Translations under genes and position numbers: made by a program
Notes under the pieces: model-generated
What the model saw: only the letters and a program-made list of their open reading frames with translations
Database searches by the model: none
What the model was told of the DNA's origin: nothing
DNA from: Spinellus fusiger
Lineage: Eukaryota > Mucoromycota > Mucoromycetes > Mucorales > Phycomycetaceae
NCBI GenBank assembly: GCA_025094145.1
Contig: JALLLS010000002.1
Coordinates: forward strand, 186,001 to 250,000
Direction: 5' to 3'
Length of the DNA stretch: 64,000 bases
Part shown: piece after piece, positions 1 through 64,000 of the stretch
How the letters are laid out: each line of letters begins with the position of its first letter
How positions within the stretch are numbered: position 1 is the stretch's first letter

Positions 1-901
1 AGTATGGCGTACCATGAAGTGTTATTACATTGAAACATCCGTATCTACACAAGTCTTGACTGAACTTCTCAAGTTGATTGGTGTCACTGCATTTAATGAC
101 TTGTTGATGCGTAAAAACTTTTCATCTTGGAAGAGAGGTAATTTAACTATATGCGTAAAAAGGGGATATCACTAAGCAATATTTTCCTCGTGTACTATAG
201 CCATGCAAATACAGTACAACACTACACGTATTGAAGAATGGTGCAAGGGCCATGACATCTCAGAAGGAACCCTACAGCTAGAGCACTTAATACAGACAAC
301 CAAGTTGTTACAGTTTAAAAAGGCATGTGTTAGCTTGCTGTATTAAACACAGCATAATTAACCATTCTATCCTACCAGGCTTCTTTGGAAGACATTGAGA
401 ATATCTATGATGTTTGCTGGATTCTTTCACCCACACAGATCCAGAAGCTGATATCACAGTACCATGTTGCTGATTACGAGGTAAAGTAGATGAGTTATGT
501 GCATTTATAGTCATTTATTTTATTTATTAACATGATTATGATGACCTTTATTTATTTAGAATCCTATTCGACCAGATATATTGAAAGTAGTAGCATCCCA
601 TGTCGTTAGTGGTGACAAGAGTGACGTTCTACTTCTAGACTCTGTTGCTATTGATGATACCACAAATCCATTCGAGATACCAGGTCCTCGTGAAACACGG
701 TCTCAGAAGTACTTGCCTGCATGGGTTAGTGTCTTTTCTCTCTCTCTTTCTCTCAAATGTTTTATGTTTGTCCTTGTAACTTATGTACTCTGCTTTTAGT
801 TAAATCTAAAACGCCTTCGTCGTCTCACTATAATAACCCAGGCAGCAGCTGCGGCAGCAGTAATCGCAACAACACCTGTTGCCGTAGAAGTTCCGTGCTA
901 A
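1..901 (+). CDS. MYO2: class V myosin, C-terminal DIL cargo-binding domain (5' partial)
   Basis: Actin-based motor heavy chain; this is the C-terminal dilute (DIL) globular tail that binds organelle and vesicle cargo adaptors. Five exons can be joined in one frame: 2-137, 201-322, 379-480, 560-724 and 800-901 (stop TAA). Recognisable DIL stretches are QVLTELLKLIGVTAF, NDLLMRKNFSSWKR, RIEEWCKGHD, and IYDVCWILSPTQIQKL in exon 3. The motor head, IQ motifs and coiled coil lie left of the window. Introns 1, 3 and 4 are GT-AG, but the intron at 323-378 starts with GC (AAG|GCATGT) and ends in AG; joining it restores FKK|ASLEDIENIYD, as expected of the family. The tail ends in an alanine-rich run and VEVPC. 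Family assignment is firm; which fungal paralogue it is, is inferred. Confidence 0.93.
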
Positions 902-1109
902 TCTAATTCTTATTATACCAACGAAGCCCTCTTTCATGTTTAAACTTTTTATATATACACACATATATACTGAATATTGTATAAATAGCCCTTATATAGT
1001 CTAATAATTTTACTTTTACCATCAAATGACCTTATACTATGTGTTCTTTTTACAATAATAAGTAACTTTTATCCCAACTATTTTTTAATGGTGTTTGGAG
1101 CTATGCTTA
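902..1109. other. AT-rich 3' flank of the myosin gene
   Basis: No gene is seen. The stretch presumably holds the 3' untranslated region and polyadenylation signals of the myosin, and it ends at the TA in front of a Fanzor-type terminal repeat. Confidence 0.4.
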
Positions 1110-1945
1110 CACACCAGGAGATCTTTAGGATATAAAAGGAAATAGTCGAAATACAATTGTTTAAGAAATGACATTGATTTGAAAAGGAGCAAAAACAAAT
1201 TAAGATGCATTCATGTTATTTTTTAAACAAATAAAGATTATTATGTAGATTTACCTGTAAATATCTGAATCCCAAAGGAAACCACCTTCGATGTAGCGAT
1301 ATATAATATGAATATCTATTCTTCTCGACAGAAGAGAGTTGGTCTGTGGTGACCATTCAAAGCCTCTTCTGTAATTGTATATATATTCTTTTCAGCATTC
1401 ACATCCCTGTTCCAAACAATTCCACAACTTTGGCAAGCGCGGATACTGTTGAAATTTACTAATACCTCGGTGAGATTATGTGCGCTACAATTGTGGCAGA
1501 TCTTTAGAACAAAAAAAGAAAACAGAGTAGCTGTTAGAAGAGCTTTTCATATTGGGTAAGAGGTCAATCAGGTTTACTCTCGATGTAAAGAACTCATCAA
1601 CATCAACCATAAGAAGATCTCTATCTTTTTGTCTCTTTTTTTCAATGATTGATATAAAATTCTCGTCAAACCAACACGATGACCTTTAAACTTGACAGCA
1701 TCTTTTACCTTTATTCCTGTGCCATAAGCAACGACTGGTAGTTTGGTAGGATCATACTCCAATCCTTTTAGGTGCCAATACCCCTTTTCAATAATAAAAC
1801 AGTAAAAATAATTAGTTTGAGATGTATTAATGTACTCTCTGTCTGTTTGTGTCGTATTACCCTTGCACTGGCACCTTCTTTTTGCCTTTGTCTTTGTAAC
1901 GGATTCATTGGGTTTATTATAGTAAAAGAATATAAAATAGAAACT
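1110..1945 (-). mobile_element. E1: degraded Fanzor-carrying TIR element (left part)
   Basis: The left end CACACCAGGAGATCTTT after a TA (1108-1109), followed by GGATATAAAAGG, matches the ends of the complete element at 18203-22104. As in that element, a Fanzor C-terminus lies about 200 bases inside the left end and is encoded on the minus strand, so the layout is the same. Only the first 30 bases or so are similar by eye; the rest of the terminal region has diverged. No matching right end is certain. It may have been lost, or the end at 4028 may have served, with a later element in between. The right limit given here is simply where Fanzor-like coding stops. Confidence 0.6.
1316..1800 (-). 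pseudogene. Fanzor (eukaryotic TnpB-like nuclease) C-terminal relic
   Basis: Read on the minus strand, 1578-1800 encodes PTKLPVVAYGTG, KFKGHRVGLTRILYQ and, after a frame slip near 1615-1640, MVDVDEFFTS. A 76-base GT-AG intron (1502-1577) then joins to ICHNC, and the last exon (1316-1501) continues to a second zinc pair CQSC and the RuvC-III-type motif WNRDVNAEKN before the stop. The DEF-TS, paired CxxC and NRDxNA motifs are hallmarks of Fanzor/TnpB RNA-guided nucleases. The gene is broken by the slip, and no convincing N-terminal half is found upstream. The sequence is clearly not the same lineage as the Fanzor at 18453-20600, which has a long zinc-finger insertion and NRDMAATLN. Confidence 0.75.
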
Positions 1946-2830
1946 GACTAACATGTCAGACATAATAAACATACACAAACACTCACCAGATCACAACTGT
2001 TGGTTTATATGCCAGACAAAGGCAAACAAGTTAAAGAGGATGGAAGTTATGAAGAACAACAGACAGTGTGGTTGGCAGGTATTAATATCTGAGCAGAAAA
2101 GAATAAATCGAATTTTCACAAGTCATTTGCTTAATCAGAACTACCAAAGTAATGCAGACTATAACAACATTCTAGAAAGAAAAGAATTGCTTAAAGAACA
2201 GTTGCCTAGTTACCCGTTGTGATCAAATCGTGTGTTGTGTTCCTGTTCATGTACTCTCTTTGATTTCCCTAGACTAGCCTTTGTATCCAATACTCCATTT
2301 CGTTGTTCCTGCTAGAGACCGAACTACTACCAATTCGTCTCTCTAGTAGTTCTGTTGATAACCATAGTGCCCTTTATTACAAAATAAAGGAGATATTTTA
2401 CAACAAAATCACTTTATGGAATTCTATGGCCTTGAAATACATGACCAAGATTATACACACTATATAACAGAACAGTTAACTTTCCCAGTCTGCCTGAATG
2501 TTCTATGAAGACCATATCTATTGCTTGAGAACAGCAAAATATTCAAATTCATAGTAAAAAAAAGAAATACCAAACTAATATAAAAGTGTAGTTATCTACA
2601 TCTTTAATAAAATAGACTTTGATCCAAATAGCTTCCTAGAGTATAAACAAGATAGGCTTTAAGGACTTGAGTAGCTGACTTTTTCTTATTCTTGACTTGT
2701 TTTCTTTCTTTATCTCAACATTGGTGCCATTATTATTCCAACCACCAGCTTGCCTTCTGTCACTCCATACCCTTCTCTTTTCTATCAATTTCTGTGTGAG
2801 TAACCAGCCTCACGAGGTTCTGTGTGTCTC
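1946..2830. other. repeat-rich region, no recognised gene
   Basis: A plus-strand open stretch at 1953-2222 (89 codons) has no family I recognise. The segment 2798-2830 (GAGTAACCAGCCT followed by CTGTGTGTCTCTTG) recurs in altered form at 33035-33075, inside an insertion that splits a Tc1 remnant, so both belong to a dispersed repeat of unknown type. Confidence 0.3.
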
Positions 2831-4028
2831 TTGTCACATAGCAACGGAGGATTTCTGGGATATATAAAGAGATATACGAACAATAAAATTACAATTTTTT
2901 TTGTTGGCTAATGTGTTTGAAAAGAACCTTTTCACTGTCTGTCTGTTTTAGCATTGACTATGAGCTGTGCAATTAAACACTATAAAGTTGGATAAAAGGA
3001 AAAGGTAAAGCTGACATTGCAACTCAATCACTGAATTTATTAACATAATGTGCTATCCATAAGCCCACACTATTTTCAGCATAACATTGATTGAGAAAGA
3101 TTTATTATAGAACACACTGAATCAACTCTAGTGGTCATTGTCCATAAAATAGAACCAAACTTACTTGTGTTGAGAACTGTATAGCCATTCATTGAATCTA
3201 TATTCACAATCACCTCAATTATCTTATTGTAACTGTTATTAACAGTGATGATTGATGATAACAAGATATTGTTTCTAATACTGGACTTTGGGCTCAAGGC
3301 AAGTAGAGTGTGAATTGTTTGACTTGTGAATTTTGACTTGTGGATCTTATGAGTGAAGACTAAAATGTATACATTACCAGAATAGAGAGAAAGAAAGATT
3401 TTTTTTTGATATTCCCCTCCTTTTGTTATCTCCCACACTAAATATATAACATGATACTTAAGTATTCGTCAAGATGAGCATAACTGAGCAAGGTAATGTG
3501 CCATTACTAACAAATAAAAACAATAGAAGTGATGGACACTACCAAGGACTATTCTAGTGATAAAAAGGTAAGCAGCATCTTCATCTGGGCTATGGCTTAT
3601 TCTAATGTACAAAACACTCAATGTATTGTTATTAGGCAAGTTAAGGCTCTTCTCAAGTCAGTCTTAGGTGATCTTCTATACTGTCTAGGGTCTCTAGGGT
3701 ATACTCCTGAGCATAGTTATCTATCTCCCAAGAATAAATCACAAGGCCTTTAGGGTATGGATTTTATTGCTATGAGTAAATGCACTTGAGCAGTATCTAT
3801 AGTCATAATATAGTATTAGCTATACTATTACAATAAACAATGCTATTCATAAGCAATATATTCTATTGATAATATAATTTGATATTGAGGTATCACAAAA
3901 GGAAATGTTTATTTGGATATCCGCAAACCTTTTGATTTTAATCATTTTTCCATAGAAGGGTAAAATATTTTCGGTCTTAAAAGGAAGGATATATCACCGC
4001 TTAAAGACCAGAAAAATCTCCTGATGTG
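2831..4028 (-). mobile_element. E2: element without Fanzor, sharing the Fanzor-element ends
   Basis: The right end (AAAAATCTCCTGATGTG then TA at 4029-4030) and the last 550-600 bases match the right part of the Fanzor element (21545-22104) closely by eye, including AAGATGAGCATAACT and TAAGCAG-TCTTCATCTGGG. The left subterminal region (GGGATATATAAAG ... GGCTAATGTGTTTGAAAAG) matches 18221-18340. The first 15-20 bases at the left are eroded, so the left border is approximate. The centre (2980-3400) is not found in the Fanzor element but is shared with the element at 60286-61540, so it is not a simple deletion copy. Confidence 0.7.
3076..3438 (-). CDS. unknown 120-residue open frame inside E2
   Basis: An uninterrupted frame of 120 codons on the same strand as the Fanzor gene of the related element. 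I recognise no domain. Interest comes only from the second copy: 60960-61290 inside E4 contains the same stretch with stops, and conserved peptides such as SKFGSILWTMTTRV and SITVN-SYN-IIEVI can be read in both. It may be a relic of an accessory protein or merely conserved element DNA. Confidence 0.25.
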   Translation of the reverse strand: MWEITKGGEYQKKIFLSLYSGNVYILVFTHKIHKSKFTSQTIHTLLALSPKSSIRNNILLSSIITVNNSYNKIIEVIVNIDSMNGYTVLNTSKFGSILWTMTTRVDSVCSIINLSQSMLC

Positions 4029-5036
4029 TAGATATTAGCAGTAGTATTTTATATCTATAAAGTTCTGTAATCTTGTAAGCAACAATGCCAAGGTAGTACT
4101 ATGAATATACTTTTATTAATCAGCAGCGTCATGTTTATACTCTACATAAAAAAACACTTTATACATAGTTGGATAAACCTGTGGCTGTTATCATTGTTTA
4201 TTTACTTAGTACCATTCTTGATAAGCTATTCTTTTTTACACAATATAACCTAAAATAAACACCCATTATAGTCTAAATAGAAGGTAAGACACCATTGCAT
4301 CTTATAGTCGATAGTCTGAGAAGAAAACTAGTCTAATGCAAAGCGAATATCAAGGGAGTACGCTGTTTATAATATCGGATGGTTTCCCATATTCAGACTT
4401 TATTCTCTGTCTGTAATTTCATAAGTTTCTCAGTCATAAATTTCAAAGGTTCAATCCATAAAGAGTTTTTATTTTTATTTTTATAAATCATGAGTTGATC
4501 GGCAGGCTAATCGATCATCTTTTATGGTATCAACAACTTTATTTTTTGAATGACTGACACATCATTAATGAACTATCAATAGCAATGGAGATGATTTATT
4601 AAAGTATTGAGTTTTTTTTGTCAAGGTTTTCCAGTGGTATCTGTTGGATGACAAGATAAGGAACTATGAAAAATTCAAACAATCTTTTGTAGTCACTTTA
4701 TTAATGCAATTTTCAATTGATTTAATCAGTGGTTCAGATATAAACGATTTTTCTTTATTAATTTAAACGCTCATGTTATTCACCAAGAAATTCACAAAAT
4801 GGAAGCAATAAGAAATAAAATGACCTAATATGAAATGAGCTCATTTATTATATATCTCTTTCCGAGAAGATATATTGAGCCGCCGATTTTTTCTTCACAT
4901 ATTGGATGTATGCAAAATAATTATCTATCTTACAAGAGAATGCTAATGTGCAGGTTTCCTTTTATAAAACAATAAAATAAAACAATAGTATACTTATTTG
5001 TCTATGAATATATAATGTAGGACGTTTTCTTCTTCT

Positions 5037-5066
5037 ATAATGATAATGATAATGATAATGATAATG
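5037..5066. repeat. (ATAATG)n microsatellite
   Basis: Four to five tandem copies of ATAATG are directly visible. Confidence 0.8.
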
Positions 5067-6646
5067 GCGTGAACAATATTAATTTTAAGGAGAAATATTA
5101 TACTTTTCGACTAGAACACTCTTTTGATTCATATCACTAAAGTTGATGCAACTGCTATTCTCAAAGTCTAAATCCTCTAAGGTTAGTTAATATATCAATA
5201 TATCAATATATATTAGATACAAATCAAAACACTGTAGAGATAAGTATATTTGTTAAAATATGAATGTCGACATTGGTTTTTAATAGATATACATATTTAT
5301 TACTTTTATTTATTCGTAGTAACAGAAGTTTATACTGGTATCTCTATCTTAATTGCCCATTTGATTACTTTATTGTAATGTTTATAGACTTATCGGATTT
5401 GTCTTTTCTTTTTCTTTCTTTCTATTATAAAAATATGTTCTAGCTATAAAAATGAAAATAAAATAAACAGAAATAACATTTGTCATTTCAATACTTTGAT
5501 AGGCTTCCCGAAATTGCTCTTAATACCGGAACAAAGAAACCCGAATGCCCTAAAAGTAAATAATAACAAAAAAGGTGAAAACAATTAGCCATTATTTACC
5601 CTTCCGATGAATAGGGTTGTATCGATTCTGTAAAGTAGGGATAAATGTTTATTAGTATGAAAATGAGTGGTTGATGCTTTCGGATATTCGATCATAGCAA
5701 CGGGAATTACCATTCTTTACCCATTTCTTTTTTCTTTTTACATAATTGGCCCTATTTGTCTTTAATGTCTGTGAGTGGAGTACTGATATAAACAGCTATA
5801 CCAATTAAAGATCTCAGAATATCTAAATATAGCCTAGTGGCTATTATTCTTTTGCTCTATACTAAAGCTTATTTAGTTCAATAGCTGTTGATAGAAAACT
5901 AAATAAAACTAAAACTATGAAAATCTTTCATGCTTCTATTTTTTTTATTAACATATTTATCTCTAACTGGAGAAATATTCTTATACAAGAATTATCCTTT
6001 TGGTTGTTTACAGTGCTTTAGTTTCTGAGTTTCAATGTGTCAACGCACTGGACACTCACGTCTCAACAGTTTAAAGTGTTCAGTTAAATAAGTATAAACT
6101 TTCAGACTTGCATTGGGCATAATAGCTAGTGAACATGATGATAAGGGCTATGGAATACAAATATGATATTATGGGCAAGAAGAACGTACAAAATAAATTT
6201 GATAAGATAATTGTAAATGAAAAGATAAATAAGAAGACATTTTCTAATTAGATATAATAAGATTGCGGGAATTCTTCTGCGGGATAGAAGAAACATACTA
6301 CTTTTTTTTTCTGGAGAAGTGGGGAATACAATGATGACTTCCAAAAAGAATGAAGCACAAATATACTCTTGGAAGCAAATGCAATACCATAAAGACCAAA
6401 AATAAAACAAGGTTCTCACAGTTTGGTGAGGTAACGTAAAAGAGACGGGAAATAATGAAACCATGAACAATTATAATTCATTGTAACTTCAACCAATATC
6501 AATAAAGGGAAAGGGAATGATGGATATTTTTATTATTTTTATTAAAAAAAATGAAGGAAAAAAAGTTTGTCATTATTACCTGGAGATTTGCCTTGAGAGA
6601 TCTATCTTTACTCAACTAACTTAATGAATGTAATTTATATTTATTT

Positions 6647-6677
<31 letters not shown>

Positions 6678-6690
6678 TATTTATTTATTT
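6647..6690. repeat. (TTGA)n / (TTTA)n microsatellite
   Basis: About seven tandem TTGA units flanked on both sides by TTTA units. Confidence 0.85.
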
Positions 6691-7240
6691 TTAATTTAGA
6701 AAACAAATCGAGAAGCCGGGATCACATTCATCACAGACTCTTTTTTCTTTTCTTTTCATTAAAAAAAGAGAGAGAGAAAACAATAACAACTGATAAGAGT
6801 TCTGCGAATGAAATTATGAGTTATTATTCTATACTTTATTAGCACTATATCAACAATAAGCTATATACAATCATTGTTAATGTTGGGAACAGATAAATCG
6901 CCAAAGAGATACGTAATAATAACATGAGCATTATTGAACCACACATCTCTATCTTAACCAAGACTTTTGCACAACACATCCTTGAAAGACCAGAACACAT
7001 TGACCTATCATAATGCTTAGATTAAGAGTGGAAGTTTTTGGCCGCTATTATTTTTTATTGTCGTAAATGACAGCCAAGAGATTATCAAAACTCAAATAAC
7101 ACAAACGTAACTATTACCTTTAGTGGTAACATTAAAAATAAGGAAAAGGTGCTTCTACCCTTTTTTTTCTTCTTTCTCTTTCTTCATAGTACAGACTGAT
7201 AAATGACACTATCAACAATAGACATCTATTGATAAATCAT

Positions 7241-7279
<39 letters not shown>
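7241..7279. repeat. (AAAGTAT)n microsatellite
   Basis: Five tandem copies of a 7-base unit AAAGTAT. Confidence 0.85.
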
Positions 7280-7281
<2 letters not shown>

Positions 7282-9833
7282 AAGAGGACAAGGTGTGGTT
7301 TGTTTATCTGCTATTGCTTCTAGTTAAAAGGCAGTAGATTATTGACACTATTATAGTAAATAAGTGCCCTAGTACTCGGCCATACAAGCAAATTTCTCGA
7401 ATGATGAGTGGTTAAACAATCTCTGAAAGTCCATGCCAAACAGTGGATTTGCTTTTAATGAATGCAGCTAGAATGGTTTTATTTATACATACTTTTCCTT
7501 TTCTTTACTGTTTTCTCTGAGCAGAAAAAGGTAAAACAAAAACAAAAAGGTAATATGGATGACATGTAGAGTGAACTATTGTTTATAGAAATAACAGGAA
7601 TACAAACTACCTATTTGTTACTAGCACAATATACCTTATTGAATGATTTTTATCCTGCCCTGTTTTAGTGGAACTTGGTGGTGGGGGAGGAGGAGGAGGA
7701 AATAGTAGCCTACCCTTATTCCAACTGCCTGTTGTGGAGGAGCAAAATAAAATGGGATCTGGATTCTTTAGAATAATACACACACCTCTCTTTCTCGATC
7801 TATTGTTTTGATTGATCTATCATTGATTCGCCCTTTGTGTAAATAAATGCACTACTTGACATGAAAAATTATAGATACAAAAAAAATTATATAAATGACT
7901 TTAAACTTTGTTACAGCAATAGTAATTCAGGCACACCTACAAGGTTTTGTTGGAATACTGACTATAGGCCACGCCGCCTGTAAGACTACACAAAGAATAT
8001 CAATAGAAAACTAAGAAAGACTCACTACGTAGCATGCAGCACCTTTGAAGATGAAACATATTTCTAATAGTATTTTTTTCTCTCTTAAGACATTAGACTT
8101 TAACTTCGTCATAAACGTCAAAGGTGAAAAGTGGAGTTTCAAGTACGTAGACTGCAGAATAGAGTTAGGGTGTATTTGAATGAACTTTCCAACACATGGT
8201 TTGTACACGCTAATCCTCAAATAGACGGATACACTACATTTAATATCTTGGTACCAACAGGCCTCATAGACTATAGAATAGTATTGTACTCATAGGTGAC
8301 AGTACAAGCCCTAATGACATTCTATTTCGAAGATGTCATAATTCAGAGTAAATATGCCCCGTGTGATAGTCAAATGGTGGTATGTAGAAGAATAAAATAA
8401 AATAAAAGCAATACTATGGGTCATAGAAATACGTAGAATGAGCCTATAGGATGATCGTAGCTGCTTCTAGACTGAATAGAGCTTAGTAAATATAAATATA
8501 TATCAGTTTGTACACATCCTACATCTACATGTATCTAGACATCTCTACTAGCAAAAGAAGAATTCGTAGTAGAGAAGGAAGATGGGTGAGTTGTTGATTT
8601 GAATTTTATATATAGGCTATGCTGATCTACTTTATTCCTATGAGAAGTCTATCTTATTCTCTTGTCAATAGATCTTGTGGGATGATCTTGGGTTTGTAGA
8701 AAATAGCCATGGAAAGAATAGACTCTTGAAGAACCTAAAAAAAGACAATGGCAGTAAATGTGTCATACCCGTTTGTAAAATCCTCTTTCACCAGTTATTC
8801 ATTCGTCATTAATTTTAAATCTGTCTAGTTAAAGTATTATGTCTCTCTGGCTTTGACTTTGTCTCCTTTTTATGTCATTGATTCATAGAGATCATCTTTC
8901 AAATGAATTCTATTGTTTAGGGTTCAAACTCATCTCCAGCCTATTGTTGCTTAGCTCATGTCTTGTAAATGCAGAAAGAAAAAGAGTCAATAAAAGAGAG
9001 AGAGAGAGAGAACTAACAGTGGCATTCAGAAGCAGGTATATCTCTGGTCATGTATCAAAGCTGTAGGCTACTGTTTTTAAGATAGCTTGTTCTCTTATAA
9101 GTTATTCAAGGAATTATTTGTGTGGTGTTTAAAATACCGAGGCGTTTTCTGGCTACAAAGGCTAGTTTTGATGGTATTGCCTCAACAATAAAAATAGATT
9201 CGATATTATTTATGCAAACAGGTCTAAAAGACGTTTTAAATCCGGAGGGCTCTAGTAGAAAATAGGAGGCTTTACCAATGAGCCCTTTTTGCTGTGCCTT
9301 TTTTTTATTTGTTCAATGGGAGAGACCAAAGAAATAAAACAAAATTTTAATCCATCGAGGATATTTTAGAGCCATTGTTGATTGACTGGGCCCAAGTGTA
9401 GACTCTACCCAAGAGAGGGTCATTAAAATAGTCATTAAAATAACAATTAAAATAACAATTAAAATAATAATAATTAAAATAATAGCCATGGCAACCAAGT
9501 AGTCATAGCAATGAGCATAGTAATTAAAGTAATTGTTATCATTATAATAATAATACTTGTACTAGCCATTGTATTCATAAAGACATGTGTATGCTTCAGG
9601 TGTTTTTTCTGATATCATCAAAACTTAAGATTTATCTCGTTTTTATTTTTTTTATTATCTATCTTCTGACATGTCTATAAGAGATTGTTTTGATGAAATC
9701 TCAACCCCACACTCGTCGAAAGTGACCGAGACTTGGGGAATTCAACATAGCAACCCTCTCTTCTCATTGTTTTCTCAGTTGTGCAAAAGGAACTACTGAG
9801 ATATGAATTACAAAATGCGAGCCAACAGCACGA

Positions 9834-10325
9834 CTAAACCGGCATAGCTTTGTAGGATGATGCAATGAGCCTTTGCTGTGTAGACAAGTCCCTACTCAAT
9901 GTTGATGCAGTTGAGCCGAGCTCACTGTCGATGGTATTGGCATGATAGTCTTGTCTTCTAAATAGTTTCCCTGAGAATCGTCCCCATGTCGAATGTTCTC
10001 TTGCTTCCTCAGAATCATAGGAGTATGTCAAGCCTTCTATCCATTGTTGATGAACAAAGTAAAAAAAAAAAGGGTTTTCCATTTTAAGAAGGAAGAACAA
10101 GTAGTACTCATAGGCACGTGGCTATTCTGGATGCTTGAAACAAAGATAATTCAAGCAAGTGTACAAGTCAGTCTCTTACCGATAATAGCAGACTTGAACC
10201 TTTTCTAGTTGAACCGGCGTTTTATTTAAGCGTGCGAAATAGATTTGTGTTTTATATTGAGTTTCCAGAGCCTCCATGATAGGCTTTGGAAGATAGGCCT
10301 TGGGAGATAGGCCCAAGATAGGAGG
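9834..10325 (-). CDS. small gene of unknown function, exon structure unresolved
   Basis: Two minus-strand stretches look coding. The upstream one (about 10176-10275) reads MEALETQYKTQIYFARLN then QLEKVQVCYYR and ends at a good donor (CG|GTAAGAG). The downstream one (9834 to about 10110) reads QQWIEGLTYSYDSEEARE, GRFSGKLFRRQDYHANT, and ends in SSYKAMPV. I could not join them in one frame with a single standard intron; a run of T near 10062-10071 may hide a frame slip or a second intron. No family is recognised. An open frame also continues above the first ATG, so the true start is uncertain. Confidence 0.35.
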
Positions 10326-12284
10326 AGCCGAACATCCTTTTATTATTTTATTGATGTGTATTATCTTACTGTTCTATGACTGCCTCTGTGATTATTCCAC
10401 TGTTTATTTCCTAGGCGTGAGAAATAGAGCTGATTTTCTTTCTTTTAGTGGACTAATATAGAACAATAGCTTGTTTTGGTCAACAAGATATGAGTGAAAC
10501 AGCTTATCTAACTGAACCCTAGATCTATGGGTGGTTACAGAAAACAAACAAAAAATCAGGGAAAATTGCCATGGCATCCTATTGCGGATCATTCATTCGA
10601 TGGACCCTAACAAGGAGAGTAGGATTCCATTTCTATGTTGCTAGGCACCGTATTGGATGCCTGTGCAGTCTAGTGTCTTTCTTTTGCTCTTCTCTATCAG
10701 CAAAGAAGAAGTCTATAGGGACAAGTGCACTGGGTAGCATAAGACAAGGTATAGGTGATGACCGTCATTCGAATCAGGAAGAATAGGAGTCAGCACTACC
10801 CATTCCTTCCACCATTACAGTAACCATGGACACCTACAAACATCCACGCATGAACCTTTCTTTTTTTCTTTTTTCTTCTTCTTCCTAACCCCTTCTCCCT
10901 TTCTGTCCTCAACAATAGAACATTCCCTCTTTTATGTTTTGTTGATGGCCATGCAGCATTGCATATCAATAGAATTAGGAATTAGTTAAGTCTTTTGGTC
11001 TTTGTAAGAGCCATTCTCTTTCTTGCTCTCATCGCTGTTTTTATCTGAGATTGCTTATCTGCCTCTCTTCTTTTTTAATCCAATAAATCACCACTAGAAG
11101 AAAAAGAAAATAATAATTTCGAGCACTACCATTTACGACCTACTTAAGATGACGATACTGTCCGTCCGTTGTGGGTGAATAGAGTGGAGGAGAACAGAGA
11201 TTTTCTACCATTCTCATGGGGACTTGTTTTCTTGATCTTTCTTCTGAGTGTCAGTGGGAGGACACGTTCTACACTTTTGTATTTCACTCACTAGCAGCCG
11301 GAGGTGACAGACAATAGAAGGGACGAGATCTCACGATTCCCTATTTGGGCAATAAAACATGGTCACAGTAAAACAATCTTTCTGATGCGCTGACTTGATT
11401 AGTCAGTAGGAACTGGTATTTTAAATGAAGAGAGCAGCACCAATCGTGGGTCTTGACATGTCTTGAAATGACAGCAAAATAAAATAAAAAAAGGCTTTTT
11501 TTCCCTTCTACTGTTAACGACTTTATTTTCACTAGGGCTGTTCAGCAGTCCTCTTTCCTAGCATAAATACAAAGCCAATATGCCCTTGTCTATTTCATAG
11601 TCACATCTCTGATAATCTACTGCAGAGAAAGGGTTCTAATCTCCATGGCAATAACCTGCAACTATTGCCCGATCCATGGGTTTCCAATTTCTGGTCTTGT
11701 ACATAAAGGTCTAGAAGAGAATCTTCTGCTTCCACTGTCCACGACTCAACGTGATGCCATTGACTCTGCATAGAATAGCAAGCAACAAACACCACAACCA
11801 GTCCACAGATCCAAACCCACTTAAGAATTCACATGGAGCATGAACAATGATGAAAAGTGGAAAGGCTGAAGATGAAAAATGAAAAATAAAAAATAAAATA
11901 AAATAAAATAAAAAAAGACGGTCGGGGTTTGTAGTTTGAATCACTTTTTTGAGCCACTGATTATTTAAAGAGCATGATTCTGCATGTACTTCACTTCCTC
12001 TCACTCCTCTTTCTCTTTCCACTTCTTTTCTGTCCACCGCCCACGCCTCTTCTGTTTTGTCAGAGTTGAAGTCAGACCCTTTACTGATACGCCTTTGATG
12101 ATACTATAGTACTGCTGTCTATTTTGCTAGTCTAACTTCTATTGAACCCTTGTAGTTGCCCCTCTACTTATCCCTGTATATATACACCCTCTTCTTTTTT
12201 ATTTTTTATTTTTTATTTTTTATATTTTATTCTATTTTATATTTTATATTATTCTATTTTTCACTACTCTTTCCTTCCTCTTTT
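10326..12284. other. intergenic and upstream region of the kinase gene
   Basis: Rich in polypyrimidine runs close to the kinase (12191-12264), typical of a fungal promoter and 5' leader. A minus-strand open stretch at about 11601-11850 begins with a hydrophobic run (WICGLVVVFVACYSM) and continues for about 60 residues; it could be a small secreted or membrane protein exon, but it has no clear start and no family I recognise. Confidence 0.35.
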
Positions 12285-14042
12285 ATGTCTGCTACCATCA
12301 GCCACCAAGTCGATCCTAGAGATCGTATGAGCTATTCACAGGGATTCTGGAAATTAAGCCAAACCTCCCCCACCCTGACTCAAATCCCCATTGATTTTGA
12401 TACACTTCCTTCCGAGTGTCCCGATCTTTCCTCCTCCGTCTCCACCAGTGCCTCCAACAACACCAGAAGCAGTAGCATTTCCTCCCTGTATGCCAGTCCC
12501 ACCCACCACCACCCACAACACACCCACAGCACCCACCACCCACTCTCTGCAGTGAAAAAGAAACACAGCCGTCTGGGCAGTCTTTTCCACAGCCACCACA
12601 GCTCGTCCACCCACCCTCGACCTATTCTGGAAATGACTCCCATTGACTCTGTTGGAACCGACGATGAAGCAGTCGCCAGTCCCACCTCCATCACGGATAT
12701 ACGCCGCTCGAGTGTGGCCAGCACCACCACCACCACCACCAGCAGCAGCAGCAGTGGTTCCAAAAGCCACCGCTCCTTCAGCTCCTTCATCAACCCAAAG
12801 CTATGGAGAAGACACTCAAGACGCTCCAGTCACAGCAGCAGCAGCAGCAACAGCCAGCAGAGTGTCCCCAAGCTGTCTGCTAAATACGGCAGTTATATAA
12901 AACCAGCTCGGACTCCAGGCAATAAGGAGATGGGTGCTACCTCCAAAAAGAACATTGCCAGCGGTGCTACTGCTGTCATTCGTTTGGTACAACACCCCTC
13001 AACCCATATTATTCTTGCTGTCAAGGAGTTCAAGAAAAAGGCCAAGCAAGAAGACCATCGGGACTATATGAAGCGCATGCTGAATGAGTATTGCATCAGC
13101 AAGATTGTCTCTGGCCATCCCAACATTGTCAACACCATTGATCTTGTCATGGATGAGCATGAGCATTGGTGCACTGTGATGGAATATGTAAGTTGACCTG
13201 GCAAGATGCATAAGCCCATGAACTCATCCTTCCCCCTCCCTCTCCCCCTTTCCCTTTTCTTGTCTTTCTAGTGTGCAGGTGGCGATGTGTTTAATCTGAT
13301 GGCTCAGCCCAACATCAACATCTCGACGGTGGACCAGCATTGTCTCTTCAAACAGCTGCTGCAAGGCCTTGACCATCTCCACAAGCTTGGCATTGCTCAC
13401 CGTGACATCAAACCCGAGAACCTTGTGCTGACACCGGGCGGCACACTCAAAATTGCTGATTTTGGTGTTGCTGATGTTGTTCAAAACGACTACCAAAACA
13501 AACCCCAACCCTGTCACAAGTGGTGTGGCTCTGAGCCCTTCTGGTCTCCTGAGCTGTGGGCGCTGACATCAGAAGAAACACCCTACGACGGCCAAGCCTT
13601 GGATGTATGGAGTGCGGGCATTACCTTTTTCTGTATTCGTTTCCGCAGTCTGCTCTTCTCCAGTGCCTTTTACCACGCCACTCCTCCCAGCGTGCCAAAG
13701 AGCGCCAGGCCAGGCTCCCCTGCTGCTGTGGCTGCCCAGGCCAAGGATGGCGGTGATCCAGAGTTTGGAAAGTACTGTCTCCAGCGCCAGCAGATGGAGG
13801 GCGCAGAGTGCGATCTATGGAAGATGACAGAAAAGGGCGAACCAGGCCCAACCCACTCATTATCACAAGAATGTCGTGAGTGCTTGGCAGGTATGCTGGA
13901 TCCCAATCCTACCACTCGCTGGACAATTCAGCAGGCATTGGCCTCTGCCTGGATGCAAGGCGTGGAAACGTGCAACGACGGTGATCTTCCTAATGGATGG
14001 CGCCATTACCACAGTGTTCCTTCCTTGAGCCATTCCAAGTAG
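12285..14042 (+). CDS. HAL/NPR-type serine/threonine protein kinase
   Basis: Cytosolic protein kinase of the fungal HAL4(SAT4)/HAL5/NPR1 group, which in yeast stabilises plasma-membrane transporters, including the Trk K+ importers. Two exons, 12285-13187 and 13272-14042, are joined over an 84-base GT-AG intron and give 557 residues. The first 200 residues or so are a low-complexity Ser/Thr/His-rich regulatory region with polyserine runs. The kinase domain then shows GATAVIRLV in the glycine-loop position, the lysine in [20 protein letters not shown], the catalytic loop [15 protein letters not shown], and [10 protein letters not shown] as the activation-segment end. I chose ATG 12285 (MSATISHQ); the frame stays open upstream but encodes only the T-rich leader. 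Subgroup is inferred from the kinase motifs; the substrate is not known. Confidence 0.88.
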
Positions 14043-16234
14043 ACTAAAGGTGTGAATGTCTTTTTTTTTCTTTTATTATTTTATATATATATTTATATAT
14101 ATATTATATATTTTGTTTTTTTTTTAAAAAAAAAAAAATCCATTGTATACATACACCATACCTACATAACACCTACATAACACCTACATACATGACCCCA
14201 TGACACTCATCACTCCAATAAAGATATGACACTCATCACCCACTGTTTGTATGGAATCACTACTATCGTCTTGACGAGAGTGGATAAGTAGACTTGCTTG
14301 TGCTGAGGATGGTACACTGTGTAGTGTGTATTGAGTGGGGTGGACAGTAGAGAATTGAGCAGATGAGGGAGAGATCTAGAGTGAGGGAGAGATGTGGGGG
14401 AGTTTATTTTGAACTTTCTTCGTTTCATGCTGTGTACACCTTTCTACACTGTGGCATGGTAATGACAGAATCTTAGTTCCATAACACTTGCCTGCTATAG
14501 TTGAACTATAATGTAGACTAACAAATCCTGTTTGCTGGTTGGAATGTGCTTCTGTAAGACTCTGCTTGTGCTTGTGCTTGTGCTTGTACTTGTACTTGTA
14601 TCTGTACTTGCACCTGAACAGTAGAGAGAAAGAATAGCAGAGAGATGTCCGCCTCTCCACACACTTGCACACACACACACTCGCACACACATCTATCAGC
14701 TTAATAAATAATACTATCTGATACTATCTAGTGCTATTGATTGGCTCAACAGGAATCTATTTAATAACTATTGTTAATTTCTATTGCCTTGGTATTCATC
14801 CTAAACAAAGAAGAGTCTTTTCTTAACCCTACCCAATGGACCCAATGGACTAGAAAAGAACAACTCTTTCTATCTCTGCAGTAGGGCCCAACAAACATAA
14901 GAAATCATTCCCATCGAAAACAGTCTTTTCTCTCTCTTTCTCTCTTTCTCTCTTTCATAGAATACACGTGGATTTCTTTGATTCCTCTGATGTTGATAAT
15001 CCAAACTCTTCTTCTCTCTTCTTAGCGTGACAAGATAATAATAAAACAGAGAACATGTTTTTATCTGACTGACTTGTATTTGTACGACAAACGGGGTCGC
15101 GTGTAAATAATAATCCTTTTCCTTTTTTCTTTTTTCTTTTTTCTTTCTTTTTCCCTTTTTCTTTTGAACTAACTCTTCCTTTTTGTTGATTTAAAGTGAT
15201 CTTGAATAACATTACAAGTCTACCAACCCAAAATTATAACTGATAATAATACACAGATATAGAAAATGTCAATAAAAATAGTCAATAGAAAGCTTATTAT
15301 TTGTCAGGAGTCCATTTGTCAGGAGTCCATTTGTCTTTTTTTTTTCTTTTTTATTATTATTTTTTATAATTTTTTATAATTTTTTATAATTAAAAAAAAA
15401 ACTTTCTTATCTGCTCATCGGTGGTGTGATACACTATGTTCTATCTCCCTTATTTGACCCGTCTTTTCTCGTTGCATTTCCGTATGGGAGAGCACGGGTT
15501 TGACGGCGAGGCTACTCAAGTTTTAAATAGTACAAGGACAGTCCATGTTTGTAAATAAGGTCGATATAAGGAGTGGGCAGTGAGACAGTGCTTATGCCTT
15601 GCTCTGATAGTGCAGACAAGTGAACCTTATTGCCTGTTTGTAAGTTTGTAAAATAGAAAGAGGTAGTTCGTGAGCTGCTTGTTTGCACTATTAGGACAAG
15701 GCATGAACTCCAGAGGAAGAAGGACACAGTTATATAGGCGTGGTGTATAGAGCATAAGGCATATATTACATGGCACAAAGCACAGACTATGAGGCATTCA
15801 CATTATGCAAGAATAAAGAATAAAGAATAAAGATCTATGCTTATGGAAGTGAAGAATGTCAGACTGGGTTACCTTTCTCATCTCTCCACTCTATCGGTGA
15901 TCTGGAAGGTGGGGAGGGATGTGGATAGACTATAGTGCCTTGTCCACGGGTGTATTACTACCTACCACAGCTACCTACCACAACATTGGCTATTAATATC
16001 ACCACAACATTGGCTATTACTGGCATTTCTACTTTAATAGGGTGTCCTCCATTCGATTGAACGAATAGAATAAAAAGACGCATTGTTTATCCTATTCTTA
16101 TTGAATAAAAGTAGCACAGACAGACTTCTTTTGGCCTTATTTGAAGGACGGTTCTATTAACAGATACGAGGAAATAGAGTAAAGAGTCCAATGGCAAATG
16201 TCCATCCTCACCACTTCCAAAGAAAGACAGGGCA
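14043..16234. other. intergenic region between kinase and K+ channel
   Basis: Starts with an A/T palindromic 3' region (14058-14141). It also contains a (GCTTGT)n run at 14565-14605, CT runs near 14930-14957 and three copies of TTTTTTATAA near 15361-15390. The open frames here are low-complexity and unsupported. Confidence 0.45.
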
Positions 16235-16305
16235 CTATGAAAGGTCTTGACCATGGATTGCTGTCGTCCTTACTCCTTTGCCTTTGTCTCTTTTTGTGGT
16301 GTGTC

Positions 16306-16341
<36 letters not shown>

Positions 16342-17991
16342 CATTATTATTATTATTATCATCATCATTACTATGATAAAGAAGGGTCTTGATGCGCTGG
16401 AGAGATGCCTGGTGTTGTTGAGCTATGACTGTCAATGCTCTTAATTGGTCCAGTGTTTCATCTGTAGGGTCCAATGTGTTTTCCTGTGAAAGGGGTCCTG
16501 AAGGGTGTCCTTGTCTATCCTGTGGAAGATGGGAAAGTTCGATGGAGTATCGGTTGGCCTGCAATGGCTGCTTATAGCGCCGCATGTGTTCCCAGACAGC
16601 AGTGAAGTTGCGACCCACAATAATAGAAGGCAGGGCAATCAACTGCAGATAGAACACACGTCAGACAACACAAGCATCAGATGCAGATGTAGAGTATTTA
16701 CCAGAACACCAAACATCATGGCAGGAAATGTCACCAATTTACCAATAAAGGTAGCAGGCACCATATCACCTATAAGAAGAGAAGCAGGTGAATACCTCTT
16801 GATAGATCCAACACACTGGCTTGGGAAGGAAAGGAGCTTACCATAGCCTGTGGTAGTGATTGTCACCATCACAAACCAAAAGGCAGCAGGAATACTGTCA
16901 AAGGCACTAGGAACAGGTTGAGTTTCCCAAGAGAAGGTGTCTGTTGATCTCTCACCTTGGCTTTCCATCAGGGTTCACAAATGTCTCCAGGGTGCTGTCC
17001 CATACACCACGTTCTGCAAAGTACAGAAGAGTAGAAAACAGCACCACACACGTCACAAGAAAGAACAGCAGTGCATAGAGAGCATCACTCGATCTGTGCA
17101 TGGCTGCCACTAGCACTTCGATGGTCATGATGATCGTATTGGAGTATTTGTAGGTCTTGAAGAGACGCAGCAGTCGAAACAGTCGCAGGATAGTAAAGCG
17201 AAACTCATGGGTCTGTTTTCCTCCGTGGATCAGTTGAAGGGAAACTGCACTTGTTGTAGAGTCTTACCGTATCACGCTTAGCCAACAGTTCAATGTAGAA
17301 CGGTATGATAGAAATAAAGTCAATAATAGACAAAGGTGCTTTATAATAGAAACAGCATCCAACAAGACATCCACCCACAGACCCCATAGGTCCTTTCTCT
17401 TTAGTATCTGTTGTTCTTTCTTTCTTTCTTTCCCTGTTTCTTAATGGGGCCTTACATAGGAAAAAGTGCTTGATCATCTTTAATGAATCAGAATGGGCAA
17501 AGATACGTAAAATATACTCGAGAGAGAATAACGAAACCATAGCGACCTCGAGATGAAACCTATGGATTGGATCCAGCAGCATAAGAAGAAGAAAGATACT
17601 TTACATTCTAATACTATTACTATTACTATTACTATTACTATTACTATTACTAATAACAACAATAACAATAACAATAACAACAGTATTGTTAATCAATAGC
17701 TTGCCATAGTCTGTCACTGTCTGCAGAACGGAAAGCAGGAATAGTTTCTAGGGTGGTCATAACTGCACTCAGGACAATCAATAGCGACACAACAACATTG
17801 GTCCAAAAGGCAGCACGACTGCTAGAAGGTGCTTCCAACAAGAGGTACAGCTGCTGCTTAAGGTTGTGTGTTATTGTATCTGCCATATCCTCTGTGTCCT
17901 GAACACCCTGCGTAGGGTCATCTACCAATGCACTGAGGGACACCCACTGTTGATCGTAGGAAGTTGGTTTCTGTCGCTCTGTTGCTGCCAT
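16235..17991 (-). CDS. voltage-gated (Kv-type) potassium channel
   Basis: Six-transmembrane K+ channel subunit, 419 residues from seven exons: 17705-17991, 17456-17559, 17268-17338, 16956-17212, 16842-16906, 16702-16769 and 16235-16642. In order: a short N-terminus without a T1 domain, S1 (NVVVSLLIVLSAVMTTLETI), S2 (VAMVSLFSLEYILRIF), S3 (IIDFISIIPFYIELL), an S4 voltage sensor with basic residues every third position (FTILRLFRLLRLFKTYK), S5, the pore helix SIPAAFWFVMVTI with selectivity filter TTTGYGD, and S6 ending IALPSIIVGRNF. An intron splits the filter after GY-G. The first intron (17560-17704) is GC-AG (CTATG|GCAAGC) and holds a (TATTAC)n array; joining it gives RLW|FHLEVAM. The C-terminal tail has Asn/Asp tracts encoded by a (TTA)n microsatellite. 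ATG 17991 is preferred because the frame above it encodes a low-complexity leader. Confidence 0.92.
16311..16374. repeat. (TTA)n microsatellite coding for polyasparagine
   Basis: About twenty near-perfect TTA/TCA units. On the minus strand these are in frame with the K+ channel and give two Asn tracts separated by Asp, so length changes would alter the cytoplasmic tail without a frameshift. Confidence 0.85.
17606..17652. repeat. (TATTAC)n microsatellite in a channel intron
   Basis: Seven or so tandem hexamers lie inside the GC-AG intron of the K+ channel, followed by AACAAT-type units up to about 17681. Confidence 0.85.
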
Positions 17992-18202
17992 GCCACTTGC
18001 TCTCTCTCTTCTTTCTATTTCTATTGAGGTGTTGTAGGGTGCTTTATTGGGTTCTCGTGCCAAAAGCAAAAATAAAAATAAAAAAATAAACAATTTTATG
18101 TTTTTATTCCTATCCAGATCATTGGATCAATCTTACTCGTAGGGAGTGATTATTGGATGATAATAAGCGGGTGGTAACTAAGTGATAGGTAATGAATAGG
18201 TA

Positions 18203-18219
18203 CACACCTAAAGATTTTT
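18203..18219 (+). repeat. left terminal inverted repeat of E3
   Basis: CACACCTAAAGATTTTT, pairs with the right end at 22088-22104 except for three bases (TAA against AGG). Confidence 0.8.
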
Positions 18220-18452
18220 GGGATATAAAAGTAAATACACGGACAATAAAATCGCAATATTCTTATGATTGGCTGATGTGTTTTAAAAGGGTATTTTCGC
18301 TGTCTAAATGGACTATTTCAAACTCTGTCTGCCTATCCTAGCAATAGCTACACTATCTTCATAAAGTATTAGTATATCCTTGGGGAAATTATAGTATAGA
18401 AATGTAGTATGGTTCAAAAAGACATTTGTATCTTGATATAGTACAGCGATAA
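18203..18452 (-). ncRNA. candidate Fanzor guide-RNA (omega RNA) scaffold region
   Basis: In characterised Fanzor and TnpB loci the guide RNA comes from the segment downstream of the nuclease stop and ends at the element border, so that the guide is read from the flanking DNA. Here that segment is the 250 bases between the stop (18453) and the left end. About 120-160 bases nearest the end (18203-18360) are conserved almost without gaps in the Fanzor-less element E4 (61385-61540, inverted) and partly in E2 (2840-2960), far beyond the 17-base inverted repeat. The RNA itself, its ends and fold are inferred; no transcript evidence is available here. Conservation could instead reflect transposase binding. 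Confidence 0.35.
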
Positions 18453-20600
18453 CTACACCGGATTCTTTTTTGATGTTTTGGTGGATCGACTACTACTAGC
18501 TAAGGGTGACTCCTTTCTTTTGGTACCAACAGACTGTACTTTCTTGGATCGACAAAAGCGCTTGGGTCGCTTGCCTTCCTCTCGTAGTCCAAAAAAAACA
18601 TGACAAAAGTTCAATGTTGCTGCCATGTCCCGATTCCAAAAGCGTTGAGAAATTATCTCATCAGAAACTCCAGCAGTTTTGGTCATGATCTTCAAACATT
18701 GTTGGTTTTTGCACCTAAATAAAAATAAAAAATAATAAACCTATTAGCCTTTTCTTTGACTTTTATAGAAAAAAAAGAATATTTTTACCTTAAAAGACCA
18801 TGACATGTCACTGTGGGGCTCTTCTCTCTTCTGAAGGGTCTTGGGTTTTGTACTTTCTTGAATTTCTCAAGCTCACCGTTCTTACAAGAAGGACAAAAAA
18901 TAGATGTTTTGAACTCATCAATAAGGAACACCTTGAACCCTTCTTTCTTCAATATTCTTCTTATTCCAACACCTCTCACTGGTTCATGGAACTTTGTGTT
19001 TCCTACAGACCAATTGCCAATCACCATTACAGCATCATCGCCAAACTTTCTTCGAAGATTTCTAGCTAGCCGTTTGTCTGATTGTTGCTGATTAATAAAG
19101 CTTGAAAGCTTCATTTTACGAAATGGGAGTAAACCATTGGCATTCCGGTTTTCCACAGCAGGAGTATCTTCATTTAAATAATAGTTATGCAACACTGGGG
19201 TAACTCTGGCTCTTTCCTCGAGGTATCTTGCAAACCTTTCACAATTGACTGTTGAAGATGTATGTCCTGACATGGATAATTCAGCTGCTTTCACTTCATC
19301 AGGCTTCAAGTTCTCACGGAGCTTCCTGAAATTCCTCAACTTGTTTTCAATAGCACTTTGATTGCTAGTGTATCGGTATGTTCTTTTGTTCTCTAAAGTG
19401 CTATCTTCATGCATGCAATAAAGTATATCACGACGACCAGGGTCAATCAACACACACTTGCCGATACTAGCTGCCAATTCTTTTTTCCCCAAATCTTCAA
19501 TGTATTGGAATTCATCAAGTTCCTTTGTTTCTTTCTTGATTCTTCCACCGCCACCTTTTTTTGTATCATGGTTTTGTTTCAACACAGATACACCAACACC
19601 GTCAGTCATCACCATTCCCCTAAACTTCATTGCATTTCTTTCACCCTGCGGCTTCATTGCTTTTGTTGTGGTATCAATAACAGCCCCCCACACTCTATCT
19701 TTGTCCAAATGGCTGATAATAGGTCTTTTCAATAGATGGGTGTTCAATATACGCGTATCTATTGTCATATAAGATGGTATGAATGTTCTTCTCAGCGGAA
19801 AACAGTTGAGAGGCTTGTCTTGAAGGACTTCACACATGCTTGATAGCTTATAATAAGCCTTCAAATGCTTTGGGGTGTTTGCTTTGCAGTAATAGTAAAC
19901 AGAGTCTTTGGAAAATTGATAGTTCATGGGATAAGAGCTAAAGATATCATGAATCATATCAATATCATGAGTAGAGAGGAATTCTTTTGGTAGATTGTCG
20001 ATTTTTCCAGATGAAATGACTGTTTTGACTTTATTGCATTGTTCAATAATATCCTTTACTACAGCTGATACTTCCGTCTCTGTGCTGCCCTTTTTCTTCA
20101 TTTCTTCTTTTACTGTCTTTATTCGTTCATTCTTTTTCAAAAGTATGTTTAATAACATGCGCAGCTTGTTTCTAAAGTGTAATGAGACACCATTGAGGTA
20201 CGCTGTGTTTATTTTCCTTGCTTCCTACATGGCTATTTGAAAGGCATACTTTAAACTGACTGGCTCATATAGACTGTGTTGAAAGTACATGTCTCGATGG
20301 CTGTTGATAAGTTCTCGGTTGGTTTTTGACTTTGAAGAATTTGCTTGTCTATTTGGCTTGTAACTCTGAAGAAGCGACAAAAAGACCACTGTAAAAATCA
20401 ACATTGGCAAAATCCTCCAGAGCAAAGGCAGGGTTATTTTCCAATTCTTGAATGAATATGTACTTTATAAAAGCGAATGTATGCGTTACAAGAATATGGA
20501 CAATAGATACAAGTGTCTTGAGCGGCAAAAGATACTGCGGTTTCCATCCAATACCAGTGATTGAGCTTTTCACTGCTATCATCTTTAGAGCAGGTTCCAT
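18453..20600 (-). pseudogene. Fanzor RNA-guided nuclease (eukaryotic TnpB), recently inactivated
   Basis: Nearly complete gene for a Fanzor of about 690 residues. The N-terminal region starts at ATG 20600 (IAVKSSITGIG, VHILVTHTFAFIKYIF). Next come ARKINTAYLNGVSLHFRNKL and NILLKKNERIKTVKEE. RuvC-I D is in CVLIDPGRRDILYC (near 19440), a candidate RuvC-II glutamate in FLIDEFKTS (18914-18916), then the zinc finger FCPSC ... GLLRC-KNQQC and RuvC-III D in FWNRDMAATLNF (18627-18629). The tail is basic (KKVQSVGTKRK), like a nuclear signal. A 74-base GT-AG intron (18715-18788) lies inside the zinc finger, and joining the exons completes it. Two lesions are visible: TAG at 20225-20227, probably from CAG, and a frame change between 20345 and 20395. 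A shorter product from an internal ATG (20158) would still hold all catalytic motifs. Family identity is firm. Confidence 0.88.
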
Positions 20601-20780
20601 GAAGAAAATAAAATAAAGACGAGTTGACCTTTTCTTTTTATACTATTTCTGTTTTATAATTGGTTTCCACATGCCATTGATTCAATCCGTGATTTGAAAA
20701 CCAAGAAGTTGTGTTAAAGCATAATATTTGTATATCTATCAATGGAAACTGTGAATCCCATGGGTTTCTATACACATATA

Positions 20781-21442
20781 CAGTCCCATACAATAAGTGA
20801 GTTGACAGAATTCTTTTTATTTTATTTTGAAAAATAAAGGTACATCTATCAGTTTAAGATGTTCATAATAAAAGATTCATGAAATAACACAGTATTTGTA
20901 ATGGTTGTTCTTTAGATGATTGTCTATATTCTTATTATAAAAATATTACTCGGTGCTTTGTAATAGAGTCTTTATTTTTAATCACTCTAGTCCCTTTATT
21001 ATTGTACACAACTGTAAAACAGGATTCGTCAGACCAAACAACCTTGTTTTTACATCATTCATATTTCTCAAATCATATGCAATTATTTGTATAGAGTTTC
21101 TGCGAATAGACAAAATGATAGCCAGTTTTGAAGTAGATGACACTTTTTCAGGTCTTCCTGTATGCATTTTGAGTTGAAATGTGCCTTTGTTTTTATACAA
21201 TAGGACACTCTTGTCTATTGTACTCTTTGGGATGTCGACATTGTCAGCAATCTCTTGATAAGTAGCACGTCTTTTCCATTGTCCTGTGATTTGACCTCTA
21301 ATAAATATAGCATGCTCTCTTCTTTTGATAGGGCTATCTTCATGTTCTTGGCTAAGAGTTGGCTGGTTTTCATTGTTTGAATAAACTGTAAAATAAAAAT
21401 AGAAAATTGATTTGCCGTCTACTCATTTTTTGCATGGGACTG
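20781..21442 (-). mobile_element. B2: deleted Tc1-like element nested in the Fanzor element
   Basis: Ends CAGTCCCATACAATAAGTGAG and, at the right, the inverse of CAGTCCCATGCAAAAAATGAG, each next to TA. Inside, a minus-strand frame (20982-21200) encodes the DNA-binding part of a Tc1 transposase (MYKNKGTFQLKMHTGRPEKV) nearly identical to that of B1 (47912-49290). The segment matching B1 up to about 48130 is joined straight to sequence matching about 48630, so the catalytic domain has been deleted. It is a non-autonomous copy that landed between the Fanzor promoter side and the right end of E3. Confidence 0.85.
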
Positions 21443-22087
21443 TATACCTCACCAAAATAAGAATATTTTTTATTCTTTGTTCTTGTTATTATCTTGTTAT
21501 TTTTCACACTGCACATACAACTTAACGCCCAAGTACTTGTCAAGATGAGCATAACTAATCAAGGTAATGTGCCATTATTAACAAAGAAAAACAATAGAAA
21601 GAAGTTGTAGACACCACTAGAGGGTATTCTTGAGATAAAAAGGTAAGCAGTGTCTTCATCTGGGCTTGTGCTCATTGCATTCCACAAGACACTCAATGTA
21701 TTGTTATTAGGCAAGTTAATACTCTTCTCAAGTCAGTCTTAGGTGGTCTTCTGTACTATCTAGGGTCTCTAGGGTGTACTACTGAGCATAGTTATCTATC
21801 TTCCAAGAACAAAGAACTGGGTTTTTAGGTTGTAGATTCTATTGCTATGAGGGAATGCACTTGGGCAGTGGCTATAGTCATAATATAGTATTATCTATAC
21901 TATTACAATAAACAATTTTATTCATAAACACTATATTTTACTGATAATACAATTTGATATTGAGGTATACTACAAAAGGAAACAATTATTTGGATACTTG
22001 TAACTCTTTTGATTTTAAACACAGGTCCATAAAAGGCAAGAGATTTTTAGACGTAAAAGGAAGGAGATATCACCGCCTAAAAGCCAG

Positions 22088-22104
22088 AAAAATCTCCTGG
22101 TGTG
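22088..22104 (-). repeat. right terminal inverted repeat of E3
   Basis: Read on the minus strand, CACACCAGGAGATTTTT; same sequence as the ends of E1 and E4. Confidence 0.8.
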
Positions 22105-22106
22105 TA

Positions 22107-23214
22107 GTAATAAAAATCCATTGACCTGTAGAGTACATTGGAGAATATATTCCTCGTATTCTTTTCTTTATATTCTTCTCATTCATCCCTTCTCTGCTCT
22201 AGTGTTGGTATGGCAAAGTGGGTGTGTATCTACCTACACAGCTCCTATTTAATAGCAGGAGTGACGATGGAGGAAGAAAACAAACAGTCCTTGGAATGGG
22301 TCAAAGGGTGTGGAGTGAAGCAACTCATTGATTCTTACCGGACACTAAAGATAAGAGCATCCAGCAGCCCTGCCTATTCCTGCCTATTGTTTGCTTGCCA
22401 TAAAGTGCAGCACTGTACAACACCCATACACAACTTCTGTTTCATAGACAGTAGATATAACCTTAAAGAAACAGACTAGCCAGTCCAAGGATCTTTTTTT
22501 TTTAAAAATAAAATAAAAAGATACTTTAATATACTTGGACAAGTGGCAGAAGCACACTCTATGATAGACATTGTACAGTGATGGTTGATATTTTATTCTT
22601 TATTCTTTATTCGTGATATTTCCATTAGCTACTTATCATAAGAACCAACCTAGAATATAAATAACAGTGAGTTGACCAATGCTATGAACAATTCAAACAA
22701 AGAATAAAGGAATAGATAAAGTGTTCAGAAATTTGGGTATAGCTAATTACTCTACATGTACAGTTCAGACTGACGTGCAAATGTCTTGTTGTATCATCAA
22801 GACACTTTATCAAGGACAGAGATATAAAATAGAATAGAACCATGCATTACCTTTTTCTTTTTTCTTTTAAAAAATAGAAAATAAAAAATAGAAAATATTA
22901 ACCAGCAGCCATAAGAAAAGTAAAGACAAAAACAACAAGGACTGAAGCTTGCTCTCTTTATTTATAGGCCTTTGGTATTTGCCATGAAAATTTTTCAAGG
23001 ATAAGTCACGGTAGTCCAAAGTGCAAGGAGTTCAAAACAATAGAGTTTGAAGCAGTAGGGTCCGATGGAAGAAGGGAGGATTATAATTTACAGATGTTCA
23101 GGTAGATAAGTAAAGATCAAGAAGGGATGTGTGTGTGTGTGTGTGTAGAAACAAGAAAATCAAAGCAATAATAAAATAAAGAGTATCCATATCTCAGAAA
23201 GTGGCGTAGGGAGT
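22107..23214. other. intergenic region between E3 and the DNAJC3-like gene
   Basis: A 113-codon plus-strand frame (22138-22479) has no recognised family and no supporting feature. The rest is AT-rich, with a (GT)n run at 23129-23145 in the 3' flank of the co-chaperone gene. Confidence 0.4.
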
Positions 23215-25155
23215 CTAGAAGTTCATGTTGAATTCAAAGTGCTGACTTCCACCGCCAAATCCACCTTGGAAGGGGAATCCACCTTGGAAATGGGCAAATG
23301 GATTCTGACCGTGGAATCCATGACTTCCTTGCTGTGATTCAGCATCAAATGGATCTGATCCACTATCAAACTGTTGACGCATTTCTATACAGAAGGAATC
23401 AGTCTTGTGGATACTTGTCTACCTACAATAACAACAATAACAACACTAATAATAAACGTACCCGCATTACTCAACACTTCATAGGCTTGGTTGATCTCTG
23501 CCATCTTACTCTCTGCCTGTTCTTTTGTCAAGTCGCCTGAATACTTGTCAGGATGCCATTCATGGGCTAATTTACGGTAGGCCTTCTTGATGTCACGTGT
23601 GTCCGCATCTCTTGCCACATCTAATCATCAACAAAAGCAGGAACCAAATATCAACATCAATGTCACTGTGGAGGAGGTGCATGTGTGACTGTGTGCAGCA
23701 CTGCTCTACTTTACCTAATATTTTGTAGTAGTCACGCAGTTTGCTTTGACGGATGAATTGCTGTGACTTTTGTAATAATTGCCGTACTTGGTTGTTTTGT
23801 CCACCTGACAGCTCATTGGCCTTTTCTAAATCTGCTACTGCTGCTTCAAACTCACGCTTCTCCAAGTACATCTTTCCACGTGCAATCAGTGCCTCCACGT
23901 GATCTCCATTCAATGCAAGAGTAGCAGAACACCACTTGTCAATCTTGGCTGGCTCCTTTTCCTGCTGTCCATAAATACTACAGGCAGTCTCATAGGCCTT
24001 GAGAGCAAGACGTCTGGGCTGTTCCTTCAAATTGAGGTCGTTTTCTATGTCTTTTTCTTCTTTTTCAATCTCACTGACAAGGCCCTGCTTGGAGGAGGTG
24101 CCTATGAGTCTATTCAGGGCTGTCTGTATCTTCTTCTTCCCCATATCAGCAAGCACACTGTTCAATTCTTTTTCCATCTTCTTAATGAGACGGAAGAGAG
24201 CCTTGCATGCCTTTTGTTCTGGGTCATAGTGCAAACACTGCTTCACTTGGGCCAATGCATGCTGAGCTTCATAAAGAGAGAAGTAGTTGAGCTTGGATAG
24301 CCTCAATAGAAGGGCAGGTTCGGAGGGCGACAGATGAGCAGCACGGCTAAAACAGTGGACATTCATTCATTCATTCATTCATTCAGGAACGGTCAGTCCC
24401 TGCTCTTTCTCTTTCTTGTCATTCTAGGGACTTACGTTAGATCTCCCACAGCTGCTTCAATGTCTCCCTTGGCCAAGTAGCATTCAGCTCTGACCTTTCT
24501 TAGGAGAGTGTATTGAGGGGCAATAGGGGCAGCTGTTGAGACATGCTGAATGCACTGGTCATAGTCCTTGTCTTTAAGTGCACTCTGAGCATCCTGAGCA
24601 GCCTTTTCTGCCACCTTTACAGAAGCAAGCTAAAGAGAAGAAGAAGAAAAAGACACTCAATTCACTCTTCTTACTCCTCACTGTCGATGTGTCTTCTTAC
24701 CAATTCAGCAGCCTCTTTGTTTTTCGGCTGGGCTTTTAGAAAGGACTCAAGATCCACCTGAGCCAGTTGGAAATCACCGCCCTTTGTATAGGTACGGGCA
24801 CGCTGAATAAGTGCCAGATTAAAGTTGGGTCGGAGGGTCAGGATGGTAGTGAAATCATCCAAGGCAGCAGAGGTGCGTCCCAGGGAGAGATAGGCAGTGG
24901 CTCTTTTGTAGTAGGTTTGGTAGTTCTCTGGATCCTGGCCTATTCACACAAGGAACAAGGCGTCAATGCATGTTGGCTAGTCAGAATCCACTTACTGATA
25001 GCAGCATCAAAACTAATCACAGCATCATTGTACTGTCCAGCGGTAAGATATGTATTGCCCTCGGTAAGGTATTCCTGAGTGCTCTTGGCAGACACACTGG
25101 AAGATGAGTGAAGCAAGAGAGGAAGGAGACAAGCCAATAGGAAGGGGTGCTTCAT
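23215..25155 (-). CDS. DNAJC3: P58IPK/DNAJC3-like ER co-chaperone (TPR plus J domain)
   Basis: ER-lumen co-chaperone that holds unfolded client proteins with TPR repeats and activates the Hsp70 BiP through its J domain. Six exons (24996-25155, 24701-24939, 24436-24629, 23715-24346, 23462-23620, 23215-23384) join in frame over GT-AG introns to 517 residues, close to the usual 500 or so. A signal peptide ([20 protein letters not shown]) is followed by TPR units such as [20 protein letters not shown] and [20 protein letters not shown]. The J domain starts [20 protein letters not shown] and contains the essential HPD in AHEWHPDKY. The Gly/Phe-rich end ([14 protein letters not shown]) lacks an ER-retention tetrapeptide. 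It is divergent from the TMEM18 gene. An (ATTC)n run lies in its third intron. Confidence 0.94.
24361..24386. repeat. (ATTC)n microsatellite in an intron
   Basis: Six tandem ATTC units inside the third intron of the DNAJC3-like gene. Confidence 0.8.
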
Positions 25156-25336
25156 GTGGGTTGAAGAAAGAAAGAAAGAAAAGAGGAAAAGGAACGTCGA
25201 TTCTACCCCATAAGCCAAAACGACGGCTCATTATCAGTAGAGAGAACGCTTTATGTGGGGACATTTCATTGGTCAGCACAACACAGCAGTCCCTTTAAAT
25301 GTTGACGCACAGACACTGTCACTTGTTCTATCCGTC
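25156..25336. promoter_or_regulatory. shared divergent promoter region (DNAJC3-like / TMEM18)
   Basis: Only 181 bases separate the two start codons, so both promoters must lie here or overlap the genes. No specific factor site is claimed. Confidence 0.6.
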
Positions 25337-25985
25337 ATGGCACAAGATCTGCTCCAAGGCATCTTGCACACACTCCAGTCCAAGTTGGAGAATGCAGCAA
25401 AACAGAGTGTCTATGATCAATTTGCAGAAGAGACACTCGCCTTTTTCCAATCCGTAAGTGAATCCCCTTTTTTCTTTTTCTTCTTCTTCTGATACCTACT
25501 GAGCTGCTTTTAGATTGATTGGTCCCAGCCGTGGCTTCTTTTTCTCCTTGGATTCCACTGTCTCTGTATGCTAGTACCCATCTTAATACGCAAGAAACAC
25601 ACAGCACTCTCTGTTTATTTCTTTATTCTCTGTATGCTAATTTAACTGCAACATTAAGAGAAAAGAGAGTCCTTACTATGACTTGCCCTCTTTTACAGTA
25701 GGCATGGCAGCACTCACTCAGCCCCTCAATGCCCTGGGTGCGGAGCATTGGCGTTCATTTGCCTCCACCAATTATTTTGATCCTTCAGGACTCTTTATTG
25801 TTACTATTTATGCCTTCCCCCTGCTCATCAATGGATTCCTGACTCTGGTATGTCTATTTTAACATAACAACACTCATCCAAAAACAAACAAATGGCAGAT
25901 GCTCATTCTTAGTGAGGCCATTCATACCATGGTACTAGTGAAAAGACAAATGATGCGCACAGTAGCTACCAAGAAATCCCAATAA
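25337..25985 (+). CDS. TMEM18: TMEM18 homologue (nuclear-envelope membrane protein)
   Basis: Small polytopic membrane protein of the TMEM18 family, found at the nuclear envelope in animals; function in fungi unknown. Four exons (25337-25453, 25514-25631, 25699-25847, 25899-25985) join in frame to 156 residues; human TMEM18 has about 140. Family signatures are IDWSQPWLLFLLGFHCLC (first hydrophobic segment), HWRSFASTNYFDPSGLF, and FPLLINGFLTLMLILSEAIH (last segment), with a basic C-terminus VKRQMMRTVATKKSQ. ATG 25337 is chosen because it gives the short N-terminus usual for the family; the frame is open to 25253. Confidence 0.88.
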
Positions 25986-26689
25986 ATCGGTGCATGGACA
26001 AGACATCTAATAAAATAAGATCAGAACACAAGGCGGTAGTATATAAATAGATAAGTAGGTGGGTAGGTAGGTGGGTAGATAAGTAGGTGGGTGGATAAGT
26101 AGGTAGACAGATAAGTAGAGCTAATTGCATACAGTGGATGGCTTCTTTCTTTCTTTCTCTTCATTTGCCTTTATTAAACTGGCATCCTATGTAGGGTGTC
26201 TTATCTCTGTTTGTGCCACTGTAGTGTAGATAGCAGAGCAATGAAGCAAGTCAATGGGCCTTGGTGGAATTAGAGTAAGAGAATAAAGAGAATCAAGGCA
26301 TTCTACCTTCTATGGCCAATCACCAGTAGTAAACACTGGCTTCTTTCCTTCTATTACAGAAAAATAGTCATCATCATCACACACACACACTCTCTCTCTC
26401 TTAGGGTAGTTGGTAAGAAAGAAAATGAAGAAAGTGAATAGGCATCTTTGTTAATGTCTAAAATAGCCCTATATTAACATCATTCTTCCCTCTTTCCCTT
26501 TATTCAATCACCTACTCATGGAAATATGATCCAATTGATAAATAAATAAAAAAGGTCTATATCAACATTGCACACAAAGTACCACTAAATAAAAATACGT
26601 TGACTCGTAGGAAAACTCATAGGAAACAGTGAAATAGAGACAGAGAACAATGGCAAGTGGTTCCTGAAAACTACCTTTTTTTATTTTGT
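25986..26689. other. intergenic region with a minisatellite
   Basis: No gene is seen. A degenerate array of GTGGGTAG / ATAAGTAG units fills 26045-26118, and (CA)n-(CT)n runs lie at 26378-26402. Confidence 0.5.
26045..26118. repeat. AAGTAGGTGGGTAG-type minisatellite
   Basis: Repeated GTGGGTAG, ATAAGTAG and GTAGGTAG units are visible, imperfect. Confidence 0.75.
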
Positions 26690-26960
26690 ATAATACACTT
26701 TTTTAATTTTATTAAGCGTCTTTTACTCAGTCACACGTCGCACTGAGAGGTCTGACTGGGAAAAACATAGTGAATAAGTCACTTGCAGAAAATTAGAAAA
26801 TGAAAAACAGAAAAAGAAAGAAAAGGAAAGAGAAAATAAGAGAAAAAGACATAAAAATAAAAATATTCTAGACTATGCTATGGCTTTGTTTTCTCGGATG
26901 AGGTTGGTGAGGAGGGATCGAGCACGTTCAGAGACAGTGGAGGAAAGGAAAGGAGAGTTG
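26690..26960 (-). repeat. F1: dispersed repeat of unknown type
   Basis: The inverse of this segment matches 34975-35240: TCTCTGAACGTGC-CGATCCC, CTGCAAGTGACTT, CAGTCAGAC-TCTCAGTGCGACGT and GACGCTTAATAAAA occur in the same order in both. A short frame SERARSLLT-LIREN is shared. No terminal repeats were found; it could be part of a LINE or a MITE. Confidence 0.6.
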
Positions 26961-26981
26961 TGGAAGATATTCATTTAAATA

Positions 26982-28344
26982 CAGTGAAGGTCAATAAAAC
27001 AAGGAAGATTTCAAATTTAGACCATAATTTTACCCTTGAAATTTATTATTATTATTAAACATTCTTCATTTATCGCTTTTCCACTCTAATGTCTACCACA
27101 TCTAACACCACCGAACAAACCAAAAACCTCTTGGAAACAGGAAAAATAAATAGTGACGAATATAACCATTGTCTCATTGATCAAGAGGCCACTGTCAATG
27201 GGACCACTCATGTTGCCATTTCTTCTAGGTTTGGAGTTAGTAAGCAGTCAATTTCTTGTATCGTAAAGAGATACAAGGAAACTGATGCTTCAAGGCCAAA
27301 AGAAGCACCGAGATTAATTCCATTATTAATAAGAGGGACGAGAGAAAGGTCAGTCGCGAAGTGGCAAGAGATTCATTTCAGACAATGGATCAGCTTCGCA
27401 AGCAGATGACCACCCAAGTGTCCATGAACACTTTTAGAAAATTGATGAAGAGTTTTGGCCTGTTTTCTTGAAGGGTGGTTAAGAAACCTTCTCTCACTAT
27501 TAAACACATAAAGCTCAGGCTTGCTTGGGCTAAGGCTCATCTTCGCTGGACTGGGGAAGACTGCAAGACAGTCATCTGGCCTGATGAGTCAAAGTACCAA
27601 CTGATGAGGACCAACAACCGCAACAGAGTGGTGCGCAAGAAGAAGGAGAGACTAATACCAGATAATTTGAAGCCAATGATGAAGTTTGAAGGTAGTAGCG
27701 TGATGGTGTGGGGTTCCTTCTCTGGTGAAGGTGTTGGAAGGCTAGCACCTGTGAAGGGCAGTATAGACAGTAGAGGATACATTGAGATATTAAAGAATAA
27801 CCACTGCCCTGATCTGGCTCAACTCAAGGCACTGAATCCAGAGATTGATTATGTTCTTCAATAGAACAATGCTAGCGGTCATAAAAGCAAAGAGTTCAGG
27901 TTGTGGAAGGCACAAGAGAGCATTGCCACTATGGAGGGGTGGCCCTCTCAAAGCCCTGACCTGAACCCAATTGAGCATCTTTGGGAGAAGCTGGACAGAG
28001 CACTTCGGAAGAAGATGACCCCAGAAAGCACCCTCCAGGATCTGAAGGCTCTCCTGGTCCAAGAATGAGAAAGAATTCCCAAGGAGGTTACCGACAACCT
28101 CATTGGCAGCATGCATTGAAGATGTAAGGCTGTAATAGAGGCCGAGGGTGGAAACATCAGATGCTAAGAGTTTTAACCCATTAAATCTGTATTTATTATC
28201 CAGTTGACCTTTTTTATACTTCATCCAATTTCGAAGTCTCTACTGTGTGTTTAATATATGTTTTTATGACAAAGAATAAGTATTTCTTATTACAGAAGCA
28301 TACTGGAAAATGAAAAGTAATCCTTATTATTTTGACTTCCACTG
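26982..28344 (+). mobile_element. C1: Tc1/mariner-like transposon, degenerate
   Basis: Flanked by TA on both sides (26980-26981, 28345-28346). The left end CAGTGAAGGTCAATAAAACA followed by AGGAAGATTTCAAAT matches the right end of C3 in inverse. Its right end abuts the target duplication of LINE copy G1. Confidence 0.8.
27089..28167 (+). pseudogene. C1 transposase, DDE type, broken
   Basis: N-terminal helix-turn-helix region (VAISSRFGVSKQSISCIVKR) from ATG 27089, then a frame change after about 27310. The catalytic half reads KTVIWPDESKYQL (first D), SSVMVWGSFSGEGVGR, a stop at the place of the second D (YVLQ*NNAS), and SPDLNPIEHLW with the E. Further stops follow (QE*ERIP, SMH*RCK). Clearly dead; identity as a Tc1/mariner transposase is firm. 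Confidence 0.85.
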
Positions 28345-28355
28345 TATGAGTGCCA

Positions 28356-29160
28356 CTGCCAATGTGGCCACCCATCTGCCAATCGGGACCACTTTCTCAC
28401 TTGCACATTCGTTGATCATGAACACTTCACGTTCTTGTTCTTCTTAGTTCCTGCACCACCACAAGACGTTCATCCAATTGACTATTGTCTAAATCTTCTG
28501 TCGCGTACGGTTAAATCTTTTGTTAAATGGCGAGATCTCTGGCCCAGTTTGTTAATCCTGATTCAAGCCATTGATCGAGCCACATCTACTAGAGACTTTA
28601 AGGTAGAGCCATCAGCTGGTAGCTTGCTCATTGAGGCTGCTGATGGGTGTGTTGAGCGGGAATGCCAACACCGCCATAGAGTGCAAAGACTCCTTCAGCA
28701 ACAGACACTGTATCCTCACTTCTCTTCCGATCTCTCCTCTACCACCCATTCTTAACCTGTTTAGTAAATCCATAAGCTGCTAGTGTAGTTACTGTATTTA
28801 TTTTCAGGATTGTCCAAGTTGCTCTAAGTATCCTTTGTTGGATTTCGAATTGCCACAGGATGACAGTTATCTTTTTTGGTGTCCTGGTTTCCTTGCTGAC
28901 TGTATGGCCTTTTGGATGTCTATTCTTAACTTAGCATTTACTGTCATTTCTACTCATTTTTCTTTATCATTTTTTCCTCATTTGAGGTTTTTTGTTTCCC
29001 TGTCCTTTTGTTTCCCTCCTCTTTGCATTTATTTTTTCACTTTTTTATTTGAAGTGTTTATATGTTTATCTTAATCTTTCAGACGATCTTATAGGGTGGC
29101 TGAAATACCCAATGCACGAATAACAAAAAAAATACCCAAAAATAAAAAATACTTTGAACT
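28356..29160 (+). mobile_element. G1: 5'-truncated LINE copy
   Basis: Bounded by a 12-base target duplication GTATGAGTGCCA (28344-28355) and GCATGAGTGCCA (29161-29172), one mismatch. It ends with the family 3' end AAAAATACTTTGAACT. Inside are pieces of what looks like the C-terminus of a LINE ORF2: WRDLWPSLLILIQAIDRA, then a Cys-rich end DCPSCSKYPLLDFELPQ and WCPGFLADCMAFW. Stops and frame changes interrupt it. The non-LTR nature is inferred from target duplications, constant 3' end and variable 5' truncation. Confidence 0.7.
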
Positions 29161-29172
29161 GCATGAGTGCCA

Positions 29173-29459
29173 GTAAATCAGCATTTCAAATACACCGGTA
29201 TTCTAAATAAATGGCAATGTCAAAGCCGAAATACTCTTTTTCTTCTCTGTCTATTCTTCTTCACATAATAAAAATTAAAAATGATATAAAAAATACCACT
29301 ATCCATAAACTGACTATCTTAGGTAATATTCTATATTTCATTTCAATACCAAAACTTCATGTTAGTTTCTTCATAATTAATAGTCCAACATGCCGATGTA
29401 TCAAATACAACACTTACACATTGACTTGTATTCAACTACTTGTACGTACTATCTCACAG
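29173..29459. other. unassigned DNA between LINE copies
   Basis: AT-rich; a 96-codon frame has no recognised family. Confidence 0.4.
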
Positions 29460-29470
29460 TTCTATAATGC

Positions 29471-29618
29471 AGTTCAAAGTGTTTTTTATTTTTGGGCGTG
29501 ATTTTCTATTCGTGCATTGAGCATATTAGCCACCCTGTGAGATTGTTTGAAAAATTAAGATAAGCATAGAAACACTTCAAATACAAAAGTGAAAAATAAT
29601 AATAAGCAATGAATGGAT
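29471..29618 (-). mobile_element. G3: short 5'-truncated LINE copy
   Basis: A 148-base inverse copy of the G 3' end, flanked by TTCTATAATGC (29460-29470) and TTCTATAATAC (29619-29629), an 11-base target duplication with one mismatch. The duplication runs into the first base of Tc1 element C2. Confidence 0.75.
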
Positions 29619-29628
29619 TTCTATAATA

Positions 29629-30986
29629 CAGTGTCTGGTGGAAAACATATAAAAGTACTCATTTTCCGATAGGATTCTTGTTTGGGGAAATATTTATTAC
29701 AGGTAATAAAAACACACATTAAACACATAATAGAAACGTGAAAATTGGATGAAGTATAAAAAAGGTCAACTGGATAATAAATACAGATTTAATGGGTTAA
29801 AACTCTTAGCATCTGATGTTTCCACCCTCGGCCTCTATTACAGCCTTACATCTTCAATGCATGCTGCCAATGAGGTTGTCGGTAACCTCCTTGGGAATTC
29901 TTTCTCATTCTTGGACCAGGAGAGCCTTCAGATCCTGGAGGGTGCTTTCTGGGGTCATCTTCTTCCGAAGTGCTCTGTCCAGCTTCTCCCAAAGATGCTC
30001 AATTGGGTTCAGGTCAGGGCTTTGAGAGGGCCACCCCTCCATAGTGACTATGCCTCTCCGATTCTTTTATTTTCTTGTCTCCTTACTAGTATGGCAACTG
30101 TCATCGTCTTGTTGATGAACATAGCCTGCCACTGGATTCAGTACGTAAAGACAATCCAGATCGAGGCAATGGGTCTTATCTAAAATACTGGTGTAATTGG
30201 CACTGTTTATAGACCTCTCTACCGTAACAAGTTTACAAACACCACCAGAAAATGAACCCTATACTATCACCCCAACACCACCAAACTTCATGGTGGGTTT
30301 TATGTTCTTTGGGAGCATCCCCTCCTTTCTTTGCACCACTCTGTTGCGGTTGTTAGTCCTCATTAGCTGGTACTTTGACTCATGGGACCAGATGACTGTC
30401 TTCCAGTCTTCTGTCCAGTGAAGGTGGGCCTTAGCCCAAGCAAGTCTCAACTTCTTGTGCTTATTGGTAAGAGAAGGTTTTATGACTACCCTGTAAGAAA
30501 ATAAGTCAAAACTCTTCATCATTTTTCTAAAAGTGTTCATGGACACTTGAGTGGTCATCTGATTGCAAAGTTGATCTATTGTCTGAAATAAATCCCTTTC
30601 CACCTCCCATACAACCTTTCTCTCATCCATCTAGCTAAAAATAGGTTTTAGCCCGGAGCCCTTCTCTGATTTTAAATAGCCACTTTCCCTGTAATTCTTC
30701 ATAATGAGGCTGATAGTGGAATGACTAACACCAAACATGGCTGCAATATCCACTTGGCTGGTTCCCTTTATGGTGGCCTCGCAAACATTGAGTTGACAAG
30801 CAAATTAATCGATTTTTTTTTCTGTTTCCAATAGGCTTGTTGGATTATTCAGTGGTGTCATAAATAATAGATATTATAGCGGAAAAAGGAAGAAATAGGG
30901 AATAAGTATTAAAAATGAAAAAGGTTATATATATTCTGCTAAACACTGTAGATTTGAAATCTACCTAAGATTTTTGAGAGTCACTG
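29629..30986 (-). mobile_element. C2: Tc1/mariner-like transposon, degenerate
   Basis: TA at 29627-29628 and 30987-30988. The left end CAGTGTCTGGTGGAAAACAT resembles that of C4 (53063). Positions 29742-30045 are identical, in inverse orientation, to 27929-28231 of C1, while the flanks on both sides differ. Confidence 0.78.
29806..30861 (-). pseudogene. C2 transposase, broken
   Basis: The N-terminal part is riddled with stops. The central part reads FRKMMKSFDLFSYRVV, KKLRLAWAKAHLHWTEDWK and TVIWSHESKYQLM, with His in place of the first catalytic Asp. A foreign or rearranged stretch (about 30046-30200) replaces the region of the second Asp. The C-terminal part with SPDLNPIEHLW is the tract shared with C1. 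Confidence 0.8.
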
Positions 30987-30988
30987 TA

Positions 30989-32263
30989 TCAATCCTTGAA
31001 TAAATAATCCACGCCCAATTGAATTTAATAATTACCAAAGACTTTATAATATAAAACTCTTATCTTTGCATAAAACTCTTCTTCTTTCAAAATAGTGTTA
31101 AACCAACACAACACGTCATATACATTGTCAGAAACTCATATTCTCCACGAATAGGATAAAGCAAAAGATAGAATATTATGGGATATCTATTACCAGTTTA
31201 AGACTTGATTAACGTTGACTGTGATCATGGGTATAGTTAAGATATAAAAAAAACCACAGTTCAGGATAGTATTAGAAAAGTTAATAAACACATATCACTA
31301 TCACATTTGGAATCATAAAAACCCCAAAAAGTTAATGAGAATGGCCCTGAACACTTGGAATATGTTATTAGAAAGATTTTATTTGCTTCATGCGATCAGC
31401 TGAAATCGAATATGTTGAAGATTCAGGTGGATGTATGTAGAAACACCATTATCAGCTACTGCAATCAGTTAGGGTTTGGATCTTTTTCTCTAGTTCACAA
31501 TCCAGCTTTAACTGTAAAACACAAAGAGAAACGGCTTCGTTGGGCTAAGGAACATGTCAATTGGACGAACAACCAGTGGAAAGGCGTCATCTGGTATGAT
31601 AAGTCCAGGTACACCGCGAGAGGGAACAATAGAGGTGCCCTTGTCATCAGAAAAGTTGGAGAATGGTATAGTCTTAACTATGTTGTTCCAACAACGAAGT
31701 TTGGTGGTGGTGGGGTCATGCTTTGGAGCTGTTTTTTTGTGCGGGTGGATTTGGCCCATGAGTCCCTGTTGATGGCACTGTAAGCCAAGATGAATATATC
31801 AATATTTTGGCTGGTGATTTCCATCTTTGGTTCATGGAATTGCATCATAAAGAGGATAGGGAGTTTCTGTTACAAGAAGATGGTGCTAGTTGTCATACTG
31901 GGGCCTATGCCAGATGGTGGAAAGAGACGCATCAAATTAGGGTTTTCTTAGTACTGACCCGCACAAAGTCCTGACTTAAACCCAATTGAACATGTCTGGT
32001 GGGCCTTGGAAAGACAAATTGAATTAAGAAGGGTATCTATTAACAATGTAGAAGGTTTGAGGGCTCTACTTGTAGAAGAGTGAGAGAGATTTTGTGTTAA
32101 AATTGTATAACGATGAGTTCAGAGTATGACAGATAGATATCAGGCAGTCATTGATGCCAAAGGAGGCCATACAAAGTATTAATTCTTATTATTTTTTCTA
32201 TTTATTGAAAATAGATATGTTGAGCTTTGGTTTGCTTAAGTTCGAAGCTCTTAGATCAAATGC
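30989..32263 (+). mobile_element. D1: Tc1/mariner-like element, degenerate
   Basis: Shares about 1 kb with D2 (62398 onward), from TCAATCCTTGAATAAATAAT to TTGAAGCT-ATATCAAATG. No inverted repeat was found at its ends, so borders are taken from where the two copies stop matching. Confidence 0.65.
31355..32182 (+). pseudogene. D1 transposase, broken
   Basis: An open frame of 142 codons covers the middle: LTVKHKEKRLRWAKEHVNW, GVIWYDKSRYTARGNN (first Asp kept, usual ES replaced by KS), then TTKFGGGGVMLWSCF. After a frame change come FLLQEDGASCHTGAY (second Asp) and SPDLNPIEHVWWALERQIEL, with stops, to DAKGGHTKY. Typical Tc1/mariner order; inactive. Confidence 0.82.
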
Positions 32264-33290
32264 AATGTGGTTTGGAGGTGGTGGAGTGATGGTATAGTCT
32301 GTCTCGATGGGGAGGGTGTTGGGAGATTGATTGTAGTGTAGGATAGAAATAAACTCTGACAAGTATATCAATGTCTTGAGAGAAGCCTAGTGCTATGAAC
32401 TCAAACATTTCTTTCATAAACCCTGAAGCCATTCACCACTTACAGGAGTACAATGATAGACTCCATGTTAGTAAAACAACTCGATAATAGATGGCTATAA
32501 ATAGTATAATTATTGACTCTTTACTAGCCCTTGCAGAGTTCCAATCTCAATTCAATTGAGCATATGTGGGCCCACCTCAGGAAGTTAATCAGGAAGAACG
32601 GGAGGTATAGAATAGGCAGTGATGCCACACCTATTCGCATGGATGGCCGTAGAAAAGTAAGAAATCGGCGAAGTTGCTGAAAATAGTTAGAATAATAAAA
32701 TATTTCATAAGGGAAATGTATATAATAGCTAGGTGTACCTTTTAATAATAATAATAATAATAAAGAGAATTCAACACACATCTTTGATTCCGCAAGAAGA
32801 GTGGTTTATACCCTAAGGTGAAGAATAGTTGTTGGTTCTTGCTCTGTTCCTGTTTGTTCCCTTTGTCTTTCCTTTTCGTTGTTCTGCCTTTAGGAAGATC
32901 ACCTTTATCTTTCTTCTTCTGCTCCTACAGGCCTACTCTCAGATTATCTCTACCAGACCGCCACAGCCATAATTTCTCGCAGCCTTAGAAAGACGAGTTT
33001 CCCCATCTACCACACACGAGCCCTCCAGCTTATACACCCGCAAGAGTAACCAGCCTTTCCCCAAGGTCCTGCGTGTCTCTTAACTCATCCCGATTGCCCA
33101 AAACTATAGATGGTTTAATTCGCCAAGGAAAAGTTGGAAGCTGCTCTGATACTGGAATAGAGTAAAATATTGAAAGAAGTAACAGGCATCCTCATTACCT
33201 GTATGGGGCGGAGATGCTAGGCTGTAATAGATGCCAGATGTGGTCACAGTGGTTGTTATATAACCTTGTAAGAAATCCACCTTTTTTTTA
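32264..33290 (+). mobile_element. A3: fragment of an A-type Tc1 element, split by an insertion
   Basis: Sequence parallel to the second half of A1/A2 transposase (FGGGGVMV-like start, then GECY-ELK-like region, EHMWAHLRKLIRKNG). It is interrupted at about 32611 by some 500 bases of unrelated repeat DNA (with (AATAAT)n at 32744-32763 and pyrimidine-rich DNA sharing GAGTAACCAGCCT with 2798-2830). It resumes at about 33115 with AKEKLEAALILE and continues to the end of the A transposase (GHSGY) near 33258. Confidence 0.65.
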
Positions 33291-34371
33291 TTAGTATAAT
33301 CACTCTTTTATTTATCAATTAAGGCTTTTACGTCTCTATATAATGGATTCATAAAGTTATTAAAATATCTTTGGAGTTTTATGAGATATAAAGTTGATTC
33401 CTTTTATGTAATTATTTTATTGAAAATAAAAAGCATTATAATAATCAATAATGAATCAATTGAATTGAGTTTTTAAAAATAATATATCTTACATGGTTCA
33501 AACTTCGTGGGCTATTCTATGAAAGGTATTGACTTTGCTCCATTAATTTCTGCTTCTTAACAGTGAGGACCTATGTTTTTGACAGCTACTAAATGCTCCT
33601 ATTTAAAAATTGAAGTATGTTTTGAGCACGTTGTCGTGAAGACTTTTCTCTACAATTGGAAGAATCACACTTTTGGGAATTAGGACTCATTTATTACTAA
33701 ACTAAGAAGGGGACGCTATCGAATATCAATGTATGTCGATAGTTCATAGTGCTTAGATAGTATACCCCTAAAGCTAAATTCATTAGAAAAAGTATAAAAG
33801 ACTTAGTAGTTCCATTCAATAAACAATAGAGTTTAACTAAACGTTCTACTGTTCCGTCTAACTTTGACCTAGAAACCTAAAGACAACAATGTGGTACTCA
33901 TCAGAAAAAAGGCATAGTAATGATTTGAAATTATTCACTTTAGTGAATAGAAACAATTTTAAAATAATTGTCCAATCAGAATACTGTTCTAAAGCACGAT
34001 ATCAAAAGGGAATTATATAAAATCTAGAGTTTATTTTGTATCTGTTAGTGATATTTACCTCACTACACTAAGATTTAATTTTAGTTAAGATTCAGATTGT
34101 ACCGAGAATAGGATATTACGATTGAACGGAACATATCCATACATTTAACTCACACCTTAACATACCACCTATTCTACATCATTCTTATAGCTTCTACCAT
34201 AAGCAGAATCAATTAAATTATATTATATTTATATAATCCAGATAATAAACAGGGTAGCTATTACACTTTTAACTAAGCAATCTATATTTGCATTTGAGCT
34301 TAGAGATAATGTGTACTATAATTTTGCTTCTTTGATTAACTAGAGAAAAGTCATCTGTACACGTACAGTTC
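33291..34371. other. AT-rich DNA, nothing recognised
   Basis: No supported frame, repeat or RNA gene is seen. Confidence 0.45.
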
Positions 34372-34372
34372 A

Positions 34373-34853
34373 AACTATTTTTATTTTTGGGCGTGATTTG
34401 CTATTCGTGCATTGTAGCCACCTTGTGAGATGGTTTGAAAAAAATGGGATATACATAGAAATACTTCAAATATAAAACCTCAAGTCAGTGAAAGATGATA
34501 AAAAAAATGAGTAGAGATGACATTAAAATGCTAAGTTAAGAATAGACATCCAAAAGACCATAAAGTCAGCAAGGAAAACAGGACACCAAAAAAGATAACT
34601 GTCATCCTGTGGCAATTCGAAATCCAACAAAGGATACTTAGAGCAACTTGGACAATCCTGAAAATAAATACAGTAACTACACTAGCAGCTTATGGATTTA
34701 CTAAACAGGTTAAGAATGGGTGGTAGAGGAGAGATCGGAAGAGAAGTGAGGATACAGTGTCTGTTGCTGAAGGAGTCTTTGCACTCTATGGCGGTGTTGG
34801 CATTCCCGCTCAACACACCCATCAGCAGCCTCAATGAGCAAGCTACCAGATGA
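34373..34853 (-). mobile_element. G8: LINE G fragment, inverse orientation
   Basis: The inverse of the family 3' end (AGTTCAAACTATTTTTATTTT) starts at 34373. It continues through the CPSC end of ORF2 (34590-34660) to the WRDLW-side segment (CTACCAG at 34853). No clear target duplication is seen. Confidence 0.7.
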
Positions 34854-35240
34854 TTTGTTTTTTTTTAACTCAGTGTTGCATTTTTTGAGAATGAATCATT
34901 TGGGGTAGATGCACTGTATAAAAAAAACCCGGCTTCACGGCTACTAGGCCATCACTTCCATAACTCTCTTTTCCTTTTTTCCACCGTCTCTGAACGTGCC
35001 CGATCCCTTCTTACCACCCTCATCCGTGAAAACGGAGATATTTCATATTCTAGTGTATATTCACCTTTAAATTTTTCTCTTAAATTTGTCTTATTTCTTT
35101 TAGCTAGTTATGTTTTCTTTCTGTTTTTCTCTCTTTTCTATGTTCAATTTTCTGCAAGTGACTTGTATCTACTATGTTTTCTCAGTCAGACTTCTCAGTG
35201 CGACGTATGACTGCGTAGAGACGCTTAATAAAAGGTGTCT
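34854..35240 (+). repeat. F2: dispersed repeat, second copy
   Basis: Matches F1 (26690-26960) in inverse orientation. It is preceded by a TATAAAAAAAA box-like run at 34917, so it could be the promoter-bearing 5' part of an element. Confidence 0.55.
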
Positions 35241-35375
35241 TGCACTATTTTTGGAAAGTATTCGCACAATCTCAGAAAAAAATTGGACACTTCTCTTTTC
35301 ATTTTCCGCATGCTTTTTTTCCACAATTTCATAGATTTTTTATTTGCACAACTTTATAAATATTATTTCTTCAAC

Positions 35376-35777
35376 AATGAGCTTACAAATCTACTATAAA
35401 GATGGACAAGGAAATTCTATCAAAGAATTGGTCAATGAACCCACATTGATGGATGTAGATAAAGAATGTTTTCCTCTTCAAAATATTGCAGACCACGGCA
35501 CTTTGATTTAAAAACCACTTAAGAAATATCAGTCAAAACCCAAGACCACCAAAAAAAAATATAACCTCTACTTCAACACCTGTATATTACTAAAAGAAGC
35601 CTAGTGATGATATTAAGGGTCACTTTTCTCACTTAATTTATGAACTAGGTATGCCTACAGGTAAATCAGCTAAGCAGCTGGGTATTGTTTATCGAACCGC
35701 ATACGACTGGCTTAAAAGAAATCAGGAACAAATCATGCAAAATATAAATGATAAGGCATACTCTCATTAAAAGAATT
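35376..35777 (+). pseudogene. remnant of a helix-turn-helix (transposase-type) protein
   Basis: Starts MSLQIYYKDGQGNSIKEL and soon hits stops. In another frame at 35620-35765 it reads HLIYELGMPTGKSAKQLGI followed by VYRTAYDWLKRNQEQIM, a helix-turn-helix with the spacing seen at the N-terminus of many fungal DDE transposases. No catalytic domain follows. Confidence 0.4.
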
Positions 35778-36181
35778 AGTAGACTTATTGTAGGTTGTAG
35801 CTATGGATGTTCATTTCTTCTACTGTAATATACTAGGCTTAATTCAATTAAACAATTTTAGTCTGTTATGAAGATTAAGCTTATAAGAGAAAAACTATTA
35901 GAAAGTGAGACGTTAAACATGAGGATCACTGAAGCATGTAGCGATGTTCTTATCAGTGATCTTAAGGGCTTTTGTTGTTACTCTTCTTTGATATTTGAAA
36001 CATGTTTAAGTAAAAATCCTTATTGATATATTTCGCACACTTTGTGCAAAAAAAATAATAATCTATGGAATTGTACGAATTATAAAATATAAACTGGTCA
36101 AAAAGAAAGAAAAAAGAAAGTGCGGAGAAAGAAAAAATCTGGCCCTGCTTACTTTACCCTTCCAAGGTTCATTACTAAATA

Positions 36182-36416
36182 TAGAGTAATATAGATCATT
36201 TATCTATTTCCAATTCCAGGCTATTTTTTCTTTGTCATTGCTTAATCTTTTGTAGTTAATTAACTCACAAGCCGTTCTTATAGTTGTTATCTTATGTTAT
36301 CATCTTATGGTTTATTTATTTATTAAATTCAAAATCTTACAATCATAAGAAATTGAAAGATGAGAAAGAAAAAATAGCCTGAAATTGGAAATAGATAAAT
36401 GATCTGTGTTACCCTA
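36182..36416. mobile_element. MITE with terminal inverted repeats of about 50 bases
   Basis: 36182-36232 (core GATCATTTATCTATTTCCAA) returns inverted at 36362-36416 with few mismatches, enclosing about 120 bases. Both ends adjoin TA (36180-36181, 36417-36418). There is no coding capacity. The length, long inverted repeats and TA flanks fit a miniature Tc1/mariner-type or foldback element; its parent is not in this window. Confidence 0.72.
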
Positions 36417-36900
36417 TAATGATATTAGCAAACATCTCTACTGCAAACAAACATCAGGTTTAATATATGAAAACACTATTAAATTGGACAGAGTTTAAAC
36501 AGAAATAAATTAAATAGAATATCTTTAAATTCATCTACCATTTAGTTATTCCCAAAACAACATTAACACAGGTCATGCCTGTATCTATTAAATGTATAAT
36601 GTCGTAGTTTGCATCGAAATTTATTTTTAACGCTTGACTAAATGTTTATAGACTCCTACTTAACACGTATAAAGCACAGTGTACATGGTTTGAAGGGACT
36701 GTGAAGTTAATCGAATAGGCATGGAAGGAAAGAATAGATGGGATAAGACAAATGAATGAAGTTGAGATAGATTTCTACCATAATAAGTGTCACTAAGAGC
36801 CAAAAAGAATAAGCTAAATGTCATACAGAAAGTATTGGGTAGGCAAAATAGCCTCAAACAGGAAATACAGTACAACACGAAATGATCAACAAATGCTCTT

Positions 36901-36978
36901 CCACACCATGATCTGAACTAGCGACCTTCCCACCTGGCAAACAGACATTTTTTCCGGTTGGGACAATCACCACGGCAT
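36901..36978 (-). other. tRNA-like relic
   Basis: On the minus strand GAAGGTCGCTAGTTCAGATC resembles the variable arm plus T-arm (B box) of a tRNA, preceded by TTTGCCAGG, which could be an anticodon loop with GCC. The stems do not pair properly and the 5' half has an extra A run, so this is not a working tRNA. It may be a decayed tRNA or part of a tRNA-derived SINE. Confidence 0.25.
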
Positions 36979-39900
36979 GTCTGTATCTATTAAAGTGAAT
37001 AAATGAAATATTTCAATATTTTATACTCGGATATAGTATTATTTTTTCTATGCTTGATCTTAATATTGTAATAATTTCATGAAACTCTTAGTTAGATACT
37101 TCAAAGATTAAGAAATATAAAGGACAGGGCTTATGAGATATTATAAAAGTCTTATCGTCTTTGATCTTAGTATTAAAGGAGTTCCGCCAGCTAACGTGTG
37201 GTTAAACTCTGTTCTCTATTCATTCAATTGTATACTTACCTTCTACCTGTTTTCTACTACTATTTTACTTGTTTTCTATTTGTTTTCTACTGATTTTCTA
37301 CTGCTATAAGCTATGATATGAGATATACGTTTGATGATATAATGTGTGGTAATGCTTGCGCGTCCCTGACGTATATTGTATCTTCTCCCTTTTGGCTATT
37401 ATGTGACACAAAAGATGAACATCCATTTTTGGAGATAGTCTTACGACAGCATTGTTATAAGAAAAAACAATAGGGTATATTATTTAGCTAAAAAAAGGTC
37501 AGGAATCTAAAATTCGCCGATTATTTTTATTCCTTTTTTCCATAGTGTATCTTATCTTGAAGCTTGATAAATCAATAAGAATACAGAACCTACTCAAAAC
37601 TGAATTGAGCATATTTTCTTTCCTAATTTGCTTACCTAAACAGATAGAAATTGTCTTGACCAAACACAACAGTACTATAATTAAATAGCAGACAGCTGTT
37701 TCACAAACTAGAAGGCCTTAAGTACATAGAGACTTGGCTATATAGAATATTTATAATCTGGTTAATATTATCAATGCTGACGACCTTATATATCATATAT
37801 ATACTTGGTAAAAGTATAAAAAGAATAAATTCTGAATAATAATACTAAAAGAAAGCAAGAAGGAACTATGATGATTTGGGGTATTTGTGTAGAGTTTTTT
37901 CTTCTTTTTTCTTAGTATTTAAACTTTAGATTAGTGGATGGACTAGTGTAATAGAAAAAAATGAAAAAAAGTATGGCTATCTAAAGCTTTCGTAGGGTAG
38001 CTATCAGCCCTAATGCGCAAATAGTACCTATAGCATCCGGAAAAACCCCTTGAACTATAGATAGACTGGACTTTACCAATAAGTAACTGACAAGTAAAGA
38101 GACATTATCAAAAGATAGTGACCCGTAGAATGATGGATTTAAATTTCGGGGATGGTTTAGTTAGTTTTTAGACTTCCTCTATAACTATAACTACATGAAT
38201 CTTTTAGATATATATCTCATTTAATAGAAGAAAAATGTTTAGTAATAAATTCATTTTTACTTCCAAAGTACATTACTTTGTATACCAATCTTTATGCATA
38301 TATTTTAACTGAAAAGGTAATTCGAAATTTGAAGCTCACAATACTTTCTACGGGTTCTACAAATATATTCTCTTCTCATGTACAGTTGTTTCACAGTTAA
38401 TTGGTCCTTTTCTGGACATCAATTGATCACCTGTAAAATCAAATTTAATACTTTATGAATTAAATTTGGTAATAATTATTAGAAAGAAGGCTGTTTTGTG
38501 ATATTTTGACCAAATTAGGTACAAAAGGATATTAGATTGGGATGAAGATTCTGATCAATTGGCAATATATTGACTTAGTACCTTTTTTATTTTCAAAAGA
38601 AATCATAAAATGGATATAAGATCGAATACTTGAATAGTAGAGAGAATCCTCAAGACAAAAGAATGTTTTGAATTTTTACATATATCATAATTATTTGGAT
38701 ATAGTACACCAATAACTTCTCCTTAATAGGTATGTATATGATAAATCAAGACTATCCTCTTTGAAACTGGAGAAATAACCACTATGAGTCACTTTCCCTT
38801 GATAATATTGCTTGACAAGGCATGAGTATTTCTCTGACTTTTTTTTTAATAATAATAAAAAAGATCTATGTAACTTTGTAGTGATTTTAATTATTATTAA
38901 GACTCTACAGCATACCTTATATTATTAAAATATTTAGTCACAGATAATAATAAATGGCTCCACATTGTTACTAAGAATCCTTTGAGTATTAGGGACAATA
39001 TATCAATAAAATATTACTACTTTTGTTGCAATCAAATCAAGTTTACTAACCTTTCACTTAAAAGCTCAGTATATTTCATTAGTCTTAGTACAATCAAGGT
39101 TCTTTAAATCTGAGATTCTTCTTACTGTTTTTATCATTACAAACCTTATAATTGAGGATCTGGCCATAATGTTTAGACAATAAAGACTATTGGAAAAGAG
39201 CTAGACTGTTAGTAAATAGGTGTAGCACTGTCCCTGTTAGCAGATAATACATAAATAAGCCTTTCATACACACAGATAGAATGATATTTTGTTTGGATTT
39301 TATCAAACTGTATTATTGAATGGTAAGAGTTTGATAACTCTCTATTGAAAGATATTCCATTGTTTACAAAATTTCTATAAATTTAATAGAAATCTAAAAA
39401 GTATTCTTTGATCTGTATATTTTATTTAACAGCCTTTTTAATAAGGTAGCTTATATATCATACATACAAAGGCGGGGCTATCCTGTTCATACTAAAAACC
39501 CTGAATTTCTCAGCTATTAAGAATGATTAGATTATCTGATCTCAGGTCACTAATTCTGTTATGCACACACCTAGCTCTCTCACTTATTATTTATATAGAA
39601 TACTATTCTTCATATTTACATTATATATTTTTTCCAATGACACCATTCACCATGAAGTGTGACAGTAAAATAGTATTATCATAATAAGTTGTCTTATGAG
39701 AAAAGAATTGAGTATAAAAAAGCATTATCCTTGGGGTTGTAAGTCTTACGATAAAGCATATACTTAAGCCTCTTTATTATCAATATGTTTGCCTAATAAG
39801 TACACTAATCTCAACTCATGAAAATGATAGATTTGGACTAAATAAAATAAATTGAGTACTAATTATGTTATACAGCTGCCAAGTATAAATTAAATTAATT

Positions 39901-40722
39901 CTTTATGATCGTAATGCACGTTGATTAGGAGTATGTGGGATGATCCATTGCTGTAAATAAATAAACAATCAGATTCCCAGTCTACTACTAAAATATTAAT
40001 GCAATTTAAAAACCCTGCATGACAAATAAACTTTAGGCGTATATTTGCAAGTATATTTCACTTAACGTATCATGAAAAGTAATAAAGTTGTGCAAATAAG
40101 CTTAAAGGCTCAGGAGCATCTTTGACAGCTAATATGCTGTGGCTCATGAGCCTTAAAATGAAGCAAAACCAAGACTAAATGAGACAAAGGAAAGAAATCT
40201 ACCCACCTTAACAGTCTGAGTAAACAACTATACACCTCTTTTTTATAATAATAAAAAGAGCATTTGTCCTATAGCCTTCTTTTGTCCTTTTTTTCCCCCT
40301 TGTATTTGTTTTGATTTATCTATGAGATATCATTCATTAAAGATAGACATATGTTCTATTAAGTCTTCAGCTAATAAAAATCATAATTAAATGATCAAAA
40401 CAGCTCAAAAAATGTATTCTATCTTCCATTTTATTTTTGAAAATCAGCTATCCTAGTCACCAGTATTAGTTGAAAGAGTTAATTGCTATAATGTCTGAAT
40501 TTGAAAACAGAATTAGCCTATCGTTACGCTTCTCTTTCACTTATTTGTTTTTTCACTCCTTGCTAGAATCCCCTCACTGTAAGTGTATTTGCTTCAATGA
40601 TAAGAATCTCGACTCATCCCAATGTACATCAACCGACCTTCTTTCATATATCTAGTGTTACCATCTTTCCTTAACTCCTAATCTCGACCTATATACCTTC
40701 ACACCACTTTCTCTCATACTTT
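36979..40722. other. 3.7-kb AT-rich intergenic region
   Basis: No gene, transposon end or RNA gene is recognised. The last 250 bases form the upstream region of the KCH gene. Confidence 0.45.
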
Positions 40723-42218
40723 ATGGTACTTAGTATGAAAACTAACTTTCTATGCTGCTAGCTCACTATCTTCTTTAGTGCTGTAGCAGTAGAAATGGTC
40801 CCAAATGGAAACGTGAGGTTGTGCAAGAGCACAAATTCGAATATGTTGATATCGACGAATTTTACGACCCCTCCTGTCTTACACGCCTCAATTATAGCTT
40901 TGTTTATTTGGCTATACTAAAGTCATTTCTTGTTTATATTGCTGACTTGTGGACTGCTGGTATACTATTATCAATGACTGTATACATATATTTGTTACTT
41001 ATTTATTGTTTAAAGTGTCTCTTTTGGCTATTGATCAGCAAGACTCAGCCGACTCTGCTATTCCATATTCTATCTCCAAGTGGATTTTCTTGGGTGCCAT
41101 CATGATTTCTTTTTTGTTGATGTTTTGGGATATTCGAAAGTCACGTAGCATTATAGCTTCGAGAGATATTGCTTTTGCTTTTACATCCACTATGGCAAGT
41201 CGCTACTACTCGATGAAGGACTACCGATACTACTGCTTATTCTGTGAAATATCAAAATCGCAAAAAACAATCGATTCAATCACTTTTTTTGTATTCTTCA
41301 CACTCAAAGGTATACACAGTACATACACCCTACATATTTTTTTTGGTAAGATAAAATACTGACATTAGTCTGCAGGTTGGAAAAGACTTTTACTAGCTGA
41401 GGCACCTCGCCAAGTGATTAACGTTGTTACCCTGATTACACTTATTCCTACGTGGATTAAGCTCAATAAAAATCAGTTGAATCTGAATAATCAAGCATTG
41501 GGAAAAAGCTTGATTCAAAAGATTATGACATGCACCATGTTGTTCTCGGTCATCGTATTTGCCATATCCTTAATTCTAGTCTTCGTAGCTGTCATCGCAT
41601 ATATACCCTTGATGTGTCATATGCGAGGTAATCTTAAAGAATACTGCTGCCACAAGGTCGATAAACGGTAACTCACATGGATTATAAGCACATAGTGTCT
41701 CTAACTAATACATTCTGCCTGATAGAATTTCTGAGCTCTTAAAAAAGCAGGCACGTAGACGCTTGGCAGCAAATCAAAAAACAGGTGGAAAATCCAAAAA
41801 CAAGAACAAAATGATTGAAATGAATAGTCTGCCTCAACCAACACTTCCAAACGTAAATATGGGAGATATGGGGTCCAATAGATCGCCTTATCAGACTCAG
41901 CCGCAAATGTTACATCATCCTGGTGCTGACCGTGTCCATAATCACTTTGTTCCACCATTTGCACGAAGAAATAGTGAATCTTCAATGCAAAGTGATCAGC
42001 TGGAGCTGACCTTGCATGCACAACCCCAGCCATGGTCAGGGACATCGAGTAACTTTGCTAATCCGTATTATAACTCAAATTCTTCTTTCCATGGCTCTGA
42101 ATATAGCCATTATAACCCTAATTCCCAAACTACCTATGTACCAAGCCCTAGCCCTAATCCTAGCCCTCGTCCTCAGTACCATCAACCTCATTATACTCCT
42201 CAAGACCCTTACTTTTAA
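40723..42218 (+). CDS. KCH1: KCH (Kch1/Prm6-type) fungal potassium-channel protein
   Basis: Plasma-membrane protein of the fungal KCH family, which in yeast supports low-affinity K+ influx and through it the high-affinity Ca2+ response. Exons 40779-40959, 41016-41309, 41376-41667 and 41726-42218 join in frame. I place the start in a first exon that is only ATG (40723-40725) followed by GT (40726) and a 53-base intron with a CTAAC branch site, giving MCCSSRNGPKWKREVV; total 420 residues. Family marks are FEYVDIDEFYDPSCLTR, YSFVYLAILKSFLVYIADLW, ISKWIFLGAIMISF, EAPRQVINVVTLI, and EYCCHKVDKRISELLKKQ. Hydrophobic segments fit several membrane spans. The C-terminal 150 residues or so are a polar Pro/Ser/Asn/Gln tail with PSPSPNPSP repeats. 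The ATG-only exon is inference; the rest is well supported. Confidence 0.9.
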
Positions 42219-43549
42219 TCACAGATTCAGTGATAGACTGCTCAAGACATTCATTCATTGTCTAAAAATATTTATGCTAGTTATTAACCCTATTGTGTAA
42301 TCCTTGGCATTGCCAGCTTCTCATCTGTTCCACTTTATTGTTCAATTCTTTACCCTAAACTCCGTTTGTCATCGCTTTGACATTGTATTATCATTGTTGT
42401 TCTTTTTCCTTTTTTGAATAAAGATAGAAAAATTATCTTATTTTTTTCCTTATTTTCTTATTAAGTTTCACAATAAAGCCTGAATTCATAGCAATGGGCT
42501 TCTGGTTTTAAATCTGTCAATATGTCTGACTTGTGCAAAAAGGAATACATGTGCATGTGCCTATTAAGGTCCTGTAGTACTACAGGTTTATTAATGATTT
42601 TCAAGATTTTCTATTACACACAGAATAATGAATCGTAGCCTAGCTTGCACAAGTGAAGACGATCTTATGATACTTATAAGGTTATCATTGCAAATGTCAA
42701 ATTGAAATAGAATATCTTTTTTATATTTATTCATTAATTATTATAATTAATGGATATTTTCCATGTTAAATGTTCGGATAGGCTTTTTTATGCTAAACAA
42801 CTATAGATTGAAAAGTCTTAATGATTATCTTCAGGTGGATCATGGAGCATGTCTGAACTCCATTAATGAGAGATAGAGTTTTTAATAAGAAACATCACGT
42901 AGCTTATCAATGTGATGTACAAAATTCTCTAAATAAATAAATCAACACGTTGAAAAAATAAACATTGGCCATGCATAAGAAACAATAAAATTGATGTGAT
43001 GTTTTCTATATGGTCAGTATTACACATTCAATCTTTAATGTATTACATTATCTTAGTTCGTGACTGATAGTTGATGTTTAAAATATACCAACATCTTGAT
43101 CTTATGGTTGGTATTTTTGCCTAGCTAATAATTGACGCATTATATGCTTTGACGAATGATTTTATTTTTTATTTTTTTATTTTTTATTTTGAGTATAATT
43201 CATTTTAATAAAATGAAGAAATCGGGACTTGTTTGAAAGCACATAGGATTATTTCACTATTTAATGAGAGGACTGTTTTACCTTTTTACTAATTAGTTAT
43301 CTGACTAATTGGCTGCTTGATTGCCTGCTGTTAGAATTATGTTTCATAACAACAAAATTTACCCTCTGGCATAAAACTGAGTTTATGTAGTAAAATAGAG
43401 CTATAATAATGTTACTTTCTTTTGTAAATACTAAAGCAATTGAAGTCAAACAACTATAAACTCCGCTAGTTTATAAAAAGGTCCACCGTAGACACTTTTC
43501 TCTTTATCTTACCTTACTCCTTTATATCAACTAACTTATAAATAATAAT
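42219..43549. other. intergenic region between KCH and zinc-finger genes
   Basis: 3' flank of KCH with AATAAAG at 42416, then AT-rich DNA and the promoter side of the zinc-finger gene. No further gene is seen. Confidence 0.5.
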
Positions 43550-44515
43550 ATGTCTTACTGTATTCCCCAGTACTCATGGAGTTTTCTAGAAGAGAGAAGA
43601 TCCATTTCTACGCCCACCTCCTCTCCTGAAGTATCTTCAACTGGATACTTTACCTCTCTGCACAGTTTAGAAAACAACATGTTGAGCCAGGCTGCTTTAG
43701 AAGTGATGTCTTTACCTAGCTACCCGAGCCCAGTAGACTCTCCTGTACTTTGTGGTTATGTCCAGAACTCTGATGGTTTTTGTGAAGATTTAACAAACAA
43801 CTATTCTAACCGGTCTTTCTTGGGTGGTTCTGAGAATCAATCAATAATCTCACACAGTATGGTCAGCACGACTCAATGTGAACCGCAATGGGTCGAATCA
43901 AATGGCCGTCCTTTGATAAATTTTACTTTGCCTTTTGAAGACTGCGAATTTACTCAAATCGATCAATTTATTGCACATCATCAATCGGCCTTAATAGACC
44001 ATCCAGGTCCAGACTGTGTTGGTACAACTTGGCAAGAACGTAGTACGCCCTCATATACAGTCAAGTCTACTCGAATAGACATTGAACACTCATTAATCCC
44101 TATTGAATCCATTGAATCACACTCTCAATCTCGGCCTGGTATCGAAGTAACTAAGTTCTGCCGCCAATTAAAATCTAAGAAAATCAAACAACCAAGAGAT
44201 AGCATCGAATGCAAGCCTACTAGTACAACTAAAGACATGAGTTCTGTACTTTTTAACTGCAAACACCCAACGTGTAATAAGTATTTCACACGTCCCTACA
44301 ATCTTGTCTCTCATATGCGCACTCATACAGCAGAACGTCCTTTTGCGTGTTCAAAATGTGATAAAAGATTTGCACGTCAGCATGACCGTAATCGTCATGA
44401 AAAACTTCACTCAGGAGTCAAGCCTTATGTATGCCCAGAATGTGAAAAACCATTTGCAAGACAAGATGCTCTTGGTCGTCACCTCAAAGTTGAAAACGGC
44501 TGTGGGAGCATGTAA
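43550..44515 (+). CDS. C2H2 zinc-finger transcription factor, Crz1-like
   Basis: Intronless, 321 residues, presumably a nuclear transcription factor. Residues 1-230 are a Ser/Thr/Pro-rich region without known domain. Three fingers close the protein: CKHPTC ... HMRTH (about 237-258), CSKC ... HEKLH with [12 protein letters not shown] (about 267-287), and a third of C2HC type, [17 protein letters not shown] (295-317). The FAR-D-RH pattern and the C2HC last finger ending in GCG are like Crz1, the calcineurin-controlled factor of fungal Ca2+ stress signalling. No clear PxIxIT calcineurin-docking motif was noted, so the Crz1 link rests on the fingers and stays an inference. Its neighbour is the KCH gene, which in yeast acts upstream of Ca2+ influx. 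Confidence 0.75.
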
Positions 44516-46864
44516 ACCCAGTTATGCATCTGTACATTTGTCATTGTTATTATTACCACTACCACTATTATTGTCATCTTTCTTCTATCGTTCTCTTTTC
44601 TCTCATTTACTACCACCATCTCATTCAACTACATGCTATGTTTTTGATCCCACGCTTCTATTTACTTATTTTAATTTAGTCTCATCATTTTTACGTGTAT
44701 ATGATCTTATAGTTTTTTATTCTTACCACTCCCTATGACTTCAAAATATCTGTATTTTCCGATTCTTACATTCATTATAGTACTTAGAGTGTTTATTTTA
44801 TTTAACAATATATTCCCATATACTATAATCTTTCAATATAATATACAGTCTAAAAATATATATCATGATATGCTATACATTCTACCTTAGTTTTATTGTT
44901 TATATATATATATATTTATGTAAAAATGGCAGAAAGTATTTTCTTAATTTTGAGTGTAATAAGGAACAAAAGATTTAAATCCAAATGTAGTGTAATATAA
45001 CTTAATCTCCTCTATTCTCCTGTTGTCTGATTCGATGAATATTATCTCAAATACCACTGTTTATTCGGACCTGATTGCCTTACGCTTAAGTAATTATATT
45101 TAATTAAGATTGTTATTAACTTGCAAGCTTTATCATCCTTTAATCAGAATATTTAATATAAAAACAACACCTACTATACACTACCTAGGTGTATTGATTA
45201 ACATAGCATTATTATCAGCATCTTGGTAATAGTAGAAATCCTCTTCATGAATCCATATTTGAAATAAAAAATAGTATTTATAGTATATTACTTTACTTTT
45301 TCTATAAAGGCTGCAGTGTTCTGGATTTCTATAGATTACATACAGAATCTGCTAAATTATTTCCCTTTTCTGATATCCGATAACGATAGCTATTAATGTG
45401 TTTCCAGAACATTGAATCCATTTAAATAGACTTTCTAAAGCCTTCAAAACAATAGAGTAGAAAAACAAAACAAGAATCACTTATGCTACTATTTCTTAAT
45501 GATGTTAAAAGAATGATCTACTTTCTATAAAACATTGTAATGTTCTGTTATTGAAATAGCCAGAAACATTAAAGTTTTGCTATATACCACATGACTTAAG
45601 CAAAGATTGATATTGACAGTTAATCATATAACTCATCCAATTTTTCAAATGTTACTTATAAACATTCCAGGCATATTCTATGGAATTCGAATCTAGACCT
45701 TAGAAGCTGCACTGTTTCTGCTCCCAACCACCTGCTAACCACCGTTTTCTATACTTGCGGGTACAACCGTTGGTCTGATCTTCAAAGAAAAATAAAGCCA
45801 GTACCCTCATTGAGAAAAGCTAAAATATCAGGAGATAATGCACCTATAAAGGTAATTATTTAATACAATATTACTACAACGTGTCTTCAGAATTAACAAA
45901 GTTAATTGGTAGCTTTATATAGCCATAAGACTTTCTCAAAATAGTAAATAGTGACTATAAATGTCAAACACTATACTTAAAAAAATAAAACAAACGTCAT
46001 CAATTATGTTGTAATTGATTTAAGGACTCTAAAAACCAGTTTAAGTAAAAGATATTAGATATCAAAAGAAAAATTTCCTCTTTTGAGGAAATCTATTATA
46101 TATGGACCTATTTCCTAGATAAAACAATGCGAATTACTAAAGGTCAATTAGTCACTGTATAAAGAGCAGGTGAGGACAGCGCTTTATATGATAAATGTAA
46201 GATATAAAATATTGAGAAAAGATATGAACACTTGAAACTTAATGTTAAACGGTAAATAATTCATTTTACCGTTGTCTTTTTTTAGACAAGTAACTAACTA
46301 AGATACGTGCATTTACTGTATTATATCTACCTATAACCACCATTGACTGAATTCAAAACTATTTTTCAGCATATGACTGATGTTGTACACTTCAGCCATT
46401 TTTTTAATGTTTTCTCATGAACAAGAATTTCTTTACTTTCTACAAGCATATCGGTGAATAAAAAATTATTTTAATTTACCGATTACACTTATTATAGTAA
46501 TATAAGTAATTTCATTGGCATTATTGAGCGCCATACAAAGTATACAAATATACTTTTAACATATATTCTAAGAAAGCAGGTATAACAAAACTTTAAATAT
46601 TAAAGAATATGACAGGTATATTCATATTGTAAAATATACTCTAATACTGAATATTACCATAATAAATATCATAAACTGCCTTAATTTAGTTAAGCATGAG
46701 TTAATATATCAACAAAGTATATTCTCCAGTAAATTTGAAGCAGTTATTTACTGCAAAGATATAATGCTATAAAATAAACATTTAATAATGAATGGTTGAT
46801 CCAGTGAATGTTTCCCTAAATTAAGAAAGCTGAAACGCTTTATTTTATTTACAAATATATATAA
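44516..46864. other. 2.3-kb AT-rich intergenic region
   Basis: 3' flank of the zinc-finger gene, then DNA without supported genes or repeats. Confidence 0.45.
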
Positions 46865-47911
46865 AAAGTGACCCGACAAATGTAATCGATGGTTTCAAAT
46901 TCCGGACTGTTTTTATACCAAAAATAATAAATATCATTCTTTCTTTCTTTAATAACAATTCTTTTTCTCTAATGCCTGACTCATCCAACACTGTAAACAT
47001 CTTCACTAAGACCCCTGAGATATATTTAATGCACACCAGCCTTGAGACTTGCTCAGCCATTCTCCATGAGATGCTGAACATGAACAACACTCTGGCCATG
47101 ACATCTCGTATGTTTAATGTTCCTCCCACCACTGTAAGGGACATTGTGAGACACTTCAAGAAGACAGGCTTGGTAGTACCTTCTCCTAAGAGTGGCTGAC
47201 GAAGAAAGTTGGACGACAGGGCCCTCTGGTGGTTGAGAAGAACAATAGTCAGTGATTCCCATTAGACCAAGGAAGCCATCATGGCAGAGATGTTCATTAA
47301 GGTATCAGACAAGACTTTGAAGGGGTACCTTGATGAAATGGGCTTCCAATCTTTCAGTCCAGTGGTGAAGCCTCTTCTCACCAAGAAACATATGGTGGCA
47401 AGGCTCCAGTGAGCCAATGAGCACATTGGTTGGACCGATGAGCAGTAGCAAGGGGTCGTCTGGTCTGATGAGTCCAGAGTAGAGTTCATGAGCTATGAAA
47501 GGGGCGCAAAAGTCATCAGTCAGTGTTGTACGGCCTTTGAGCCCAAGAATTTTATGGAAATAAGGAAGTTTGGAGGTGGTGCAGTGATGGTATGGGGCTG
47601 TTTCAGTGAGGAGGGTGTTGGGAGATGGATCGTAGTGGAGGGTAGGATAAACTCCGACAAGTACATCAATGCCTTGGGAGAGGCCTACTGCCCCGAGCTC
47701 GAGCGTCTCTCTCTCTCATGAAACCTGGAGTCAGTTACCGCCTACAGGAGGACAATGATAGACTCCATACGAGCAAGGAAACTCGCGAATGGAAGGCAGC
47801 AAAGAGTGTGGAGACTCTTTCTTACTGGCCCTCACAAAGTCCCGATCTCAACCCAATTGAGCATCTATGGGCCCACCTCAATAAGGTTATCAGGAAGGAC
47901 AGGATGGTGTA

Positions 47912-49290
47912 TAGTCCCACGTAATAAGTGACTGGAAAAAATATTAATTTTTTTGAATTTTTTTTTTTTTTGAAAAATAAAGGTATTTCTATCAGTCCAA
48001 GATGTTCATAATAAAAAGTTCATGGAATAACACGAGATTTGGAACAGTTGTTCTTTAGATGATTATCTACATTTTCATTATATAAATATTTCTCAGTACT
48101 TTGTAGAAAAGCCTTTATTCTTTATCACAGCAGAGCACCTCCTTGGCATGCTATCAACTAAATTTTCCAAATGAATTTTTGGAATCTTCCCCCATTCACT
48201 ACGCAAGCATTGTTCAAGCTGTTGTGCATTGGCTATGCTTGTTCGATGCGAATTGATCTTCTTTTCAAGATAAGCCCAAACATGTTCAATTGGGTTAAGA
48301 TCTGGACTTTGTACAGGCCAAAAATCAAAACCTTCGATCATACATCTCTCCTGTTTGTACCATCTGCTATATCCTCCAGTATGGCAAGGAGCAATGTCTT
48401 CTTGGAAGAGCATGATCTCATTGAGGTTCTTTTGCAATTTCTGGAACCAGGGAAGAAAGTATTTGGCAAGTACATTGACATACTTGTCTTGATCAACTGA
48501 CCCCTCCAAGAGTACAAGAGGTCCTACACCTCTACGCCAAAAGCAACCCCAAACCATGACTGAACCTTTGCCATACTTGTATGTCCTTTGCGTATGACGC
48601 TCCTCATACCTCTCATCCATTTCTCTGATCACTCTAGTTCTTTTATCGTTGCCCACAACTGTGAAACGAGACTCATCAGACCAAACGACGTTACTTCACC
48701 TATCCACTGGCCAATCAGCCTTGTTTCTACACCATTCCAATCGCCTTTGCTTATGAGTAAGTGTCATAACAGGTTTACTTGATGGTGAGCATGAAAAAAA
48801 CCCGAGTTCATTCATGTATTTTACAAATGTGCTACGGAAAATATCCATGCCTGCATCATCGATATTCTTCAAATGATATGCAATTGTTTGCATAGGGTTT
48901 CTGCGAATAGATAAAAAAATTGCCAGTTTTGAAGTAGATGAGACCTTTTCAGGTCTTCCTGTATGCATTTTGAGTTGAATTGTGCCTTTGTTTTTATACA
49001 ATAAGAAAATCTTGCCCACTGTACTATTTGGAATGTCAAGATCGTCAGAAATCTCTTGATAAGTAGCATGTCTTTCCCATTGTCCAATGATTTGACCTCT
49101 AATAAACATATCATGATCCCTTCTTTTAATAGAAGTATCTTCATGTTCTTGGCTAAGAGTTGGCTGATTCTCATTGCTTGAAGACATTTTTTGAATAAGT
49201 TATAAAAGAAAAGAAAAGAGGTCTATTTTATTTTTGAAGAATAAAGAAAGGAAATTAATATTTTTTCCAGTCACTTATTACGTGGGAGTG
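47912..49290 (-). mobile_element. B1: Tc1/mariner-like transposon inserted in A1
   Basis: 1.38 kb, ends TAGTCCCACGTAATAAGTGA and inverse CACTCCCACGTAATAAGTGA, flanked by the duplicated TA (47910-47911, 49291-49292). The insertion site can be read directly because the A1 protein frame resumes after it. It is the best-preserved transposon in the window and therefore probably among the youngest. Confidence 0.92.
48093..49187 (-). pseudogene. B1 transposase, one stop codon from an open frame
   Basis: A single reading frame of 364 codons is interrupted only by TGA at 48696-48698, where relatives usually have Trp (DR*SNVVWSDES). It has an N-terminal helix-turn-helix (HATYQEISDDLDIPNSTVGK), the linker motif KMHTGRPEKVSS, first D in VVWSDESRF, VMVWGCFWRRGVGPLVLLEG, second D in LFQEDIAPCHTGGYSR, and E in SPDLNPIEHVWAYLEKK. 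There are 36 residues between the second D and E, against 34 in Tc1 proper and 35 in A1. A G-to-A change would explain the stop. Product would be a DNA cut-and-paste transposase. Confidence 0.9.
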
Positions 49291-49674
49291 TATTCTGCCA
49301 AGGAGAGGTTGGAGGCGGCCCTGATGCTGAAATGGGGTAGATTATCAAAGGCAATAGACACCCTCATTTCCAGCATGGGACGGAGATGCCAGGCCGTCAT
49401 TGATGCCAAGGGTGGCCACAGTGGTTATTAATTAACCTTCTAATAAAACTTTCTTCTTGTCTTATAAACACTCTTCTATGTATCTATTGAAAGTTTTATG
49501 TCTTTAGCTAATGAATTCATGAAGTTATAACACTATTAAGATAAAGTATGAATCGAAAAAAAAAGGTATTTAAAACCACCAATTACATTTGTTGGGTCAA
49601 TTTATAATGAAGTCAGAGTAGTAGTTTATTACTAAGAATAACAATTGAATTATGCTTTAAGATGTAGAAGCAAA

Positions 49675-49768
49675 AGTACAGTTTAATGTATATTTTATTA
49701 TTATTTTAGGTATTGAGTTGTTATTCACATATTGAGCCTAATAATCACCTTATGAGAACTTTTGAATA
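49675..49768 (-). mobile_element. G0: LINE 3' end, left part of a split copy
   Basis: Inverse of the family 3' end (from about 49675, ending CTTATGAGAACTTTTGAA at 49766). The copy continues at 52625 after two insertions (C3 and G2). Confidence 0.65.
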
Positions 49769-51085
49769 CAGTGACTTTCAAAATAATAAGGAAGATTTTT
49801 CATGTCCCGGTATACTTCTGTAATAGGAAATACTTATTACTTTTAATAAAAACACACACTAAACACACAGTAAAGACTTCAAAATAGGATGAAGTATAAA
49901 AAAGGTCAACAGGATAATAAATAAAAATTTATTGAATAGAAACCTTTAATATTTGGTGTTTCCATCCTTGGCCTCAATGACAGCCCTACATCTCCGATGC
50001 ATGCTAGCAATGAGGTTGTTGGTAACATCCTTGGGAATTCTTTCCCATTCTTGGACCAATAGAGCCTCCAGATCCTCCCAAAGATGCTCAACTGGGTTCA
50101 GGTCAGGGCTTTGAGAGGGTCATCCCTCCATAGTGACAATGCTCTCCTGTGCCTTCCACAGCCTGGACTCTTTGCTTTTATGACAGCTAGCATTGTCTTC
50201 TTGAAGAACACAACATACCTCTGGATTCAGCGCCTTGAGTCGAGCCATCTCAGAGCAGTAATTCTCCTTTAAAATCTCAATGTATCCTCTACTGTCAATA
50301 CTGCCCTTCACAGGCACCAACCTTCCAACACTTTCACCAGAGAAAAAACCCCACACCATTACACTACCACCACCAAACTTCATGGTGGGCTTGATATTCT
50401 TTGGGAGTAGCCCCTCCTTCTTCCTGCGTACCACTCTGTTGTGGTTGTTGGTCATCATCAGTTGGTACTTTGACTCATCGGACCAGATGACTGTCTTCCA
50501 TTCTTCCTCAGTCCAATGAAGGTGGGTCTTGGCCCAAGCAAGCCTCAGCTTCTTGTGTTTAATAGTGAGAGAAGGTTTCTTAACCACCCTGCAAGAAAAT
50601 AAGCCAAAACTCTTCATCAATTTTCTAAAAGTGTTCATGGACACTTGGGTGGTCATCTGCTTGCGAGACTGATTTATTGTCTGTAATGAATCCCTTCCCA
50701 ATTCGCGACTGGCATCTCTCTCTTCCCTCTCATTAAGGATGGGCTTTCACCCAGTGCTATTTTTTGGCCTTGAAGCAACCATTTTCCTTGTATCTCTTTA
50801 CGATACGGGAAACAGACTGCTGACAAACTCCAAACCTAGCATAGATGGCAACATGAGTGGTCCCATTGACAGTGACCTCTTGATCAATGAGACAATGATT
50901 ATAGTCTTCACTATTTATTTTTTCCTGTTTCCAAGAGGTCTTTTTGGTGTGTTAGGTGGTGTTAGATGAGGTAGACATTAGAGTGGAAAAGTGATAAATG
51001 AATAATGTTTAATTAAAAATAATAATTTCAAGGGTAAAATTATGGTCTGAATTTGAAATCTTCCTTGTTTTATTGAAAGCCACTG
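49769..51085 (-). mobile_element. C3: Tc1/mariner-like transposon inside a LINE
   Basis: Ends CAGTGACTTTCAAAATAATA and inverse CAGTGGCTTTCAATAAAACA, both running on into AGGAAGATTT, flanked by TA (49767-49768, 51086-51087). Both flanks belong to one LINE copy. Confidence 0.86.
49946..50978 (-). pseudogene. C3 transposase, broken late
   Basis: From ATG 50978. An open stretch of 193 codons holds FRKLMKSFGLFSCRVVKK, KTVIWSDESKYQLMMTNN (first D), KFGGGSVMVWGFFSGESVGR and VLQEDNASCHKSKES (second D). A stop replaces Trp before PSQSPDLNPVEHLW (E); 35 residues separate second D and E. The C-terminal part has a deletion relative to C1 and C4 (VEHLWED joined to LEALLVQEW). Best preserved of the C copies but not functional. 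Confidence 0.86.
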
Positions 51086-51098
51086 TAATCAAGATATA

Positions 51099-52624
51099 AG
51101 AGGGGCTCTTTCGTGTAATCAATATTACCCCAAAAGAGTAAAAATACAAATCGAAAAACTCAACATAAGTAACATCCATCCATCAGCAACAATCCCCATC
51201 CACCCACATAGTACACAGTACACATTGGATACACCAACTAAGGATCCTGGCCAACCACCAATCATCAAGCAACCTCCTGTACCAGCACCTGTCAGACCCT
51301 TTGTGTCTGAGGCCACCACTGCCACCACCATTCCTAACTCAGACAGCAGAAAACCCAGACTACTTAGTAAGCGCACTCGTGCAAATACTTACGAGTATCA
51401 AATGACTGAGGTAGAAAAGTTTGATACCTTCACCCAGCAGATGATGGCATTTCTGTCAGATATTCAGAGACAAATGGCAACAATTGGACTCCGCATCCAG
51501 GAATTGGAAGCACAAGTCAAGGTCAAGGATGACCTTATTACATCTCTCCAGGCTCAGATCAATGCCAAGAGTGCAGATAATCCACCCAAATCACCTCCCG
51601 CCCCTACTCCCACACCCATCCCCACAGTGAAACCCACAGATGCCATAAAAAAGGCTACTGTCACTTATGCCAACATGGCTAAAAAGAACGCCTCCCCAGC
51701 AAAGAAGACAGCAAAGGCCAGAGCAGTGCTTAGAGCACAAACAGTTCGGGCCTTACAAGAGCCTACTGGGCCCTCAGTATACGACTTTGTATACTTGCCC
51801 TGTCGCCGCTACCTCAAGTACGGCCAGATCCGCAAGATGTTGGGATCACTGAAGATCCAACAGTCACGGATCATAGACATCCACTTCCCAGCAAGGGGCA
51901 CAATTGCACTGCTTGTACACGGTAGCTTCAAGCAAGAACTCAAGGAGAAACTCGAGAAATCAAAGATCAAGCTACAGGCAAGCTTTGATCCAGTAGCTGC
52001 AACGGTGATTGCAGACCCTAAGCTCCAGCAGGAGTCAGATAGCACCAAGGCTGTAATGGCCCAAAAACTCTTTGAGCAACGAATGTCCAACACCTGTCTT
52101 CGTGCCCCCATTCATTTAGGGTACAGCATTGCTCGCCACTTTGGCTCAAGCATTGCCACACCCCGTCTATCTACCATTGCCTTTGAGAAGCTCTTGGCAG
52201 ACCTCAAGGCCAAGGCCACAGTCATCAGCCCTCCCGCCACCCTTGAAAAAGAAGCCCTCCAGGCATTTGGGTCTGACTCAGCCATGGAAGAAGTCGAGGG
52301 AAACAATCAACACACCCAACAAGACTTGTAAATAGACCCATCTTTAGTCTATTGAGAAGCTTGTGGGACTAGGCTCAAACTAATGTCTATGTCTGCATTG
52401 TCATTTTCTCCCATTTCTCATATTTCTCTTCATTTTTTCCCTCATTTCGAGGTTTTATATACTCATATCTTCTGTTTCTTTTTTCCTTGCATTTATTCTT
52501 TCCACTTTTGTATTTGAAAGTGTTTATATGTATATCTTAATTGTTCAAAAGTTCTCATAGGGTGGCTAACATGCCCAATGCGCGAATAGCAACCAACACC
52601 CAAAAATAAAAAATACTTTGAACT
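51099..52624 (+). mobile_element. G2: LINE derivative with ORF1 only
   Basis: Exact 14-base target duplication GTAATCAAGATATA at 51085-51098 and 52625-52638. The 3' end AAAAATACTTTGAACT and the last 200 bases match G1, G4 and G6. In contrast to those, the body is an intact ORF1 with its own 5' leader, joined to the 3' tail without any ORF2. So it is an internally shortened, non-autonomous but probably recent copy. Confidence 0.8.
51225..52331 (+). CDS. LINE ORF1-type protein
   Basis: Intact 368-residue frame. A Pro/Thr-rich start (PGQPPIIKQPPVPAPVRP) is followed by a probable coiled coil (QMATIGLRIQELEAQVKVKD), a Pro-rich linker and a Lys/Ala-rich basic stretch (NASPAKKTAKARAVLR). Then comes a compact domain with VYDFVYLPCRRYLKYGQIR and IIDIHFPARGTIALLVHGSF that has an RRM-like beta-alpha rhythm, and a C-terminal helical region (TIAFEKLLADLKAKATVI). 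Coiled coil plus RNA-binding fold is the layout of LINE ORF1 proteins, which coat the element RNA. No CCHC knuckle is seen. The same C-terminal part recurs at 61790-61870, so it is a family protein, not a host gene. Base composition is richer in G+C than its surroundings. Confidence 0.7.
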   Translation: MDTPTKDPGQPPIIKQPPVPAPVRPFVSEATTATTIPNSDSRKPRLLSKRTRANTYEYQMTEVEKFDTFTQQMMAFLSDIQRQMATIGLRIQELEAQVKVKDDLITSLQAQINAKSADNPPKSPPAPTPTPIPTVKPTDAIKKATVTYANMAKKNASPAKKTAKARAVLRAQTVRALQEPTGPSVYDFVYLPCRRYLKYGQIRKMLGSLKIQQSRIIDIHFPARGTIALLVHGSFKQELKEKLEKSKIKLQASFDPVAATVIADPKLQQESDSTKAVMAQKLFEQRMSNTCLRAPIHLGYSIARHFGSSIATPRLSTIAFEKLLADLKAKATVISPPATLEKEALQAFGSDSAMEEVEGNNQHTQQDL

Positions 52625-52638
52625 GTAATCAAGATATA

Positions 52639-53049
52639 CATATAAACACTTCAAATACAAAAGTGAGAAAATAAATGCAGGGAGGAAGGAAACAGAAGGA
52701 CAGAGAAATAAAAAAACCTCAAAGGAGAAAAAAAATAATGATGAAAAGCGAGAAGTGAAAGTAAATGATAATTAAGAATAGATATCCAAAAGGCCATAAT
52801 GCCAGCAAGGAAACCAGGACACCAAAAAAAGATAACCGTCATCCTATGGTGATTCGAAATCCAACGAAGAATACTTAGAGCAACTTGGACAATCCTGAAA
52901 ATAAAAACAGTAAATACACTAGCAGCTTCTGTCTTTGCTAAACGGGTTAAGAATGGGTGGTAGAGGAGAGATTGGAGGAGAAGTGAGGATACAGCGTCTG
53001 TTGCTGAAGGATTCTTTGCACTCTATGACGGCGTTGGCGTTCCTGCTCA
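52639..53049 (-). mobile_element. G0: LINE fragment, right part of the split copy
   Basis: Continues the inverse LINE interrupted at 49768: ATATAAACACTTCAAATACA at the 3' side, then the WCPGF and CPSC segments (52790-52900), up to the WRDLW-side region at about 53049, just before element C4. Confidence 0.7.
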
Positions 53050-53186
53050 AAAATAATAAGTACAGTGTCCGGTGAAAAACATATAAAGGTTTTTATTTTC
53101 CGACTTCTATTTTGCTCAAAATAAATTCTTTTTTATTTTATTTTTACACATTCCTCATTTCTTCTTTTCCCATTATATCGTCTATT

Positions 53187-54291
53187 ATGTCTAACACTAC
53201 TGAACAACCAACTAGGTCTATTGGAAACAAAAAGAAGAATATTGATTAATTTACTCGTCAACTCATTGTTCATGAGGCCACCGTAAATGGCACCAGATAG
53301 GTGGATATTACAGTCATATCTGGTGTCAGTAATCCTACTGTCAGCCTTATCATGAAGAGATATAGGGAAATTGACTGCTTCAAATCATGAAGGGGCTTTA
53401 GGCACAAGTCCATTCTGACATAGAAAGACGAGAGAGAAGTTGTATGAGAGATGGAAAGGGATTCATTTCAGACAATAGATCAACCTTGCAAATAGATGAC
53501 AACCAAAGTGTGCATGAGTGTGATGACCTAATATGAACACTCTTTTATTTACACTATTTTCCCTTCCATCAATACCACTACTTTATTTGCATCACTTCTA
53601 TGTAACTGATCATAAACTCCTTTATTTTGATATAGCATTTCATACCTATCAATTAGATAGCAGCTTAGAGACATCAGTATAAATACTCATCTAATTGTCA
53701 TCAATAAATCTGCATTCTGATATCTGCTATCAGCATATACTATCTACCATATCTTGTCTTATTCGCACAACACCTAGTACCCTCTTCCTACCTGTTCCCA
53801 GTGGTTCCTTACAATGAGCAATTTTAGAAAAAATGATAAAGAGGATTGGTCTTTCTTCTTACAGAGTGGTTAAGAAACCTTCTCTCAACATTAAACACAA
53901 GAAGTTGAGGCTTACTTAGACTAAGACCTACATTCATTGGACAGATAAAGACTGGAAGACAGTTATCTGGTCTGATGAGTCCAAGTTTCAGCTCATCTCA
54001 AACAATCACTGTACCAGAGTAGTGCGCAGGAGGGATGAGAGAGGCATAGTCACAATAGAGGGATGACCCTCTCAAAGCCCTGACCTGAACCCAGTTGAGC
54101 ATCTTTGGGAGGATCTGGACAGAGCAGTTCGAAAGAAGATGACTCCAGCAAGCATCCTCCAGGATCTGGAGGCTCTATTGGTCCAAGAATGGGAAAGAAT
54201 TTCCAAGGATGTTACCAACAACCTCATTGCTAGCATGCATCGGAGATGTAGGGCTGTCATTGAGGCCAAGGATGGAAACACCAAATATTAA
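53187..54291 (+). pseudogene. C4 transposase, heavily degraded
   Basis: Begins MSNTTEQPT as in C1 and soon hits stops. The first D is still seen in KTVIWSDESKFQLIS. The region with the second D is deleted (DERGIVTIEG*PSQSPDLNP). The end SPDLNPVEHLWEDLDRAVRK to DAK-GNTKY is preserved. The LTR insertion is at 53519-53813. Confidence 0.82.
53519..53813 (+). mobile_element. solo LTR of a retrotransposon
   Basis: A 295-base insert begins TGTGATGACC and ends GGTTCCTTACA (TG...CA), flanked by the perfect 5-base duplication ATGAG (53514-53518, 53814-53818). TATAAA at 53678 and AATAAA at 53703 lie in the order expected of a U3-R-U5 LTR. The uninterrupted C-type gene can be read across the flanks, which proves the insertion. 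Superfamily (Ty1 or Ty3) cannot be told from the LTR alone. Confidence 0.85.
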
Positions 54292-54480
54292 AGGTTTCTA
54301 TTCAATAAATTTTTATTTATTATCCTGTTGACCTTTTTTATACTTCATCCTATTTTGAAGTCTTTACTGTGTGTTTAGTGTGTGTTTTTATTAAAAGTAA
54401 TAAGTATTTCCCCAAACAAGAATCATATCGGAAAATGAAATAATTTATTATTTTTTTGCCTGATACTGTATAGAGAGTAG

Positions 54481-54714
54481 ATCATAATTCTTATTTTACC
54501 ATCATCTCTACTCATTTTCATTATTTTTCCCTCATTTGAGGTTTTGTGTTTTTTTGTCCTTCTGTTTCTCATTCATTTTTCAATTTTTTTTTCACTTATG
54601 TATTTGAAGTGTTTATATGTTTATTCTTAAATCTTCAAACGATCTCACAGGGTGGCTAATATGCCCAATGCGCAAATAGCAAATCACACCGAAAAATAAA
54701 AAATACTTTGAACT
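54481..54714 (+). mobile_element. G4: short LINE 3' copy next to C4
   Basis: 3' tail of the family ending AAAAATACTTTGAACT at 54714. It is flanked by GTATAGAGAGTAG (54468-54480) and GTATAAAGAAAAG (from 54715), an imperfect duplication that again starts inside the end of a C element. Confidence 0.65.
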
Positions 54715-54727
54715 GTATAAAGAAAAG

Positions 54728-56795
54728 AACATTTACATTTTCCGAGAGTGCTATCTGTTTGTGTGACAACCTATAATAAAACGATGCAGTTCTTGCAGAA
54801 TTTATTTAGTCTTTATTGCTACGTTTATCTGAAATACCGCCAAAACCAGCTCCAGCTATGTTTCTAATGAGCCATGCTTCTAATATAGTATCAGTAATCA
54901 CTGTACAATAATAAAAATTATTATTAAACTTTTCACGATAGATGCAAAAAAAAATCTTTCAAATTCACAACCATAACTTTTTATCTATATTTTTAGTAGT
55001 AGCTCTAAACCTTTTTAGATGACTTTCAATCATGTACTTTAGTAATCTAAATATAATGTCTAATCTGAAACTTTAACCTCTTACTAATTTCAAAATTCTA
55101 TTATAGGCATAAAAATAGTCTAACTTTATTAATGTGATTCCGATTGAGACTATTTTTCTTAAAGACACTTTTTGGTACCTTTATTTAGTCATCTGATTGT
55201 AGTTAATAAAGTGATATGTAGAAGGTAGTATGCCCTTTCAAATTTCGAGAGGAATCTTTCATTTTCAATTCTTGCTTTCCTATAACCACCACTTTATGAA
55301 TTTTTTATATATCGACTTCAACTATCCAATAGAGCATGTATTATTGTAATAAAAAAAATACTTTTATTGCCAAAAAGTATTTAGCAATTGGTATGGTCGT
55401 CTTTAAATTCAACCAGAGATAGATATCTCCGCTCTTGTAAGCAATGAGCAACATCTATGGTCTTTGAGTGTCTTTCCTCACTTCAGAACACAGAAAATCA
55501 ATAACTATTAATCTCTGATAAATATATATTTATATATATAAATCTACTTATACAAGTGAGCTCAAATTTATTCAATTATGTTTAAAATGAATTCTTAATA
55601 TATCAATCGAGATAACAATATCTACATCATTAATTTATTTATACTGGTTTGACATTCTGCTGATATGGCTGTTACCATTGACTATTGGTATTCTGGAATT
55701 ATCTCCTATATTTAGGTTTAAGTGCATGAAAGGTCGAGACAATGTATATTTTTAAAGAGACTGTTATATTTTCTGGGCCTGTACTGGTTTAGCTCTATGC
55801 ATACACTCTAAAATTTCTTACTACTGAGACTACTTTATAAAATCCCATTCGTATGATCAATCTTCACGTTGAAGATTAATTAACCTAAAAAAAAGAAACA
55901 GTCCTATTTTTTTTAAAAAATAAAATAAAAAAGCACTTACTATCACTGCTCATAAACTCACATTAAGATAGTTAGAACATACAACAAATTATTACTTCTA
56001 GTAATGCATCTAATAAAAAAAGCCATAAATCCACTGAATTAATATTTTTGTGTACGTCTAAAGATAAGTCTGTAAGAATAGAAGCCCACATCTCAAGCAA
56101 CCTATCAAGTATTGCCATTTAAACATATACCTCTGTGGTTTTAATGAGAGTTTTTCATTTTTACTAGTAAGAATTTTTCTTTGGCTACCTTGCACTAAAT
56201 TTATTATCTTTTACTCTTTGGTACAACTTCCATAGTACTAGTCTTATAGTGTTACTTTAGTATATTGCCCACAGTAAAGCTTACCATATTCAATCTAAGA
56301 TAAAGGTCAGCATTAAAGCTGTTGTTTTCACCAGACCCACTCAAGATAGCCAATAAAGTCCCGAGATTGTATTTTTTATGTCTACAAAAATATGACAGAA
56401 TTATAATATAAGAAAAACGTTACGAAAATCATAAGCAGCAGTAACCACATATACTTTGTTTTTAACTAAAGGATAGTCGGGAATTGGAAATGTTTCACTG
56501 CCTTGCATAGACTACTGTCTGGACAGACGATTTAAGCTACGTGGCAATATACTCTAACAAAATGCTCAAAATATAGAGCGAACCCACAATCACTATAAGG
56601 ATCCATTAAAACTACCTTATCTTAAACTTCTTCAAAATTAAATTACTAGTCTAGTGTGTGGTGATAATCTGTTAGTAATAGTAACCCGTGGATTATGTAA
56701 ACCTGTTTGGGATCCAATTTTTTTACTACCATATACGTGAAAAGAGAGACAGCGTCTACTAAGATAGAGAATTGCTTGGCTACCACCAATAATTT
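54728..56795. other. 2.1-kb AT-rich DNA, nothing recognised
   Basis: No supported frame, transposon end or RNA gene is seen. Confidence 0.45.
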
Positions 56796-56799
56796 CAGT

Positions 56800-57560
56800 T
56801 CCATGTCAATGTGGGCACTCATCTGCCAATTAGAGCCATTTTTTCATCTGAAAATTCTTTGATCATTGACATGAAATACTCTTTTTCTTCTTAGTTTCTA
56901 TCCCACGATAAGACATTCATCCAATTGGCTATTGACTAAATTTTTTGCTGTGCACAGTTAAGTCTTTTGTTAAATGGCGAGATCTCTGGCCCAGTTTTTA
57001 ATACTTTTTTAAGCTATTGATCGAGCCACATCTACTTGAAATTTCAAGGTAGAGCTATCCGCTGGTAGCTTGCTCATTGAGGCTGCTGATGGGTGTGTTG
57101 AGCGGGAACGCCAAATTCACCATAGAGTACAAAGAGTTCTTCTAAAACAAAAATTTCATCTTCTCTTCCGCTTCTCTATCTTTCCTCTCTCCCTCTTAAC
57201 CATTTTGGCAAACCCAGAAGTTGCTGGATTTGTGTCCTCATGATTATCATGGTTTCTTTAATATCCTTCATTGAACTTCGAATTTCCACAAGACTGTTAT
57301 CTTATTGGTGTCCTGTCTTCTTTGATGACTCCAAAGACTTTTGAATGTCTTATTCTTAATTACCATTTACTTTTCTTATTCTTCTCCTATTTCAAGGTCT
57401 TATATACTTATATCTTTCTGACTCTTTTTCTTTGCTGCTCTTTTATACTTTTTTATTTGAAGTCTATTTATACTTATTTTATTTTTTTAAAAGAAAACAA
57501 AACTCATAGATGGCCATCAGGCGAATGCACGAATAAAAGTTAAAAACACCAAAATTTATT
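56800..57560 (+). mobile_element. G5: old degraded LINE copy
   Basis: Follows G1 in order (ATCTGCCAATTAGAGCCA, TGGCGAGATCTCTGGCCCAG, GCTTGCTCATTGAGGCTG), with many changes. The 3' end (GCACGAATAAAAGTTAAAAA) is hardly recognisable, so it is probably the oldest copy here. Confidence 0.65.
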
Positions 57561-58207
57561 TTGAGTTTTCTGGACAAAACAGTTTTTTCTTTCGCTGTTT
57601 CTCAGCTTAAGGCTAAACTATACTATCTACTTTTCAACCTAATTAGATCTAATTTTATAAATGTTTTTTACCTTGCTTCAGACCTACCATCTTCTTGGCC
57701 AATTTAATGTATATTTATTTATAATTCCTATATTTTTTGCAAAGTCAAAGAAAGTGCAAATCTGGGTAAATAGAAAATATCGAATGTTCAAACTATTGAA
57801 ACTGAACGTTAAAAGTATCCCTATTTTATTATGTAATAATGATTATAAATTAAAACCAAAATGCATATATATATAAATATAAATATATGAAGAAAAAAAA
57901 CTAAACAATAATGTAATATATATCTAATAAAAATGGTTTGGATCATACTATGATGTATCAGTAACCTACAAAATATAGATATCTTCAACACTGTGGTGTT
58001 TTAAAAATAATAATAGTATAATTACAGATCACTTTTATAGCAATGTTTTAAACATTTGTTTCTTAGCTATCGGGTCAAATGAAACATAAGGCCTCATAAT
58101 AAAATATAGATAAAAAAAAGCTTTGAGAAGTCTATACTACGGAAAATAAGGAAAAAATCATATAAAAATACAACACTTTATGTAGATTGAAAATAGCTTT
58201 GTACCTA
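57561..58207. other. AT-rich DNA, nothing recognised
   Basis: A 71-codon frame at 57661-57876 has no family I know. Confidence 0.4.
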
Positions 58208-59569
58208 AAGTGATCAAACAAATGTAATCGACCATTTCATATACAGATTTCCTTTTTTGGATTCATACTTTATCTTAATAGTGTTATAACTTCATGCATT
58301 CATTAGCTTAAGACATAAAACTTTCAATAAATACATAGAAGAGTGTTTATAAGACAAGAAAAAAGCTTTATTTCAAGGCCATTTAATAACCACTGTGGCC
58401 ACCCTTGGCATCCATCATTGCCTGGCATCCCCACCCTATGCTGGCAATGAGGGTGTCTGTCAATTCTTTAAATATTCTACCCCATTCCAGCATCAGGGCT
58501 GCCTCCAACTTCTCCTTGGTGGTATATACCATCCTTTTCTTCCTAATAACCTTCTTGAGGTGGGTCCACAGATGCTCAATTGGATTGAGATCAGTATTGT
58601 GAAGGCCAGTAAGGAAGAGTTCCCACACTCTTTGTTGCCTTCTATTCACAAGTTTCCTTGCTCATATGGGGTCTAGCATTGTCCTCCTGTAGGCGGTAAC
58701 TAACTCCAGGATTTAGGAAAGAGAATTACTTGAGTTCATGGCAGTAGACTTCTCCCAAGACATTGATGTACTTGTTGGAGTGTATCCCACTCTCCACTAC
58801 GATCCATCTCCCAACACCCTCCTCACTGAAACAGCCCCATACTATCACTCCACCTCCTCCAAACTTCCCGATTTCTAGGATATTCTTAAGCTCAAAGGCT
58901 GTACCAGGCTGTCTGATGACTTTTGCGCCCCTTTCATAGCTCATCAGTTCCACTCTAGACTCATCGGACCAGACAACCCCTTGCCACTGCTCATGGGTCC
59001 AACCAACGTGCTTATGGGCCCACTGGAGCCTTGCCTCCATATGTTTCTTGGTGAGAAGAGGCATCACCACTAGACTGAAAGAGTAAAAGCCCATTTCATC
59101 AAGGTACCTCTTCAGAGTCTTGTCTGATACCTTGATGGCCATGCTTACCCTAATGGCCTCTTTGGTCTGGTGAGAATCACTGACTACTGTTCTTCTCAAC
59201 CACCAGAGGGCCATGTCGTCCAACTTTATTCATCGGCCAGTTTTGGGAGAAAGTAATACTAAGCCTGTCTTCTTGAAATGTCTCACAATGTCCCCTACAG
59301 TGGTGGGAGGAACATTAAACATGAGAGATGTCTTGGCCAGAGTGTTGTTCATGTTCAGCACCTTATGGAGAATGGCTGAACAAGTCTCAAGGCTTGTCTA
59401 TTTCCCATACATCTCGGGGGTCTTGGTGAAGATGTTCACGGTGTTGGATGAGTCAGACATTAGAGAGAAAAAGAATTGTTATTAAAGAAAGAAAGAATGA
59501 TATTTATTATTTTTGGTATAAAAATAGTCCGGAATTTGAAACCATCGATTACATTTGTCGGGTCACTTT
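58208..59569 (-). mobile_element. A2: Tc1/mariner-like transposon, degenerate
   Basis: About 1.36 kb with ends AAGTGATCAAACAAATGTAA and inverse AAGTGACCCGACAAATGTAA beside TA (58206-58207, 59570-59571); same family as A1. Confidence 0.85.
58383..59460 (-). pseudogene. A2 transposase, broken
   Basis: Start MSDSSNTVNIFTKTPEMYGK at 59460. A 165-codon open stretch holds IKVSDKTLKRYLDEMGF, QGVVWSDESRVELMSYERG (first D) and KFGGGGVIVWGCFSEEG. Then YRLQEDNARPHMSKET (second D) and, after frame changes, TDLNPIEHLWTHLKKVI (E) to DAKGGHSGY. Frame changes and stops make it inactive. Confidence 0.85.
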
Positions 59570-59644
59570 AGATAGTAGAGTACAGTTTAATATTCATATT
59601 CACCAATAAAGATAAGATCAAACACAATTATTTATAGGATAAGT

Positions 59645-60232
59645 TCAAGTCTCATCATTGGCCTGTAAAAGGTGGACTGTACAGCTGGATTGATCATGCT
59701 CCTGCTTAATCTCTTCATTGGTAATTATGGACTTGGTCTCGATATCTTTTGTAGGTTCAAGACTTTCATTCTTCCTGGATGCCTTCAAGATATTGCAAAC
59801 AGTTGAATGGCAAACACCAACCATGGCCGCTATCTTCCTTTGACTGAGTCCATTGACCTTGTGTTCATATACAACAGTGTTGCGCATGTCTTCATCAACA
59901 CGTTTTCCCTTTTTACGAGTCTTATGTGGAATTCCAATACTAAGCCTGTGCTGTTTCAAGATTCTGGAAACAGTTACATCACTAATACCAATCATATCAG
60001 CAATTATCACTTGGGTGAGTCCATTGTTAATGTATTCATGTACAATAGTTTTACGCATGTCGTCATCAACACGTTTTCCCTTTTTACGAGTCTTATGGGT
60101 ATCTTCATCACTGAAATTCTGTTTATTGGTGTCCGTTTTCTCTGTGTTGTTTGGTTTTTCAGTCATGGTTGCTTCTTCATTCTTGAAGGCTTTTTTAATG
60201 TCATTTGCTTCTTCAATGAATGAAATAGACAT
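59645..60232 (-). CDS. protein with two copies of one helix-turn-helix unit
   Basis: Open frame of 195 residues from ATG 60232 (MSISFIEEAND). After a polar start come two units of 57 residues. Each begins HKTRKKGKRVD-DMR, a strongly basic patch, followed by a helix-turn-helix: LTQVIIADMIGISDVTVSRI in the first and LSQRKIAAMVGVCHSTVCNI in the second. These resemble the DNA-binding part of Tc1/pogo-type transposases, but no DDE catalytic domain follows; the tail is acidic and polar. The DNA coding the basic patches is duplicated almost exactly (59883-59926 and 60054-60097, one difference in 44). The frame is also open upstream into element E4, so the start is a choice. It may be a transposon-derived DNA-binding protein or a truncated transposase. 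Confidence 0.6.
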   Translation of the reverse strand: MSISFIEEANDIKKAFKNEEATMTEKPNNTEKTDTNKQNFSDEDTHKTRKKGKRVDDDMRKTIVHEYINNGLTQVIIADMIGISDVTVSRILKQHRLSIGIPHKTRKKGKRVDEDMRNTVVYEHKVNGLSQRKIAAMVGVCHSTVCNILKASRKNESLEPTKDIETKSIITNEEIKQEHDQSSCTVHLLQANDET

Positions 60233-60285
60233 TGAGTAATGAAGGTAGAGAATTGATATAGCTACGCTCCGGTGTAAATAAAGTA

Positions 60286-61540
60286 CACACCAGGAGATTT
60301 TTCTGGCCTTTAAGCGCTGATATCTCCTTCCTTTTACATTACAAAAAAAGTTGCCTTTTATGGATCTGTATTTAAAATCAAAGGTTTGCAAGTATCTAAA
60401 TCTTTCTTTCCTTTTGTGGATACCTCAATATCAAATTGTATTATCAATAAAATACATTGTTTATGAATAAAATTGTTTATTATAATACTGTAGCTAATAA
60501 CATACTATTACTATAGCTACTGCCCAAGTGCATTCCCTCATAGCAATAGAATCCACACCCTAAAATCTTTGTGATTTATCATTGGGAGATAGATAACTAT
60601 GCTCAGGAGTATACCCTAGACAGTATAGATACCTTAGACAGTATGGAAGACTACTTGGGACTGACTTGAAAGGAGTCTTTACTTGCCTAATAACAATACA
60701 TTGAGTGTCTTGTGGATTACAATGGTATCAAGCCCAGATGAAGACACTGCTTACCTTTTCATCACTAGAATAGCCTTTGGTAGTGTCTATGACCTTCTTC
60801 CATTGTTTCTCTTTGTTAATAATGGCACAATACCTTGCTCAGTTATGCTCATCTTGACAAGTACTTGGGTGTTAAGTTGTATGTGCAGTGTGGGAAATAA
60901 CAAAAGGAGGGGAATATCAAAACAAATAATAATTTTTCTTTCTCTATTCTGGTGACGTATACACTAGCCTCTACTCATAAAATTCACAAGTCAAAATTTA
61001 CAAGTCAAACTCACAAGTCAAACAATTAACACTCTATTTGCCTTGGGCCTAAAGTTCAGTATTAGACATAATACTTAGTTATCATTAAGTATCACTGTTA
61101 ATACCAGTTACAATGAGATAATTGAGGTGATTATAGATATTTAGTCAATAAATGAATACACTGTTCTTAATATAAGTAAGTTTGGTTCTATTTTATGGAC
61201 AATGACCACTAGAGTTAACTCTATAAGTTCTGTAATAAATCTTTCTTAGGCAGTGCTATACTGCAAATACTGTGGGCTTATGGATAACAAATTATGCTAA
61301 GAGAAGAATATCAGTGACTGAGTTGTAATTTTGGGGTGATTCTTGTTCTATTTCGTCTACAGCCAATTCTATACTTTTTAATTACAAAGTCAGTAGCCAT
61401 TGCTAAAACAGGCAAGTAGAGTTTGAAATAGTTCATTTAGACAGCGAAAAAGCATTTTAAAACACAATAGCCAATCATAAGAATATTGCAATTTTATTCT
61501 CAGGATATTTCCTTATATATCCCAAAAATCTCCTGGTGTG
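60286..61540 (+). mobile_element. E4: 1.26-kb element without Fanzor, complete ends
   Basis: Left end CACACCAGGAGATTTTT after TA (60284-60285), right end the inverse CACACCAGGAGATTTTT before TA (61541-61542): a perfect 17-base inverted repeat. It is inverted relative to E3. 60286-60850 matches the promoter-side end of E3, and 61385-61540 matches the segment between the Fanzor stop and the left end of E3. The middle is shared with E2 rather than with E3. No intact gene. Confidence 0.88.
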
Positions 61541-61542
61541 TA

Positions 61543-61602
61543 AACAGAAAGCAACCTCGGATATTTCAAATTCCGAACTGTTTTTATATCAAGACAACAT
61601 AC
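61543..61602 (+). repeat. piece of an A-type Tc1 end
   Basis: ATTTCAAATTCCGAACTG followed by TTTTTATA repeats the subterminal sequence of A1 (46892-46914), so E4 landed in or beside an old A element. Confidence 0.5.
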
Positions 61603-61875
61603 AGTCCAGAGTATATTTATTTTATTATTTTGGGTGTAAATGCTATTTGTGCATTGAGCATATTAGCCACTTTATCATAGCTTTTGAACAATTAAGATAT
61701 ACATATAAACACTTCAAATACAAAAGTGAAAAGATAATGAAAATTAAGTAGAAATGTATAGAAATAACAATGAATAGACATTAGTTTGGGCTTGACTCCA
61801 CAAGATTCTCAAAGGCAATGGTGGATAGACATAGTGTGGCAATACTTGAGCCAAAGTGGAGAGCAATGCTGTACC
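61603..61875 (-). mobile_element. G7: LINE fragment with ORF1 end, inverse
   Basis: Inverse 3' tail from 61603 followed directly by the inverse of the ORF1 C-terminal region (61790-61870 corresponds to 52115-52210). So this is another ORF1-to-tail copy like G2, decayed. Confidence 0.65.
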
Positions 61876-62395
61876 CTAAATAGATCCATCATCTGGTAGC
61901 TTGCTCGTTGAGGCTGCTGATGGGTGTGTTGAGTAGGAATACCAACACCATCATGGAGTGTAAATACTTCTCTACCACCCATTCATAACCCGTTTAGCAA
62001 AGTCAGAAGCTGCAAGTGTAGTTGCTGTAGTTGCGTTCTCAGGATTGTCCAAGTTGCTCTAAGTATCCATCATTGGTTTTCGGATTACCATAGGATGATG
62101 GTTATCTTTTTTTGGTGTCCTGGTTTCTTTGCTGGCATTATGGCGTTTTTGGATGTCTATTCTTAACTTAGCATTTACTGTTATTTCTACTCATTTTTCC
62201 CTCATTTTTCCCTCATTTGAGGTTTTATATTTGCCTGTCCTTCTGTTTCTTATTTCTTAAATTTATTCTTCCTTCATTTGGGTATTTATAGTGTTTATAT
62301 GTCTATCTTTATTATTCAAAAGCTATGATAAGGTGGCTAATATGCTCAATGAGCGAATAGCAACCAAACACCCAAAATTAAAAATACTTTGAACT
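61876..62395 (+). mobile_element. G6: LINE copy head-to-head with G7
   Basis: From GCTTGCTCGTTGAGGCTGCT through the CPSC/WCPGF end to AAAAATACTTTGAACT (62395). Its right flank GTATCAATCC is the first base run of D2. Confidence 0.7.
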
Positions 62396-63340
62396 GTATC
62401 AATCCTTGAATAAATAATCTACACCCAATTGAATTTAATATTTGCCTAAATTTTAATAATAATAAAAGTACCCTTTATTTGCATAAAACTCCTTTTCTTT
62501 CCAAATAGTGTTAAACAAACACAACATGCCATATACATTTTCAGCAATTCACACTCGTGTAGAATATGATAAAGAAGAAGATAAAAAGCTACAGGGTATT
62601 TGTTACCTATTGAAGACTGAATTAAAGTTTACTGTGATCATGGGTATAGTTAAGATATAAAAAAAACAGCTCAGGATAGTATTAGAAAATTTAATAAACA
62701 CATATCACTATTACATCTGGAGTCATAAAACCCCAAAAAGTTAATGAGAAGGGCCTTGGACACTTGGAATATGTTATTAGAAAGATTTTATTTGCTTCAT
62801 GCGATCAGCTGAAATTGGAGATGTTAAAGATTCAGGTTGATGTATGTAGAAACACCATTATCAGTTACTGCAATCAGTTTAGGTTTGGATCTTTTTATTT
62901 AAATAACACTCTGGCCTTGAATGAAAAATATAAAGAGAAATGACTTGACTGGGCAAGAGTGATAGCTGTCATACAGGGTGCTATGCCAGATGGTGGAAAG
63001 AGACACATCAAATTAGAGTACGTTGATTACTATCCCACACAAAACCCTGGCTTGAACCCAATTGAACACGTCTGATATGCATTGGAAAGATTAATTGAAG
63101 AAAGAAGGGTATCTATTACCAATGCTGAAAGTTTGAAGGCTCTACTTGCAGAGAAGTGGGGGAGGGTTGGTGTTGAACTTGCACAACGATGAGTTCTGAG
63201 TATGACAGATAGATGTCAGGCTGTCATTGATGCCAAAGAAGGCCATACAAAATATTAACTATATTATTATTATTTTATTTTCAATCATTAAAGATGTTAA
63301 GCTTTGGTATGCTCAAGTTTGAAGCTTCTATATCAAATGT
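62396..63340 (+). mobile_element. D2: Tc1/mariner-like element, degenerate
   Basis: Second copy of D1, matching from TCAATCCTTGAATAAATAAT to TATATCAAATG. The transposase relic (to stop 63256-63258, DAKEGHTKY) has lost the centre with the first and second Asp; YARWWKETHQI and NPIEHV remain. Confidence 0.7.
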
Positions 63341-64000
63341 AAAGTTTTTTATTTGATGTTGAACATATCCTAAATATTTCGTCCTGAAATTTATTTTTAA
63401 AAGTATTAAATTCGATTGAGTGTGACTGTATTTAGATAACTTCTAGCACCCGAGTTTATCATCTATCTATTATAATTCAAAAATCACGGCAATCTTTTAC
63501 TTAGCGACTTATGGTTAACTTTATCTTTTTCATTTTTCATTTACGATTGATCCAACGATTATTAACTCTTATTTCAGTAGTGTTTTTTTAAAACATTATA
63601 ATGTCTTTTTGAATAATAAATTCCAATAAGACACACTTGATTATGTATTTAGATAGTTTACCTGTATCATGGGTTTCTATCAGTTAGTCAATCAAGGCTC
63701 TAGAGATCACTATGAAGGAGAAGAAATAATAAACCAAAAGGCATGGACTTTTTCTTGGTTCTAGGTGTATCATTTGAGTCGTAATTTATTCTGTTATATC
63801 TACAAAAGCACTTTGGGTGTGTGTCATTTTCCCTTAGAGGCATTATAATATGTCTAAATTTTAATGTAGCAGCGAAATCACGATTCTAAAGCCTCAATGT
63901 CTTGTCTTTTATACAATTTTAGTTTGAGCATCTTTGATTTTAGATTGACTACATGATCCCAAAGATCAAACTTATTGTCTGTATAGCTCTTTTTTTCTTA
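63341..64000. other. AT-rich DNA to the window end
   Basis: No gene or repeat is recognised. Confidence 0.4.

Follow-up and report, generated by a model that had tools for sequence, protein, structure and literature searches.

A Fanzor1 element of Spinellus fusiger, its transposase-bearing sisters and a flanking motif consistent with nuclease-assisted retention

Overview

The window analysed here, a stretch of 64,000 nucleotides, carries an element (E2) that is bounded at 18203 and 22104 by inverted ends, with TA on both sides in the window sequence. E2 holds a decayed Fanzor1 gene but lacks the transposase of its family, which is encoded by sister elements whose ends are homologous. In the reading that we favour, to which we give a probability of roughly two in three, E2 is a non-autonomous element mobilized in trans by a transposase of RAG1/Transib fold, and its Fanzor, using a TTAC-TA TAM, restored copies that had been excised. 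We also lean, a little beyond even odds, towards a wider claim: two independent RuvC lineages carried by one RAG1-fold chassis would each have left their own TAM footprint (TTAC-TA and YC-TA), and the transposase-bearing sisters would show none.

Table 1. Features of the window (the Fanzor of E2 lies on the minus strand and is read right to left)
Feature	Positions	Strand	Remarks
E1	1110..4028	-	GATCTTTAGG-type left end; remnant of a second lineage, RuvC/TNB (Fanzor-like)
TA target-site duplication, left (guide side) of E2	18201..18202		
E2, Fanzor-carrying element	18203..22104	-	3902 bp between TA dinucleotides; delimited by ends and TA flanks
Left-end 150 bp of E2	18203..18351	-	expected site of the putative omegaRNA scaffold
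C-terminal Fanzor exon	18498..18722	-	WNRD, third catalytic D; follows an intron of ~70 bp
Fanzor intron	about 18717-18790	-	
Main Fanzor1 open frame	18785..20158	-	457 aa; RuvC-I D, RuvC-II E, first half of zinc finger
N-terminal Fanzor piece	20364..20588	-	other frame (frameshifted)
Nested Tc1/mariner element	20777..21446	-	internally deleted, own TIRs, inside E2
Right-end region	21441..22106	+	common to the compared branches of the family
TA target-site duplication, right of E2	22105..22106		
TTACTA, predicted TAM	22105..22110	-	TTAC + TA duplication; commonest E2-type right flank (8/13)
Longer relative of the nested mariner piece	47951..49190	-	outside the family of E2
E3	60286..61540	.	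ghost with perfect 19-bp TIRs (TA counted)

A family of TA-flanked elements

A sequence-only reading of the window had described both ends of E2 and its TA duplication and had proposed a search for further genomic copies of these ends. The ends stood up to analysis, as the 17-mer of the E2 end has 444 exact matches in the genome and its reversed control 0. Longer patterns retrieved 729 left ends (at most 3 mismatches) and 443 right ends (at most 1 mismatch), with 0 for the controls. In the retrieved sequence, TA precedes 90 of 95 unique ends and the termini read CACACC..GGTGTG. The window itself contains six family ends at 3 mismatches or fewer, for 0.26 expected. They make up three pairs, which delimit E1, E2 and E3, rather than the four sets of ends counted previously. 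Nor do these three copies display a transposase, a Fanzor and neither, as had been thought: the family transposase is recognized in 0 of 3, and E1 carries the second, Fanzor-like lineage. The right 0.6–1.2 kb are common to E1, E2 and E3, and E2 and E3 have the left 150 bp in common as well. This left region of E2 is 85% identical to that of E3 and 80% identical, over 137 bp, to that of transposase-bearing elements. Neither a Fanzor nor a transposase, nor any other gene, was recognized in E3. The close Fanzor copies have CACACC(T/C)AAAG or near variants at their left end instead of CACACCAGGAG, one mosaic excepted.

The inclusion of TTAC in the element itself is unsupported, because in 3 of 4 copies TTAC has no TA in front of it (read by eye). 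Joined flanks compared with the retrieved sequence disclosed no empty site for E2; one of the 15 joined flanks tested, that of L051, is spanned by positions 63702-63809 of the window at 78% identity.

The Fanzor1 gene of E2

Homology identifies the protein of E2 as a Fanzor1. In phmmer searches of the PDB, PpFz1 comes first (5.8e-120), followed by SpuFz1 (1.1e-44) and GtFz1 (2.4e-7). The N-terminus, the RuvC-like D/E/D motifs and the zinc finger noticed beforehand were all recovered on the minus strand. The catalytic acids are readable in IDPGRRD, LIDEFKTS and WNRD; the first two motifs and CPSC align with PpFz1 and SpuFz1, and WNRD, read in the C-terminal exon, completes the triad that accompanies the TNB zinc finger. 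The 457-aa frame has 126 homologs; among the 120 listed, most carry PF26935 and the named ones are mostly from genera of Mucorales, the order of Spinellus itself and of Parasitella parasitica, the host of PpFz1. Pfam (E up to 0.01) returned no family for this frame, and NCBIfam a single match far under the cut-off.

The gene is a pseudogene here, being broken by a frameshift in its N-terminal part and by an in-frame stop ahead of the 457-aa frame (upstream of 20158). A full-length copy free of such lesions, which the sequence-only reading had named as a check on its model, did not turn up: each of the seven close copies compared by tblastn, that of the window included, has a frameshift or a stop (three of them were pieced from two loci, and one, which has a stop, is cut by a contig end). 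The break points, compared by eye, mostly differ from copy to copy, which suggests that the copies decayed after they had spread. The median dN/dS of 0.485 (range 0.2–0.9 over 78 pairs from 13 copies, the pairs being non-independent and some pieces frameshifted) indicates that the protein probably evolved under constraint as its copies increased in number. Fanzors with 47% identity, found at 13 loci, were considered as intact copies of E2 and rejected, because the family ends were not found around them and they have a hairpin 3' end in common; one of these loci, L029, has a family end nearby.

A conserved omegaRNA structure at the left ends was likewise considered and is unsupported: the folding z-scores (-1.2 to +1.8) are no better than those of shuffles, and both partners had changed in 1 of 22 and in 0 of 4 predicted RNA pairs.

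A second, Fanzor-like lineage on the same chassis

E1 and the other elements with a GATCTTTAGG-type left end carry another coding remnant, with at least 150 matches (150 of 1019 candidates were scored). Two of four fragments of this lineage exceed the Pfam cut-off for Cas12f1-like_TNB (PF07282), and a Spinellus protein of this lineage, P0138, has a RuvC-I-like stretch, VDLGRKH. Searches of the PDB gave no match for one fragment and an E-value of 0.68 at best for P0138, and the match to the Fanzor1 profile is weak or absent. This lineage may be a RuvC/TNB nuclease remnant carried by the chassis of E2, and it is named Fanzor-like because of these weak or missing matches. No transposase was recognized in the translations of E1, which were read by eye, and the matches between E1 and the transposase element fall in the terminal regions and in the last part of the frame.

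A transposase of predicted RAG1 fold in sister elements

A transposase acting in trans had been postulated for E2. A candidate is indeed encoded by 4.1-kb sister elements with homologous ends, as a protein of 915 aa whose frame is complete in one sister copy; it may have acted on E2. This protein harbours the DD-C2C-H3H-E motifs of the CMCT clade (D318, D404, C423/C426, H650/H654 and E671), its predicted fold is RAG1/Transib-like, and the chassis has the TA duplication and the CA..TG termini (CACACC..GGTGTG) of ESTA elements. Pfam returned no family for it. From the motifs and the predicted fold, the transposase is assigned to the CMCT clade and likened to ESTA, the latter by its published description.

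The statement that E2 has no DDE transposase of its own holds for the transposase of its family but has to be amended for the whole element, since a DDE remnant of another family, a fossil Tc1/mariner piece, is nested inside it. An own Tc1/mariner transposase was rejected as the mover of E2, because the piece possesses TIRs of its own, has a relative elsewhere in the window and rides, with an identical deletion pattern, in nine Fanzor-type copies, E2 included (it is absent from L019). E2 is not assigned to Tc1/mariner, as its homologous-ended sisters encode the protein of predicted RAG1 fold.

A motif at the right flank

Read inward, C precedes TA at 77 of 100 right ends versus 38 of 100 and 23 of 63 left ends (p 3e-10). 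The lists cover 100 of 244 right ends, while for left ends they cover 100 of 111 and 63 of 63; the pattern behind them omits ends with G at -6. In the window, the background frequency of a C ahead of TA is 17.8%, so that left ends, with 37%, also lie above it. To see whether the C follows the transposase or the cargo, elements were then sorted manually into classes on the basis of loci and listed ends, the motif having been noticed before this stratification. On that basis, C is found at the right end of 5/20 transposase-bearing elements, 5/6 E2-type elements, 21/24 of the other lineage and 8/13 ghosts. The hand set omits L101 (whose flank is that of L057), L042 and L064 (right end without TA), one 5.3-kb pair, L003 (left end out of view) and the right ends whose element gave no type within 1.5 kb (L068, L074, L075, L081, L082, L083 and L085/L086). 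Its transposase-bearing ends comprise a first 11 (4/11 C) and 9 fetched later (1/9 C), no right end being found in 8 of the 18 stretches fetched for this purpose.

An automatic assignment by position alone, applied to 200 right ends from the lists (100 of 244, 100 of 120), gave C in 8/17 transposase-bearing elements, 8/10 E2-type elements and 16/18 of the other lineage. Taken alone, it yields a weaker contrast in the same direction (p 0.012 for transposase-bearing versus the other lineage, 0.12 versus E2-type). The union of both assignments counts C in 8/26 transposase-bearing, 11/13 E2-type and 33/38 other-lineage elements, that is, 44/51 for the Fanzor types versus 8/26 at the right (Fanzor 5') end (p 1.7e-6). 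Ghosts, at 8/13, are intermediate and clearly distinct from neither class (p 0.056 and 0.09). The complete TTAC-TA flank is more specific, being found in 8/13 E2-type elements, 1/38 of the other lineage, 0/26 transposase-bearing elements and 0/13 ghosts (p 1.4e-7, background 0.57%).

Scanning the genome for right ends flanked by TTACTA recovered 28, with 0 in the control, and 21 of the 28 are E2-type (7 of these calls were made from the ridden mariner piece by itself, one of the seven, L121, from 50 bases). By eye, 9 of the 28 lie at the place expected for Fanzor copies, and L080 and L007 are E2-type by their DNA. The 17 others, examined in 151-base windows, divide into 10 E2-type, 1 of the other lineage, 2 ghost-like and 4 without type.

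These counts bear on the view that the Fanzor was a dead passenger of an ordinary cut-and-paste family and that the flank contrast arose from sampling or classification. The compared close copies are all broken, a fossil mariner was amplified along with them, the classes were assigned by hand in small samples, and the six transposase-bearing ends added solely by the automatic list include 3/6 with C, all of which suits such a view. We nevertheless judge it improbable, as the first and later sets of transposase-bearing ends agree, the TTACTA search returned mostly E2-type ends and dN/dS is below 1.

Another explanation would dispense with the Fanzor by placing the preference in the transposition machinery, whose transposase variants or subterminal sequences would choose CTA or TTACTA in one orientation. 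The subfamilies do differ in their left and right ends, the transposase matches are diverse (55–100% identity to the query) and C is enriched at left flanks too. However, the E2-type motif is restricted to the right side (C in 11/13 right versus 2/13 left flanks, TTAC in 0/13 left flanks) despite the inverted-repeat ends, and the two lineages differ at -4 on one chassis (A in 10/13 E2-type elements versus C or T in 33/38 of the other lineage). Furthermore, the sampled transposase-bearing copies, which include both right-end variants, have neither motif, suggesting that the transposase itself does not need it. On balance, a target preference of this kind seems unlikely to us. As a lineage-specific TAM predicts the observed contrast at the right flank, this contrast supports Fanzor-assisted retention of copies, and the flank motifs of the Fanzor types are consistent with TAMs.

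A proposed model for the retention of E2

The peel-and-paste or retention model rests on bacterial TnpB. Applied to E2, Fanzor-assisted retention can be pictured as follows. The CMCT, ESTA-like transposase of the sisters would cut and paste E2 in trans. The Fanzor, when still active, would read its guide from the DNA that adjoins the left end and recognize as TAM the TTAC joined to the right TA duplication, the arrangement in coding orientation being 5'-TTAC-TA-[right end, Fanzor, left end]-TA-guide-3'. Once the element had left, the closed donor site would read TTAC-TA-guide, with the TAM ahead of the sequence targeted by the left-end guide, and could therefore be cut by the enzyme. Repair from a remaining copy would then put the element back. 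Only copies inserted at TAM sites could be restored in this way, and such copies would therefore accumulate. The earlier suggestion that the Fanzor restores lost copies thus gains indirect support from the right-flank motif, the guide RNA, cleavage and repair being steps that we infer.

A motif on the TAM side would equally be predicted if the Fanzor acted at insertion, by homing, with RNA-guided cuts at TAM sites opening targets that repair would then fill with a copy of the element. TA is duplicated at nearly all ends, which points instead to staggered insertion by a transposase. Moreover, guides would correspond to flanks and so would differ between copies, and an old guide would therefore be expected to mismatch new sites. 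We regard homing as very improbable.

Several observations count against Fanzor-assisted retention: the TAM of PpFz1 is ATN and not TTACTA, ghosts are intermediate, left ends have an excess of C, the automatic assignment by itself gives a weaker contrast, the folding of the left ends does not support an RNA structure, and all seven compared copies are broken.

Relationships with known elements

Among the closest parallels is SPu-1 of Spizellomyces punctatus, a Fanzor1-only TIR element that encodes SpuFz1 and has TA duplications and many Fanzor-less ghosts with slightly different ends (Bao and Jurka 2013, PMC3627910; Saito et al. 2023, PMC10432273). The TAM of SpuFz1, CATA, consists of the conserved CA of the 5' end and TA (PMC10432273), the TA duplication being reported in PMC3627910; the arrangement proposed above for E2 has this geometry. 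The family of E2 likewise comprises Fanzor1-only, TA-flanked elements and ghosts, with a motif beside TA at the Fanzor 5' end. It differs in that Spinellus possesses a family of trans transposases with homologous ends, which provides a control for the motif, and in that its chassis carries two nuclease lineages, with TTAC-TA or (Y)C-TA as motif; its Fanzor copies are decayed and known from DNA alone.

PpFz1 of Parasitella parasitica (PDB 9cf0-9cf3), the nearest characterized relative of the E2 protein, recognizes an ATN TAM, and the TAM-contacting region is reported alongside it to be variable (PMC11423790); the gene of E2, by comparison, is broken. Fanzor1 TIR elements without a transposase of their own are also described in Mucorales, as ROr-4, PBl-3 and MCi-4 of Rhizopus, Phycomyces and Mucor, but these have a MuDR chassis and 9-bp duplications (PMC3627910), whereas E2 has a TA duplication. 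The Fanzor1 element of SfAV is, like E2, Fanzor1-only, non-autonomous and bounded by TIRs; its TIR and duplication are predicted to form part of the guide RNA scaffold (2023, PMC10711439). It has another host and another duplication, and its RNA was demonstrated, whereas E2 is known from DNA.

ESTA transposons, of the CMCT clade, have a TA duplication, CA..TG termini, a D-D-C(2)C-H(3)H-E transposase and a likeness to RAG1 (Kojima 2025, PMC12730594), all of which, going by that description, are found in the Spinellus chassis. The ESTA families reported in that paper come from rust fungi and have a TET/JBP dioxygenase as cargo, whereas the elements of Spinellus, a member of Mucorales, carry Fanzors.

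These sources already document TA-flanked elements that carry Fanzor1 alone and are accompanied by ghosts (SPu-1), as well as Mucorales elements in which a Fanzor rides a MuDR chassis. As far as the searched literature goes, what is new is the trans transposase of predicted RAG1 fold encoded between homologous ends, together with two lineages of cargo and the control-based TAM footprint. Titles and abstract openings of the literature on Fanzor with CMC or EnSpm contained nothing on point, and the novelty of a Fanzor/CMCT association is not established.

Fanzor-bearing, Fanzor-derived and transposase-bearing copies with homologous ends coexist in one genome, which allows the target choice of the transposase to be separated from retention by the nuclease. 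If the wider claim of two TAM footprints on one chassis is true, the family would provide evidence at the genome level, controlled from within, that Fanzors of eukaryotes retain cut-and-paste elements in nature. It would bear on the question of what Fanzors do for their transposons, and the predicted TAMs are directly testable.

Left ends of the family

A block, ATTTAGACAGCGAAAA, lies close to the left end of the elements, which is the guide side. In a by-eye reading of the copies displayed, it is retained in the Fanzor copies and in most ghosts (family elements that carry no recognised Fanzor or transposase) and is altered in the transposase-bearing copies; it is a candidate part of the RNA scaffold. 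Genome-wide, C precedes TA at 61 of 163 left ends, against a background of 17.8%, an excess greater than a one-sided TAM accounts for. Overlapping the ghost E3, a frame with two helix-turn-helix matches is perhaps a broken Tc1-like transposase.

Positions of the features discussed (L, locus and C, contig of the same genome)
Feature	Position	Strand	Remark
Helix-turn-helix frame	window 59645-60391	-	HTH_23, HTH_SB; extends into E3
Left-end stretches containing the block	window 18203-18351; L047:4062-4211
L015/L016	C145:246507-250846		mosaic
L085/L086	C10:27275-27980		0.66 kb

A second Fanzor1 group

Thirteen loci (L018, L021-L029, L033, L034 and L037) encode a second Fanzor1 group that shares about 41-51% identity with the window protein, some members having stop-to-stop frames of more than 640 aa. 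All 13 have a sharp common 3' boundary, the hairpin AGATATTATAATATCT followed by CTAGTA or near variants, which resembles a Helitron 3' end.

Composite and mosaic elements

Loci L053, L062, L076 and L078 carry a composite that consists, in order, of a right end, a ghost left end, a remnant of the second lineage and a second left end, and that apparently moved as one unit to more than one site. L085/L086 has a right end on both sides instead of a right and left pair. The body of L015/L016 is of the Fanzor type, but its outermost 20 bases are those of the other type of left end, so the subfamilies seem to swap ends.
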